Assembly: GCA_013373105.1 (NCBI GenBank)
Contig: JABXIJ010000013.1
Coordinates: 56,212-120,211, forward strand
Origin: Flavobacteriaceae bacterium
GTDB taxonomy: Bacteria > Bacteroidota > Bacteroidia > Flavobacteriales > Flavobacteriaceae
Length of the DNA: 64,000 bases
Reading direction: 5' to 3'
Of the stretch, positions 1-64,000 are shown one piece after another. The notes below the pieces were generated by a model. The model made no database searches. It saw nothing but the letters and a program-made list of their open reading frames with translations, and had not been told where the DNA came from. The position numbers and the translations under genes are program-made. Numbering within the stretch: position 1 is the stretch's first letter; every line of letters begins with the position of its first letter.

Positions 1-1073
1 GCAAATACTTGATCTCCATTCCAATTTCCATTATGTAAGTAAAGTAATCCAAACTTTGCCCAATCTCTTGGAGTTGCCCAAGCATATGAAGAACCAACAT
101 AACTACCAGCTAAATCTGTTTCTATAAGCATAGAATTCATGCCTATTCTATCTACTAAATTAGTGTACCAAAAATCTAAATATTCTTGAAGAGAACTAAA
201 TTGATTTCTTAAAATACCTGATAATAAATTTGTTGTGCCAGATGAATAATACCAACTCTTATTTGGTTGGCCAACCAATGGCTTATTTTCTTGCGTTTTA
301 GTCATGTCTTTTTCTAGAAAAAGCATTTTTGTAACATCAGATATTTCATCGTAATTTTCATCCCAGGCTAAACCAGAATTCATTTGTAATAAATTATGAA
401 TGGTAATATTTTTTCGTTCATCGTTCTGCCAAGAATCAATAGGTGCTTTTGCTCGAACATCAATTTTACCTTGATATTGTAATACTCCAAAAACGGTACT
501 TAAAATACTTTTTGTCATAGACCATCCTAAAATTCTAGAATCTTTGGTAAAACCCTCTGCATATTTTTCGGCAATAATTTTGTCTTTATAAACCACAACA
601 ACAGCTCTTGTTCGTCTTGCTCCAAAAACTGAGCTTACACTTTCATTTAGTTTATTATAATCTACATTCGCAAAAACAGTGTCTTTTTGCGGTGCATTTC
701 CATAAGGATATGGTATAGTGTTTTTAGGTTTTAATCGTTGAGGAATTAAATTGTTTTTTGGAAACTCCTCTCCTCGTAAAGCTAATGCTACACCTTGTCC
801 TTCTCTATAAATTGCTTTTCTTGTGAGTAATCCAAAAACAGAAGAAGTTGCATATTTTTCTTTAGTATTAACTTTATCATCTGCCAAATTAACAGGAGAA
901 AAGTTATTATCTGTTTTATCTGTAAACGCTAAGCTTCTATTGGCTACAAAAACAGAAGAAGCTGTATTTTTGGCTGAATATCCAGCTAGAATGTTCAGTT
1001 TAGGATAATTATAAAATACTATTAAGGTTATAGCAATTGCTAATAGTAATAGAACTCTTTTAAAAATCTTCAT
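1..1073 (-). CDS. serine hydrolase, beta-lactamase (class C)-like, C-terminus cut by window start
   Basis: Reverse-strand reading from ATG at 1073: MKIFKRVLLLLLAIAITLIVFYNY...GWSMTKSILSTVFGVLQYQGKIDVRAKAPI...; SxxK motif (SMTKS) and YSSGT motif; N-terminal membrane anchor. No stop before window edge. Confidence 0.85.
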   Translation of the reverse strand, partial: MKIFKRVLLLLAIAITLIVFYNYPKLNILAGYSAKNTASSVFVANRSLAFTDKTDNNFSPVNLADDKVNTKEKYATSSVFGLLTRKAIYREGQGVALALRGEEFPKNNLIPQRLKPKNTIPYPYGNAPQKDTVFANVDYNKLNESVSSVFGARRTRAVVVVYKDKIIAEKYAEGFTKDSRILGWSMTKSILSTVFGVLQYQGKIDVRAKAPIDSWQNDERKNITIHNLLQMNSGLAWDENYDEISDVTKMLFLEKDMTKTQENKPLVGQPNKSWYYSSGTTNLLSGILRNQFSSLQEYLDFWYTNLVDRIGMNSMLIETDLAGSYVGSSYAWATPRDWAKFGLLYLHNGNWNGDQVF

Positions 1074-1144
1074 CGTAAAAAAATTAGTTATGTAAAAATA
1101 AGAAAATCATATAGAGAATTTTTAAACAAGTGCTACTCAAAGTT

Positions 1145-1152
1145 TATCTTTG
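1145..1152 (+). promoter_or_regulatory. Bacteroidota-type -7 element (TAnnTTTG) upstream of sufS
   Basis: TATCTTTG about 20 bp upstream of the sufS ATG; same motif recurs upstream of other genes in the window. Confidence 0.6.
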
Positions 1153-1170
1153 TGTTATAAATAATTGATT

Positions 1171-2385
1171 ATGATTGATATTGATAAAATTCGTAAAGAT
1201 TTTCCAATTCTAAAAAGAGAAGTTCATGGAAAACCTTTAGTGTATTTTGATAATGCTGCAACTTCACAAACCCCACAAATTGTAATTGATACAATTGTAG
1301 ATTATTACCAAAATTATAATGCTAATATTCATAGAGGCGTACATACATTAAGTCAAGAAGCAACAGATAAATACGAAGAAGCACGTATTAAAATTCAAAA
1401 ACATTTTAATGTAAAAGAAGCGTATGAAATTATTTTTACTTCAGGTACTACTCATGGAATCAACATGATTGCTTCAGGGTTTGCTTCAATTTTAAATGAA
1501 GGTGATGAAATAATAGTTTCTGCTCTTGAGCATCATTCTAATATTGTTCCATGGCAAATGTTGTGCGAAAAAACAGGTGCTATTTTACGGGTAATACCAA
1601 TGAATTTAGAAGGTACATTAGAAATGGATTTTTACCATAATATGCTTTCCAAAAAGACCAAATTGGTGTTTTGTAATCATGTTTCGAATGCGTTAGGTAC
1701 TATAAATCCTATAAAAGAAATTATTACTACTGCTCATAAAGTAGGTGCAGCTGTTTTGGTTGATGGTGCTCAAGCTACTCCTCATATAAAACCAGATGTT
1801 CAAGATTTAGATGTAGATTTTTATGTGGCTTCTGCTCATAAACTTTGTGGACCAACAGGTGTAGGTATGTTATATGGTAAGCAAGAATGGTTAGAGAAAT
1901 TACCTCCATATCAAGGAGGAGGTGAAATGATTGCGTCAGTTACTTTTGAAAAAACAACATATGCTGGCCTGCCTCATAAATTTGAGGCAGGGACACCAAA
2001 TATTTGTGGTGGAATAGCTTTTGGCGCTGCTTTAGATTATATGAATACTGTAGGTTTTAAGAATATAGCAAGCTATGAAGATGAACTTTTACAATATGCA
2101 ACTGAAAAGTTATTAGCTATAGAAGGACTTAAAATTTATGGAACCTCAAAAGATAAAACCGCTGTTATATCTTTTAACATAGAAGGTATACATCCTTATG
2201 ATATTGGTGCAATTCTAGATAAGTTAGGTATAGCCGTTAGAACAGGACATCATTGTGCGCAACCAATTATGGATTACTACAAAATTCCAGGTACTGTTAG
2301 GGCTTCATTCTCTTTTTACAATACAAAAGAAGAAATTAATGCTTTTGTAGAAGGTGTTGAAAAAGCAAAATTGATGCTTTCTTAA
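1171..2385 (+). CDS. sufS: cysteine desulfurase SufS
   Basis: IDKIRKDFPILKREVHGKPLVYFDNAATSQTP..., PLP lysine region SAHKLCGPTGVG, RTGHHCAQP motif. Confidence 0.95.
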   Translation: MIDIDKIRKDFPILKREVHGKPLVYFDNAATSQTPQIVIDTIVDYYQNYNANIHRGVHTLSQEATDKYEEARIKIQKHFNVKEAYEIIFTSGTTHGINMIASGFASILNEGDEIIVSALEHHSNIVPWQMLCEKTGAILRVIPMNLEGTLEMDFYHNMLSKKTKLVFCNHVSNALGTINPIKEIITTAHKVGAAVLVDGAQATPHIKPDVQDLDVDFYVASAHKLCGPTGVGMLYGKQEWLEKLPPYQGGGEMIASVTFEKTTYAGLPHKFEAGTPNICGGIAFGAALDYMNTVGFKNIASYEDELLQYATEKLLAIEGLKIYGTSKDKTAVISFNIEGIHPYDIGAILDKLGIAVRTGHHCAQPIMDYYKIPGTVRASFSFYNTKEEINAFVEGVEKAKLMLS

Positions 2386-2403
2386 AACAAAATAACTTCA
2401 AAT

Positions 2404-2436
2404 AAAAAGGTTGAGGATATCCTCAACCTTTTTTTG
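2404..2436. terminator. bidirectional rho-independent terminator
   Basis: AAAAAGGTTGAGGATATCCTCAACCTTTTTTT perfect palindrome between convergent genes. Confidence 0.85.
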
Positions 2437-2454
2437 TCTATTATATAATTGATA

Positions 2455-3990
2455 CTATCTTAGCATTGGAGAATAGTTTGTAGGATAGTCGCCAGCTTTG
2501 GCTAAACCATCTGTTGCTTGTGTAAAATTTGAACCAAATTCAGCATCAATTGCAGCTAATATATAGTTAGCCATTAAAGCATAACCTCTTGCTGTTAAAT
2601 GCACTCCATCTAAACTAATTAAACCACCAGTAACTAAGCTTGTATTCATTGTATAGTTATCAAAAGCAATGCCCATAGAAGCTTGCTCTAAAATACCTTT
2701 TAAATCTACTAGAGCTACATTTGAATTTGCATTTACAATACCAGCAATTGTAGTATTATAAGCATCTGTAGCATTCTTAATAGCAGTTTGTTCTTCAGGT
2801 GTTAAAACCCATCTATCTGCTAAAGGAACTGCAACTCCATTAATACTTAAAGGATTGCTAGGGTCTGCTAATGTTCCTATAAACGTTGATGAAGGCAATA
2901 CTAATAAATCATCAGCTGTTGCTTGTCTCATTTGACTTAAACCAGCAAAAGCAGGGTTTAACGCCTCTAAGTCTGTTAAGTTTTCATCAATTATAACCAC
3001 TGCATTTTGACCAGCAGAAAAATTAATTGTTCTTTTAGCAATTTCAGCATCAGCTTGAGCTTGTGTCATAACCTGCATTTGAACTAAAGCACCAAAAGCT
3101 TGAACAATTCCTGCATTATATGGAGCGTAAGCACCATTAACAGTAGCTGCTAAAGAAGCATCCATTGGAACTGGGTTGTAAGGAACTGTTGTAAAGTGAG
3201 CTAAGTTTGTAATATAAGGTACATTACCAACTACACCTTTTGCTCCACCAGATGTTAATGTAGTTACCATTGTGTTTAATACATTAGCAAAAACATTTGG
3301 ATCTGTAATATCTGAACCACCATATGTGGTAGGATCTAAATTTCCTGTTTGATCTACTCCTGTTCCTCCTGATAATGCATAACCTAAAACATCATTACCT
3401 CCAACTTCAGATAACGTAAAAAATGTTGGGTTTTGAGCCATAGCGTCTCCTAAAACTGTTGCATTTGCACCAGATGACATTCTTGCAAAATATGGGTTCG
3501 CTAATCCTAAAGCTACACCTTGTAAGTTACCATAACCTTGTGCAACTAAGTGAAAACTTTTTGCTCCTGGTATACCATAATTATTTAAAGCTCCTGCAAC
3601 AGATGTTGTTACCTCTGTAGTTGGCATTGCGTTTAAAGGTTGTGGCCCTGAACCATTGAAAAATAATCTTGGTCCTTGAATAACATTACCTCCTAATAAT
3701 AAACCTCCAATATTATCATTCATTAAAGGTTGATTAAAGGTAGTATTAAATTTTGATGCTAAAATATTTGGAAACGAATTTTCTTGTGCTGCTTTAAATA
3801 AAGCATTGTCTGTAAAACCTGCTGTAAATGATGCACCAATAGAAACATAACTAGAAAAATCTAATCCATTTGTGTTTAATGCTACTTCTGGAACAGCAAC
3901 TTCTGGAATTTCATCTAAATCATTATTTACATCACATGATGCGATACTTAATGACAGTAGAAATAATCCTATATATTTATAATTTTTCAT
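2455..3990 (-). CDS. SGNH/GDSL-hydrolase-like lipoprotein
   Basis: Lipoprotein signal (LLSLSIASC), SIGASFTAG block, GGND block, DGVHLTARGYALMAN block. Confidence 0.8.
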   Translation of the reverse strand: MKNYKYIGLFLLSLSIASCDVNNDLDEIPEVAVPEVALNTNGLDFSSYVSIGASFTAGFTDNALFKAAQENSFPNILASKFNTTFNQPLMNDNIGGLLLGGNVIQGPRLFFNGSGPQPLNAMPTTEVTTSVAGALNNYGIPGAKSFHLVAQGYGNLQGVALGLANPYFARMSSGANATVLGDAMAQNPTFFTLSEVGGNDVLGYALSGGTGVDQTGNLDPTTYGGSDITDPNVFANVLNTMVTTLTSGGAKGVVGNVPYITNLAHFTTVPYNPVPMDASLAATVNGAYAPYNAGIVQAFGALVQMQVMTQAQADAEIAKRTINFSAGQNAVVIIDENLTDLEALNPAFAGLSQMRQATADDLLVLPSSTFIGTLADPSNPLSINGVAVPLADRWVLTPEEQTAIKNATDAYNTTIAGIVNANSNVALVDLKGILEQASMGIAFDNYTMNTSLVTGGLISLDGVHLTARGYALMANYILAAIDAEFGSNFTQATDGLAKAGDYPTNYSPMLR

Positions 3991-4008
3991 AAAATAATGT
4001 GATTTTTT

Positions 4009-6810
4009 TTAGTTATTAATTGTCCATGATAAATAGTACTGAGAACCAATAGCTCCTACACCAGGTGCACTAAAATACTCTTGCCCTGTTAAGTTTGCAC
4101 CACCAAGTTTTATGATAGATTTTAAACTAGGAATAGTATAGTTTATCTGCATATCTAAAATTGTACGAGCATCGATTACTGCATTATGGAAAGTAGATTC
4201 CCATAAATACTCATCTTGCCATCTCAAGTTAAAGTTAAAACCAAAGTTTTCAAATAAATCTGTTTTTCCAAATTGTAATTTAATCTTATGTTCTGGTGTG
4301 TTAAATGCAGCTTGGAAATCAGGATCTGATGATTGGTCAAAATTAAATTTGTTATAAGTATAGTTTACACCTAAATCAAATCCTCCTAAAACTTTAGTTG
4401 ATAAACCAATTGTACCACCATAAGAGCTAATATCTGCAGGAGAATTAGTGTACGTAGAAAATGCTGTAAAATCTCCATTTTGTAATGCTGCTAATGATAA
4501 AGAATTATCACCAACTGTACCATAAAAAGGTACAATTACGTTTTTATTAGAGATAAAGTCTTCGTAGCTGTTGTAATAAACACTCATATCTACAGTTATT
4601 CTATTTTCACTACTTCCACCAATAATACCTCTATAACCAACTTCGTAAGCAGATACTCTTTCTGGTTTAACTAATGCAACATTAGCTGCTGTTGGAGCTC
4701 CATTTTGAACAGACACAGCTGAGAATGCATTCTCATAAGCTGCACGCCCAGATAACGTTGTTGTTGGGTTACCTGTAATTGTTGCCCCTGCACCACTTAA
4801 GGTTAATGCTGGTGTAAAATATCTGTCTAAGTTATCTGGTGCAGAACCTACTAAGAAAGCTCTACCTGCATTTAAACCAATATATTGATCTTGAGTAGTT
4901 GGGTTTCTAAAACCAGTTTGAAAAGAAGCTCTAAAGTTTTGATTTTTATCCTCTCCTGCAGCATAAGCCAAAGAAACTCTTGGTGAAAAGTTACCATCGA
5001 AGTTTTGAGCTTTATCATAACGAATAGAAGCAGTAAGTTTTAATCTATCATCTTCTAAAAACTTCTTTTGCATTTGAGTATAAATACCATATTCATCGTA
5101 ATCAATTGGGCCATTTGTATCTGTAAAGATAGTTCCTCCAGAATTTAAAGAATATAATCTGTAAGAACCTCCTAATTGAATTTCTGCAAATTCTATTTGG
5201 TCTAGGAAGTTATAGTTTGCATCTACATGATATAACTTCGTGTTATCTGTAAATCTTGATCCTGTTAATAAATCTGGATCTGCTGTTACTCTATTAAAAG
5301 CAGATTGGAAACCAGCTGTACCAGGCATTAATCTTCCTGTTTCAGCAGTTTGTCTTGCGATTGCATGAGCTTGATCTGAAGTTAAACCTCCTAATGTGCC
5401 TTGTAAATAAGCGCCAACATATTCACCAAACCAGGTATTATCATCTTTCCATTGTCTGTTGATGTTTATAGCAGCAAAACGTGTATCAAAAGAATCTCCA
5501 GCATCTTCGTTTGTTAAATATCCTCTAACAAAAAAGTGCTTACCTCTAACTTCTAATTTGTGTTGCTCCATAAAGAAGTTTTGAATACTATATCTATTTA
5601 AACCTTGATAAATGGTATTACCAACACCAATTTTAGAGTTTAAGATAAATTCTAGGCTGTCATCTCCATTAGGTCTATAATGTAATGCAGCTCCAAACTT
5701 TACGCTTTTTGCATCGTAATTCATTAAATCACTCTCTAAATATCCTGTTCTACTAATGTTTTCACTAGGAATTAAAGCAGATGCACCATTTGGAATGATA
5801 CCTAATTGCTCTAATGTTTGAGCAACACCTCTAATATTAGTAGAAACCTCATCTCCATAAACATTTAAACCATCGTAGTTTCTATCTGTTAATCTGTTAC
5901 CTGCAACATATTCACCATTTCTAGTGTTTCTGTAATCTGTTGCATACCATTCTGTACCATCTAAGTAAGATAGAGTTGCTTTGGCTGCAAACTTATTAGA
6001 AAATGCATACGCCATTCTAATATTAAAGTCGTTAACAATATTATCTCCAGCAGCTTCTTGACTTGTCATTCCTGTTTTTAAAGAAACGCTTATGCCTTGA
6101 TCATCAAATGGACTTTTACTTCTCATAAACATAATACCATTAAAAGCATTCGCTCCATATAATGCAGAAGATGCACCAGGTAAAAGCTCAACTGTTTGTA
6201 TGTCTAATTCAGACATCCCTAATAAGTTACCTAAAGCAAAGTTTAATGCTGGTGATGAGTTATCCATACCATCTACTAACTGCATAAAACGTGTGTTTGC
6301 AAAAGTGGCAAAACCACGAGTGTTTACAGATTTAAATGTTAAACTGTTTGTGTTAATATCTACACCTTTCAAGTTTTCTAAACCATCATAAAAAGAAGGT
6401 GAAGAAGTATTCTTAATAGCTCTTATATCTAGTCTTTCTACTGTAACAGGCGATTCCATTATTCTCTCTGGCGTTCTAGATGCAGAAACAACTATTTCAT
6501 CCAATGAAGTTTCATTTTCTTTTAAACTAACTTCAACTTTTTGTCTATTTTTTGTGATTTTTACTTCAGCAGTTTGGTACCCCAACATAGATATTTCTAT
6601 TGTAAAAGGAGGTGTGTCTGAAACCTGTAAAGTAAATTCACCATCAAAATTTGTGCTTGTACCTACAGCTTTTCCTGAAATTTTTATGTTTGCTCCAGGA
6701 AGTGTTTCTCCAGTTTTTGCATCTTTAACTGTACCTGAAATTGTAGTTTGTGCTACTATTGCTATACAGCTAAACATAAAGAATGCAAAAATTAAATTCT
6801 TTTTTATCAT
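4009..6810 (-). CDS. TonB-dependent receptor with N-terminal carboxypeptidase-like regulatory domain
   Basis: Signal peptide; TISGTVKDAKTGETLPGANIKISGKAVGTSTNFDGEFTL; plug domain LDEIVVSASRTPERIMESPVTVERL; long beta-barrel. Confidence 0.9.
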   Translation of the reverse strand: MIKKNLIFAFFMFSCIAIVAQTTISGTVKDAKTGETLPGANIKISGKAVGTSTNFDGEFTLQVSDTPPFTIEISMLGYQTAEVKITKNRQKVEVSLKENETSLDEIVVSASRTPERIMESPVTVERLDIRAIKNTSSPSFYDGLENLKGVDINTNSLTFKSVNTRGFATFANTRFMQLVDGMDNSSPALNFALGNLLGMSELDIQTVELLPGASSALYGANAFNGIMFMRSKSPFDDQGISVSLKTGMTSQEAAGDNIVNDFNIRMAYAFSNKFAAKATLSYLDGTEWYATDYRNTRNGEYVAGNRLTDRNYDGLNVYGDEVSTNIRGVAQTLEQLGIIPNGASALIPSENISRTGYLESDLMNYDAKSVKFGAALHYRPNGDDSLEFILNSKIGVGNTIYQGLNRYSIQNFFMEQHKLEVRGKHFFVRGYLTNEDAGDSFDTRFAAININRQWKDDNTWFGEYVGAYLQGTLGGLTSDQAHAIARQTAETGRLMPGTAGFQSAFNRVTADPDLLTGSRFTDNTKLYHVDANYNFLDQIEFAEIQLGGSYRLYSLNSGGTIFTDTNGPIDYDEYGIYTQMQKKFLEDDRLKLTASIRYDKAQNFDGNFSPRVSLAYAAGEDKNQNFRASFQTGFRNPTTQDQYIGLNAGRAFLVGSAPDNLDRYFTPALTLSGAGATITGNPTTTLSGRAAYENAFSAVSVQNGAPTAANVALVKPERVSAYEVGYRGIIGGSSENRITVDMSVYYNSYEDFISNKNVIVPFYGTVGDNSLSLAALQNGDFTAFSTYTNSPADISSYGGTIGLSTKVLGGFDLGVNYTYNKFNFDQSSDPDFQAAFNTPEHKIKLQFGKTDLFENFGFNFNLRWQDEYLWESTFHNAVIDARTILDMQINYTIPSLKSIIKLGGANLTGQEYFSAPGVGAIGSQYYLSWTINN

Positions 6811-6971
6811 AATTTGAATTAATTTGTTAACTAACATGCAAAATACAATTTTTTTTGAATTTATAAATAATTCTGTGTACTTTTTATAAGGTTTACAATA
6901 AATATTGCTTTATTTTACCAATAACACATCTTATTTCTTTAAAAAAAGAATGTTAAACTAGACACTAATTG

Positions 6972-6979
6972 TATCTTTG
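6972..6979 (+). promoter_or_regulatory. Bacteroidota-type -7 element upstream of ribF
   Basis: TATCTTTG 20-28 bp upstream of the predicted TTG start. Confidence 0.55.
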
Positions 6980-6990
6980 CTTAGTAATTA

Positions 6991-7938
6991 TTGTTGATTT
7001 TGGAAGTCATAAATAACGTATTTAACTTTACCTCAAAAACCCAAACTTTTGTAACTATTGGGACATTTGATGGTGTACATTTTGGACATCAAAAAATTAT
7101 AGAAAAATTAGTTTTTGAAACTAAAAAAGCTGGAAAAAAGTCAGTTGTTCTAACTTTTTTTCCTCATCCAAGAATGGTGCTTCAAAAAGAAGGTTCTTTA
7201 GAATTGATAAACACAATTGATGAACGAGCTAAATTATTAGAAAAAACAGGCTTAGATTATTTGATTATTCATCCTTTTAGTAGAGATTTTTCTAGAACTA
7301 CTGCTTTAGAATTTGTTAGAGACTACTTAGTAAATCAACTTAATATTTCTAAGTTAATTATTGGTTACGACCATCATTTTGGTAAAAATCGTGAAGGAAA
7401 TATTAAACAATTAACAGAATATAGTCATTTGTATGGTTTTAATGTTGAAGAAATACCAGCTCAAGATATAAATGATGTTTCTGTAAGCTCAACTAAAATT
7501 AGAAGAGCTTTACATAATGGAAAATTAAATACCGCCAACAACTATTTAGGCTATTGTTTTATGTTAAACGGCTCTGTTGTTTATGGAAAAAAACTAGGTG
7601 GTAAAATTGGTTATCCAACAGCAAATATAGATGTAAAAGAATCTTATAAACTTATTCCTAAAACTGGTGTTTATGTTGTAAAATCTAAATACAAAAACAA
7701 AACTCTTTTTGGAATGATGAATATTGGAAACAGACCAACTGTTGATGGTAAACATCAAACTATTGAAGTACATTTTTTTGATTTTAATGAAGATTTATAT
7801 AACCAAAACCTTACCATAGAACTCATATATTTTTTAAGAGATGAAAAAAAATTTGATTCTATAGAATATTTAATTCATCAACTAAAAAAAGATGAGAAAT
7901 CTGCTCGAGAATTTATGGCTAATAATCTGATAGACTAG
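6991..7938 (+). CDS. ribF: bifunctional riboflavin kinase/FAD synthetase
   Basis: TIGTFDGVHFGHQKII, GYDHHFGKNREG, GKKLGGKIGYPTANI, MMNIGNRPTV; no ATG near N-terminus, TTG at 6991 or 7000 likely. Confidence 0.93.
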   Translation: MLILEVINNVFNFTSKTQTFVTIGTFDGVHFGHQKIIEKLVFETKKAGKKSVVLTFFPHPRMVLQKEGSLELINTIDERAKLLEKTGLDYLIIHPFSRDFSRTTALEFVRDYLVNQLNISKLIIGYDHHFGKNREGNIKQLTEYSHLYGFNVEEIPAQDINDVSVSSTKIRRALHNGKLNTANNYLGYCFMLNGSVVYGKKLGGKIGYPTANIDVKESYKLIPKTGVYVVKSKYKNKTLFGMMNIGNRPTVDGKHQTIEVHFFDFNEDLYNQNLTIELIYFLRDEKKFDSIEYLIHQLKKDEKSAREFMANNLID

Positions 7939-7992
7939 ATTGTCTAAGTCTTATTCTTACAGTATATTTGCCCACTATAAACATCACGTAAA

Positions 7993-9267
7993 ATGTTACA
8001 AGTACAATTTATTAGAGAAAATAAAGCAAGTGTATTAAATGGTTTAGCAAAACGAAATTTTGCAAATGCCTCTGAAATTATTGATCAAGTTTTAGAAACT
8101 GATGAAAACAGAAGAACTACACAAGTTGAGTTAGATGATACGTTAGCTGAATCTAATAAATTGTCTAAAGAAATTGGTGGTTTGTATAAAACAGGTCAAG
8201 TACAAAAAGCCAATCTTTTAAAAGATAAAACAGGTCAACTCAAAGAACGTTCAAGAGACTTATCAGAGAAGTTAAGTTTATTTGAAAACAAGCTTCAAGA
8301 ATTATTGTATCAAATTCCAAATATTCCTCATGCAAGTGTAAAAGCTGGTAATTCAGAAAAAGATAATGAGGAAGTATTTAAAGAAGGCATCATTCCTAAT
8401 TTAGGAGATAAAGCTTTACCTCATTGGGAACTTGCAAAAAAATACGATATTATAGATTTTGATTTAGGAGCAAAAATTTCTGGTGCAGGTTTTCCTGTTT
8501 ATAAAGGAAAAGGAGCAAGGTTACAACGTGCTTTAATTAATTATTTCTTAGATAAAAATACAGCTGCTGGTTACCAAGAAGTTCAAGTTCCTCATTTGGT
8601 AAACGAAGCTTCTGGATTTGGTACTGGTCAATTACCAGACAAAGAAGGCCAAATGTATCATGTAACAGCAGATGATTTATACTTAATTCCAACAGCAGAA
8701 GTACCAATTACTAATATGTTTAGAGGAAACTTACTTCAAGAGGCAGATTTTCCAATTAAGGTTACAGGTTATACACCTTGCTTTAGACGTGAAGCTGGTA
8801 GTTATGGTGCACATGTTAGAGGTTTAAATAGGTTACATCAATTTGACAAAGTAGAAATTGTACGAATTGAACATCCTTCTAACTCATATGAAGCACTAAA
8901 TGGTATGGTTGAGCACATTAAAAACATCTTAAGAGAACTAAAATTACCTTATAGAATTTTACGTTTATGTGGTGGTGATATTGGCTTTACAAGTGCACTA
9001 ACTTTTGATTTTGAATTGTATTCTACTGCACAAGAAAGGTGGTTAGAAATTAGCTCTGCTTCTAACTTTGAAGCATTTCAAGCCAATAGGCTTAAACTAC
9101 GTTTTAAAAATAAAGAAGGAAAAAGTGAATTGGCGCACACGCTTAATGGAAGCTCTTTAGCTTTACCACGTGTTCTGGCAGGAATTTTAGAGAATTATCA
9201 AAGAGAAGATGGAATTCAAGTTCCGGAAGTCTTGATTCCTTACACTGGTTTTGATATTATTAATTAG
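7993..9267 (+). CDS. serS: seryl-tRNA synthetase
   Basis: MLQVQFIRENKASVLNGLAKRN..., class II motifs TPCFRREAGSYG, ISSASNFEAFQANRLKLRF. Confidence 0.96.
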   Translation: MLQVQFIRENKASVLNGLAKRNFANASEIIDQVLETDENRRTTQVELDDTLAESNKLSKEIGGLYKTGQVQKANLLKDKTGQLKERSRDLSEKLSLFENKLQELLYQIPNIPHASVKAGNSEKDNEEVFKEGIIPNLGDKALPHWELAKKYDIIDFDLGAKISGAGFPVYKGKGARLQRALINYFLDKNTAAGYQEVQVPHLVNEASGFGTGQLPDKEGQMYHVTADDLYLIPTAEVPITNMFRGNLLQEADFPIKVTGYTPCFRREAGSYGAHVRGLNRLHQFDKVEIVRIEHPSNSYEALNGMVEHIKNILRELKLPYRILRLCGGDIGFTSALTFDFELYSTAQERWLEISSASNFEAFQANRLKLRFKNKEGKSELAHTLNGSSLALPRVLAGILENYQREDGIQVPEVLIPYTGFDIIN

Positions 9268-9403
9268 CAGTAACTGCAACTAATAATCTCTTATATTTAT
9301 TCATTTCTAATAATGCGTTAAAATAATCTGCTATTTGTCCGTTTTTCATAAACTCTATTGAGTTTTGTTTTGCTGTTTCGTATTTGTTAGTTAAATCTGT
9401 CAT
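9260..9403 (-). CDS. small protein, 47 aa, unknown function (not in ORF track)
   Basis: Reverse-strand ORF MTDLTNKYETAKQNSIEFMKNGQIADYFNALLEMNKYKRLLVAVTAN*, 3' end overlaps serS end by 8 bp. Confidence 0.6.
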   Translation of the reverse strand: MTDLTNKYETAKQNSIEFMKNGQIADYFNALLEMNKYKRLLVAVTAN

Positions 9404-9526
9404 GGCTAATGTTGTTTAGTTCTTTTATTACATAGACATTTTTTATGCCAAAATGTTACAAAACATCCTCAATTTAGTTTTGGATTAATAAATAATTAAC
9501 ATTTTTCTTGACTATCTTTGGTAAGT

Positions 9527-11356
9527 ATGAAGAAAATATTATTCTTTTTTTTATTGATTAATTGTTTGTTGATTACTGCTCAAACTCCTATAACTAATAG
9601 AAGTGAAAACAGTTATTTTTTAGCTGAAACATATTATAGGCAAGGGGAATATGAAAAAGCTACCCAAATATTTAAAGAGTTATACAACAAAAGCCCTTTT
9701 AATACCACATATTTAAGAAGATTAATTTCTTGTTATCAAGAAACCAATCAGTTTTTGGTTGCAGAAAAATTACTAAAAGACAAGTTGATGAGAAACCCAA
9801 ACCAAACATACTTGCATGTGCATTTGGGCTACAATTACGAGCGACAAAAACTTAATGAATTAGCTAAAGTAAATTACGATAAAGCAATAGCATCAATCTC
9901 TCTTTTTAAAAACTATGGTAGTTTAATTGGTAGAACTTTTAAAGATTATAATCTATTATATTATGCAATTTCTGCTTATGAAAAGGCCATGGAAAATGAT
10001 GAAAAAGCTAATTATAATTTTCAAATTGCACAAATTTATGGAGAGCAAGGAGAGTTTAAAAAAATGTTCGATTCTTATGTTGAATTAATTGACAAAAATG
10101 ACAGTTATTTAAACTTAGTACAAAGATATGCTAGCAGATACATTACAGACGATGGTGAAAGTGAAACCAATACTTTATTCAGAAAAGCACTGTTAAGAAA
10201 ATCAATTAGTAACCCAAAAAAAGAGTGGAATATTCTATTAAGTTGGTTATTTTCTCAACAAAAAGATTATGCAAAAGCGTTCTTGCAAGAAAAAGCACTA
10301 TTTCAAAGAGAAGAAGCTGATCTATCAGAAATTTTTACTGTAGGCAGGTTGGCTTTTAGAAATAATGATTTTGAAGCTGCCAAAGAATGTTTCAGCTTTA
10401 TAGTTGAAAATGCCTTCTTACGCGAAGAAAAAATAGATGCCAATGTTTATTTAGCTAAAATAAATGTAGCTACAGAAAACTCAGAAACAGAAGTCTTTTT
10501 TAATAAATTATTTATTGAATTTGGTAAAAATGCTTCAACTATACCTATTCAAGTTGAATATGCAGATTTTTTAACCTTTACCCAAAACAAACCAGAAGAA
10601 GCAGAAGCTGTTCTAGAAGAAGCTTTAACATATGCTAAATCTAAATTTGAAAAGGGAAGAATAAAACTTAAACTTGGCGATGTTTTAGTGTATACCAATA
10701 TGTATAACAAAGCGCTAATTTACTTTTCACAAATTCAAACTCAATTAAAGGGTAGTGATTTGGCTCAAGAAGCGCGTTTTAAAGTTGCTCAAACTAGTTA
10801 TTTTAAAGGAGATTTTGAATGGGCAAAAGCACAATTAAAGGTTTTAAAAAGCTCTACAACTCAACTAATTGCCAACGATGCTGTAGATTTATATTTAAAA
10901 ATTATAGACAATGAGCCTGTAGATTCTATTCCATCAGGTCTAAAGCAATTTGCAAAAGCAGAACTCTTTTATTATCAAAATAAAAATGATAAAGCACTTG
11001 TGGAGTTAGATGCATTATTAAAACCTAAAAGTCAAACAAAAAGTGAATTTTATTCAGGAGCAAAACCTGGTGAAGTAATTTATGATGATGTGCTATTTTT
11101 AAAATCAAAAATTTTAATAAAAGAAAAACGATATCAAGAAGCTATAACCAATTTAGAGCTCATAATTGCAGCAGATAATCAAGGCTTTTTAACAGATGAT
11201 GTCTACTACTCAATGGCTAATATTTATGAAAATCAGATAAAAAACTTAGAAAAGGCCAAAGAATATTATCAAAAAATTATCTTTGAACAACCTTCTAGCA
11301 TTTACTTAGTTGAAGCTAGAAAAAGGTTTAGAAAATTAAGAGGCGATAACATTTAA
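9527..11356 (+). CDS. tetratricopeptide repeat protein, secreted
   Basis: Signal peptide MKKILFFFLLINCLLITAQ; repeated TPR-like helices (YYRQGEYEKATQIFKELYNKSP; YYSMANIYENQIKNLEKAKEYYQKII). Confidence 0.85.
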   Translation: MKKILFFFLLINCLLITAQTPITNRSENSYFLAETYYRQGEYEKATQIFKELYNKSPFNTTYLRRLISCYQETNQFLVAEKLLKDKLMRNPNQTYLHVHLGYNYERQKLNELAKVNYDKAIASISLFKNYGSLIGRTFKDYNLLYYAISAYEKAMENDEKANYNFQIAQIYGEQGEFKKMFDSYVELIDKNDSYLNLVQRYASRYITDDGESETNTLFRKALLRKSISNPKKEWNILLSWLFSQQKDYAKAFLQEKALFQREEADLSEIFTVGRLAFRNNDFEAAKECFSFIVENAFLREEKIDANVYLAKINVATENSETEVFFNKLFIEFGKNASTIPIQVEYADFLTFTQNKPEEAEAVLEEALTYAKSKFEKGRIKLKLGDVLVYTNMYNKALIYFSQIQTQLKGSDLAQEARFKVAQTSYFKGDFEWAKAQLKVLKSSTTQLIANDAVDLYLKIIDNEPVDSIPSGLKQFAKAELFYYQNKNDKALVELDALLKPKSQTKSEFYSGAKPGEVIYDDVLFLKSKILIKEKRYQEAITNLELIIAADNQGFLTDDVYYSMANIYENQIKNLEKAKEYYQKIIFEQPSSIYLVEARKRFRKLRGDNI

Positions 11357-11415
11357 ACATTTCAGTACTTTTAAAGCTTAAAACCCAAATATTTAATAAG
11401 AATATAACGAACTAT

Positions 11416-11742
11416 ATGTATATTTATAATGTTACCATAAATGTTGATGATGCCATTCATGATGAGTGGTTAATATGGATGGATTCTCACATAAATGAAG
11501 TCTTAAATACTGGTAAATTTACTGCTGCAAAATTAACAGAAGTCTTAGTAGATAATGAAGTTGGAAGAACTTACTCTGTACAATATGCTACGAATTCTAG
11601 AGCTGATTTAGAAAACTATTACAAAGAAGATGCTAATAATTTACGCTTAGATGGTTTAAAAAAATTTGGTGATAAAATGGTTGCGTTTAGAACAGAATTA
11701 AAATTAGTAAAAGAGTTTTATCCAAAATCTACTAAAAACTAA
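11416..11742 (+). CDS. DUF4286 family protein
   Basis: MYIYNVTINVDDAIHDEWLIWMDSHINEVLNTGKFTAAKL; located immediately upstream of rsmA. Confidence 0.75.
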   Translation: MYIYNVTINVDDAIHDEWLIWMDSHINEVLNTGKFTAAKLTEVLVDNEVGRTYSVQYATNSRADLENYYKEDANNLRLDGLKKFGDKMVAFRTELKLVKEFYPKSTKN

Positions 11743-11745
11743 TGC

Positions 11746-12549
11746 ATGTCTGTTAGAGCTAAGAAACATCTTGGTCAGCATTTTTTGAAAGATCAAAATA
11801 TTGCTAAAAAAATTGCTGATGCACTTACTGAAACTAACTATAATCATGTTTTAGAGATTGGTCCAGGAATGGGAGTTTTAACAAAGTTTTTACTCCAAAA
11901 AAAAGTAAAGGTTTCTGTCTTTGAAATAGATACAGAATCTGTGCATTATTTACAAGAAGTATTTCCTGTAGAAAACGTTAACCTTAACACCTCTAAAGAA
12001 CATTTTAATGTTATTGAAGGCGATTTTTTAATAGCCAATTTAAATCAATATTTTAAGAATCAACAAATAGCTGTAATTGGCAATTATCCTTATAACATAT
12101 CTTCTCAAATTGTTTTTAAAATTATAGAAAACAGGGGTATGGTTTCTGAATTTTCAGGAATGTTTCAAAAAGAGGTTGCGCAAAGAATAGCTGAAAAAGA
12201 AGGTTCTAAAACTTACGGAATTTTATCTGTGTTAACACAAGCTTTTTATGAAGTAGATTACTTGTTTTCTGTACCACCAAGTGTATTTAATCCACCTCCA
12301 AAAGTAGAATCTGGCGTAATAAAATGTATTAGAAAAAAAGACTTTTCTTTACCTGTAGATGAAAAGCTTTTCTTTAAAGTGGTAAAAGCAGCTTTCAATC
12401 AAAGAAGAAAAATGCTTAGAAGTAGTTTAAAATCCTTTAAACTTTCGGATTCTTTAAAAGAAGACCCTATATTTGCTAAAAGACCTGAACAATTGTCTGT
12501 TTCTGTTTTTATTGAACTCACTAAAAAAATAGCAAATAATGTCGTTTGA
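11746..12549 (+). CDS. rsmA: 16S rRNA (adenine1518/1519-N6) dimethyltransferase
   Basis: [55 protein letters not shown]. Confidence 0.95.
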
Positions 12550-13888
12550 AATTACTTCTGAATTTCTAGAAAAACTTACAGAACTTATTGCTGATAATAA
12601 TGAAAAAGAAATTTTTTCATTATTCAAAGATGTGCATTATGCAGACATTGCTGAAGTATTAGACGAAGTAAATTTCGATGAAGCAATTTACATTATCAAA
12701 TTATTAGAAAGTGAGAAAACTTCAGAAATTCTTACAGAGTTAGATGAAGATACTCGTGAAAAAATCTTAGATAATTTATCTGCAAAAGAAATTGCTGATG
12801 AAATTGGTGAAATGGACTCTGATGATGCGGCAGATATTATTGGTGAACTTTCAGATGAACGTCAGGCAACAGTAATTAAAGCTTTAGAAGATGATGAATT
12901 AGCTGCAGATATTAAAGAATTGCTTTCTTACGAAGACAATACAGCAGGTGCTTTAATGGCAAAAGAACTTGTAAAAGTTTATGAAACTTGGACAGTTGCA
13001 GGTTGTATGCGAAGAATTCGTGGTCAAGCTAAAGATGTTACTAGAGTTCACTCTATTTACGTAGTTGATAAAGAAGATAGGCTGGTTGGAAGATTGTCTC
13101 TAAAAGATTTAATTATAGCTAAATCTGATCAAAAAATAGCTGATATAGCCAAACCAAAAGTTGATTTTGTTTATGTTGACGAGGATGATGAAGAAGTTGC
13201 TAAAATTATGGCAAAATACGACTTAGAGGCAATTCCAGTTGTAGATAATAATAACGTTTTATTGGGTAGAATTACAATTGATGATATTGTTGATGTTTTA
13301 AAAGAAGAAGCAGATAGAGATTATCAATTAGCAGCAGGTTTAACAGAAGATGTAGATTCAGATGATAGTATTTTACATCTAACTAGAGCTCGTTTACCAT
13401 GGTTATTCTTAGGATTAATTGGTGGTGTTGGTGCTTTTATAATCATGGAAGGTTTTCAAGACGTTTTTTCTAAATATGCAGCATTATTCTTTTTTACTCC
13501 TCTAATAGCAGCTATGGCAGGAAATGTTGGTGTACAATCATCTGCAATTATTGTTCAAGGTTTAGCTAACGACGATGTTAAAGGTAGTATTAATAGTCGT
13601 TTATTAAAAGAAATGTTGTTAGCGGCATTAAACGGATTAATTCTAGCCATATTTTTATTTGGCTTCGTTTGGATTTATGAAGGCAAAATGAATACAGCAT
13701 TAGCAATTTCTGTTTCCCTTATAGTTGTGATTATAGTTGCTGGTTTAATTGGTACTTTTGTGCCTTTATTTTTAAATAAAAGAGGTATAGATCCTGCAAT
13801 TGCAACTGGGCCATTTATAACTACTTCTAATGATATTTTTGGAATTCTAATTTATTTCTTAATTGCTAAACTTATCTTAGGAATCTAA
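12539..13888 (+). CDS. mgtE: magnesium transporter MgtE
   Basis: N-domain repeats, CBS domains, transmembrane domain with [11 protein letters not shown] motif. Confidence 0.94.
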
Positions 13889-14416
13889 ATTTTTAATTTT
13901 AGCAAATAAATCCCATAAAACAACACCAGTTGTAACAGAGATATTTAAAGAATGTTTGGTGCCAAATTGAGGTATTTCTATACATTTATCAGATGCATTA
14001 ACCACTTTTTGGTGCACTCCTTTTACTTCATTTCCTAAAACCACAGCATATCTTTGATTTTCCACTGGCATAAATTCATTCAGTTTTGTACTATTTTCTG
14101 CTTGCTCAATTGCTAGAACTTGTACGCCCTCTTTTTTTAATTTATTGATAGCTGTTAAGGTTTCTTCAACATATTCCCACTCAACAGAATCAGTAGCTCC
14201 TAAAGCAGTTTTATGAATTTCTTTATTTGGTGGTGTAGCTGTAATGCCACACAAATAGATTTTTTCAATTAAAAAAGCATCAGATGTTCTAAAGACAGAA
14301 CCAACATTATTCAAACTTCTTATATTATCTAATACAACAATTAAAGGTGTTTTATTGGTGTTTTTAAACTCCTCAACTGTTAATCTGTTCAATTCGTTGT
14401 TTTTTAATTTTCTCAT
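13877..14416 (-). CDS. TrmH/SpoU-family RNA methyltransferase
   Basis: VLDNIRSLNNVGSVFRTSDAF, VLGNEVKGV, IPQFGTKHSLNISVTTGVVLW. Confidence 0.9.
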   Translation of the reverse strand: MRKLKNNELNRLTVEEFKNTNKTPLIVVLDNIRSLNNVGSVFRTSDAFLIEKIYLCGITATPPNKEIHKTALGATDSVEWEYVEETLTAINKLKKEGVQVLAIEQAENSTKLNEFMPVENQRYAVVLGNEVKGVHQKVVNASDKCIEIPQFGTKHSLNISVTTGVVLWDLFAKIKNLDS

Positions 14417-14536
14417 TAATTGTCTTAGCTTTTTTTGTAAAGTTAGCAAACCTGTTGAAAACTAAACCCTGCCAATTTATTACTCAGTACTATATTTTTT
14501 ATCTTCGCAAAACTAACTAAAAAAAATCCAAAAAAC

Positions 14537-17146
14537 TTGGCAAAATCAAAAGGCAAAAAGGTTACTCCTTTAATGAAGCAATACAATACCATCAAGGCAA
14601 AATACCCTGATGCAATGTTGTTGTTTAGAGTGGGTGATTTTTACGAAACTTTTGGTGAAGATGCCAAAAAAGCCGCTGAAATTTTAGGTATTATACTTAC
14701 AAAAAGAGGTGCAGGGTCAGATTCTGAAACTGCATTAGCTGGTTTTCCACATCATTCCCTAAACACTTATTTACCTAAGTTAGTAAAAGCAGGAATGAGG
14801 GTTGCAATTTGTGATCAGTTAGAAGACCCAAAATTGACAAAAACAATTGTAAAACGTGGTGTTACAGAATTAGTTACGCCTGGTGTTTCACTAAATGACG
14901 AAGTTTTACAATCTAAAAAAAATAACTTTTTAGCAGCTATTCATTTCGATAAAAACCAGTTAGGTATTTCTTTTCTTGATGTTTCTACTGGTGAATTTTT
15001 AGTTGCACAAGGAACAGCAGAATACGTAGATAAGTTATTGCAAAATTTCAGTCCAAGTGAGGTTTTAGTTCAAAAACAACATAAGCAACATTTTTTAAAA
15101 ATTTTTGAAAATAGGTACTATACCTTCTATTTAGATGATTGGGTTTTTCAACCTGAATATGCTAATGAAACGCTTCAAAATCATTTTGAAGTTAAGTCTC
15201 TAAAAGGCTTTGGAATTCAAGACGTTAAAAATGGAGTAATTGCAGCTGCTGCTGTATTATATTACTTATCAGAAACACAGCATAATCAATTAAAACACAT
15301 CCAAAAAATAAGCAGAATTGCTGAAGATAATTATGTTTGGATGGATAGGTTTACTATAAGAAATCTTGAGCTTTACAACCCTAACTCAGTAAATGCAGTA
15401 ACTCTTTTAGAGGTTATAGACAAAACCATTTCACCAATGGGAGGTAGGCTATTAAAACGTTGGCTTGCATTACCATTAAAAAATATAGATGCCATACAAA
15501 GCAGACATGAATTGGTAAAGTTTTTTATTGATTCAGATGAAATTTCACAAACAGTAACCTATCAACTCAAACAAATATCAGATATAGAACGCTTAGTATC
15601 TAAGGTTGCAACAAGCAAAGTATCTCCTAGAGAAGTAATACTTTTAAAAAACTCTTTAAAGGCTATTATACCTATAAAATCTGTTCTTGTTAAAAGCAAA
15701 AATAAAGCTGTTAAAGATTTAGGAAATAAGCTACATTCTTGTGAAGAGTTAATTGATAAAATATCACAAACTTTATTTGATGATGCTCCAGTAAATATTA
15801 ATAAAGGAAATGCCATTGCAAATGGTGTTCATAAAGAATTAGACGAACTAAGGTCAATTGCAAATTCAGGGAAACAGTTTTTAGATGATATGTTAGCTCG
15901 AGAAACTGAACGAACAGGAATTAGTAGCTTAAAAATTGCATTTAATAATGTTTTTGGTTACTACATAGAAGTTAGAAATACTCACAAAGACAAAGTTCCA
16001 GAAGAATGGATACGAAAACAAACTTTAGTTTCTGCAGAACGTTATATAACAGAAGAGCTTAAAGAATACGAAACTAAAATACTAGGTGCAGAAGAAAAGA
16101 TTCAGGTATTAGAACAAAACTTATTTTCTAAGCTATTACAATACATAATTCAGTATGTAAATGAAGTACAAGAAAACGCACAATATATTGCAAAAATTGA
16201 CTGTTTATTAGGGTTTTCTGTACTTGCCATTGATAATAACTATGTTCGACCACAATTAGACGAAACCACTGATTTAGATATTAAAAACGGACGACATCCT
16301 GTAATAGAAAAGCAATTACCTATAGATCAAACCTATATTGCAAATGATGTAGTATTGAATAGGAATCAACAACAAATAATTATGATTACTGGTCCTAATA
16401 TGTCTGGTAAATCTGCTATTTTAAGACAAACAGCCTTAATTGTTTTATTGGCACAAATGGGGAGTTATGTACCTGCCCAAAATGCAAAAATTGGCATTGT
16501 AGATAAAATATTTACAAGAGTTGGAGCTAGTGATAACATATCTATGGGAGAATCTACTTTTATGGTAGAAATGAATGAAACAGCTTCAATTTTAAATAAT
16601 ATTTCAGAACGTAGTTTAGTTTTACTAGATGAAATTGGTCGTGGAACTTCTACTTATGATGGGATTTCCATAGCATGGGCAATAGCTGAGTTTTTGCATG
16701 AACATCCAGCAAAGGCTAAAACATTATTTGCAACTCATTATCATGAATTAAATGAAATGACTGCTACATTTGAACGAATTAAGAATTTTAATGTTTCTGT
16801 AAAAGAGTTAAAAGACAATATTATTTTCTTACGAAAATTGGTTGCTGGGGGTTCTAATCACAGTTTTGGAATTCATGTTGCAAAACTTGCAGGAATGCCA
16901 AATATGGTAATTCACAGAGCAAATAAAATCTTAAAGAAGTTAGAAGAAAACAATAAAAATGATGAGGTTAAAGATGTATTAAAGCAAACACAACACGAAG
17001 ATTTTCAACTAAGTTTTTTTCAATTAGATGATCCTCTTTTAGAAAATATTCGTGAAGAAATATTAGCTACCAATATCGATACTTTAACTCCTATTGAAGC
17101 CCTTATGAAGCTTAATGAAATTAAGCGTATGTTGGTTAAAAAATAA
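14537..17146 (+). CDS. mutS: DNA mismatch repair protein MutS
   Basis: PLMKQYNTIKAKYPDAMLLFRVGDFYETFGEDA, Walker A ITGPNMSGKSAILRQ, LLDEIGRGTSTYDG; TTG start. Confidence 0.97.
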   Translation: MAKSKGKKVTPLMKQYNTIKAKYPDAMLLFRVGDFYETFGEDAKKAAEILGIILTKRGAGSDSETALAGFPHHSLNTYLPKLVKAGMRVAICDQLEDPKLTKTIVKRGVTELVTPGVSLNDEVLQSKKNNFLAAIHFDKNQLGISFLDVSTGEFLVAQGTAEYVDKLLQNFSPSEVLVQKQHKQHFLKIFENRYYTFYLDDWVFQPEYANETLQNHFEVKSLKGFGIQDVKNGVIAAAAVLYYLSETQHNQLKHIQKISRIAEDNYVWMDRFTIRNLELYNPNSVNAVTLLEVIDKTISPMGGRLLKRWLALPLKNIDAIQSRHELVKFFIDSDEISQTVTYQLKQISDIERLVSKVATSKVSPREVILLKNSLKAIIPIKSVLVKSKNKAVKDLGNKLHSCEELIDKISQTLFDDAPVNINKGNAIANGVHKELDELRSIANSGKQFLDDMLARETERTGISSLKIAFNNVFGYYIEVRNTHKDKVPEEWIRKQTLVSAERYITEELKEYETKILGAEEKIQVLEQNLFSKLLQYIIQYVNEVQENAQYIAKIDCLLGFSVLAIDNNYVRPQLDETTDLDIKNGRHPVIEKQLPIDQTYIANDVVLNRNQQQIIMITGPNMSGKSAILRQTALIVLLAQMGSYVPAQNAKIGIVDKIFTRVGASDNISMGESTFMVEMNETASILNNISERSLVLLDEIGRGTSTYDGISIAWAIAEFLHEHPAKAKTLFATHYHELNEMTATFERIKNFNVSVKELKDNIIFLRKLVAGGSNHSFGIHVAKLAGMPNMVIHRANKILKKLEENNKNDEVKDVLKQTQHEDFQLSFFQLDDPLLENIREEILATNIDTLTPIEALMKLNEIKRMLVKK

Positions 17147-17189
17147 ACTTAGTTTATTCTTCGTCTTTATAATTAAATAACTCTTCCTT

Positions 17190-17345
17190 TTAGCTTTTTT
17201 TCAGCTTCTGTTTTAAAAGCTTGTTTTTCAAATTAAAGAATTGAATGAGTTTTACTAGGAGCCAAAAAATTAGAACAACAAAAACCAAGTAAACTGTTTG
17301 TGTTACAATCAAAAGTGAATTGAAATTTAAAAAGGATTCTTTCAT
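17190..17345 (-). CDS. small membrane protein of unknown function (about 51 aa)
   Basis: MKESFLNFNSLLIVTQTVYLVFVVLIFWLLVKLIQFFNLKNKLLKQKLKKS; single hydrophobic segment with basic tail. Confidence 0.5.
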   Translation of the reverse strand: MKESFLNFNSLLIVTQTVYLVFVVLIFWLLVKLIQFFNLKNKLLKQKLKKS

Positions 17346-17452
17346 AAAATTTTTTCTAAATATAATGAAAATGGCCAATAGCAAAGTATTGGGCATAGAT
17401 TTCTAGTGAATAAAAATCCAACTTATTTATTAGGAGAATAATAAATATTTTT

Positions 17453-17929
17453 TTAGATAGACCTTTTAATGTCTAACAACTCATTAGTAGAATTAATGTA
17501 ATTATTGTAGATAGCTTCAGAATCAATCAATTCAGTTAAGCTAAAAGTTGCTTTAGAATCGATAATTCTATCTCCATTAATTAATTTCTTGTTACTGTTT
17601 AATTTGCTTTCAAGTAAAACAATGTCCTTAAAGTTTGGCACTACAATAGTTTCATTAGAAATAATAGCAGATTTACCTGTTTTCTTTTCTAATAAATACA
17701 CTTTTGCATTAATAGTTTTTGCGCCTCTTTGTTTTTCTATTAAGCTTGTTTCAACAAAAAATTGATAGTCTATTGGTCTTTCAGATGAATTTTGCTTAGA
17801 AATTATTTCTGAGACATTTACATCTTGTAGATTTGATACTTTTTTTGCTGATGAATCTTCAATTGAAGAAAATGCGAAGGTTCCAATTAATAGCATGAAA
17901 AGTGCTAATTCTTTCAGTAGGGGTTTCAT
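17453..17929 (-). CDS. hypothetical secreted protein
   Basis: Signal-peptide-like N-terminus MKPLLKELALFMLLIGTFAFSS. Confidence 0.6.
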   Translation of the reverse strand: MKPLLKELALFMLLIGTFAFSSIEDSSAKKVSNLQDVNVSEIISKQNSSERPIDYQFFVETSLIEKQRGAKTINAKVYLLEKKTGKSAIISNETIVVPNFKDIVLLESKLNSNKKLINGDRIIDSKATFSLTELIDSEAIYNNYINSTNELLDIKRSI

Positions 17930-18156
17930 ATTTAGGGGTTTAAATATTGAAACTAAACTTATAAAAAATATGATATTATTTGCATAAATAATAGAAAAAA
18001 AATTAAAAAAAGCAAGATTAATTGTTATTATATATTAGATTATCAGTGTTTTAAATTTGTTTTTAATTTCAGTATTTTTTAATTTATTTAGTTTAAAATT
18101 ATCAAAAATACTAGTGTTATCGTATTTTTTACTGTAGTTTTATTCTATTATTACAT

Positions 18157-18164
18157 TATCTTTG
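18157..18164 (+). promoter_or_regulatory. Bacteroidota-type -7 element upstream of tatA-like gene
   Basis: TATCTTTG 8 bp upstream of ATG. Confidence 0.5.
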
Positions 18165-18171
18165 TGCTCTT

Positions 18172-18453
18172 ATGAAGACCTATTTTTTATTTATTAGTGG
18201 ACCAGAAATTTTTGTGATAATGCTCATTATTGTCATGTTATTTGGTGCTGATAAAATTCCTGATATTGCTAGAGGATTAGGAAAGGGTATACGTCAGGTA
18301 AAAGACGCTACAAACGAAATTAAAAAAGAAATTAACGATAGTGCTAAAAAACAAGGTATAGATAGCAGTATTGCAGAAGATATCAATAAACAAGTTAATG
18401 AAGTAAAGAGAGATATTGATGATTTTACTGGGCCTATAAAAAGAAATATGTAG
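18172..18453 (+). CDS. TatA/E-family twin-arginine translocase component
   Basis: GPEIFVIMLIIVMLFGADKIPDIARGLGKGIRQVKDATNEIKKEI. Confidence 0.9.
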   Translation: MKTYFLFISGPEIFVIMLIIVMLFGADKIPDIARGLGKGIRQVKDATNEIKKEINDSAKKQGIDSSIAEDINKQVNEVKRDIDDFTGPIKRNM

Positions 18454-18456
18454 CGT

Positions 18457-19098
18457 TTATTTAACTCTACTAATAGTTAAACCATCTCTAATTGGTAATA
18501 AAACTGTTTCAATTCTATCATCTGTACTTAAAAGTTTATTGTACTCTAACAACACTTTAGTATCTGTATCTTTTGGGTTTAGCTCTTCTATAACTTTTCC
18601 ACTCCAAAGAACATTATCAGACAATATAATACCACCAGAATTCATTTTATCAATCACTAAATGAAAATAATTTACATAATTAGATTTATCTGCATCAATA
18701 AAAACAAGATCGAACCTGATGTCTAATTTTGGTATAATTTGAATTGCATTACCTATTTTTTGATGAATTTGAGGTCTAAAATTAGATTTTTGAAAATACT
18801 TGTTTTGAAAACTTTCTAATTCTTCATTTTTATCTATTGTTATTAGCTTTCCATTTTTAGCTAAACCTTCAGCTAAACATAACGTTGAATACCCAGTGTA
18901 AGTCCCTATTTCTAATATGTTTTTGGGTTGAATTAGTTTAGAGAGCATAGCCAAAACTCTACCTTGAAATGCTCCACTTAACATTCTTGGGTTTAAGATT
19001 TTTTGCCAAGTTTCTCTACTTAATTCTTTCAATAATTGTGGCTCATGTTGCGAATGTTGAATAACATATTGATCTAATTCCTCTGGTAGAAAATTCAT
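18457..19098 (-). CDS. SAM-dependent O-methyltransferase
   Basis: ILEIGTYTGYSTLCLAEGL, DLVFIDADKSNYVNYF, GGIILSDNVLWSGKV. Confidence 0.92.
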   Translation of the reverse strand: MNFLPEELDQYVIQHSQHEPQLLKELSRETWQKILNPRMLSGAFQGRVLAMLSKLIQPKNILEIGTYTGYSTLCLAEGLAKNGKLITIDKNEELESFQNKYFQKSNFRPQIHQKIGNAIQIIPKLDIRFDLVFIDADKSNYVNYFHLVIDKMNSGGIILSDNVLWSGKVIEELNPKDTDTKVLLEYNKLLSTDDRIETVLLPIRDGLTISRVK

Positions 19099-19181
19099 AA
19101 AAACACTTTTTACAAAAGTAAAAAACGGAACTTAAATACTATTAAATTCCGTTTATCTATTCTTTTTTTTGGAGTTTATTT

Positions 19182-19445
19182 TTAAAACTCCATTTTTTCC
19201 AATTCTTTTTTTAAAGCTTCTTTTTCTTTTGTTGATAAACAATGGGGTTCTTTTTTACAATCTGCAGCTTTCATTTTAAAAATATCTGTCATTTTATTGT
19301 TTTGCTTGGTGTACAGTTTGCAAATATTACATTGTAAAAAATGAATATTAAGTTTTATTCTTTCCCAAAGAGTTGATTCTCCATACTGACTTTTATCACA
19401 AATCATGGTTGCTTCATCACAAGTAATAAATAAAAATTTGAACAT
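19182..19445 (-). CDS. small zinc-finger anti-sigma-like protein
   Basis: HFLQCNICKLY (HxxxCxxC) motif; starts 4 bp after the stop of the upstream ECF sigma reading frame. Confidence 0.65.
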   Translation of the reverse strand: MFKFLFITCDEATMICDKSQYGESTLWERIKLNIHFLQCNICKLYTKQNNKMTDIFKMKAADCKKEPHCLSTKEKEALKKELEKMEF

Positions 19446-19448
19446 TTT

Positions 19449-20016
19449 TTAATTATTAAACCAATTATCTTCCATACATTTTCTTAATTGTGTTCTTGCT
19501 CTATGAACAATCACCCATAAATTTGACGCAGATATTTCTAACTCCTTACAAATTTCATCTGTTTCAAAACCGTTAATAGTTTTCATACGAAACACCATAG
19601 CGTATTTTTCTGGTAATGCATTAATGCATTTTTCTAGTTGACTTTTTAATTCTTCGTTTTCAATTTCCTTGTCTGCAGAATTATCCCAGCTTTGAGGAAC
19701 TCTTTCTTCAATCCAATTTCCTTCGTTGTCGCCATCTGTATAAAAATTAACTCTAACTTCTACTTGGCCTTTTTTAGAATTAATTTTTCTGTAATAATCT
19801 ATTACCTTTCTTTTTTAAAATAGAAATTAACCAAGTTCGTTCATTTGATTTTCCTTTAAAATTTTTCGCTGATTTTATACCTGCAATAAAAGTGTCTTGA
19901 ACCAAGTCTTTTGCTAAGTCTGCATTATTTACTCTAACTACTGCATAATTAAATAGATAGTCTGCATAATTATCTATCCATTTATCAGGATTTAACAAGT
20001 TACTTTTTTGGGGCAT
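19449..20016 (-). pseudogene. ECF-type sigma-70 factor with a single-base frameshift
   Basis: MPQKSNLLNPDKWIDNYADYLFNYAVVRVNNADLAKDLVQDTFIAGIKSAKNFKGKSNERTWLISILKKK then (other frame) VIDYYRKINSKKGQVEV...LEKCINALPEKYAMVFRMKTINGFETDEICKELEISASNLWVIVHRARTQLRKCMEDNWFNN*; +1-nt discrepancy near 19803-19810. Confidence 0.8.
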
Positions 20017-20043
20017 AGAAATACTAATTACCCAAATATAAAG

Positions 20044-20523
20044 TTATTTTTTATTTTTTAATGCTTCACAATTATCGCGTCTTCGCATATCGACAATATA
20101 AATAATTTGCCAGGTGCCATTATTATTAAAAAGCTGAAAAGAGTTAGCTCCACAATGACTAAAATTCTTATTTACATAAAATTCATAAGGAGTCCAAACT
20201 GAAGCTAAATTACCATCAACTTTAATATCGTAAGACAACAATTTTTCGAAGTAAACCATTTCTGGTTTTTTGTTAGCAACATTAGTAAGTAAATTTTGTC
20301 TGAGTTCTGTTCTTAAAATTTTTTGTCCATTTCTAGTGGTTGCTGTCGTTTGAATTTTTATGTCTTTATGAAGTGTTTTTTTCATAATAGTGCTATCGCC
20401 CTTATGTAAGCCTTCAAAAAAAGTATCAATAACTTGTTTTATAGCTTTTTCATCGTTTTGTTCTTGACCTGTTACTCCTAAAGAAATAAGAAATAACGCT
20501 AAAATTGGTATAAATTTTTGCAT
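20044..20523 (-). CDS. NTF2-like/SnoaL-like secreted protein
   Basis: Signal peptide; AIKQVIDTFFEGLHKGDSTIMKKTLHKDIKI. Confidence 0.75.
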   Translation of the reverse strand: MQKFIPILALFLISLGVTGQEQNDEKAIKQVIDTFFEGLHKGDSTIMKKTLHKDIKIQTTATTRNGQKILRTELRQNLLTNVANKKPEMVYFEKLLSYDIKVDGNLASVWTPYEFYVNKNFSHCGANSFQLFNNNGTWQIIYIVDMRRRDNCEALKNKK

Positions 20524-20629
20524 AATTGATTGATTTTAAAAATCTAAACTAATTAATTTTTTTATCCATATTAATCTAACTACTAAGATTAACTAAAGAT
20601 TAACGTAGCAAACATAGCCTTATATTTCT

Positions 20630-20637
20630 TACTTTTG
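20630..20637 (+). promoter_or_regulatory. Bacteroidota-type -7 element upstream of panB
   Basis: TACTTTTG 24 bp upstream of panB ATG. Confidence 0.5.
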
Positions 20638-20661
20638 CGCCATTAACTTAAATCTAAAATT

Positions 20662-21480
20662 ATGTCTGTAGCAAAAAAACAGTACAAGAGAGTTACTGTT
20701 AAATCTTTAGTAGAAATGAAAGCAAATGGAGAAAAAATATCTATGCTTACTGCCTACGATTTTACTATGGCAAAAATTTTAGATGCAGCAGGTTTAGATG
20801 TGCTTTTGGTAGGTGATTCTGCGTCTAATGTAATGGCAGGTCATGAAACTACCTTGCCAATAACTTTAGATCAAATGATTTATCACGCAAGCTCAGTTGT
20901 TCGTGCAATTGAACGTTGTTTAGTTGTTGTTGATTTACCTTTTGGTAGCTATCAATCTGATCCAAAAGAAGCTTTACGTTCTGCGATTAGAATCATGAAA
21001 GAAAGTGGGGCGCATTCTATAAAATTAGAAGGAGGTAAAGAAATAAAAGAATCTATTAAGCGAATTTTAAATGCTGGAATTCCTGTAATGGGGCATTTAG
21101 GTTTAACACCACAATCTATATACAAATTTGGTACTTACACAGTTCGTGCAAAAGAAGAAGCAGAGGCAGAAAAGTTAATGCAAGATGCATTAATGCTAGA
21201 AAAGTTAGGCTGTTTTGCAATTGTATTAGAAAAAGTACCTGCCAAATTAGCTAAAAAAGTTGCTGATGCACTAACTATTCCTATTATTGGAATTGGTGCT
21301 GGAAATGGCGTAGATGGGCAAGTTTTAGTAACACATGATATGGTTGGAATGACTCATGAATTTCACCCAAGATTTTTACGTAGATATTTAGATCTATTTA
21401 AAGAAATGACAGGTGCATTTGAGCAATATGTAAAAGATGTAAAAAGCAAAGATTTTCCGAACGAAAAAGAACAGTACTAG
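20662..21480 (+). CDS. panB: 3-methyl-2-oxobutanoate hydroxymethyltransferase
   Basis: [66 protein letters not shown]. Confidence 0.96.
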
Positions 21481-21507
21481 CTTAAAAATTCGTTTATAAA
21501 TTCTATA

Positions 21508-22446
21508 ATGAGAGTTCTTCACTTAGATAAAAATCACTCTTTGCTAATCAATCAACTTAAAGAGTTAGGCTTCCAAAATGATGAAGATTATACTTCTACA
21601 AAAGAAGTTGTAGAGGCTAAAATCCATAAATATGATGGTATTGTTATTAGAAGTCGACTTTCTATTGATAAAGCTTTCATAGATAAAGCTATCAACCTAA
21701 AATTTATTGGCAGAGTTGGTGCTGGTTTAGAAAATATTGATTGTGACTATGCAGTATCAAAAAATATAGAACTAATTGCAGCTCCTGAAGGAAATAGTAA
21801 TGCTGTTGGTGAACATACTTTAGGCTTACTCTTGTCGCTTTTTAACAAGTTAAATACTGTAAATTCTGAAGTAAAAAATGGAATTTGGCTGCGTGAAGAA
21901 AACAGAGGGTTAGAGTTAGATGGGAAAACCATAGGTATAATTGGTTATGGAAACATGGGAAAAGCCTTTGCTAAAAAACTCAGAGGTTTCGATGTTAATG
22001 TTATCTGTTATGACATAAAAGCTAATGTTGGTGACGAAAATTGTAATCAGGTTTCATTGAAAGAGTTACAAGAAAATGCAGATGTTTTAAGCCTACACAC
22101 ACCTCAAACTAAGCTTACAAAAAACCTTGTCAATAAGAATTTTATTGACAGTTTTAAAAAAAGTTTTTGGTTACTAAATACAGCTAGAGGATCTACTGTA
22201 GTTACATCAGATTTAGTAAATGGGTTAAAGTCTGGTAAAGTTTTAGGTGCTGGTTTAGATGTTTTAGAATATGAAAAATCATCTTTTGAAAACTTGTTTA
22301 TAAACCAAGATATGCCAGAAGCTTTTAAATACTTAATAAAAGCTAAGAATGTTATACTAACTCCACATATTGCTGGCTGGACAATTGAAAGTAAGGAAAA
22401 ATTAGCTCAAACTATCGTTAATAAAATTAAAGCCAAATTTTGCTAA
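21508..22446 (+). CDS. D-isomer 2-hydroxyacid dehydrogenase (phosphoglycerate dehydrogenase-like)
   Basis: GIIGYGNMGKAFAKKLRGFDV, LNTARGSTVV, ILTPHIAGWT. Confidence 0.9.
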   Translation: MRVLHLDKNHSLLINQLKELGFQNDEDYTSTKEVVEAKIHKYDGIVIRSRLSIDKAFIDKAINLKFIGRVGAGLENIDCDYAVSKNIELIAAPEGNSNAVGEHTLGLLLSLFNKLNTVNSEVKNGIWLREENRGLELDGKTIGIIGYGNMGKAFAKKLRGFDVNVICYDIKANVGDENCNQVSLKELQENADVLSLHTPQTKLTKNLVNKNFIDSFKKSFWLLNTARGSTVVTSDLVNGLKSGKVLGAGLDVLEYEKSSFENLFINQDMPEAFKYLIKAKNVILTPHIAGWTIESKEKLAQTIVNKIKAKFC

Positions 22447-22455
22447 ATTGGCTTC

Positions 22456-22841
22456 ATGAAAAAAACAATATTTGTTTTTAGCTTACTTATTCTTGCAATA
22501 ATTCTATTTTTTCATTTAAGTAAATATGCACTAACTTCAAATAATCTTAAAATTGAAATTATAATAGCAATTATTGCATTGGTATTCTTTTTTATTGGTG
22601 TTTTCTTACACATAAATAGTTTGCAAAAACAAGTAGTTTTACCAACTAAAAAAATTGATTATAATAAGATTAAAGACCTAGAAATAAGTGGTATTAGAGT
22701 CTATGTTGGCGGTATTGATGGAGAAAGTTATTTTTATCTGAAAGCACTATAAAAACTCATGTCTCTAATCTTTTAGTTAAGTTAAATGCCAAAAGAAGAA
22801 TACAAGCTATTCAGATAGCAAAATCGTATGAAATCATATAA
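22456..22841 (+). pseudogene. degraded membrane-anchored LuxR-type HTH regulator
   Basis: ORF 22456-22752 encodes TM N-terminus then KDLEIS; after it a different frame reads LFLSESTIKTHVSNLLVKLNAKRRIQAIQIAKSYEII*, a typical LuxR HTH C-terminus; HTH core partly missing. Confidence 0.8.
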
Positions 22842-22947
22842 ATTATCTACTTTTAACTATTAAAAATCAAATTTTGGTACTTTAGTATGACCTAACTTCT
22901 CTTACCCAGAACTACTTTTGATTCATTAATTTTTTATTTATTGAATT

Positions 22948-23254
22948 ATGAAAAAAACAATTGTAAAATTTGGCATTTATGGACTATTAGTTGGGTTTGT
23001 AGTTTTTACCCTTCATTTATTTTTAGGAATAGATAAACTAGAGTATAGCAGCAGCAGATTTTATATATACCAAATTCATAAATCCTTCTTTTTTTTCAAA
23101 TTATGAACAACAATTAATAGAGCAAGGTAGAGCTGATGAAATTATAAAAATGACAAGTGCTTTTGCTGCATTTTTTATGCTTATACTTGTACTAATTATC
23201 GGATTTATAATTTCTCTAATATCTGGAATTATTTTACAACGCAAATCGCAATAA
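22948..23254 (+). pseudogene. internally deleted DUF4199-like membrane protein
   Basis: MKKTIVKFGIYGLLVGFVVFTLHLFLGIDKL in one frame, then FIYTKFINPSFFSNYEQQLIEQGRADEIIKMTSAFAAFFMLILVLIIGFIISLISGIILQRKSQ* in another; middle TM helices absent. Confidence 0.75.
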
Positions 23255-23255
23255 A

Positions 23256-23710
23256 ATGACTTACGAAGCAAATACTCCTGAAGAATATCTGGCTCAAATA
23301 CCAAAAGAAAGAGTTTCTGCTTTAGAAAAATTAAGAGCAGTTATTAAAGAAAACTTACCAAAAGGTTTTGAGGAAGGAATAACTTATAAAATGTTGGGGT
23401 ATTATGTACCTCACTCAATTTATCCAGATGGTTATCATTGTAATCCAAAAGACCCCTTACCTTTTATTAATTTAGCGTCTCAAAAAAACTCCATCAACTT
23501 GTATCACAGTGGAATTTATGCAAAAAAGACCTTTATGATTGGCTTGTAAACGAGTTTCCAAAACACAGTAAGCGTAAATTAGATATGGGCAAAAGCTGCA
23601 TTCGCTTTAAAAATATTGATGATATTCCTTATGATTTAATTGGAAAACTTTGTTCTAAGCTATCTGTTAATGAGTGGATTAATATTTATGAAACAGCAAT
23701 AAAAAAATAA
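23256..23710 (+). pseudogene. DUF1801-like protein with single-base frameshift
   Basis: MTYEANTPEEYLAQIPKERVSALEKLRAVIKENLPKGFEEGITYKMLGYYVPHSIYPDGYHCNPKDPLPFINLASQKNSINLYHSGIYAKK then KDLYDWLVNEFPKHSKRKLDMGKSCIRFKNIDDIPYDLIGKLCSKLSVNEWINIYETAIKK* in another frame; A-run around 23521-23527. Confidence 0.85.
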
Positions 23711-23714
23711 AATA

Positions 23715-24101
23715 ATGAAAAAAAGAGTAATAGGTATAGGAGGCATATTTTTTAAAAGTAATGATCCTACAGCAACAAAAGAATGGTATAAAAAACATTT
23801 GGGCTTTAATACAGACAATTGGGGCTGCACCTTTTGGTGGAAAGATACTGATGGTAATGAAGCTTCAACACAATGGAGTCCTTTTACAAAATCATCAGAC
23901 TATTTTGAACCATCTAGAAAAGAATTTATGATAAATTATCGAGTAGAGAATTTAGTTGAACTACTTGATACATTAAAAGAAGAAGGTGTAACTGTGGTTG
24001 GAAGCATACAAGAGTTTGCTTATGGAAAATTTGGTTGGATACTTGATAATGATGGAAATAAAATAGAACTTTGGGAACCTAAAGACAATGCATTAAAATA
24101 A
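23715..24101 (+). CDS. VOC (glyoxalase/bleomycin resistance) family protein
   Basis: GIGGIFFKSNDPTATKEWYKKHLGF, GKFGWILDNDGNKIELWEP. Confidence 0.9.
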   Translation: MKKRVIGIGGIFFKSNDPTATKEWYKKHLGFNTDNWGCTFWWKDTDGNEASTQWSPFTKSSDYFEPSRKEFMINYRVENLVELLDTLKEEGVTVVGSIQEFAYGKFGWILDNDGNKIELWEPKDNALK

Positions 24102-24106
24102 TAACT

Positions 24107-24505
24107 ATGAAAATTTTATCTGAGTATCCAACAGAAGTTTTAGTATTACTTTTTTTAATTATTACTTTTTTACAATCGGGTATAGACAAATTAATTGATT
24201 GGAAAGGAAATCTTGATTTTATTAAAGATCATTTTAAAAACTCACCATTAAAAAATAGCGTACCATTATTACTTGCAATTATTTTAGTTCTAGAAATTTT
24301 TGCTGGTTTACTAATGGCTTTTGGAGTTTATCAACTGTATACATCAGGTGCAAAAGAAATTGCATTATTAGGTGTAGAGCTTTCTGCAGTAACTTTAATA
24401 TTTTTGTTAATCGGTCAACGTCTTGCAAAAGATTATGCAGGAGCCATGAGTTTAGCAGTCTATTTTATAATTACTCTTTGGGGTGTTTATTTACTAAATA
24501 GTTAA
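24107..24505 (+). CDS. DoxX-like membrane protein
   Basis: Four predicted TM segments; FLQSGIDKLIDWKGNLDFIKDHFKNSPL. Confidence 0.75.
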   Translation: MKILSEYPTEVLVLLFLIITFLQSGIDKLIDWKGNLDFIKDHFKNSPLKNSVPLLLAIILVLEIFAGLLMAFGVYQLYTSGAKEIALLGVELSAVTLIFLLIGQRLAKDYAGAMSLAVYFIITLWGVYLLNS

Positions 24506-24549
24506 TAGCTATACTTTTTAAAAATACTATAAATTTAAACTATAAATTA

Positions 24550-24581
24550 AGCTCTTAAAATTTGCGTTTTAAGAGCTTTTT
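24550..24581. terminator. rho-independent terminator
   Basis: AGCTCTTAAAA-TTTGCG-TTTTAAGAGCT followed by TTTT. Confidence 0.8.
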
Positions 24582-24645
24582 GTTTTTTAGCAAGGTATTT
24601 CCTTTGGTTTTGGGAATTATGTTTAAATAAGTTGGTTTAAATAAG

Positions 24646-25506
24646 TTATTTATCCTTTTTCAGCACATAAATGAGTGATGAGTATTCCTTTGTAGTGTTT
24701 GCTTTTAAATTTGAGATAAATCCTTTGTAAAAACCACGAATTGGTTTTATGCTGCCTGTTTTGTATTTCTCACTTAAAAACGAAACATAAAACGAATCAA
24801 ATTTCATTGGTAATGTTTTTTCAATTTTCATATTTACCAAAGAAAATAATTTGTGAATACTATTTTGTGAGAAGTGCCAGAGGTGTCTTGGAACATCAAA
24901 AGCTGCCCAATATTCTTTATAAAAATTAGCATCGTAACTTTTAAAGTTTGGAACAGCAATTATTATTCTTCCATCGTTTTTTAAAAGTTTGTGTAGCTCA
25001 ATAATATAATCTTGTAAATTTTCTACATGCTCTAAAACATGCCAAAGTGTAATTACATCGAACTTTTTATTCTCTAGACTTGTTAAATTTTCAACTAGTT
25101 CTATACGTTTTTTTTGGGCAATATTTCTAGCTCCTAAATCTGGTTCAGATCCAAATACATTCCAAGAATTATTTTTACAGGCTTTTAAAAAGTCTCCTGT
25201 TCCTGCTCCTACATCTAAAATAGTTTTAGAAGAAGTTTTAAAGGAGTTTATCAATTTTAACTTTCTTTTTAAAGTAATACCTTTTACAACTTGATACACT
25301 TTATCAAAAAGAGATTTTTTTGAATCTGTATGAGATATATAATTTTCGCTTTTATAATAATCTTTTAAGTTTTTTGGAACAGGAGTTGTAACTAGCATAT
25401 CAAATTCATTATTGTAATTTAATTGATATACTTCTCCAGAAACTGTATAATCTTTACAACTAAAACAAGGTTCTAAATCTTTATAAAAGTCAATCTTTTT
25501 ATTCAT
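24646..25506 (-). CDS. class I SAM-dependent methyltransferase
   Basis: ILDVGAGTGDFLKACKNN, FDVITLWHVLEHVENLQDYI. Confidence 0.88.
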   Translation of the reverse strand: MNKKIDFYKDLEPCFSCKDYTVSGEVYQLNYNNEFDMLVTTPVPKNLKDYYKSENYISHTDSKKSLFDKVYQVVKGITLKRKLKLINSFKTSSKTILDVGAGTGDFLKACKNNSWNVFGSEPDLGARNIAQKKRIELVENLTSLENKKFDVITLWHVLEHVENLQDYIIELHKLLKNDGRIIIAVPNFKSYDANFYKEYWAAFDVPRHLWHFSQNSIHKLFSLVNMKIEKTLPMKFDSFYVSFLSEKYKTGSIKPIRGFYKGFISNLKANTTKEYSSLIYVLKKDK

Positions 25507-25517
25507 AAAAAATAAAT

Positions 25518-25533
25518 TGTTCCACGAGGAACA
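25518..25533. promoter_or_regulatory. parS-like ParB binding site
   Basis: TGTTCCACGAGGAACA; 15/16 match to TGTTCCACGTGGAACA; intergenic between mnmG and methyltransferase. Confidence 0.65.
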
Positions 25534-25553
25534 TCTGTAAAATTTGAGTGAGA

Positions 25554-27431
25554 TTATCTACCCATATGAACTAGCAAAACAGAAATATCACTAGGTGAAA
25601 CTCCACTAATTCTACTAGCCTGAGAAATTGATGTAGGTTGAATTTTACTTAACTTTTCTCTAGCTTCATAAGATAAAGATTTAACTTTTTGAAAATTAAA
25701 TCCACTTGGTATTCTTACATTCTCTAGCCTGTTAAGTTTATCTGCATTGTTCTTTTCCTTTTCTATATAACCAGAATACTTTAAATGTATTTCTACTTGC
25801 TCTATTATTTCTGAATCAATATTATTTTCCGAAATAAAACTTTCTAAAACCTTTAAGTTTTTAAAGTCAGAAAAACTTAATTGTGGTCTTGCAGCAATTT
25901 TAAATAGTTTCATTGATTGGTTTACAAGTGCTAAATTTTTAGACTCTAAAATAGGGTTCATGTCTTCTTTCTTTACACTAGTTTCTTTTAAGAAATTAAT
26001 CAACAATGCTGTTTTTTCTCTTTTTTCTTTAACTCTATCTAAACGTTCTTTACTTGCTAAACCTAACTCAAAAGATTTTTCAGTTAAACGTAAATCAGCA
26101 TTATCTTGTCTTAATAATGTACGATATTCTGCCCTAGAAGTAAACATTCTATAAGGTTCTTCTGTACCTTTTGTTATTAAGTCATCTATTAAAACTCCTA
26201 TATAAGCTTCGTTTCTTTTTAAAATAAAGGGATCTTTATTTTTAACTTTTAGAGCAGCATTTACACCAGCCATTAAGCCTTGGGCAGCTGCTTCTTCATA
26301 TCCTGTGGTTCCATTTATTTGGCCAGCAAAATATAAGTTTTTAATTAGCTTTGTTTCTAAAGAATGAGTCAATTGTGTAGGTGGAAAATAATCGTATTCA
26401 ATAGCATAACCATACCTAAAGAATTTTACATTTTCAAACCCAGGTATTGCTCTTATAGCTCTATCTTGAATATCTTCTGGTAATGATGTTGAAAATCCAT
26501 TCACATAAATTTCTACAGTATTCCAGCCTTCTGGTTCTACAAATATTTGATGCCTATCTTTTGTGACAAACCTATCTATTTTATCTTCAACAGATGGGCA
26601 ATATCTAGGTCCTGTAGATTGTATTCTACCGTTAAACATCGGCGATCTATCAAACCCTTCACGAAGTAAGTTATGAACTTCATTATTCGTATATGTTAAA
26701 TAACAAGAACGCTGTTTTGTAAGTGGTTTTGTAGTTGGTAAGTAAGAAAACTTTTCAGTGATTTCATCTCCTGGTTGTTCAGTCATTTTAGAATAATCTA
26801 AAGACCTACCATCTACCCTTGGAGGTGTACCTGTTTTCATTCGCCCTGCTTCAAATCCTTTTGCAACTAAATCTTCTGTAATTCCTCTTGAAGCTCCTTC
26901 TCCAGCTCTACCTCCTCCAAATGTTTTTTCTCCTATGTGAATTAATCCATTTAAAAAAGTTCCTGCTGTTATAATAACAGTTTTTGCTTTTATATCTAAT
27001 CCTAATGCAGTTTTAACACCAACAATTTTATCTTCTTCAAAAATTAACCCATTAACAGAATCTTGGTAAAAGTCTAAATTTTCAGTTTGCTCTAACATAT
27101 TACGCCAACATTCTGCAAACTGCATTCTATCAGATTGCGCTCTTGGACTCCACATTGCTGGTCCTTTAGACTTGTTAAGCATTTTAAACTGAATAGCTGT
27201 TTTATCTGTAACAATTCCACTATAACCACCAAGAGCATCTATTTCTCTTACAATTTGCCCTTTTGCAATTCCTCCCATTGCAGGATTACAACTCATTTGA
27301 GCAATGTTTTGCAAATTCATGGTTATAAGTAATGTATGAGCGCCCATGTTTGCTGCTGCTGCTGCTGCTTCACTGCCTGCATGACCTCCTCCTACTACTA
27401 TAACATCATATGTTGTATTGTATAAACTCAT
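25554..27431 (-). CDS. mnmG: tRNA uridine-5-carboxymethylaminomethyl modification enzyme MnmG (GidA)
   Basis: YDVIVVGGGHAGSEAAAAAANMGA, CNPAMGGIAKGQIVREIDALGG, GYEEAAAQGLMAGVNAAL. Confidence 0.97.
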   Translation of the reverse strand: MSLYNTTYDVIVVGGGHAGSEAAAAAANMGAHTLLITMNLQNIAQMSCNPAMGGIAKGQIVREIDALGGYSGIVTDKTAIQFKMLNKSKGPAMWSPRAQSDRMQFAECWRNMLEQTENLDFYQDSVNGLIFEEDKIVGVKTALGLDIKAKTVIITAGTFLNGLIHIGEKTFGGGRAGEGASRGITEDLVAKGFEAGRMKTGTPPRVDGRSLDYSKMTEQPGDEITEKFSYLPTTKPLTKQRSCYLTYTNNEVHNLLREGFDRSPMFNGRIQSTGPRYCPSVEDKIDRFVTKDRHQIFVEPEGWNTVEIYVNGFSTSLPEDIQDRAIRAIPGFENVKFFRYGYAIEYDYFPPTQLTHSLETKLIKNLYFAGQINGTTGYEEAAAQGLMAGVNAALKVKNKDPFILKRNEAYIGVLIDDLITKGTEEPYRMFTSRAEYRTLLRQDNADLRLTEKSFELGLASKERLDRVKEKREKTALLINFLKETSVKKEDMNPILESKNLALVNQSMKLFKIAARPQLSFSDFKNLKVLESFISENNIDSEIIEQVEIHLKYSGYIEKEKNNADKLNRLENVRIPSGFNFQKVKSLSYEAREKLSKIQPTSISQASRISGVSPSDISVLLVHMGR

Positions 27432-27436
27432 CTTTA

Positions 27437-27452
27437 TGTTTCACGTGAAACT
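27437..27452. promoter_or_regulatory. parS-like ParB binding site
   Basis: TGTTTCACGTGAAACT; 15/16 match to TGTTTCACGTGAAACA, directly upstream of mnmG. Confidence 0.8.
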
Positions 27453-27458
27453 TTAACG

Positions 27459-27887
27459 TTATTTATCTGATTTACTGTTATTTAGAATGTTTAAAGCGTT
27501 GTTTTCTTCATTTCGCATCAAAATCTGTTCTTCCTCTGTTTTATCTTTAAAACCAAGGTAATGTAGAACACCATGGATCATTACTCTATTGAGTTCTTCA
27601 TTAAAAGTAACATTGTATTCTGAAGCATTTTCTTTTACTCTTTCTATTGAAATAAAAATATCCCCAGATATAATTTTACCTACTGTATTGTCGAAACTTA
27701 TAATATCAGTTAACGTATCATGATTAAGGAACTCTACATTAAGTTTGTGTAAATATTCATCATCACAAAAAATGTAATTGATTTCGCCAACTTTACAATT
27801 CTTGTTTTTAATGATGGTTTCAACCCAATTACGTAATTCATCTTCATTAGGTAAAATGAAGTTGGTTTCATAATTAAACTCAATCAT
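27459..27887 (-). CDS. ybeY: rRNA maturation RNase YbeY
   Basis: FCDDEYLHKLNVEFLNHDTLTDIISFD, MIHGVLHYLGFKDKTEEE zinc site. Confidence 0.94.
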   Translation of the reverse strand: MIEFNYETNFILPNEDELRNWVETIIKNKNCKVGEINYIFCDDEYLHKLNVEFLNHDTLTDIISFDNTVGKIISGDIFISIERVKENASEYNVTFNEELNRVMIHGVLHYLGFKDKTEEEQILMRNEENNALNILNNSKSDK

Positions 27888-27888
27888 A

Positions 27889-30800
27889 TTACTCTTTCTT
27901 TTGATCAGAAAAATATGCTCTAACCTTTTTTTTATAAATTTGCTGCAAAGGTAATGATTGTCTATTTAATATTTCTATTTGATTGTAAAACTGCTTTTTA
28001 AATTGAAGTGCTTTTACTTTATTGCGCTCAAAAACTTTTTTATTTGCTTCTGACTTTCGTTTTTTATCTTTTCCTTGTTGAAGTTTAGCAGTGTCTAATT
28101 TTAATAACTCATAGTTAAGATTTTGCATCTTTTGGAGTGTAGCTCTATTAAACCCTTTTTCTAAAATTTCGTTTTCTAGTTCCTCCATTTTTTTTAATGC
28201 TTTTTTTGCATTAGAGTTTGCTCCTGGATTTTCAGATTCATTCTCTTGTATTGCGTCCTGAAGTTGTTGTCTTAATTGACTTTGCTGTTTAAAAATCTCA
28301 AACAATTCACCATCTAAATCTTCATTTGAATTAATTGATTCACATTGTTTTTTCCCGTTATTGTTTTCATTAGGCTTATCACCTTCTTTGCCATCACTTT
28401 TCTTTTCTCCTTTTTCTAAACCTTTTTGCATTTTTTCTGAAAGGTTTTCTTGTTTCTTTATTAAGTCTGGCAGGGTAAATCCATTTTGTTTTTTTGGTTT
28501 TCCTTTTCCCATTTTCATAGACATATTATTTTTCATATTATTTAAAATATTACTTAAATAATCTGCTAAATTGTTTGCGGCTGTTATAACATATCGTTGA
28601 TTAGAAATACCAGTATTAAATCTATTTTCTGTGAAATTATATAATGATTGGTCTAAGTTATAATGTGCAGATGAAAGATCGTCTTGAATGGTTGTGGATA
28701 TTTTTGGAACACGCATTGAGAGCACATATAAACTATCGTCAATATGTTCAAAATAGGTTTTAATTTCATTTTGTTTTTTTAAGTCTTTACCAAAATCTGG
28801 GTGTGATGTAGAAATTTCTGAAAAGGTTTTCATTAACTGCTCTTGTTGAAAAGAAAAGATGATTAAATTTTCTAGTATTTTTCTTAGATCATCCATGTTT
28901 TCTTCCATAGATTCTCCTTGCATTTCCATCATTTGTTGTTGCATTTTAGCACTCATCTCCTTCATTTTTTTGGATGATTGCTTTTGACTTTGCTTTGCTT
29001 GTTTACTATTTTGTTGTTTTAACTCTTCTTCAGATTTAGTTAAAGCATTATCAACTTCCTTTTCATCATTTTTAACATCTGGAAGCTCTAATGGCTCTTT
29101 AAGCTTTTCATTATCTTTATTAAGCTCATCTAGCTCTTTTTTTATCTCGTTAAATTCTTCTTTAATTTTATTTTGTTCTGCTAAAGTTGAGTTTTCCTTT
29201 TTAGCAACTTCTTCTTGTTTTTTAGATAGTTCGTCTATTTTATTTGCAATTTGCATGGTTTTTTGCTCTACATAGAACCTTTTCACCATTTCTAAGGTCT
29301 TTTCTAAACTTCGTTGTTGCTGACGATTTTGTTGTGCTAATTCTTTCGCTTTTTGAACTAAATCTTCTTTATTGAGCTTGTCTGCCATTTTTTGAATTTC
29401 ATATAAAAGGCGTTGCTGTTTTTCTAGTTTTTTTAGTTCTTTTATGCGTTCTTTTAAATCTTCTTTCTTTTCTTGAAGTGATGGTTCTTTTTCTTGTTTT
29501 TCGTCTAAATTTTCTTCTAATTTATCGGTTTGACGTTGCATCATTTGCTTATATTGCTCTTGACGCTTAATAAAGTTATCAATCTTCTTTTTATCGTTCC
29601 AATTTAAATTCTTTTTATTCTGAAGTTCTTGCTGAATTTCATCTAATTGTTGTTGTTGTTTTTCTTGTTTTTGTAGTGAGTTTTCGATGTTTTGAATGGT
29701 ATTCCTTTGTTCTTCTAAAAATTCTTGCTCTAGCTCTTCATCTGTTTTTTGACGATAACTAAACACTTTACTTTTTGCTGATTTGTTGCCATTTACTCCA
29801 TCATTGTCAAAAACTTGAAAATACATTTCATAATTAACACCCTTTTGTAATTCTACATTATTTGGAAATTGAAAAAAGAACGTTTGAATATTTTCTTTGC
29901 TAAGGTTTAAACTAATTTGTTTTTTTAACGTTGGTCTATCTTCATCATAATAAACAAAATTTAATTTTTTTAGCCCATAATCATCTGATATTTGGCCAGC
30001 AAACTGAGCAGTTCCACGTGAAATACTATCAATATCTGAAGTAACTGAAATAATTGGAAACTCATCTTTTACAACATCAATAGCATATTGCAGACTTTCA
30101 TAGTCTTTTAGGTTTGTGTTAGATGAGGTAATTTGATAGTTAACTCCTATTAAAATATTTTTTGTATAGTTGAAGCTATTCTCATCAATTTTTGAAAAAT
30201 AATCTCTTGATGCGTTTGTGATAAAGGCAAGACTATCTGTTTGAATTGTTGTGGCTTTCCAAGTAACTTTTGTTCCTACAGGAATGGTTAAGTTGGCTGT
30301 ATTTTGTATAACTTCATCCTTTCTTTTAGTATAATTAGGATAATCTAATTCTAAAACTATTGAATTGATTGTAGGTGTTTTAATTACATTTAATTCATAA
30401 GTTTTAGACTGTACATTATTAGCTTCTAAATAAAAACTGATATTATTTTGTACTTCTGAAAAGGTAAAAGAAAAAGTGTTTGGTGTGGTCTTTTGTAAAT
30501 AATAAGTTTGATTATCGTAAAATATTTTTACCTCTTCTGGTATACTAGAACCAATAACTTTAAAAGTAATCTCAAATGTATTTCCTTGAATAGTTTTTAG
30601 ATTAGTGGTTTCTAAAACAAAAGAAAAAGGAGCTGGTGGTTCATAAGCAGTTCTATAATCTACTACTCGTTTTAAACTATCTCCTAAAGATGCGTTAGTA
30701 ACTGTAAATAAACTAATTAGGTAAACTAAAACAGGAATTAAAGCAAACTTTATATACTTTTTATTTTCTTTAAAATCAATAGCTTTTATAAAAGGGATGG

Positions 30801-31209
30801 GTTGTAATTCTAAAGATTTTTGTTCTATACTAGCAAGAATTAAATCTGAATTATATGCTGTATTTTTTAACTGTAAAACATTTAAAAGTTTGTCTTTAAC
30901 TTCAGGAAAATGATTGCCAATAATTTTTGATGATTCATCAAACGTTATTCCTTCTTTAAAGCCTATCAATTTAACAATTGGATAAACAATAAATCTTAGA
31001 AACAAAAAGGTTTCAAAAGCAATGAATAAGATAAATAAAATTGTTCTTGCAGAGGGTTTTAGCCAAAGAAAGTATTCAATAAATAGAATACAAAACAAAT
31101 AAAGTGCTCCAATAGAAAAAAACAAAATACTTCCTTTGATCAATTCGTTAGTGTAGTATTTCCTTGAGAATTGATGAAGTTTTTGTTCTATTTTTTTGTA
31201 CGATTCCAT
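27889..31209 (-). CDS. DUF4175-like large membrane protein with K/E/Q-rich coiled coil
   Basis: N-terminal TM helices, Ig-like region, then long KQEKQQQQLDEIQQELQ coiled coil. Confidence 0.8.
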   Translation of the reverse strand: MESYKKIEQKLHQFSRKYYTNELIKGSILFFSIGALYLFCILFIEYFLWLKPSARTILFILFIAFETFLFLRFIVYPIVKLIGFKEGITFDESSKIIGNHFPEVKDKLLNVLQLKNTAYNSDLILASIEQKSLELQPIPFIKAIDFKENKKYIKFALIPVLVYLISLFTVTNASLGDSLKRVVDYRTAYEPPAPFSFVLETTNLKTIQGNTFEITFKVIGSSIPEEVKIFYDNQTYYLQKTTPNTFSFTFSEVQNNISFYLEANNVQSKTYELNVIKTPTINSIVLELDYPNYTKRKDEVIQNTANLTIPVGTKVTWKATTIQTDSLAFITNASRDYFSKIDENSFNYTKNILIGVNYQITSSNTNLKDYESLQYAIDVVKDEFPIISVTSDIDSISRGTAQFAGQISDDYGLKKLNFVYYDEDRPTLKKQISLNLSKENIQTFFFQFPNNVELQKGVNYEMYFQVFDNDGVNGNKSAKSKVFSYRQKTDEELEQEFLEEQRNTIQNIENSLQKQEKQQQQLDEIQQELQNKKNLNWNDKKKIDNFIKRQEQYKQMMQRQTDKLEENLDEKQEKEPSLQEKKEDLKERIKELKKLEKQQRLLYEIQKMADKLNKEDLVQKAKELAQQNRQQQRSLEKTLEMVKRFYVEQKTMQIANKIDELSKKQEEVAKKENSTLAEQNKIKEEFNEIKKELDELNKDNEKLKEPLELPDVKNDEKEVDNALTKSEEELKQQNSKQAKQSQKQSSKKMKEMSAKMQQQMMEMQGESMEENMDDLRKILENLIIFSFQQEQLMKTFSEISTSHPDFGKDLKKQNEIKTYFEHIDDSLYVLSMRVPKISTTIQDDLSSAHYNLDQSLYNFTENRFNTGISNQRYVITAANNLADYLSNILNNMKNNMSMKMGKGKPKKQNGFTLPDLIKKQENLSEKMQKGLEKGEKKSDGKEGDKPNENNNGKKQCESINSNEDLDGELFEIFKQQSQLRQQLQDAIQENESENPGANSNAKKALKKMEELENEILEKGFNRATLQKMQNLNYELLKLDTAKLQQGKDKKRKSEANKKVFERNKVKALQFKKQFYNQIEILNRQSLPLQQIYKKKVRAYFSDQKKE
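30010..30025. promoter_or_regulatory. weaker parS-like site inside DUF4175 gene
   Basis: AGTTCCACGTGAAATA; 14/16 match to TGTTCCACGTGAAACA. Confidence 0.5.
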
Positions 31210-31320
31210 AATTGAAACCTAAAAATAATGCATTTTAAAGAACTATAAACCAAATAATTGTTAAAACAAAATGTAAGTATTCTAAAAAAACGCCTACTAA
31301 GCATAAAAGAATTCAAAACC

Positions 31321-32169
31321 ATGAAACAATTAGCCAAATTAATCATTATAATATTTTCATTATCATCGTTTTCACAAAGTCCTTGGACTCAAGAAATAGG
31401 AAAGTATTACACACAAATTTCATATACTTCAATATCAAACTATTCAACCCTTTTTGGAGATCCAGATTATAACACAGAAAGAGAAATTACAGATAGAACT
31501 ATTCAGTTTTTTGCTGAATATGGTTTAAGTGGTAAAACTTCGTTACTTGTAAATATTCCCTTTAAAATGATTAGAACTGGAGATTTAGCAACTATGTCTG
31601 GTATAAATGTATTACCTCCTGCAATTACAATTAGTGATACTAAAAACAGTCTTGGTAACATAGAGGTTGGTATAAAACATAATTTCTACAAAAAAGATTG
31701 GGTATTGTCTGGACAATTATCAGTTGAAGCAAATACTAGTAGTTACAACAATGCATCAGGAATTAGAACAGGATATAATGCTTGGTCATTTACTCCAATG
31801 TTTTTAGCAGGTAGAGGCTTTGGTAAAACCTATATTCAGGCATTTGTTGGGGCACACATAAGAACTAATAATTATAGCTCAAATTTTAGATTTGGTGGTG
31901 AAATTGGTAGAAAATTTTTTAATAGTGTTTGGGTAATTGGCTTTTTTGATGTCTCTTCTTCATTAAAAAATGGTAATATCAATTTATCTGCAGAAAATAT
32001 AGCAACAGGTTTGTATGTAAACGATCAAGAGTTTGGTGCTTATGGTTTAAAAGCAATTCTAGAATTTACGAATAGTTTTGGAATTAATGCAGGTTATGGT
32101 GGTGCTTTTTCTGGAAATAATGTTGCCAAAAGAGCAGCATTAAGCTTTGGTTTATATCAAAAATTTTAA
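31321..32169 (+). CDS. hypothetical secreted/outer-membrane protein
   Basis: Signal peptide MKQLAKLIIIIFSLSSFSQ; alternating beta-barrel-like C-terminus ending ...LSFGLYQKF. Confidence 0.7.
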   Translation: MKQLAKLIIIIFSLSSFSQSPWTQEIGKYYTQISYTSISNYSTLFGDPDYNTEREITDRTIQFFAEYGLSGKTSLLVNIPFKMIRTGDLATMSGINVLPPAITISDTKNSLGNIEVGIKHNFYKKDWVLSGQLSVEANTSSYNNASGIRTGYNAWSFTPMFLAGRGFGKTYIQAFVGAHIRTNNYSSNFRFGGEIGRKFFNSVWVIGFFDVSSSLKNGNINLSAENIATGLYVNDQEFGAYGLKAILEFTNSFGINAGYGGAFSGNNVAKRAALSFGLYQKF

Positions 32170-32190
32170 TCGTTCATTGTATTATTAAAT

Positions 32191-32219
32191 AGGCTCCTCT
32201 ATGTAGGAGTCTTTTTTTT
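32191..32219 (+). terminator. rho-independent terminator
   Basis: AGGCTCCT-CTATGT-AGGAGTCT followed by T-run. Confidence 0.75.
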
Positions 32220-32252
32220 ATCTGCTTATTTTACTTCTCTTTAAAGAAAAAG

Positions 32253-32260
32253 TATCTTTG
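32253..32260 (+). promoter_or_regulatory. Bacteroidota-type -7 element upstream of gltX
   Basis: TATCTTTG 22 bp upstream of ATG. Confidence 0.6.
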
Positions 32261-32282
32261 CAACCTCTTAAAAAATAGAAAA

Positions 32283-33803
32283 ATGGAATCTAAGGTTAGA
32301 GTGCGTTTTGCTCCAAGTCCAACAGGACCTTTACATATTGGTGGTGTAAGAACAGCTTTATACAATTATTTATTTGCAAAAAAACATGGTGGAACTTTTA
32401 TTCTTAGAATAGAAGATACAGATCAAACACGTTATGTAGCCAATGCAGAACAATATATTATTAATGCTCTTGAATGGTGTAATATTCCTTTTGATGAAGG
32501 ACCTACAAAAGAAGGTAATTTTGGACCTTACAGACAATCTGAGCGTAAAGATTTGTATAAAAAATATGCAGATGAATTGATTAAAAATGGTTGGGCATAT
32601 TATGCTTTTGATACTGCTGAACAATTAGATGCGCATAGAAAAGATCATGAAGAAAATGGAAAAACATTTATTTATAACTGGCACAATAGAGAGAAAGGAC
32701 GTTTAGTAAACTCTCTTGTTTTGAATGAAGAAGAAGTACAAAAAAGAATTAATTCTGGCGAAAAATTTGTAGTTCGTTTTAAAACTCCACAAGATGATTC
32801 TTTAGTCTTAGAAGATAAAATTCGTGGTAAAATTACTATAGACACCAACACTTTAGATGATAAAATATTATTTAAGAGTGATGGTATGCCAACTTATCAT
32901 TTAGCAAATATTGTAGACGATCATTTAATGGAGATTTCTCATGTAATACGTGGGGAAGAATGGTTGCCTTCTCTCCCACTTCACTATCTTTTATACAAAG
33001 CTTTTGGCTGGAAAACTCCAAGTTTTGCACATTTACCTCTAATTCTTAAACCAGTTGGTAAAGGAAAATTAAGTAAGCGTGATGGAGATAAAATAGGTTT
33101 TCCTGTATTTCCTTTAGAATATACCAATACTAAAACTCAAGAAGTTTCACGAGGCTATAAAGAAGATGGTTATTTTGCAGATGCATTTATAAATATGTTA
33201 GCATTCTTAGGATGGAATCCTGGAACAGAGCAAGAACTTTTTTCATTAGAAGAATTAGTTCAAGAATTTAATTTAGAGCGTGTAAGTAAGTCTGGTGCAA
33301 AATTTAACCCAGACAAAACAAAGTGGTTTCAGCAACAATATATGCAGCAAAAATCTAATGAGTTTTTAACTGATTTATACTTACCTATTTTAGAAGAAAA
33401 AGGAATAAAATCATCTAAAGAATTCGTGCAAAAAGTAATTGCTGCTGTTAAAGAAAGAGCTGTATTTGTAACTGATTTTTGGGAATTGTCATCGTTCTTT
33501 TTTGAAGCTCCAAAAGAATTTGATGCTAAAGCATCTAAGAAAAACTGGAAAGAAGGCACTACTGAATTAATGCAAGAATTAATTAGTGTTTTAGAAAGTA
33601 TAGAAGATTTTTCATCAGAAAATACAGAAACAAAAATTAAAGAATGGATAGTTTCAAAAGAAATTGGTTTTGGTAAAGTAATGCAACCTTTACGTTTAAG
33701 TTTAGTTGGTGCATTAAAAGGACCTCATTTATTTGATATTATTGCTATGATTGGTAAAACAGAAACTATTAGTAGAATTAAAAAAGCAATAGCAACGTTA
33801 TAA
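32283..33803 (+). CDS. gltX: glutamyl-tRNA synthetase
   Basis: VRVRFAPSPTGPLHIGGVRTALYNYLFAKKHGGTFILRIEDTDQTR; KLSKRDG. Confidence 0.97.
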   Translation: MESKVRVRFAPSPTGPLHIGGVRTALYNYLFAKKHGGTFILRIEDTDQTRYVANAEQYIINALEWCNIPFDEGPTKEGNFGPYRQSERKDLYKKYADELIKNGWAYYAFDTAEQLDAHRKDHEENGKTFIYNWHNREKGRLVNSLVLNEEEVQKRINSGEKFVVRFKTPQDDSLVLEDKIRGKITIDTNTLDDKILFKSDGMPTYHLANIVDDHLMEISHVIRGEEWLPSLPLHYLLYKAFGWKTPSFAHLPLILKPVGKGKLSKRDGDKIGFPVFPLEYTNTKTQEVSRGYKEDGYFADAFINMLAFLGWNPGTEQELFSLEELVQEFNLERVSKSGAKFNPDKTKWFQQQYMQQKSNEFLTDLYLPILEEKGIKSSKEFVQKVIAAVKERAVFVTDFWELSSFFFEAPKEFDAKASKKNWKEGTTELMQELISVLESIEDFSSENTETKIKEWIVSKEIGFGKVMQPLRLSLVGALKGPHLFDIIAMIGKTETISRIKKAIATL

Positions 33804-33825
33804 AAATTGCTAACTTTTATTATTT

Positions 33826-33853
33826 AACCTCTCAATATCTGAGAGGTTTTTTT
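33826..33853 (+). terminator. rho-independent terminator
   Basis: AACCTCTCA-ATATC-TGAGAGGTT followed by T-run. Confidence 0.85.
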
Positions 33854-33957
33854 ATTTAGTATTGTAACAAAATTAAAAAGTTAGCGACTAATAAATACAG
33901 ACTTAATTTCTGTATCTTTACTAAAAACCTAATTATCAACTTTTAAAATTAAACATT

Positions 33958-34881
33958 ATGTCTCCATCAATGATTATCATTGTCTTTTTAGGAGCAGTAA
34001 TAATACTTGCTTCTTTCTTTATTGTTAAACAACAAACAGCTGCTATTATAGAGCGTTTTGGACGTTTTCAAAGCATTAGAAACTCTGGTTTACAAATGAA
34101 AATTCCTTTAGTAGATAGAGTTGCTGGTAGGTTAAGTTTAAGAATTCAGCAATTAGATGTAATTGTAGAAACCAAAACGTTAGACGATGTTTTTGTAAAA
34201 CTAAAAGTATCTGTACAATATGTAGTTTTAAAAGACAAAGTTTATGATGCCTTTTACAAGCTAGATTATCCTCATGATCAAATAACTTCTTTTGTTTTTG
34301 ATGTAGTTAGAGCAGAAGTACCAAAAATGAAATTAGACGATGTGTTTGTAAAAAAAGATGATATTGCTATAGCTGTAAAAAGTGAATTACAAGAGTACAT
34401 GTCTGATTATGGTTTTGATATTATAAAAACCTTAGTTACAGATATAGACCCAGATGCACAAGTTAAGGCTGCTATGAACAGAATTAACGCTGCAGATAGA
34501 GAAAAAACAGCTGCGCAATATGAAGGTGATGCACAACGTATTTTAATTGTAGAAAAAGCTAAAGCAGAAGCAGAAAGTAAACGTTTACAAGGACAAGGTA
34601 TTGCAGATCAAAGACGTGAAATTGCTCGTGGTTTAGAAGAATCTGTAGATGTATTAAATAGAGTAGGTATTAATAGCCAAGAAGCATCTGCTTTAATTGT
34701 TGTAACTCAACATTATGATACACTTCAAGCTATTGGTGAAGAAACAAATAGTAACTTAATTTTATTACCAAACTCGCCACAAGCAGGTAGTAATATGTTA
34801 AATGATATGGTAGCAAGTTTTACTGCAAGTAACCAAATTGGTGAAGCAATGAAACAAAATAATAAAAATAAAGATTCTTAA
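33958..34881 (+). CDS. SPFH/Band 7 domain protein
   Basis: N-terminal TM; IIERFGRFQSIRNSGLQMKIPLVDRVAGRLSLRIQQLDV; AKAEAESKRLQGQGIADQRREI. Confidence 0.92.
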   Translation: MSPSMIIIVFLGAVIILASFFIVKQQTAAIIERFGRFQSIRNSGLQMKIPLVDRVAGRLSLRIQQLDVIVETKTLDDVFVKLKVSVQYVVLKDKVYDAFYKLDYPHDQITSFVFDVVRAEVPKMKLDDVFVKKDDIAIAVKSELQEYMSDYGFDIIKTLVTDIDPDAQVKAAMNRINAADREKTAAQYEGDAQRILIVEKAKAEAESKRLQGQGIADQRREIARGLEESVDVLNRVGINSQEASALIVVTQHYDTLQAIGEETNSNLILLPNSPQAGSNMLNDMVASFTASNQIGEAMKQNNKNKDS

Positions 34882-34902
34882 TAGAATTAACTTTTAAACA
34901 AA

Positions 34903-34936
34903 AAAAAGCGCTTTCAATTTAGAAAGCGCTTTTTTA
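34903..34936. terminator. bidirectional rho-independent terminator
   Basis: AAAAAGCGCTTTC-aattta-GAAAGCGCTTTTTT between convergent genes. Confidence 0.9.
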
Positions 34937-34951
34937 TTATCTCGTAAAGTA

Positions 34952-35146
34952 TTACTTGTTTTTCTCTTCTAATTTCTCATCAGATTCTTCCTTAGAGGCT
35001 TTTTTAAACTCTTTAATTCCACCCCCTAAACCTTTCATTAATTCTGGGATTTTTTTTCCACCAAACAATAATAAAACTGCTAAAGCAATTAAAATCCAAG
35101 AACCACCACTAGGCATTCCTAATAAAAATATATGTAATGTGTTCAT
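34952..35146 (-). CDS. TatA/E-family twin-arginine translocase component
   Basis: [39 protein letters not shown]. Confidence 0.92.
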
Positions 35147-35188
35147 CTTCTCAATATTTATGTTGCAAAGATATAAAAAAGCTTGGTA

Positions 35189-35881
35189 TTAATTTCTTTT
35201 TTGAATAATACCTCCAATAACTTTTTTCTCTTCTTTCTTTTCTGGGTTTCCTTTGTAAAAGATTGATCCTCCAAATCCTACTTTTGCAACTAGGTTTTTA
35301 CCGCTATTAATTTCTGCTTTTGCTCCAGATTCAGCATTAATATTTGTATCGATTTCTGTTGTTAAATTAAACCCATGAAAAACACCATATAAATCTAAAA
35401 CTGTTTCTTGATTTTTAGTAGTTCCTGTTAATTTAATAACACCTCCTGATGAACATTTTATATGTATTGTTTCAGAAATATTTACTACTAAATTAATTAA
35501 TGCTCTCTCTTGAGATTTAACTTCTAATTTAGTCTGATTAATATCTTTACCAGTAATTGTAGCGCCTTCATTTGCGTCAATAACTTCAAGTGTAGAGTTG
35601 TAATATAGTTTTATTAAAATTTCTCCATTAGCTGAATTTTTTTTTGGATTTAAAGAAAAAGGTAAACTAAACTTTAAAGTTTTATCTATATTTTTAATTT
35701 TAACATCTTCAGATTTATCACCAGTAATAACTACTTTATTCTCTGATGATTTAATCAATTCTAACTCTATACCATTAAATACTTTTAAGGTTGTGAAATC
35801 ACCAATATTCTGTTCTACTTTAGACTGTGCTTTTACAGTTATACTTAAACTAACTAGTAATAATAAGATTAATTTTTTCAT
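35189..35881 (-). CDS. secreted head-GIN/DUF2807-like protein
   Basis: Signal peptide; FTTLKVFNGIELELIKSSENKVVITGD; repeated short beta-strand pattern. Confidence 0.75.
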   Translation of the reverse strand: MKKLILLLLVSLSITVKAQSKVEQNIGDFTTLKVFNGIELELIKSSENKVVITGDKSEDVKIKNIDKTLKFSLPFSLNPKKNSANGEILIKLYYNSTLEVIDANEGATITGKDINQTKLEVKSQERALINLVVNISETIHIKCSSGGVIKLTGTTKNQETVLDLYGVFHGFNLTTEIDTNINAESGAKAEINSGKNLVAKVGFGGSIFYKGNPEKKEEKKVIGGIIQKRN

Positions 35882-35981
35882 ATGTTAAATTTTAACCTAT
35901 GTAAACATATTAAATTATATAACAACAAAACGTTGTTATATTAATATTGTTATAAAAATTATATAATTTTTAGCTATTTAG

Positions 35982-38183
35982 CTAATCTTCAATAAGATCA
36001 AAATCTAGATGTTTGCGTTCTAAGTCTGTTTTTTTAACTTTAACTTTTACATCATCTCCTAATTGATATAAGTGTTTTGTGGCTTGCCCAACAATAGCAT
36101 ATTGTTCTTCGTCAAAAATATAATAATCGCTTTTAATATCTCTAATTCTAACCATTCCTTCACATTTATTCTTGGTAATTTCAACATAAATTCCCCATTC
36201 TGTAACACCTGTAATTACTCCTTCAAATACTTCATCTTTATGATCTTGCATGTATTTTACTTGCATGTATTTTATAGAATCTCGTTCTGCTTTTGAGGCT
36301 AATTCTTCGCGTTTTGAAGAATGTTTACAACATTCTTCATAAACTTCTTGTTTAGGCTGACTTCCTCCATCTAAATAATGCTGTAATAAACGATGTGTCA
36401 TAACATCTGGATAACGCCTTATTGGTGATGTAAAGTGACTATAATAATCGAAAGCTAAACCATAATGACCAATATTAAATGTAGTATATTCTGCTTTAGA
36501 CATAGATCTAATAGTTAAAGTTTCTATCATATTAGATTCTGCTTTACCATGCACATCACTTAATAATTTATTTAAAGAATCTGAAGTTGCTTCTCTAGTT
36601 GTTGTATCTATTTTATAACCAAATTTACTAATGATGTTTTGTAAAGAAGCTAATTTTTCTACATCTGGTTCATCATGAACTCTATATACAAATGTTTTAT
36701 TTGTAGGTCTTCCACCTTTACCTTTTCCAATGAATTCAGCTACTTTTTTATTAGCTAATAACATGAATTCTTCAATTAATTTATTTGCGTCTTTTGCTTC
36801 TTTAAAATATACTCCTATTGGATCTGCATGTTCATTTAAATTAAACTTCACTTCTACTCTATCAAAAGAAATTGCACCAGCTTTCATGCGTTTTTTTCTC
36901 ATGATTTTTGCAAGCTCATCAAGTTTTAAAATTGCTTCTACAATAGCATCATCTACAGTATATTCTTGTCCTGTTAAAGAAACATTTGCAGGAATACTAT
37001 TGTTTTTATTTTCTATAATAACTTGTGCTTCTTCATAAGCAAAACGTTGATCTGAATAGGTTACAGTTCTTCCAAACCATTGCTTTTTTAAGTTTGCATT
37101 CTCATCAATTTCAAATACTGCAGAAAAAGTTAATTTTTCTTCATTAGGTCTTAATGAACAAACTCCATTTGATAGCATTTCTGGTAACATTGGTACTACT
37201 CTATCTACTAAATAAACTGATGTTGCTCTACTGTAAGCTTCTTCATCTAAAATTGTTTTAGGCTGAACATAATGTGAAACATCTGCAATATGAATTCCTA
37301 TTTCATAATTACCATTTTCTAGTTTTTTAAATGATAGAGCATCATCGAAATCTTTAGCATCTTTCGGGTCGATAGTAAAAGTTAAATCACCTCTCATATC
37401 TCTACGTTTAGCAATTTCTTCGTTTGTTATTTCTGTTAATAATTGCTTAGCATCTTCTTCTACTTCTTTTGGAAATTCGTAAGGTAAATCATACTCTAAT
37501 AAAATAGAATGCATTTCTGTATTATGATCTCCTGGTTTTCCTAAAACTTTAGTTATTTTTCCAAATGGATTTTTAGAATTTTCTGGCCAATCTATAATAG
37601 TTGCTTGCACTTTATCACCATGTTCAGCTCCATTTAATTTACTTTGTGATATAAAAATATCAACATACATTTTTGTACTGTCTGGTAATACAAATCCGAA
37701 GTTTTTATTCATTTGTAAAACTCCAACAAAATCTGTTTTAGCACGTTCTATAATTTCTACAACATCTGCTTCTAATTTATTAGATCTTCTTTTTTTATAT
37801 ACATAAACACGAACAACATCGCCATGTAAACCTTTTCCTAAATTTACATTAGGAACAAAAATATCTTGATCGTAATCGTCTGAAATAAAATAAGCATTTC
37901 CATTAGATGTAGCATCTAAAGTGCCTATAGAATATTTTCTATCTTCATTAACTTGAAATTTACCTCTATCTACTTCTAGTATTTTTTTTGATGCTGTTAG
38001 TTCAGTTAATTTTTTTAAAATTTGGGTTTTACCATCAGTATCTGAAATACCCATTTTTGCAGCAATTTGTTTATAATTGTAGTTTTTGTTACTGTCTTCA
38101 TTTAAGATTTTAAAGATATTTCTAGTTAAATCTTTAATTACTCTTCCTTTCTTTTTGTAATGATTTTTTTTCTTTCTTGGCAT
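35982..38183 (-). CDS. rnr: ribonuclease R
   Basis: DLTFTIDPKDAKDFDDALSFKKLENGNYEIGIHIADVSHYV; HFTSPIRRYPDVMTHRLL; S1 domain at C-terminus. Confidence 0.96.
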   Translation of the reverse strand: MPRKKKNHYKKKGRVIKDLTRNIFKILNEDSNKNYNYKQIAAKMGISDTDGKTQILKKLTELTASKKILEVDRGKFQVNEDRKYSIGTLDATSNGNAYFISDDYDQDIFVPNVNLGKGLHGDVVRVYVYKKRRSNKLEADVVEIIERAKTDFVGVLQMNKNFGFVLPDSTKMYVDIFISQSKLNGAEHGDKVQATIIDWPENSKNPFGKITKVLGKPGDHNTEMHSILLEYDLPYEFPKEVEEDAKQLLTEITNEEIAKRRDMRGDLTFTIDPKDAKDFDDALSFKKLENGNYEIGIHIADVSHYVQPKTILDEEAYSRATSVYLVDRVVPMLPEMLSNGVCSLRPNEEKLTFSAVFEIDENANLKKQWFGRTVTYSDQRFAYEEAQVIIENKNNSIPANVSLTGQEYTVDDAIVEAILKLDELAKIMRKKRMKAGAISFDRVEVKFNLNEHADPIGVYFKEAKDANKLIEEFMLLANKKVAEFIGKGKGGRPTNKTFVYRVHDEPDVEKLASLQNIISKFGYKIDTTTREATSDSLNKLLSDVHGKAESNMIETLTIRSMSKAEYTTFNIGHYGLAFDYYSHFTSPIRRYPDVMTHRLLQHYLDGGSQPKQEVYEECCKHSSKREELASKAERDSIKYMQVKYMQDHKDEVFEGVITGVTEWGIYVEITKNKCEGMVRIRDIKSDYYIFDEEQYAIVGQATKHLYQLGDDVKVKVKKTDLERKHLDFDLIED

Positions 38184-38295
38184 AAATGCTTTCTAAATTT
38201 ATAAGTTACCAAAATACAATTAATTAGTTTTTAAATTATTAATTATCTGTTATCATTCTTATTTTGTATTTTCAAATGCTATTTATTGGTAAGGT

Positions 38296-39198
38296 ATGAT
38301 AAATTCTTGGTTTGTAATTGCAAATCCAACTTCAGGTAATAAAAATTTTACAGAAAACTGGAAGTATATTAAACAACAATTAACAATTAGTAATATTGAT
38401 TTTGCCTCTGCTTTTACAGAATTCAGTTCTCATGAAATTGATCTTGTTCAAGAAGCAATAAAAAAAGGGTATAGAAAATTCTTAGCTGTTGGTGGAGATG
38501 GAACTTTACATCATGTAGTTAATGGTATTATGCATCAAAAAGAGGTTAAAACTACTGATATTACTGTTGGTGTAATTCCTTTAGGTACAGGAAATGATTG
38601 GATTAAAACCTATAATATTCCTAATAATATTGAAAATGCTATAGAAATTATTTTACAAAACAAAACCACATTACAAGATATTGGTGAGCTTTTCTCTAAT
38701 TTAAAAACCAGGTATTTTGCTAATTCTGCTGGTTTAGGTTACGATGCTTATGTAGTTCATAAATTAAATAAATTAAAACCTTTTGGTTCTTTAAGTTATT
38801 TAATTGCAGGTGCTTATGGTTTATTTTTCTATAAAAAATCTAAATACACCATTTTTATAAACAATAAAAAAATTAATTATAAGTGTTTAATGGTATTCTT
38901 TGGTATTTGTAAATTTTCTGGAAATGGAATGCAATTTACTACTAATGTTAATCCTAAAGATGGGTTATTAGATATTAGTATTGTTAAAAATTTTACGTTT
39001 TTAAATTTACTATTAAACCTCTCTAAACTTTACGATGGTTCTATTGTACATCATAAAAAAGTAGTTACTTATAAATCTAAAGAAATTAAAATTATACCTC
39101 ATAAAAAAACAAGAATTCAAGCAGATGGCGAATTAGTAGATATAGGTGAAGTAACTGTAAAAATTATTCCAGAAGCTATAAACTTTATTACAAATTGA
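38296..39198 (+). CDS. diacylglycerol kinase family lipid kinase
   Basis: WFVIANPTSGNKNF, AVGGDGTLHHVVNGI, GVIPLGTGNDWIKTY. Confidence 0.9.
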   Translation: MINSWFVIANPTSGNKNFTENWKYIKQQLTISNIDFASAFTEFSSHEIDLVQEAIKKGYRKFLAVGGDGTLHHVVNGIMHQKEVKTTDITVGVIPLGTGNDWIKTYNIPNNIENAIEIILQNKTTLQDIGELFSNLKTRYFANSAGLGYDAYVVHKLNKLKPFGSLSYLIAGAYGLFFYKKSKYTIFINNKKINYKCLMVFFGICKFSGNGMQFTTNVNPKDGLLDISIVKNFTFLNLLLNLSKLYDGSIVHHKKVVTYKSKEIKIIPHKKTRIQADGELVDIGEVTVKIIPEAINFITN

Positions 39199-39280
39199 GA
39201 CAAAAGTTAAAAAAAACTTAAAAAATCTGTAACGAATTCTAAAATATTACGTCTTTCTTATAAGAAGACATTGTTTTAGA

Positions 39281-39391
39281 ATGAAAAACCTCCGCAAAAT
39301 AATAGCTTTATTCGCCTGTATTTTTATTATAGGCATCTACCTTATTGTAAATTCAGTAAACAAATCTTTAAAAGAAAAACAACCTACATAA
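39281..39391 (+). CDS. small membrane protein (36 aa) followed by in-frame extension after a TAA
   Basis: MKNLRKIIALFACIFIIGIYLIVNSVNKSLKEKQPT*; the same frame continues KTVQIQKDTTYLLKAEKKTKTV* to 39460. Confidence 0.5.
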   Translation: MKNLRKIIALFACIFIIGIYLIVNSVNKSLKEKQPT

Positions 39392-39466
39392 AAAACAGTT
39401 CAGATTCAAAAAGACACTACTTATCTTTTAAAAGCTGAAAAGAAAACTAAAACAGTTTAACTTCTT

Positions 39467-39767
39467 TTATTAACATTCTTTATTATTATTATTTTTCTTT
39501 TTAAAATTTTTAAACCTCTATTATGTTTATAATAGTTTGTGAATAGGTACAGTAAATTTATTAAAGATTTCTTTTATTTATGATTTATTAAATTTAATTG
39601 ACAATTTATAAGACTATTAAACTATTAAAAATCAATAAAAAAAATACCTTATCAACAATTGTTATTAACATTAATTGACATCCTTTTTTTAATAATTTTA
39701 AAAATTTCTATGTAAATAAATTGTAAATTTTATGTTGATAAACTTTTATGAAAAATCAATAAAAAAA
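39467..39767. other. candidate replication-origin-like region (AT-rich, clustered TTATYAACA motifs, 17-bp direct repeat)
   Basis: TTATTAACA 39467, TTATCAACA 39649, TTATTAACA 39662, TGTTGATAA 39733; AAAAATCAATAAAAAAA at 39627-39643 and 39751-39767. Confidence 0.35.
39627..39767. repeat. 17-bp direct repeat pair
   Basis: AAAAATCAATAAAAAAA at 39627-39643 and 39751-39767. Confidence 0.8.
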
Positions 39768-39978
39768 TTTGCTTTTTAAGAATTCATATTTGTGTTGTAA
39801 TAATTTTGAAATATACCAAATAAAGTTTCTAATAAATTATAATAAGTTCTTAACAATAACTTAAAACATGTAAATCTTTCAAAATTAAATAGTTATTAAA
39901 AACCAAGTATTTTTAATTGTTTATAACTGATTTTACCTGTTAATTTCTCTATTTTTGTACTTAATAATTCAATTAATT

Positions 39979-40413
39979 ATGACAATAGCAATTGGTAATG
40001 ATCATGCAGGAACAGAATATAAGTTCGAAATTATAAAACATTTAGAAAATAAAGGATATACTGTTTTAAATTTTGGAACAGATTCTAATGATTCTATGGA
40101 TTATCCAGATGCTATTCATCCTACTGCAGATGCTGTTGAATCTGGTAAAGCTACTTTAGGAATCATACTATGTGGTTCTGGAAATGGAGCACAAATGACA
40201 GCGAATAAACACCAAGGAATTAGAGCTGCTTTATGTTGGAATAAAGAATTGGTTAAATTAACAAGACAACATAACAACGCTAATATTTTAACCATTCCAG
40301 CTCGTTTTGTTTCATTACAACAAGCTATTGGTTTTGTAGATGTATTTTTAAATACAGAATTCGAAGGTGGGCGTCATCAAAATAGAGTTAATAAAATTTC
40401 CTGCGCTGGTTAA
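39979..40413 (+). CDS. rpiB: ribose-5-phosphate isomerase B
   Basis: IAIGNDHAGTEYKFEIIKHLENKGY; GIILCGSGNGAQMTANKHQGIRAALCW. Confidence 0.95.
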   Translation: MTIAIGNDHAGTEYKFEIIKHLENKGYTVLNFGTDSNDSMDYPDAIHPTADAVESGKATLGIILCGSGNGAQMTANKHQGIRAALCWNKELVKLTRQHNNANILTIPARFVSLQQAIGFVDVFLNTEFEGGRHQNRVNKISCAG

Positions 40414-40853
40414 TGAAAATCTATGTAAAATCTTTTGAAGAACTCACAAAAGATGAGCTCTATAAAATATTACAATTACGATCTGAAGTATTTGTTGTAG
40501 AGCAAGATTGTGTGTATCAAGATATAGATTTTAAAGATCAAAAAGCATTACATATTATAGGTTTAAAAGATTCTAAAATTATAGCTTATACTCGTTTATT
40601 TAAACCAGGAGATTATTTTAAGAAAGCAAGTATTGGTAGGGTAGTTGTAGCTGTAAAAGAACGAAAGTTTGGTTATGGACATGATATTATGAAAGCATCA
40701 ATACAAGCAATTAAAGCATATTACAACACTACTAAAATTACAATTTCTGCTCAAAAATACCTAATTAACTTCTATAATACTCACAAATTTAATCAAGTAG
40801 GTGATGAGTATTTAGAAGATGGAATTCCTCATGTTAGAATGGATAGAGATTAA
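40413..40853 (+). CDS. GNAT family N-acetyltransferase (ElaA-like)
   Basis: FEELTKDELYKILQLRSEVFVVEQDCVYQDID; SIGRVVV. Confidence 0.88.
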   Translation: MKIYVKSFEELTKDELYKILQLRSEVFVVEQDCVYQDIDFKDQKALHIIGLKDSKIIAYTRLFKPGDYFKKASIGRVVVAVKERKFGYGHDIMKASIQAIKAYYNTTKITISAQKYLINFYNTHKFNQVGDEYLEDGIPHVRMDRD

Positions 40854-40863
40854 TTTAATATCA

Positions 40864-41253
40864 TTAAATACATTCAGCATTTAATTTTTCTAATTCTTTT
40901 TTAATTTCAATTCTTGTTGAGGTATCAATTAAAGCAAGATTTATTTTAAGTTCTTTATTTGTTGTTTTTAAAATAAATTCACCTCCATAATGTTTTATTT
41001 TAATAATATCTTTTTTTAATAATTTCTTACCAAACCACCAATTTTTTCGAATAAAAGTATTATCAATGGTAATATAGTTATAATGTTTCCTGTAGAAGTA
41101 AATACCTAAATAAATAATAGCAAAAATAAACCAACTATAATCATACCATTTTGGATTTTCATTAAAGAAAGTTTGAAAAACAGCATTTGCTAACCATACT
41201 AACCCTAAAAATAAGCTAATATTTAATTGTTTTTTACTAAAAGAAAATTTCAT
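40864..41253 (-). CDS. hypothetical membrane protein
   Basis: Two TM segments followed by a soluble beta-rich domain. Confidence 0.6.
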   Translation of the reverse strand: MKFSFSKKQLNISLFLGLVWLANAVFQTFFNENPKWYDYSWFIFAIIYLGIYFYRKHYNYITIDNTFIRKNWWFGKKLLKKDIIKIKHYGGEFILKTTNKELKINLALIDTSTRIEIKKELEKLNAECI

Positions 41254-41391
41254 GATTAAATTTAAATAAAAAAAATTAAACTTCTTTTTTTGTTGATAAT
41301 AAACTAAATCTTAAAAAAATAACTTTAGTTTAAATCTTAGTTTTTTGTAACTTACATCACTTTTAAAAAATCAAAAATTTTAATATAATTT

Positions 41392-42399
41392 ATGGCAGCA
41401 GATAAAGAAAAAGCAGCAAAATTAAAAGCATTACAATTAACTTTAGATAAGTTAGATAAAACTTATGGTAAAGGCTCTGTAATGAAAATGGGAGATGTAG
41501 TTACTGAAGATGTAGATGCTATTTCTTCTGGTTCTTTAGGATTAGATTTAGCCTTAGGAGTTGGAGGATATCCTAGAGGAAGAGTTATAGAAATTTACGG
41601 ACCAGAATCTTCTGGTAAAACAACCTTAACTATTCATGCAATTGCAGAAGCTCAAAAAGCAGGAGGTATTGCAGCTTTTATTGATGCAGAACACGCTTTC
41701 GATCGTTTTTATGCTGAAAACTTAGGTGTAGATATCGATAACTTAATTATTTCTCAACCAGATCATGGTGAACAAGCTTTAGAAATTGCTGATAATTTAA
41801 TTAGATCTGGTGCAATTGATATTGTAGTTGTAGATTCTGTTGCTGCATTAACCCCAAAATCTGAAATTGAAGGTGAAATGGGTGATTCTAAAATGGGTTT
41901 ACACGCGCGTTTAATGAGTCAAGCATTACGAAAATTAACAGGTACTATTTCTAAAACCAACTGTACTGTAATTTTTATTAATCAATTACGTGATAAAATT
42001 GGGGTAATGTTTGGTAATCCAGAAACAACTACAGGTGGTAATGCATTAAAATTTTATGCTTCTGTACGTCTTGATATTAGAAGAAGAACTCAAATTAAAG
42101 ATGGGGATAGAGTTATAGGAAACTCAACAAAAGTTAAAGTTGTTAAAAATAAAGTAGCACCACCTTTTCAAACTGCTGAGTTTGATATAATGTATGGTGA
42201 AGGAATATCTAAAGTTGGAGAAATTTTAGATATTGGTGTAGAACTTGGTATTGTTAAGAAAAGTGGTTCTTGGTTTAGTTATGGAGAAACAAAATTAGGG
42301 CAGGGTAGAGATGCTGTAAAAGGATTAATTAAAGACAATCCTGAACTTATGGAGGAATTAGAAACTAAAATTAAAGAAGCTATAGATAACCAAGAATAA
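41392..42399 (+). CDS. recA: recombinase RecA
   Basis: [75 protein letters not shown]. Confidence 0.98.
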
Positions 42400-42685
42400 A
42401 ATCTTCTTAGTTTAATTTAGTTTTAAAGTTATAGTTTACAGTTATAGTGTTTTTTACTTTAATAATACCTAAAACTTTTTTTGAGGCTATAAATTTAAGT
42501 CTGTAATATTTACATCAACTACACCTGAGAATTGCATATTCTTATCTTTTACTTGATAAAAATTCTGTAGGGTCTAGTTTTTTACACTACAAATATTTAT
42601 GTTTTTATTGTTTTAAAAGATGACAATTGTCATGCATACAATAAAACTTTAAAAAAGTGATAAAAATTATTTAAATAGGTAAACC

Positions 42686-42838
42686 TTATCCGTTAGAAAA
42701 GATTTTTACTAACCATAGAATAAGATATGCTCCTATTCCAAAACCAGCAAGTAATACCATTAACACAAATAAAATTCTAAGATTCTTAGCTGTAAAATTT
42801 GTTTTTGTGCTTAGCTATTCACAAACTCCTAATATCAT
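42686..42838 (-). pseudogene. PspC-domain-like mini-protein interrupted by an in-frame TAG
   Basis: MILGVCE*LSTKTNFTAKNLRILFVLMVLLAGFGIGAYLILWLVKIFSNG*; TAG at 42815-42817 replaces a position where TGG (W) is plausible. Confidence 0.65.
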
Positions 42839-42855
42839 ATTTATTATAATTTAAA

Positions 42856-43287
42856 TTAAACTCCTGTACTTCCAAAACCTCCTGTACCACGTTCTGTTTC
42901 CGATAAAAAACTTACTTCTTGCCAAGAAACTCTCTCGTGTTTTGCTATAACCAATTGAGCAATTCGTTCTCCATCATTTATAGTGAAATTTTCATTAGAT
43001 AAATTTACTAAAATAACGCCAATTTCTCCTCTATAATCTGCATCTACTGTTCCTGGTGAGTTTAAAACAGTAATACCTTTTTTTGCTGCTAAACCACTTC
43101 TTGGCCTAACTTGAGCTTCGAAACCAACAGGTAAAGCAATAAATAGACCTGTTTTTACAATAGCTCTTTCTAAGGGTTTTAAGATAATTGATTGTTCAAT
43201 ATTCGCTTTTAAATCCATCCCAGCTGCGCCTTCTGTTTCATAAGAAGGAGTTGCGTGTTTCGATTTGTTAATGATTTGTACTTTCAT
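42856..43287 (-). CDS. dut: dUTP diphosphatase
   Basis: [57 protein letters not shown]. Confidence 0.97.
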
Positions 43288-43289
43288 TT

Positions 43290-44132
43290 TTATTCAAATA
43301 AGAAATTTACAACTTCTAAAAATTCGCTTTTCCAGAAAGCTTCATTATGCTTTCCTTCTGCAACTACTTTAGTAGTTAAATTGTTTTTATTAAAACCAGT
43401 TGCTATTAAAAGTTTTTCAATGTTAAGAGTATTTGGCACCATTGATTCACCTTCTTTACCACCAACTAATAAGTGTAACCTTGTATTTTGCAAATTACCA
43501 TTTTGCTTTGCAAACTCATTAACTTGATTAGAAAACCAAAAAGAAGTTGACATAGCACCTATTTTTCCAAAAACATCAGGATATTTTAAACCTCCATAGA
43601 ATGAAATTAAACCACCTAAAGAGCTCCCTATAATTGCTGTGGATTTTGCACCTGTTTTAGTTCTGTAATTTTTATCTATATATGGCTTAAGTTCTTTTAC
43701 TAAAAAGTCAACATAAATAGCACCTTTACCACCACCATATTTTTCGTGTTTCCAAGGTGTATATTCTTCAATTCTTTTTGCTCTTCCATTTTCAAAACCA
43801 ACAACAATAAAGCCTTTACCAGTTTTAGTAAAATAATCATTTAAAATTTCATCAACAGACCATTCTCCAATAAATGAAGTTGCATCATCAAATAGATTTT
43901 GAGCATCATGCATATAAATAACTGGGTATGTTTGATTTGAAGAGTTATAATTTGGTGGTAAATACAACCAAACTTTATGTGAAATATCGTTTAAACCATC
44001 AATAATAAACTCTTTTTCTAAAACAGCAACATTAGTTGCTTTGGTAGATTTCCTTTTGGTTTCTTGAGCAACAATATTACATGAATACAGTACCAAAAAG
44101 AAAACGATAATGGTTTTTAATTGTGAATTCAT
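43290..44132 (-). CDS. alpha/beta hydrolase-fold esterase (esterase D-like), secreted
   Basis: [48 protein letters not shown]. Confidence 0.9.
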
Positions 44133-44225
44133 AAATTGATTTGATTTGAAACAAATATAATAATAAGTACTTCTTTTATTTAAGACTTATAAGTTTTATT
44201 ATTTTTGACTTTTAAACAATTATAC

Positions 44226-45221
44226 ATGAATAAAGATCTCAGCATAGCAGTTTTTGGAGGAGGTAGTTGGGCTACAGCAATAATTAAAATGTTAGGTGAA
44301 AACAATGACAGCTTAGGCTGGTATATGCGAAATGAAAATGCTATAGATTATATAAAAGAAAACGAACATAACCCTAAATACTTAAGATCTGTTGAGCTAG
44401 ACCCAACACAATTAGAACTATCATCAGATATAAATGCAATTGTTAGTAAATATGATGTACTCATTTTTGCAATACCATCAGCCTTTTTAATGAATGAATT
44501 AGAAAAACTTACAGTCTCTTTAGAGGGTAAAATTATTTTCTCGGCTATAAAAGGAATTGTACCTGAAACAGGCTTAATAGTAGGCGAACATTTTTACAAA
44601 AAACACAACATTCCATTAGAAAACATTGGTGTAATTACTGGTCCATGTCATGCTGAAGAAGTTGCAATGGAGCGTTTATCATATTTAACGATGGCTTGTA
44701 AAGATGAAAAGAAGGCTAAGTTTATAGCTAAAGCAATTGAAAGTTGGTATATAAATGTAAACACATCAGACGATATAATTGGTACAGAATATGCAGCAGT
44801 CTTAAAAAACATCTATGCTATCGCTGCTGGTATTGCTCATGGATTAGGTTATGGAGATAATTATCAAGCTGTATTAATGAGCAATGCAATTCGCGAAATG
44901 AAACGCTTTATAAAAAGAGTTCATAAAATGAAGCGAAACATTAATAACTCTGCATATTTAGGCGATTTATTGGTAACAGGTTATTCAACATTTAGTAGAA
45001 ACAGAATGTTTGGTAACATGATTGGTAAAGGCTATACAGTTAGATCTGCTCAACACGAAATGAGCATGATTGCAGAAGGGTATTATGCTACTAAAAGCGC
45101 TTATAAAATCAGGCAAGAAAAAGGGGGAAGAACACCAATTATTATTGCTGTGTATAACGTTCTGTATGAGGATAAAGACCCTAAAAAAGAATTTAAGAAG
45201 TTGTCAGATAAGTTGAATTAA
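44226..45221 (+). CDS. gpsA: NAD(P)H-dependent glycerol-3-phosphate dehydrogenase
   Basis: IAVFGGGSWATAIIKML; GVITGPCHAEEVAMERLSYLTMA; AVLKNIYAIAAGIAHGLGYGDN. Confidence 0.94.
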   Translation: MNKDLSIAVFGGGSWATAIIKMLGENNDSLGWYMRNENAIDYIKENEHNPKYLRSVELDPTQLELSSDINAIVSKYDVLIFAIPSAFLMNELEKLTVSLEGKIIFSAIKGIVPETGLIVGEHFYKKHNIPLENIGVITGPCHAEEVAMERLSYLTMACKDEKKAKFIAKAIESWYINVNTSDDIIGTEYAAVLKNIYAIAAGIAHGLGYGDNYQAVLMSNAIREMKRFIKRVHKMKRNINNSAYLGDLLVTGYSTFSRNRMFGNMIGKGYTVRSAQHEMSMIAEGYYATKSAYKIRQEKGGRTPIIIAVYNVLYEDKDPKKEFKKLSDKLN

Positions 45222-45263
45222 TTGTTTAATTTTGAACATTTAAATACAATTCTTAACTTTTAA

Positions 45264-45923
45264 ATGAAAACAATACAAGAAGTTGTAGAAAGCACCATCA
45301 GAAAAACGCCATTTATTGAAGAAGCATTAAACGAAAAACTAATTAATGTATCTTCTTTAGCAAGGTTAATATTACCAGAAGTTTCAAAAGCTTTAAAAAA
45401 AGAGGTAAAAGTTGGTGCTGTTATGATGGCAATTAATAGATTATCTCCTGCAAGCGAATTAAGAATTAGAAAGAATGTAAAAAAACTTGCACTAGATTTA
45501 GGTGATGTTATAGTTCGCTCAGATTTGTGCGATTTTACTTTTAAAAACACACCTTCTTTATTAAAAGAGGTAGCTAAAATTTTATCGAAATCAGCAGAAA
45601 GTTCAGACTATTTTTTAACAGTTTCTCAAGGTATTTTTGAAACCAATATTGTTACCAGTAGAAATTTAAGACACTATGTAGAAGATATTTTTGATAAGGA
45701 AACTCTTACACATAACATGTTAGATTTAGCTTCTATAACGATAAAATTACCTAAAGAAAACTTAGAACAATCTGGTATTTATTACTTTATTTTAAAACAA
45801 TTGGCTTGGGCAGATATTTCGCTTCAAGAAATTATTTCAACCACAAATGAAATGACCATTGTTGTAAAAGAAAAAGACATTAATCAAACTTTTGCAATTT
45901 TAATGGATATGAAACTAAACTAA
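45264..45923 (+). CDS. ACT-domain-like protein (often labelled aspartate kinase in relatives)
   Basis: 219 aa with N-terminal helical region and ACT-like C-terminal half; no kinase motifs seen. Confidence 0.6.
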   Translation: MKTIQEVVESTIRKTPFIEEALNEKLINVSSLARLILPEVSKALKKEVKVGAVMMAINRLSPASELRIRKNVKKLALDLGDVIVRSDLCDFTFKNTPSLLKEVAKILSKSAESSDYFLTVSQGIFETNIVTSRNLRHYVEDIFDKETLTHNMLDLASITIKLPKENLEQSGIYYFILKQLAWADISLQEIISTTNEMTIVVKEKDINQTFAILMDMKLN

Positions 45924-45926
45924 TTT

Positions 45927-47198
45927 ATGGCAAAAAACGATCCTTATGCTGCCCTAAGAATAAAAGAGTTTAACATATTTTTATTTGTTCGTTTTTTATT
46001 GGTTTTTGGTTGGTCTATGCAGTTTATTGTAATTGAATGGCAAGTGTATTCCATTACAAAAGATCCATTATCATTAGGTATTATTGGGTTAATGGAAATA
46101 ATTCCTGCGTTTACTATGGCCTTATTTGCAGGGCATATTGTAGACCAAAATGAAAAGCGAAACTTACTTGCAAAATGCACAGCAGCTTTTTCGTTAATTA
46201 GTCTTGGGTTATATTTTTTAACAACAGAATATGTTACATCTAACTATAAAACCAATGTAATTCTATATGGAATTTATGGCTTGGTGTTTTTTGGAGGTTT
46301 TTTACGTTCTTTTTTTGGTCCAACAATTTTCTCTTTAGTAGCTTTAATTGTTCCTAAGAAAATTTATCATAATGCTGCAACTTGGAGCACAAGCACATGG
46401 AAAACAGCATCAGTTTTAGGTGCTTTAGGAGGTGGTTTTTTAATTGGCTTTATAAATGTAGATAAAACTTTGTTACTAGTTTTTATTCTAGTTATGCTCT
46501 CATTAGTTTTTACTTTTTTTATAAAGAAAAAACCAATTTTAAATAAAAACATTGGAGAGCCAATTAAAGAAAGTCTTAAGGCAGGAGTTAGATTTGTGTT
46601 TAATAATAAAGCAATTTTAGGTGCTTTAACCTTAGATATGATTGCTGTTTTATTTGGAGGTACAGTTGCTCTTTTATCAGTTTTTGCACAAGATATTCTA
46701 AAAGTAGGACCAGAAGGATTTGGTCTTTTAAACGCCTCAATTTCAATAGGTAGTATAGTTACCATGTTTTTAACAACTTACATTCCTGTAAATAAAAATG
46801 CAGGTAAGAAAATGTTAGTTTGTGTATTTATTTTTGGGGTTAGTATAATTGCTTTTGGTTTATCTTCTATATTTTGGGTTAGTTTACTTGCATTATTTAT
46901 TAGTGGTGCTGCAGATGGTGTCTCTATGATTATAAGACAAACCATTTTACAATTAAAAACACCAGATGAAATGCGTGGTAGAGTATCATCTGTAAACTCA
47001 ATGTTTGTTGGTTCTTCTAATGAGTTAGGTGCTTTTGAAAGTGGTTTAGCAGCTAAACTTATTGGACCAGTAGCTGCTGTAGTTTTTGGTGGAACTATGA
47101 CATTATTAACTGTTGCAGGTACAGCAATTTTAAACCCAGTTTTACGAGATTTAGATTTAACAGAAGACATTGAAGCTTCTGCTAAAGAAGAAGATTAA
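45927..47198 (+). CDS. MFS transporter
   Basis: About 10-12 TM segments; AGHIVDQNEKRNLL; MRGRVSSVNSMFVGSSNELGAFESG. Confidence 0.9.
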   Translation: MAKNDPYAALRIKEFNIFLFVRFLLVFGWSMQFIVIEWQVYSITKDPLSLGIIGLMEIIPAFTMALFAGHIVDQNEKRNLLAKCTAAFSLISLGLYFLTTEYVTSNYKTNVILYGIYGLVFFGGFLRSFFGPTIFSLVALIVPKKIYHNAATWSTSTWKTASVLGALGGGFLIGFINVDKTLLLVFILVMLSLVFTFFIKKKPILNKNIGEPIKESLKAGVRFVFNNKAILGALTLDMIAVLFGGTVALLSVFAQDILKVGPEGFGLLNASISIGSIVTMFLTTYIPVNKNAGKKMLVCVFIFGVSIIAFGLSSIFWVSLLALFISGAADGVSMIIRQTILQLKTPDEMRGRVSSVNSMFVGSSNELGAFESGLAAKLIGPVAAVVFGGTMTLLTVAGTAILNPVLRDLDLTEDIEASAKEED

Positions 47199-47959
47199 AA
47201 CTGAGGTAACTCTCTATAATTCCCTAAAAGCAATGTCCAATTATAGTCTCTAAAGTCTAATTTTTTTGGTTTTTCTTTAGTAATTTTATAAGAAAATAAG
47301 ATTTTTTTTGCACCAGAAAACCCACAAAAGTCACCTCTAAACCAAGAGATTAAAACAGATGTTGTAGCTGTTTTTGTTTCAGCATTAAAACTAGTCTGTT
47401 CATTTAAGTAAGCTTTACTCATAAAATCTAATTGTTCATCTAAATTTCCTGGTTTATAAATGGCTACTGGAGGACAACTTTTAGCGCCACAATTCAAAGC
47501 AAAATGAATACGCCAATCAACTTTTTTTACTCTAAGTTTTCTTTCCCATTTAGGACGAAACCACTTACGTAAGTAACCCAAACTAATTTTAATTTTAGAC
47601 TTTCTAAGAATTCCATGTTCAATATCATCAAAAGACAACATTTCTCCAGCTATTTGTATTCGCTCATCACTAAAAAATTTACCTCTATCATTATATAATT
47701 TCGGATTTTCTTGAAGTTTAATTTGAATAAAAGCGTTGTAAATATTTACCCAAAAAGCTATTTTTTCTTTATCTGTTTTAAGTTGGTGTCGCAATTCTTT
47801 TAACGTACTTTTTTCTAACAAATTAACCTGTTTTTCATATGAGTTTTTATTTTTTAATTGATTTAATAAATTTTCGGATAATTGTTGATAATCTACAGTA
47901 TTCTGACAATTTACAGTATTAAAAATTAAAATAAAGCCGAAAAATAAAGCACTTTTCAT
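47195..47959 (-). CDS. DUF547 domain-containing protein
   Basis: FWVNIYNAFIQIKLQENP; DIEHGILR; HFALNCGAKSCPPVAIY; signal peptide at MKSALFFGFILIFNTVNC. Confidence 0.88.
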   Translation of the reverse strand: MKSALFFGFILIFNTVNCQNTVDYQQLSENLLNQLKNKNSYEKQVNLLEKSTLKELRHQLKTDKEKIAFWVNIYNAFIQIKLQENPKLYNDRGKFFSDERIQIAGEMLSFDDIEHGILRKSKIKISLGYLRKWFRPKWERKLRVKKVDWRIHFALNCGAKSCPPVAIYKPGNLDEQLDFMSKAYLNEQTSFNAETKTATTSVLISWFRGDFCGFSGAKKILFSYKITKEKPKKLDFRDYNWTLLLGNYRELPQF

Positions 47960-47981
47960 AGAAAAAATTGTAAGTTTAAAC

Positions 47982-48686
47982 GTGAATTTATCTGTTATAA
48001 TACCAGTGTATAACGAGCAAGATAACCTTGTAAAAACTTTGTCGGTTTTATGTGCAAAAGCTAACATTTATCCCATAGAAATCATAGTAGCAAACTCACC
48101 AGAAACAACAGATAACACACCAAATTTATGTAAAGGTAAGCCAAAAGTTACGTTTTTAAACACACCAGAAAAAGGAAGAGCTAAACAAATGAATTTTGGC
48201 GCATCAAAAGCTAAAGGAGATGTAATTTTGTTTTTACATGTAGATGTTCAACTACCTGATGATTTTTATAATCAAATAAAAAAGCAAATAAGCAAAGGCT
48301 TTAAAGCAGGATTTTTTGCATATCAATTTGATAAAAAAACACCTCTATTAAATTTTAATAGTAGGTTTACCAAAAAAGATGGTTTTTTTGCTGGAGGAGG
48401 AGATCAATGTCATTTTTTTACAAAGGATTTTTTTAACGAGTTAAATGGCTACAATGAAGACTTCTGTATTATGGAAGATTTTGAAATGATCGACAGAATA
48501 AGAAAAGAAAAAATTCCAATTTGTATTATTCAATCTAAAGCTACTGTAAGTGCAAGAAAATATGAAACAAACTCTTGGCTTAAAGTGAACTTAATTAATG
48601 GTTATGTATTTTTAAAATACAAACTAGGAGTACATCCAATAAAGCTTCGCAAAACTTATAAAACCTTACTTAGAGAAAGTGTATAA
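47982..48686 (+). CDS. family 2 glycosyltransferase (TIGR04283-like)
   Basis: NLSVIIPVYNEQDNLVKTL; GRAKQMNFGASKAKGDVILFLHVDVQLP; GTG start. Confidence 0.88.
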   Translation: MNLSVIIPVYNEQDNLVKTLSVLCAKANIYPIEIIVANSPETTDNTPNLCKGKPKVTFLNTPEKGRAKQMNFGASKAKGDVILFLHVDVQLPDDFYNQIKKQISKGFKAGFFAYQFDKKTPLLNFNSRFTKKDGFFAGGGDQCHFFTKDFFNELNGYNEDFCIMEDFEMIDRIRKEKIPICIIQSKATVSARKYETNSWLKVNLINGYVFLKYKLGVHPIKLRKTYKTLLRESV

Positions 48687-48690
48687 AAAA

Positions 48691-48716
48691 ACCTTTCTGT
48701 GTTCAGAAAGGTCTTA
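48691..48716 (+). terminator. hairpin terminator
   Basis: ACCTTTCTG-TGTT-CAGAAAGGT followed by CTT; upstream A-run. Confidence 0.65.
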
Positions 48717-48744
48717 CTAAAAATAAATTATTTGAATTAAGAAA

Positions 48745-49110
48745 CTATTTAACTTCTTTTAAAGATACTATAGATTTTACCTCATCAAACTTTCCAGTTT
48801 CTTCTCCATTTTCATCTAATTCTGCAATCTTTTTTATTTTCCATGTAATAGCAAATTTTTTACCAATGTATTTGTTATCGGTTAAATCTATAGAATTTTC
48901 ATTTTCTTCAGATTCTTCTTCTTCCTCGTTATCAAAATCATAGAATAAAAACTCTGTGTTTTTATCATCAACAAATTTGTACTGATAATCATCAGTAGAG
49001 CCTTTATAAGTTGCTATTAAGTTGTTTACATTTTGTGCTATATCAAGTTTTTTAGCACCAAAAGCTATAGAGATGAGTAGCACTAAAGTTACCTTGTATA
49101 TTATTTTCAT
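48745..49110 (-). CDS. hypothetical secreted acidic protein
   Basis: Signal-peptide-like N-terminus; acidic stretch DFDNEEEEESEENENSIDL. Confidence 0.55.
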   Translation of the reverse strand: MKIIYKVTLVLLISIAFGAKKLDIAQNVNNLIATYKGSTDDYQYKFVDDKNTEFLFYDFDNEEEEESEENENSIDLTDNKYIGKKFAITWKIKKIAELDENGEETGKFDEVKSIVSLKEVK

Positions 49111-49331
49111 GTTATTTTAATTTTAGTATTACTAATACAGTTAACAAGCTGTCTCTTATACTAAAAAGACTTGCTTTTTTTTGGAAGTAGATAACTATAT
49201 GTTCATAGGCTTTACATTAAAATAACCAACATAAAAGTAATTTATTTTTTAATACAAAATACAAGTTGAAAAAAATGTTTATTATAAGAAGCACATATCT
49301 TAAATATCAGTAAATCAGATATATAAAACAC

Positions 49332-49874
49332 TTATTCTAAAATTTTAGTAGGTAAACCATCAATACTGGTTTGGTTTTTTTCTGTCCAATATTCTTTAAT
49401 ACCTTCTTTTCCTTTAGAAGCTGCCCAATCATTTAATTCTTCTCTTTCACCTTTGTAGTCAAAAAAAGGAATAGACATACCACAGGAAGTTTGTGCAGAC
49501 TCTATATTTATATCAAATATTTGACGTGTCCCTGGTGTTTCTGGAAACATTTGAATGAGTTCATTCCAGTTAGCATCGCCTTCTTTGATTTCTTTACCTT
49601 TTCCATACAAACGTAAAATATTTGGAGCACCTTCAAAAGAACACATCATAATGGTTATTCTTTCATTTTCGAGTAAATGAGCAGCAGTTTCATTGCCACT
49701 TCCAGTAACGTTTAGCCAAGCCACTCTATTTTCACTTAAAACACGAAAAGAATCCATGCCTTTTGGAGATAAGTTTATTCTACCTTCTGTTGGTGCAGTT
49801 GCAACAAAAAAGATTTTTTGTTGCTCTATAAACTTTTGAAGTCTTGGTGTTATTTTATGATAAAATTTTGCCAT
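49332..49874 (-). CDS. pyridoxamine 5'-phosphate oxidase family protein
   Basis: FFVATAPTEGRINLSPKGMDSFRVL; GSGNETAAHLLENERITIMMCSFEGAPNILRLYGKG. Confidence 0.9.
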   Translation of the reverse strand: MAKFYHKITPRLQKFIEQQKIFFVATAPTEGRINLSPKGMDSFRVLSENRVAWLNVTGSGNETAAHLLENERITIMMCSFEGAPNILRLYGKGKEIKEGDANWNELIQMFPETPGTRQIFDINIESAQTSCGMSIPFFDYKGEREELNDWAASKGKEGIKEYWTEKNQTSIDGLPTKILE

Positions 49875-49966
49875 TATTTTGGATTCTAATAGGTTACAAG
49901 ATTACAATCAATCAAAACACAAAATTCGTTTAAATTCTTACCTTTAGCAAAATTTAAATGATTTTT

Positions 49967-51442
49967 ATGGAGTATGGATTCCTTTCTGTTTTACCACCAA
50001 TTGTAGCTATTGTTTTAGCTTTAAGAACTAAACAAGTATATATAGCCTTATTAATTGGTATTTGGTTTTCTTGGTTAATTATAAACGATTGGAATTTTTT
50101 AAACGGTACACTTGCTTTTATTGAAGGAATGGTTAATGTTTTTCAATCGAAAGGAAACACAAGAACCATAATGTTTAGTGCTTTAGTTGGTGCATTATTA
50201 ATATTTATTCAGTTTTCAAGAGGAGTAGAAGGGTTTATAAACTTACTTAATAAAAAGTTAGTAAAATTAGAAGAAAAAAAATCTGGTTATGCAAGAGTTA
50301 TGGTTCAAGTTTTAGCAACTATAACAGGAATTGTTCTTTTTGTTGAAACTAGCATAAGCTCATTAACAGTTGGTACTTTATATCGTCCAATTTTCGATAA
50401 GTTAAAAATACCAAGAGAAAAGTTAGCTTACATTGCAGATTCAAGTTCTGCACCTTCATCAATTTTAATTCCATTTAATGCATGGGGAGCTTTCATTATG
50501 GGCTTGTTATTAACGCAGGAAATCGACAAACCTTTTTCAGTAATGATTGCTTCAATCAAATACAACTTTTACCCATTATTAGCTATTGGTTTGGTGTTTG
50601 TTGTAATCTTAAGTAGGAGAGATTTTGGCTTAATGAAAAAAGCTGAAGAACGCACCAAAACAACAGGTTTGTTAATGAACGAAAATGCAAAACCTATGGT
50701 TTCTGATGAAGTAACTTCATATCCTCCAAAAGAAGGAATTCCTGCAAGAGCCTATAATATGATAGTTCCATTATTAGTAATGGTTTTAATGATGCCTATC
50801 AATTTGGTTTATACAGGCTGGGAAAATGTAGAAAAATCAAATTCATTTTGGAACCATGTTTCTCTAGCAATAGGTGAAGGATCAGGCTCATCATCAGTCT
50901 TATATGCAGTAATTACAGCAATTCTTGTGGCAATATCTATGTATATGATACAAGGTTTTTTAAAACCTAAAGAAGCTGTAAACTTAACGTTAAAAGGTAT
51001 TAGTGAGTTAATGCCTCTTGCATTATTAATGTTATTAGCATTTGCTATTGGTGATGCTTGTAAGGTACTTGACACAGGAAATTATGTTGCAAATAGTACA
51101 GAAAGCTGGTTAACCCCAGAACTATTACCAGCAGTAATTTTTGTGGTAAGCTCTTTTATAGCCTTTTCAACAGGAACTTCTTGGGGAACTTTTGCAATAA
51201 TGATGGCAATAGCTGTACCAATGGCAAACATTCATAATGCAGACATTACAATTATAGTTGCAGCTACTTTAGGAGGAGGTATTTTTGGAGATCATTGTTC
51301 ACCCATTTCAGATACTTCCATTATTTCATCTATGGCTTCTGCCAGTGATCATATAGACCATGTAAAAACACAATTACCTTATGCTTTGTTAGGTGGAATA
51401 ATTACCACTGGTTTATATTTAGTTATTGGGTTTTTGATTTAA
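49967..51442 (+). CDS. Na+/H+ antiporter NhaC family protein
   Basis: Multi-TM; TGTSWGTFAIMMAIAVPMA; GGGIFGDHCSPISDTSIISSMAS. Confidence 0.93.
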   Translation: MEYGFLSVLPPIVAIVLALRTKQVYIALLIGIWFSWLIINDWNFLNGTLAFIEGMVNVFQSKGNTRTIMFSALVGALLIFIQFSRGVEGFINLLNKKLVKLEEKKSGYARVMVQVLATITGIVLFVETSISSLTVGTLYRPIFDKLKIPREKLAYIADSSSAPSSILIPFNAWGAFIMGLLLTQEIDKPFSVMIASIKYNFYPLLAIGLVFVVILSRRDFGLMKKAEERTKTTGLLMNENAKPMVSDEVTSYPPKEGIPARAYNMIVPLLVMVLMMPINLVYTGWENVEKSNSFWNHVSLAIGEGSGSSSVLYAVITAILVAISMYMIQGFLKPKEAVNLTLKGISELMPLALLMLLAFAIGDACKVLDTGNYVANSTESWLTPELLPAVIFVVSSFIAFSTGTSWGTFAIMMAIAVPMANIHNADITIIVAATLGGGIFGDHCSPISDTSIISSMASASDHIDHVKTQLPYALLGGIITTGLYLVIGFLI

Positions 51443-51521
51443 TTTTAATAAAATAAAAAAAATTAACATTAAGTTTAGAGTATTATTAATAGATTTGTCA
51501 TAATGAGAAATTTTCTCTAAT

Positions 51522-51818
51522 ATGAAATTCAAGAGCACTTTATTACTTTTCATCTTCTTATTCTTAAAGTTAGGAGTTGCTCACGCATTAAACCATACTG
51601 TTTCCGAGCATGAAGTAGATAATTGTGAATATTGTCTTTTTATTGCCGATTCTAATAATACTCAAACTTCAGATATTGATAATTCTTCTTTCGAAATATC
51701 AAATAACTTTCAAAAAAAGTTATCTAAACCTCAGTATTTACTATACAAAAACCCTATAATTATTAAAGAGTTTTATAGGTATACTTTCTACAACAAACCC
51801 CCACCTTCTTTAGCTTAA
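51522..51818 (+). CDS. small secreted His/CxxC-containing hypothetical protein
   Basis: Signal peptide [22 protein letters not shown], then LNHTVSEHEVDNCEYCLF; C-terminal NKPPPSLA. Confidence 0.6.
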   Translation: MKFKSTLLLFIFLFLKLGVAHALNHTVSEHEVDNCEYCLFIADSNNTQTSDIDNSSFEISNNFQKKLSKPQYLLYKNPIIIKEFYRYTFYNKPPPSLA

Positions 51819-51923
51819 AATTATTTTTCAACTGAATATTAAAAATGAAAACATTTTGTTTTCATTGATATGCTATTTGAATTTACATAGAATTTAAAGA
51901 AGAAAACTCATTAAAAAAAACAC

Positions 51924-53477
51924 ATGAATAAATTACCAGTAACCGTTTTAAGCGGTTTTTTGGGAGCAGGTAAAACAACACTTTTAAATCATATTTTACA
52001 TAACAAACAAGGCTTAAAAGTAGCAGTTATTGTTAACGATATGAGTGAAGTTAATATTGACGCCCAACTTGTAGAAAACGAAAATACTTTATCTCGAACT
52101 GAAGAAAAATTAGTTGAAATGTCTAACGGTTGCATTTGCTGCACACTACGTGAAGATTTGATGATAGAAGTAGAAAAACTAGCTAAAGAACAACGTTTTG
52201 ATTATTTAGTTATAGAAAGTACTGGAATTTCAGAACCTATTCCAGTTGCACAAACTTTTAGTTTTGAGAGCGAAGATGGTACCATAGACTTAAGTAGATT
52301 TAGTTATGTAGATACTATGGTTACTGTTGTTGATGCGTTTAATTTTCTAAAGGATTTTTCTAGTCCTGAATACTTGACAGATAGAAATTTAACTAATATA
52401 GAAAATGATGAAAGAACTATTGTAAACCTACTAACAGATCAAGTTGAGTTTGCTAATGTAATTTTATTGAACAAGACAGATTTAGTGTCAGAATCTCAAT
52501 TAAGTATTCTAAATGATATTATCAAAAAACTAAACCCTGAAGCAAAAATCAACACAACTATAACTCTAGATGGTTTTATTAGACCTACAGAAGAAGTTTC
52601 AGTATCCTATTTATTGTCTACCTCTATTGATAGTGAAGTTGATGGTCTTGGTTATGCAGGAAGAATTTTTACAGGTAAACGAACTAATAACTATTACATA
52701 GGATATGTGAACAATTTTGTAAGTGACAATTACAATCCAGATATGGGATTTGTATACCAGAAAGATGTAATGCACCATAGTCCAGGAGGTTATGCTATTT
52801 TAAGACCAAAATCTTTACCATTTATAAGACGTTGGGATCCAGGGATTTTTGCGAATTATTATCACGATTTAAAAGATTTTGGAACCTTTCAGCAAGCTAA
52901 TATTTATATTTTTCCTATTTATATGTGGTTTAAAGACAATAGTTTTTTTGAAGCTTCATTTACTCCTATTTGGCAAAATATTAATTTTAATTTTTCTCCT
53001 TTAGGTATTGCTATTGCTCAAGACAGGTACCACTATACAAGATACTATTTAAGATATAATACAGATAGATCTAAAAAATTATCTGCTTCTGTATCTTATG
53101 ATTTTGGTGATTTTTATAATGGAAAAAGAAAAACGGTATTTGGTAATTTAAGATACGCACCAACACCAAATATAGCATTAAGTACAAGTTATGAACATAA
53201 TAATATAGATGGATTAGGATTACAAGACGAAAGTTTGAAAACAGATTTATACTCAGTAAATTTAAGATTAGCTTTAAACTCAAGGCTACAATTTAATAGC
53301 TTCTATCAATACAACTCTTTTAATGACCAAGGTCGTTTAAATTTGCGATTTAGTTGGGAGTATCAACCTTTATCTTTTATTTATTTGGTTTTTAATGATA
53401 TAGTTGAAGACCAGTTTACACCAAGAGTTTTAGATAGGCAATTTATTAGTAAAATTACCTTTTTAAAACAATTTTAA
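51924..53477 (+). CDS. chimeric ORF: CobW/G3E-type GTPase N-terminal domain fused in frame to C-terminal part of DUF5916-like outer-membrane protein
   Basis: N-term: [53 protein letters not shown]-term from about residue 213: [20 protein letters not shown]...[35 protein letters not shown]...[17 protein letters not shown]... ending in aromatic/F. Confidence 0.8.
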
Positions 53478-53869
53478 TTTGCTAAAACACCACGTTTATT
53501 CAATTCAGGAATCATTCGTAGTGTACCTTCTTTAATGGAGTTTGCTTTAAAAGTAAATGTCTTTTCATATAAGGTGTTTCCTTCAAAAAAAGTTACTTGA
53601 AATTGATTGGTGAGCGCAAATAGCTCTGGCTGAATTAATTCAACTTTTGCAAAAGAATTTGCTGGAAGTTTGTCTAATTTTTTTCGAAGTAAAGAAGTTT
53701 TTTTAGTTTCAGAGAAGCCTTGAGAAACAATTACCACTAACTCTAAATCTACGCTTTTGTTATTTATTATATAAACATTCCAATCGTCTGTTTTGTAAAT
53801 GTCATTGTACTCATAAACAACAGCGACTTCTACATCAGTGACTTTTGGTATGCTAATGTCTTTTTTCAA
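53474..53869 (-). CDS. hypothetical protein, 131 aa
   Basis: Intact ORF directly downstream of pheS on same strand; 2-bp spacing. Confidence 0.65.
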
Positions 53870-53870
53870 A

Positions 53871-54890
53871 CTATAAAGCAGACTTAAATTGGTCTAAGAA
53901 ACGCTTATCATTCTCGTAAAACATTCTAATATCTGGAATTTGATATAACAACATAGCAATACGTTCAATTCCCATTCCAAAAGCGTAGCCAGAATATTTT
54001 GTAGGGTCTATATTGCAGTTTTTCAACACATTAGGATCTACCATGCCACAACCCATAATTTCTAGCCATCCAGTACCTTTTGTAATTCTGTAGTCAGTTT
54101 CAGTTTCTAATCCCCAGTAAATATCTACTTCTGCACTTGGTTCTGTAAATGGGAAATACGATGGACGTAAACGAATTTTAGACTTACCAAACATTTCTTT
54201 AGTAAAGTATAAAAGTGTTTGTTTTAAATCTGCAAAAGATACATCTGTATCAATATACAAACCTTCTACTTGATGAAAAATGCAGTGAGCTCTTGCAGAA
54301 ATATCTTCGTTTCTAAAAACACGTCCAGGAGAAATAGTTCTAATAGGGGGTTTATTTTCTTCCATGTAACGCACTTGTACAGAAGAAGTATGTGTTCTTA
54401 ATAAAATATCTGGATTTTGCTCAATAAAAAAAGTATCCTGCATATCTCTTGCTGGGTGATATTCAGGTAAATTCAAAGCTGTAAAATTGTGCCAATCGTC
54501 TTCAATTTCTGGACCTTCAGAAATGGTAAAACCAATTCTATTAAAGACATCAATAATTTGATTTTTTACAATTGAAATTGGATGTCTAGAACCAAGCTCA
54601 ATAGATTCTCCAGGTCTAGTTAAATCGCCATAGAAAGATTTTTCTTGTGAATTATTTTCTAGAGCTTCATTTAAATCGTTAACTTTTTGTTCAGCAGATT
54701 TTTTTAAGGTATTTAAAGCTTGACCAAATTCTTTTCTTAATTCTGGTGCTACATTTTTAAACTCAGCAAACAAGTTTTTTAATAAACCTTTGCTCCCTAA
54801 AAATTTAATTCTAAAGTTTTCAACGTCATCTTTAGTAGAAGCTGTAAACGATTCTACCTCAACCAACAATTCTTTTACTTTATCTAACAT
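53871..54890 (-). CDS. pheS: phenylalanyl-tRNA synthetase alpha subunit
   Basis: [80 protein letters not shown]. Confidence 0.97.
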
Positions 54891-55045
54891 CGTACAATTA
54901 ATTAGGGCACAAAAATAAACTTTTTAATTTCTTTTAGTAATGCAAAATCCAATAAAATAGTCAATGAAAACGAAATCGATTGAAATCAACGTGTTAGAAT
55001 AAAACTTACTGTAAAAAAAAAACGATTATCAAATTATAAAATAAC

Positions 55046-55053
55046 TATCTTTG
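55046..55053 (+). promoter_or_regulatory. Bacteroidota-type -7 element upstream of gdhA
   Basis: TATCTTTG 34 bp upstream of ATG. Confidence 0.6.
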
Positions 55054-55087
55054 CGCCGTTAAAATTTTAGTAATATCATAAAAAACA

Positions 55088-56443
55088 ATGGAAGAAAATA
55101 TCAAATCTAAAATTGATGGTTTCATGGACATGGTTAGAGAACGAAATGGACATGAACCAGAATTCATACAGGCTGTACAAGAAGTAGCAGAAACTGTAAT
55201 TCCTTATATAGTTCAACACGATATTTATCATGGAAAAAATATTTTGTTGCGAATGGTAGAGCCAGAAAGATTAATTTCTTTTAGAGTTTCTTGGGTAGAT
55301 GATAATGGAGAGATACAAGTAAACAGAGGCTATAGAGTACAAATGAACTCTGCAATTGGGCCTTATAAAGGAGGTTTACGTTTTCACCCAACAGTAAATG
55401 CTAGTATTTTAAAGTTTTTAGCTTTTGAACAAGTATTTAAAAACTCGTTAACTACATTACCAATGGGTGGTGGAAAAGGAGGATCTGACTTTGATCCAAA
55501 GGGAAAATCAGATAACGAAATTATGCGTTTCTGTCACGCATTTATGACAGAGTTATACAGACATATTGGTCATAATACAGATGTACCTGCAGGAGATATT
55601 GGTGTTGGTGCTAGAGAAATTGGATTTATGTTTGGTATGTATAAAAAACTAAGAAATACATTTACTGGTGTGTTAACTGGTAAAGGGCAATCTTGGGGTG
55701 GTTCTTTAATTAGACCAGAAGCAACAGGTTATGGTGCAGTATATTTTGCAGATAACATGTTAAAAACAAGAAATGAATCTTTTGCAGGAAAAACAGTAGT
55801 TATTTCTGGTTCTGGAAACGTAGCACAGTATGCTGCTCAAAAGGCTATAGAGTTAGGTGCTAAAGTAGTTACTTTATCAGATTCTGGAGGATACATATAT
55901 GATGAAGCTGGAATTAATGAAGAAAAACTAGCTTTTGTTATGGACTTAAAAAACAACAAAAGAGGTAGAATTAGCGAGTATGTAGATAAATATCCATCAG
56001 CAAAATTCTTTAAGGGCGAAAGACCTTGGAATGTAAATTGCGATATTGCTTTACCATGTGCAACTCAAAATGAGTTAAATGGAGATGAAGCAAAAGCATT
56101 AATAAATAATGGATGTATTTGTGTGTCTGAAGGAGCTAATATGCCTTCTACACCAGAAGCTATTCACGCTTTTCAAGAAGCAAAATTATTATTTGCACCA
56201 GGAAAAGCAAGTAATGCAGGTGGTGTAGCAACATCTGGTTTAGAAATGAGTCAGAATGCCTTAAGAATGAGCTGGACTCGTAAAGAGGTAGATGATAAAT
56301 TAAAAGATATTATGGAAGACATTCATGATTCTTGCGTAGAATATGGTAAAAATGAAGATGGCACTATAGATTACGTAAGAGGAGCAAATATTGCAGGATT
56401 TGTAAAAGTAGCAGACGCAATGTTAGCACAAGGAATTATCTAA
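55088..56443 (+). CDS. gdhA: NADP-specific glutamate dehydrogenase
   Basis: RVQMNSAIGPYKGGLRFHPTVNASILKFLAFEQVFKNSLTTLPMGGGKGGSDFDPKGKSDNEIMRFCHAFM. Confidence 0.97.
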   Translation: MEENIKSKIDGFMDMVRERNGHEPEFIQAVQEVAETVIPYIVQHDIYHGKNILLRMVEPERLISFRVSWVDDNGEIQVNRGYRVQMNSAIGPYKGGLRFHPTVNASILKFLAFEQVFKNSLTTLPMGGGKGGSDFDPKGKSDNEIMRFCHAFMTELYRHIGHNTDVPAGDIGVGAREIGFMFGMYKKLRNTFTGVLTGKGQSWGGSLIRPEATGYGAVYFADNMLKTRNESFAGKTVVISGSGNVAQYAAQKAIELGAKVVTLSDSGGYIYDEAGINEEKLAFVMDLKNNKRGRISEYVDKYPSAKFFKGERPWNVNCDIALPCATQNELNGDEAKALINNGCICVSEGANMPSTPEAIHAFQEAKLLFAPGKASNAGGVATSGLEMSQNALRMSWTRKEVDDKLKDIMEDIHDSCVEYGKNEDGTIDYVRGANIAGFVKVADAMLAQGII

Positions 56444-56466
56444 TTTTTTAAAGTTTATTTATAATG

Positions 56467-56500
56467 AAACGCACTCAATTTTTGAGTGCGTTTTTTTATT
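56467..56500 (+). terminator. rho-independent terminator after gdhA
   Basis: AAACGCACTCAA-TTT-TTGAGTGCGTTT followed by T-run. Confidence 0.9.
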
Positions 56501-56531
56501 TTTATATGGTATTCAGATAATAACAATAAAA

Positions 56532-57374
56532 GTGAAGATTTTAAGAAACCAGGTATTACAAAGCATACATAACAAACCAATTCTAATTGATGTTTTTTAT
56601 AAAGATAACAATACACCAAAACCTGTAGTTATTTTTTGTCATGGTTACAAAGGTTTTAAAGATTGGGGCGCTTGGAATATTATGGCAAAAACATATGCTG
56701 AAGCTGGCTTTTTCTTTATTAAATTCAACTTTTCTCACAATGGAGGAACTATTCAACAGCCTATAGATTTCCCAGATTTAGAAGCTTTTGGAAATAATAA
56801 TTATATCAAAGAATTAGATGATTTAGAAACTGTAATCAATTGGATTTTTAATTCTAAAGATTATAAAAACGAAATTGATTTAACTAATGTTTCATTAATA
56901 GGACATAGTAGAGGAGGGGGTATTGTTTTATTAAAAACCAATGAAGATAAAAGAGTAAAAAAAGTAATTACACTAGCTTCTGTATGTGATTTTGGTAAAA
57001 GAACTGCAACAGTAGGAGATTTAGATCAGTGGGAAAAAGAGGGTGTAAAGTATGTGGTAAATGGCAGAACAAAACAAAATATGCCACATTATTATCAATT
57101 TTATGAAAACTACATTGAAAATAAAGAAAGGTTAGATATTAAAAATGCTACCTCTAAATTACGAGTTCCTCATTTATTAATTCATGGAGATAAAGATACT
57201 TCAGTTAGCATAAAAGAAGCAGAAAATTTAAAAAAATGGAATCCAGTTAGTGAGTATCATATTGTAAAAAATGCAGATCATGTTTTTAACACCAAACATC
57301 CTTGGCTAGAAAATAGTCTATCAAAAGAACTAGAAGAAGTAACTAAAAAATGCATTCATTTTCTAAAAAACTAA
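56532..57374 (+). CDS. alpha/beta hydrolase
   Basis: PVVIFCHGYKGFKDWGAWN; LIGHSRGGGIVLL; LLIHGDKDTSVSI; GTG start. Confidence 0.9.
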   Translation: MKILRNQVLQSIHNKPILIDVFYKDNNTPKPVVIFCHGYKGFKDWGAWNIMAKTYAEAGFFFIKFNFSHNGGTIQQPIDFPDLEAFGNNNYIKELDDLETVINWIFNSKDYKNEIDLTNVSLIGHSRGGGIVLLKTNEDKRVKKVITLASVCDFGKRTATVGDLDQWEKEGVKYVVNGRTKQNMPHYYQFYENYIENKERLDIKNATSKLRVPHLLIHGDKDTSVSIKEAENLKKWNPVSEYHIVKNADHVFNTKHPWLENSLSKELEEVTKKCIHFLKN

Positions 57375-58457
57375 ATGACACTAGAACCTCCTTTTCGAAA
57401 AATTATTCATGTAGATATGGATGCCTATTTTGCTTCTGTAGAGCAATTGGATAATCCTGAGTTAAGAGGAAAAGCCATTGCTGTTGGAGGAGGAGGAGAT
57501 AGAGGTGTGGTTTCAGCAGCTAGTTATGAAGCCAGAAAATTTGGCGTAAAATCTGCTATGAGTAACGTTTTGGCAAAACAAAAATGCCCTCATATTATTT
57601 TTGTTCGAGGAAACTATTCACGATACAAAGAAATATCGCATCAAATACGAGAAATATTTTATGATTATACAGACCTTGTTGAGCCACTTTCTTTAGATGA
57701 AGCGTATTTAGATGTTACTCAGAATAAGGTAGGTAATCCATCTGCTAGTTTAATTGCTCAAGAAATTCGAGCGCGTATTCTTAATGAAATTGGACTTACT
57801 GCATCTGCAGGAATTTCCATAAATAAATTTGTTGCAAAAGTTGCATCAGATATTAATAAACCTAATGGACAGAAAACTATTAATCCAGAAGAAGTGCTTA
57901 CTTTTCTAGAGGAATTACCTGTCAATAAATTCTATGGAGTTGGTAAAGTTACTGCTGCCAAAATGTTTAATAACGGCATCTTTAAAGGAAAAGATTTAAA
58001 AGAAAAGAGTTTAGAAGAATTAGTACATTTATTTGGTAAATCTGGAGCTCACTATTATAATATTGTTAGAGGTGTTCACAAATCTGAAGTTAAACCCAAT
58101 AGAATACGTAAGTCTGTTGGTGCAGAGCGAACTTTTAGAGAAAATATTTCTTCGGAAATCTTTATGATTGAAAAACTAAATCATATTGCAGATGAGATTG
58201 AAAAGCGTTTGTTAAAATCTAAAACTAAAGGAAAAACAATCACCTTAAAAATTAAATATTCAGACTTTACACAACAAACTAGAAGTAAAACTGTAGACCA
58301 ATTTATCGCTAAAAAGAAGGAGTTTTTTCCATTGGTAGAAGAGTTATTATATCAAGATAAACTAAAAAACTCAGTACGTTTACTTGGCATTTCTTTTAGT
58401 AATTTAAACACTGAGAAAAAAGCGCCTGTTTGGGTTCAATTAAAATTTGATTTTTAA
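57375..58457 (+). CDS. dinB: DNA polymerase IV
   Basis: IIHVDMDAYFASVEQLDNPELRGKAIAVGG; EPLSLDEAYLDVT; ASAGISINKFVAKVASD. Confidence 0.95.
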   Translation: MTLEPPFRKIIHVDMDAYFASVEQLDNPELRGKAIAVGGGGDRGVVSAASYEARKFGVKSAMSNVLAKQKCPHIIFVRGNYSRYKEISHQIREIFYDYTDLVEPLSLDEAYLDVTQNKVGNPSASLIAQEIRARILNEIGLTASAGISINKFVAKVASDINKPNGQKTINPEEVLTFLEELPVNKFYGVGKVTAAKMFNNGIFKGKDLKEKSLEELVHLFGKSGAHYYNIVRGVHKSEVKPNRIRKSVGAERTFRENISSEIFMIEKLNHIADEIEKRLLKSKTKGKTITLKIKYSDFTQQTRSKTVDQFIAKKKEFFPLVEELLYQDKLKNSVRLLGISFSNLNTEKKAPVWVQLKFDF

Positions 58458-58907
58458 ATGAAGTTAGTAAGAACAAATTCTAATAATGAAGACTTTATAG
58501 CTTTGGTAAAAAAGTTAGATGCTTATTTAAAAATAACTGATGGTGATGAACATGATTTTTACAATCAGTTTAACAATATTGATGTGTTAAAACATGTGGT
58601 AATCTATTACGAAGATGAGCTTCCTATAGCTTGTGGAGCCATAAAAAAGTTTGATGAAACTGCTGTTGAAGTTAAACGAATGTATGTTGAAGCTTCATAT
58701 AGAAATAAGGGAATAGCTGGTAAAATTTTAAAAGAATTAGAAGTTTGGGCCAAAGAATTAGGGTATAAAAAATGTGTTTTAGAAACTGGCAAAAGGCAAG
58801 TTGAAGCTGTACAGTTTTATCATAAAAATAATTACAAAGTAACACTAAACTATGGTCAATATAAAGGAATGCAGAATAGTGTTTGCTTCGAAAAAGAACT
58901 CAAATGA
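58458..58907 (+). CDS. GNAT family N-acetyltransferase
   Basis: VKRMYVEASYRNKGIAGKILKELEVWAKELGYKKCVLETG. Confidence 0.92.
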   Translation: MKLVRTNSNNEDFIALVKKLDAYLKITDGDEHDFYNQFNNIDVLKHVVIYYEDELPIACGAIKKFDETAVEVKRMYVEASYRNKGIAGKILKELEVWAKELGYKKCVLETGKRQVEAVQFYHKNNYKVTLNYGQYKGMQNSVCFEKELK

Positions 58908-60010
58908 ACTATAGTTATTGGGAGTTAAAAGAGTGGTTTTCTAATGTAGATTATACAATTGTAGGTAGTGGCATAGTTGGATTAAATTGTGCTATACAAT
59001 TAAAAAATAAATATCCTAAAGCTAATGTATTAGTTTTAGAAAAAGGCATGTTACCACAAGGAGCAAGTACAAAAAATGCAGGCTTTGCTTGCTTTGGAAG
59101 TTTATCTGAACTAATTGAAGATTTAAAAAATCATACAGAGGAAGAAGTTTTTAATTTAGTTAAAAAACGTTGGAAAGGTTTACAATTACTAAGAAAAAAT
59201 TTAGGCTACTCTACTATTGATTTCCAACAAAATAAAGGTTATGAACTTTTTAATAAAGAAGATTTTTTTGAAGAATGTGTTGGCCAAAAAGAAAGAATCA
59301 ATCATTTGTTAAAGCCACTTTTTAATGAGGAGGTTTATACAACTTCTTCTAATACTTTTAAGTTTAAAAATGTTCATTCAAAATATGTAGTAAATAATTT
59401 TGAAGGTCAATTAGACACTGGTAAAATGATGAGCCAATTGTTGTTTTTGGCTCATCAAAAAGGAGTGAAGATTTTAAATAATATTACTGTTGAAAAATTA
59501 ATTGAGTTAGAAGATAAAGTAAGTATAAAAACCAATAGATCAGATTTTTATACCAACAAAGTCTTGATTGCCACAAATGGATTTACGAGTAATATTTTAG
59601 AAGCTGAAGTTAAGCCAGCAAGAGCACAAGTTTTAATTACCAAGCCAATTCCTAATTTACACATAAAAGGTACTTTTCATTTAGATAAAGGTTACTACTA
59701 CTTTAGAAATATTAACAACAGAATACTTTTTGGTGGTGGAAGAAACTTAGACTTTAAAACCGAAGAAACTACAGAATTTGGACAAACTAAAATCGTTCAA
59801 GATAAACTTTATCAACTTTTAAAAGAAACAATTTTACCCAACACACCTTTTGAAATAGATTATACTTGGAGTGGAATTATGGGTGTTGGCAACAAAAAAA
59901 ACACAATAGTTAAGCAAGTATCAAATCATGTTTATTGTGGTGTAAGACTTGGTGGAATGGGAGTTGCTATTGGTAGTTTGGTTGGTAAAGAATTGGCAGA
60001 TTTATTATAA
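58904..60010 (+). CDS. FAD-dependent oxidoreductase (DAO family)
   Basis: YTIVGSGIVGLNCAIQLKNKYPKANVLVLEKGMLPQGASTKNAGFACFGS. Confidence 0.92.
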   Translation: MNYSYWELKEWFSNVDYTIVGSGIVGLNCAIQLKNKYPKANVLVLEKGMLPQGASTKNAGFACFGSLSELIEDLKNHTEEEVFNLVKKRWKGLQLLRKNLGYSTIDFQQNKGYELFNKEDFFEECVGQKERINHLLKPLFNEEVYTTSSNTFKFKNVHSKYVVNNFEGQLDTGKMMSQLLFLAHQKGVKILNNITVEKLIELEDKVSIKTNRSDFYTNKVLIATNGFTSNILEAEVKPARAQVLITKPIPNLHIKGTFHLDKGYYYFRNINNRILFGGGRNLDFKTEETTEFGQTKIVQDKLYQLLKETILPNTPFEIDYTWSGIMGVGNKKNTIVKQVSNHVYCGVRLGGMGVAIGSLVGKELADLL

Positions 60011-60088
60011 AAAAACTACTTGTTAAAGTATTGTTATAGAGCCTAAAGAGAAAGTAATTTAATAAATTTTAGCAGTATCTTTACACGT

Positions 60089-62341
60089 ATGATGAATCTG
60101 AAGAATGTTGTAGAGTATATCATAAAAATTAGAATTGTAATTATTGCAATTCTATTCTTTTTTACTGCAGTTGCTGGTTATAAAACCATAAAAAACTTAC
60201 AAATAGACAATTCTTTAACGATTTGGTTCCTTGAAGACGACCCAAGTTATAAGGCTTATATTGATTTTCAAGAAGAATATGGTTCAGATGAAATATACAT
60301 AGCTATGTTTCCTGTTCAAAATGCAATCTCTAAAGAAACAATGCAGAAATTAGATGCCTTAACAAAGGCAATTGATGCTTTACCTTATGTTAAAACATCG
60401 TTTAGTTTAACTAAAGCAAAATACCCAAGATTTCTAAATAATAATATTCAATTCGATAACTTATACAGCAACAATAAAACTGAAGAAAGCCTTAAAAGAC
60501 TCTTTAAACAATTGCCAAATATTACTTCTCAATTAGTTTCAGAAGATTATAAAAATGTGTTTTTTTATGTTCAACTAAATCCAACACCAACAATTGAAAG
60601 TAAAAGAAAAACAATACTTTATGAAATAGAAGAAACAATTCAAAAATATTTTGATGAATATCATCTTACAGGGCCACCAGTCTTAAATGAAGCTTATAGT
60701 AAAGGGATTTACAAAGAAAGTTTACTCTTTGGAATCCTTACTGTTTTGATAATAACCCTAATGTTATTGTTCCTTTTACCGAGCAAACAATATCTTTTTA
60801 TTGCTTTGCTTTCAGTTGGCATTCCAGTGAGTTTATTATTTGGAATAATAACCACTACAGGTCATGCACTAAACATGATATCTATGTTGATACCCACTAT
60901 TCTTATGGTATATTGTGTTAGTGATATTGTTCATATCATTAATATTTTTCATAAAGAAGGCTTCCAACAAAAATCTATTACGAAAGTAGAATTAATAACG
61001 CTTAGTATTCGAAAGAGTTTTACACCTTGTTTTTACACAACACTTACCACTTTTGTTGGATATTTTGCCCTGTATTTATCTCCTCTTCCTGCATTTAAAG
61101 ATATGGGTATTTTTACTTGTATAGGTTTAGTTTTAAGTTTTTTAATAGTATACTTAGTAAGTATAATAGGGTTTAGTTATTTAAAATTAAACTTTAAAAC
61201 AGTAAAACCAATTTTATCATTTAAACTGTTTAATCAGCAGTTATTTATTGGTTGGTTAAACAGAATAACATCTAGATATAAAAATAGAATTATAGTTGGT
61301 TTTTCAGCATTACTTCTCTTTGGATTGTATTCGATTTTAAAGGTTGATATTGATACAAGGTCTCTAGATTTATTAGCTGAAGGTGAAGCTAAAAACGACT
61401 TAAGAATTGTAGAAAAGCAGTTGAAAGGAAGTTCTAGATTGCAACTTAATGTTTCTACAACTAATGGATCATCAGTAATAACAAAAGATGCATTAATACA
61501 GCTAGAAAAGTTTCAACAAAAACTAGAAGATTATCCTTTAATAAATGCACCTGTTTCTGTTGTTAATGTAAAACAGTTTTTAGAAAAAAGATTACCAATT
61601 CCCTTATTAAAAAATGCTCCAGAAAAAAGAATAAAGAGAACATTATCTCAAGTAGATGATAAGGATAATAGCTTTTTTAAGCTATTTTCTAAAGACCTAA
61701 CAACTGCAGGAATAACATTGAGTTTGCCAGAGATGACTACATCTCAGCTAAATCAAGTTATAAATTTTGTTAAGAACTCATTTGAAACATCATTTAAAAC
61801 ACAAGATTTTAAACTTAAAATTAATGGTTTTGCAGTTGTTTTTGCACAGTTAAATGAGTTTATTTTAACCACACAACTCAAGTCTTTTATAGTGGCTTTT
61901 ATAGTGGCATTCCTCTGTTTAGTTTATTTTATAAAAAGCGTTAGAACTACGTTACTTGTATTAATTCCTAATATTTTACCATTAGCAGTTTTAGCAATTA
62001 TTATGCGATTATTAGATATTCCTCTGGATGTTTCAACAGCAATGATAACCCCTATAATGTTAGGAATAGCTATGGATGATACTATACACCTAGTGTACAA
62101 TTATAAGCAGAAAAACAACAAGTTACTCTCTTCTAATGAACGTATAAATAATGCTATGCATTACACAGGAAATGCCTTAATAGCTACTACTATTGCTTTA
62201 GTTGCTGGCTTTTTAATTATTGCATCTAGTGCAACACCCTCTGTAAGTGGTTTTGGAATATTATGTGCTGTAACTGTAGCAATAGCATTAATTACAGATA
62301 TGTTTTATTTGCCAGCTCTTCTTAAAAAGTTTGATAAATAG
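60089..62341 (+). CDS. RND/MMPL-family transporter
   Basis: Two repeats of multi-TM regions; GIAMDDTIHLVYNYKQ; ATPSVSGFGILCAVTVAIALITDMFYLPALL. Confidence 0.9.
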   Translation: MMNLKNVVEYIIKIRIVIIAILFFFTAVAGYKTIKNLQIDNSLTIWFLEDDPSYKAYIDFQEEYGSDEIYIAMFPVQNAISKETMQKLDALTKAIDALPYVKTSFSLTKAKYPRFLNNNIQFDNLYSNNKTEESLKRLFKQLPNITSQLVSEDYKNVFFYVQLNPTPTIESKRKTILYEIEETIQKYFDEYHLTGPPVLNEAYSKGIYKESLLFGILTVLIITLMLLFLLPSKQYLFIALLSVGIPVSLLFGIITTTGHALNMISMLIPTILMVYCVSDIVHIINIFHKEGFQQKSITKVELITLSIRKSFTPCFYTTLTTFVGYFALYLSPLPAFKDMGIFTCIGLVLSFLIVYLVSIIGFSYLKLNFKTVKPILSFKLFNQQLFIGWLNRITSRYKNRIIVGFSALLLFGLYSILKVDIDTRSLDLLAEGEAKNDLRIVEKQLKGSSRLQLNVSTTNGSSVITKDALIQLEKFQQKLEDYPLINAPVSVVNVKQFLEKRLPIPLLKNAPEKRIKRTLSQVDDKDNSFFKLFSKDLTTAGITLSLPEMTTSQLNQVINFVKNSFETSFKTQDFKLKINGFAVVFAQLNEFILTTQLKSFIVAFIVAFLCLVYFIKSVRTTLLVLIPNILPLAVLAIIMRLLDIPLDVSTAMITPIMLGIAMDDTIHLVYNYKQKNNKLLSSNERINNAMHYTGNALIATTIALVAGFLIIASSATPSVSGFGILCAVTVAIALITDMFYLPALLKKFDK

Positions 62342-62363
62342 TTAACGTTAAAAGAAATTGTTT

Positions 62364-62813
62364 ATGGACTTAAAAACAACATTAATTGATGAATGCAAAA
62401 GACATGTAAATGTTCGTTTACAAAATATTCAAGACACTATTTTATCTAATCAAAAAGCATTACAATCTGAAACAAAAAGTTCTGCAGGAGACAAACATGA
62501 AACAGGCAGAGCCATGCTACAATTAGAAATTGAAAAAGCAGGAAAACAATTGTTAGATGTTGAGCAAATGTTGTTAGTATTACAAAAGATTAATTCAAAA
62601 TTATCTTCAAATAAAATAGGTTTAGGCAGTGTAGTTGAAACAGATGAAATGAATTTTTTTATTAGTGTTTCTGTTGGAAAACTAATTATATCAAATACTA
62701 CTTATTTTGCTATTTCACCAGTATCACCAATTGGTAAAATTATGTTGGGTAAATCAGTAAATCAACAAATAATATTTAATGGTAAAACTTTAAATATTAG
62801 ATTGGTAAAATAA
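62364..62813 (+). CDS. GreA/GreB-like protein (commonly misannotated as 3-oxoacyl-ACP synthase)
   Basis: SSAGDKHETGRAMLQLEIEKAGKQL; ISPVSPIGKIMLGK. Confidence 0.7.
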   Translation: MDLKTTLIDECKRHVNVRLQNIQDTILSNQKALQSETKSSAGDKHETGRAMLQLEIEKAGKQLLDVEQMLLVLQKINSKLSSNKIGLGSVVETDEMNFFISVSVGKLIISNTTYFAISPVSPIGKIMLGKSVNQQIIFNGKTLNIRLVK

Positions 62814-62847
62814 TTTGTAAATTTAGACCGACTATAATTCCCCAAAA

Positions 62848-63690
62848 ATGTCACAATCTAAAACCCTACTCTCAAATCTTGTAAATAGATTTCAAGTATC
62901 TAACTTTATTATCATAAGCATTGAAGAGTTTTTTAAAAATGCTAATAAAGACGATTTAACCCAAACTCAAAACACAGATTTTTACACCTTAATTGTGCTA
63001 AAAAATAGTGCAGGAAAACATACTATAGAATATGAAGATTATAAGTATAATGAAGGCTCTGTTATAGCAATAAGAAAAAACCAAAATCAGCAGTTTCATA
63101 TCAACAAAAGTACCAAAGGCTATCTTATATTATTTAAAGAAGAGTTTCTACATAGCTACTTAAACGAACAAGAAATAGCAAACACAATACAAATGTTTAA
63201 TGAGTTAATAACCTCCCCTAAAACTCAGTTTAATAAAAGGGATTTTGACTTGTTTTTAAATATAATAGAAGCTATTGAAAAAGAGTTTTTAAACAGGTTT
63301 GATAGCTACTCTTTAAAAATTATTAGAAGTTTACTTCATATGTCAATTACCCAAATTCATAGGGTAAAATCTAAAGGATATAAAAGAACAAATTACAACA
63401 AGTATTTAAAGGAGTTTATAAAGTTTCAGAACTTAGTAGAACAATATTATAAGGTGTCTAAAAAAGTAGCATTTTACTCCAATAAATTAGGGTTTTCATC
63501 TAAAAAATTAAATACCATTGTAAATAATGTTAGCAAAAAAAATGCTAAAGGATTTATAGATGATGTAATTATTATAAAAGCAAAAAAAGACTTGTTGAAC
63601 ACCAACTTATCTGTAAAACAAATTGCCTATAAGTTAGGTTTTAAAGATCCAGCTAATTTTTTTAAATACTTTAGAAACACACATATTTAA
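62848..63690 (+). CDS. AraC-family transcriptional regulator, probably frameshifted near its C-terminus (intact frame would end at 63740)
   Basis: HTH: VAFYSNKLGFSSKKLNTIVNNVSKKNAKGFIDDVIIIKAKKDLLNTNLSVKQIAYKLGFKDPANFFKYFR; alternative frame continues HTYLTPEAFRDINRVPVFTL*. Confidence 0.85.
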   Translation: MSQSKTLLSNLVNRFQVSNFIIISIEEFFKNANKDDLTQTQNTDFYTLIVLKNSAGKHTIEYEDYKYNEGSVIAIRKNQNQQFHINKSTKGYLILFKEEFLHSYLNEQEIANTIQMFNELITSPKTQFNKRDFDLFLNIIEAIEKEFLNRFDSYSLKIIRSLLHMSITQIHRVKSKGYKRTNYNKYLKEFIKFQNLVEQYYKVSKKVAFYSNKLGFSSKKLNTIVNNVSKKNAKGFIDDVIIIKAKKDLLNTNLSVKQIAYKLGFKDPANFFKYFRNTHI

Positions 63691-63767
63691 CTCCAGAAGC
63701 ATTTAGAGATATAAATAGAGTTCCGGTTTTTACACTCTAAATGCTGAAAATTACCTTTACTTAATAC

Positions 63768-63788
63768 ACACAAAAATTATTTTTGTGT
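63768..63788. terminator. hairpin, possible terminator
   Basis: ACACAAAAA-TTA-TTTTTGTGT downstream of AraC gene. Confidence 0.5.
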
Positions 63789-63883
63789 CAGTGGATATTA
63801 TTAAAATATTCCCCCCAGCTTTCATAAGATGATGTTCATAGGGGTCATTGAACAATGAAAGCCTCAATACAGAATCACCTTAA

Positions 63884-64000
63884 TTACTCAGAGTTAGGGT
63901 GGTTCTTCATTTTAAAGCCTATGTCTGTATTGTTTTCTATAGCTTTTTTATGCTTTATAAAAAGAGTTTTTCCTTGAAAAGTACAAGCAATTAGCCAATA
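63884..64000 (-). CDS. partial CDS, C-terminus of hypothetical protein
   Basis: Reverse-strand reading ...YWLIACTFQGKTLFIKHKKAIENNTDIGFKMKNHPNSE*; 5' part beyond window. Confidence 0.4.
   Translation of the reverse strand, partial: YWLIACTFQGKTLFIKHKKAIENNTDIGFKMKNHPNSE

Follow-up and report, generated by a model that had tools for sequence, protein, structure and literature searches.

A box array between rnr and rpiB, remote from dnaA, is very probably the chromosomal replication origin of a Polaribacter relative

The DNA analysed here, a 64-kb stretch (hereafter the window), comes from a 120-kb contig in a 2.37-Mb draft genome of 69 contigs. By RpiB sequence, the nearest named relatives were Polaribacter first, then Tenacibaculum and Lutibacter. 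The locus of interest is an AT-rich noncoding interval with the following neighbours:

35982..38183, minus strand: rnr (RNase R), left flank of the proposed origin, conserved family-wide
38296..39198, plus strand: YegS/diacylglycerol-kinase-like lipid kinase gene, left neighbour of the proposed origin
39979..40413, plus strand: rpiB (PF02502), ATG at 39979, right flank of the proposed origin

Both rnr and rpiB are oriented away from the locus, and this layout, with the interval between them, reaches other Flavobacteriaceae. The lipid kinase gene is absent or displaced in many relatives. In some it lies 1.9–4 kb from rpiB and in others it has gone from there, with the box array described below still adjoining rpiB. 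In one further relative, the kinase reading frame has decayed and the box array is intact. A small ORF (39281–39391, plus strand; MKNLRKIIALFA..., 36 codons) is located between the kinase gene and the array. Most relatives carry a longer version (~55–60 codons), the C-terminal part of which is still recognisable here downstream of an in-frame stop.

The first-pass annotation had proposed a replication origin in this interval, based in part on four copies of TTATYAACA. All four were recovered (39467+, 39649+, 39662+ and 39733−). However, both the number of boxes and their consensus required revision, as the motif is better written TTATNAACA, which occurs six times within 460 bp (39467+, 39524−, 39649+, 39662+, 39733− and 39918−). 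The features of the array, with their conservation across 24 species, are as follows:

39467..39960, no strand: very probable oriC, an AT-rich noncoding box array that starts with the leftmost box and ends at the rpiB promoter, supported by the 24-species alignment, the lowest GC and a skew minimum nearby in relatives
39467..39475, plus strand: putative DnaA box 1, TTATTAACA, a box in 22/24 species
39524..39532, minus strand: putative DnaA box 2, TTATAAACA, a box in 12/24 species
39649..39657, plus strand: putative DnaA box 3, TTATCAACA, a box in 20/24 species (TTATTAACA in 19 relatives)
39662..39670, plus strand: putative DnaA box 4, TTATTAACA, 13 bp from box 3, a box in 22/24 species
39671..39732, no strand: AT-rich segment on which boxes 3/4 and box 5 converge, a candidate duplex unwinding element
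39733..39741, minus strand: putative DnaA box 5, TTATCAACA, a box in 24/24 species
39918..39926, minus strand: putative DnaA box 6, TTATAAACA, a box in 14/24 species

A further box neighbouring box 6, at 39928 on the minus strand, is kept in 19/24 species and has been lost in the window. Box 2 is followed by a conserved TGTGAATAG, the reverse of which, CTATTCACA, is one base off a canonical box. No canonical TTATNCACA box was found at the locus, nor in the kinase–rpiB gaps of any of the 24 species.

The composition of the interval was as extreme as the earlier description had it. The GC content of the locus is 15–18%, and the 560-bp stretch starting at 39421 (15.4% GC) is the lowest of any in the window. 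The least stable 400-bp duplex of the window starts at 39466 and low-stability 200-bp stretches begin at 39468 and 39690. An easily melted AT-rich segment, as expected of an oriC, is thus present beside the boxes by both composition and computed duplex stability. Across the 64-kb window, the TTATNAACA array was the only cluster of at least three boxes within 500 bp. Elsewhere in the window, AT-rich intergenic DNA contained 0–1 boxes per stretch, even where the GC content was the same (40854–41391, 18.2%). A motif density matching that of such regions, named beforehand as evidence against an origin, was therefore not seen.

To place the array in an evolutionary context, the orthologous kinase–rpiB gap was compared among 23 relatives and the genome itself (24 species; 531–1156 bp each, 15–22% GC). 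The gap was alignable over its right-hand 500 bp, and the syntenic alignment that had been proposed as a check revealed a strongly conserved noncoding box array with seven orthologous box positions (39467+, 39524−, 39649+, 39662+, 39733−, 39918− and 39928−). Each species carried 4–7 copies of TTATNAACA, giving 136 in 20.5 kb of gap DNA versus 2 for the reversed control. TTATCAACA was among the most strongly enriched 9-mers of the gaps and the most frequent of those, with 48 copies versus 0.8 expected and representation in 24/24 species. The same enrichment was apparent in the rpiB-upstream regions of 80 family members (292 TTATNAACA versus 30 reversed). Conversely, no TTATNAACA cluster of at least four within 500 bp was detected in 2.38 Mb of other DNA sampled from five relatives. 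The tandem pair TTATNAACA-4-TTATNAACA occurs once in the genome, and was found at this locus in 11/15 genomes, with two stray sites elsewhere. With a GC content of only 15–18%, AT-rich words might be expected to cluster by chance; yet when these 561 bp were simulated with Markov models of order 1 and order 2, the copies contained 0.11–0.16 TTATYAACA on average versus the 4 seen, and 0/4000 copies had four. Together with the reversed-word counts and the orthologous box positions, these controls refute chance clustering, the probability of which we consider negligible. The cluster of boxes in noncoding DNA, another property expected of an oriC, is therefore above chance, its boxes being of the TTATNAACA variant.

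Three further elements were mapped within or at the edge of the array:

39627..39643, plus strand: 17-bp repeat, left copy, with the AAATCAAT core kept in most relatives
39751..39767, plus strand: 17-bp repeat, right copy, with the identical sequence in few relatives
39950..39957, plus strand: TATTTTTG, promoter −7-like element, conserved in the alignment of relatives

The 17-bp direct repeat AAAAATCAATAAAAAAA is present at 39627 and 39751, as previously noted, has no third copy in the window and sits inside a longer 44-bp repeat (80% identical). In most relatives the right copy has not been kept; it is therefore probably not an essential part of the locus, and an iteron function for the repeat was ruled out on the same grounds. 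AATCAATA also occurs ~120 bp before dnaA in the genus. The element AATCAAT(A), which may be the site of a shared regulator, is conserved in the origin, immediately to the left of the paired boxes, as well as in the promoter of dnaA across the genus. TATTTTTG fits the Bacteroidetes promoter −7 element, TAnnTTTG, and is the probable rpiB promoter, bounding the origin on its right.

The presence of this promoter-like element before rpiB, with the box positions 39918 and 39928 just upstream of it, raises the question of whether the interval instead belongs to rpiB, to the kinase or to the small ORF upstream, as conserved regulatory DNA or as a structured RNA. However, a simple promoter would not extend over 500 bp of conserved sequence and have boxes on both strands, the box array persists where the gene to its left has been lost, moved or has decayed, and the GC skew presented below would be left unexplained. 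A structured RNA was rejected, given no Rfam match and a fold no better than shuffled sequence (z = 0.73). We regard a regulatory or RNA role in place of an origin as highly improbable.

We further investigated the relationship between TTATYAACA and known DnaA boxes. TTATCCACA is the high-affinity DnaA box of Escherichia coli (PMC8287927). In the genera compared, the outermost box lies ~470–620 bp before rpiB and is followed by a recognisable AT block. In Polaribacter and Tenacibaculum, this box is mostly TTATCAACA or TTATTAACA. At the orthologous position (that of box 1), Algibacter, Wocania and Flaviramulus carry TTATCCACA and Mangrovimonas carries TTATTCACA. A TTATCCACA is also found in Xanthomarina, where its distance from rpiB corresponds. 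It is from these canonical boxes at the orthologous outermost position in related genera that we identify TTATYAACA as the putative DnaA box of this lineage, the best evidence here being substitution at one orthologous site. The genome encodes an intact DnaA with its DNA-binding domain IV, another expected component of an oriC system. Domain IV carries RDHATVLHA in all relatives, including the genera with TTATCCACA. Because domain IV is the same in genera using either box, no co-variation of DnaA and box was found, and altered DnaA specificity was ruled out as the cause of the box variant.

Comparison with characterised systems revealed both likeness and difference. As in E. coli oriC, 9-bp boxes occur in both orientations within AT-rich DNA and several related genera retain TTATCCACA at the outermost position. 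In contrast, the flanks and spacing are not the same, and position 6 is A rather than the C of TTATCCACA in all full-match Polaribacter-type oriC boxes. The tandem box pair beside AT-rich DNA resembles the basal unwinding system of DnaA boxes and DnaA-trios (PMC8287927), although the trio pattern (.A.) is too loose to be informative in 80% AT DNA.

An origin should also coincide with a switch in GC skew. Skew was fitted on 20-kb stretches sampled in five complete relatives, with a gene-strand term. An origin at the locus was favoured in every genome (t = 5.75, 3.34, 7.96, 11.89 and 6.77), whereas an origin at dnaA gave negative values in the same five (t = −1.53, −1.39, −2.38, −4.40 and −3.44). 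The best-fitting skew origin fell 1.9–6.5% of the chromosome away from the locus, at a resolution of tens to hundreds of kb, and the cumulative skew maximum fell 44–52% round the circle. Thus, in all five relatives the skew minimum, the check put forward initially, was near the locus rather than at dnaA, and the maximum fell about halfway round the chromosome. On the 120-kb contig itself, skew at fourfold sites agreed on the left side of the locus but failed to agree on the right side, which has small counts.

The earlier observation that dnaA is not adjacent was also correct, the gene being on another contig. In 12 complete genomes, dnaA was 0.83–1.70 Mb (29–41% of the chromosome) from the array. 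An oriC beside dnaA is a common arrangement, not a defining one, and it is absent here. No TTATNAACA cluster was present at dnaA, only a single canonical promoter box; this and the negative skew fit in all five genomes ruled out an origin at dnaA. The promoter box, TTATTCACA, lies ~80 bp before the dnaA start codon in 11/11 Polaribacter-type loci with upstream sequence. It was also seen before dnaA in Tenacibaculum soleae and not in the other genera tested. Such a box would fit both autoregulation and a DnaA still able to read the canonical box.

In an alternative reading, the origin would be a short distance to the left, beside mnmG or the parS-like sites, and the array would bind DnaA in a secondary role (titration or datA/DARS-like). 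In almost every genome examined mnmG is ~7–20 kb from the array (~70 kb in some), distances below the skew resolution. Furthermore, Ori-Finder 2022 calls adjacent to mnmG have been published for two other Flavobacteriaceae: in Mariniflexile, where dnaA did not match the skew, oriC was placed by mnmG (PMC11278836), and in Algorimicrobium it was likewise called beside mnmG (PMC12843772). The parS-like cluster reported previously was confirmed, with three matches to TGTTTCACGTGAAACA (at most 3 mismatches; 0.38 expected) at 25518, 27437 and 30010. They lie at 25.5–30 kb of the window, 10–14 kb left of the array, and are grouped around mnmG and ybeY, one having a single mismatch. However, parS sites are usually near oriC yet outside it. 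The mnmG region of the window (24400–31400) contained no TTATNAACA or TTATNCACA box, whereas the array between rnr and rpiB is the only box cluster of the window and is held in place across genera. We therefore consider an origin beside mnmG or parS very unlikely.

The published calls and the array share a family and a chromosomal neighbourhood; they differ in that the array lies between rnr and rpiB, with the mnmG of this window ~12 kb off and boxless. Because mnmG is ~7–70 kb from the array and without boxes in the window, the mnmG label of those calls is probably a neighbourhood marker, as judged from genomes other than Mariniflexile and Algorimicrobium.

Taken together, the conserved array, the finding of canonical boxes at its orthologous outermost position in other genera and the skew of relatives support the origin first suggested between the lipid kinase gene and rpiB, and we conclude that positions 39467–39960 are very probably the chromosomal replication origin, oriC, of this Polaribacter relative. 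The kind of oriC is already known, namely a Bacteroidetes oriC far from dnaA. A dnaA remote from oriC has been stated to be common in Bacteroidetes and was reported for Prevotella intermedia (PMC4755523). The locus resembles such origins, including DoriC predictions, in being a noncoding DnaA-box cluster at the skew switch with dnaA far away. It differs from them in species, in its rnr and rpiB flanks and in having TTATNAACA boxes where theirs match the E. coli box. DoriC may already list a predicted origin for complete Polaribacter genomes. Literature searches found no experimentally mapped Polaribacter or Tenacibaculum origin, and the box variant and precise oriC anatomy appear undescribed in the literature searched. 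An ordinary oriC with a lineage-specific box spelling is a well-supported description of the locus.

In the proposed mechanism, DnaA would occupy the TTATNAACA array, forming an initiation complex from three groups of boxes: 39467+ and 39524− on the left, the convergent 39649+, 39662+ and 39733− in the centre, and 39918− on the right. By analogy with characterised origins, DnaA at the central boxes would open the DNA, most likely in the AT-rich sequence that separates or adjoins these boxes. Helicase would then be loaded and two forks would depart from this presumed start, leftward via rnr and rightward via rpiB. The contrast between an all-variant origin and one canonical box in the dnaA promoter also prompts a tentative idea, an affinity ladder in which DnaA might shut off its own gene via the strong promoter box and the origin might fire once the weaker TTATNAACA array fills.

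Among the complete relatives analysed, at least four have their numbering start at dnaA, ~1/3 of the chromosome off the proposed origin. Because of this distance, assuming that dnaA marks the origin would mislead replichore, gene-dosage and growth-rate (peak-to-trough) analyses of this abundant marine group. The rnr–oriC–rpiB landmark provides an alignable, base-level origin for Flavobacteriaceae that is usable in draft genomes. It also offers material for testing DnaA recognition of TTATNAACA, for which the genera that keep TTATCCACA in this position provide a natural comparison.
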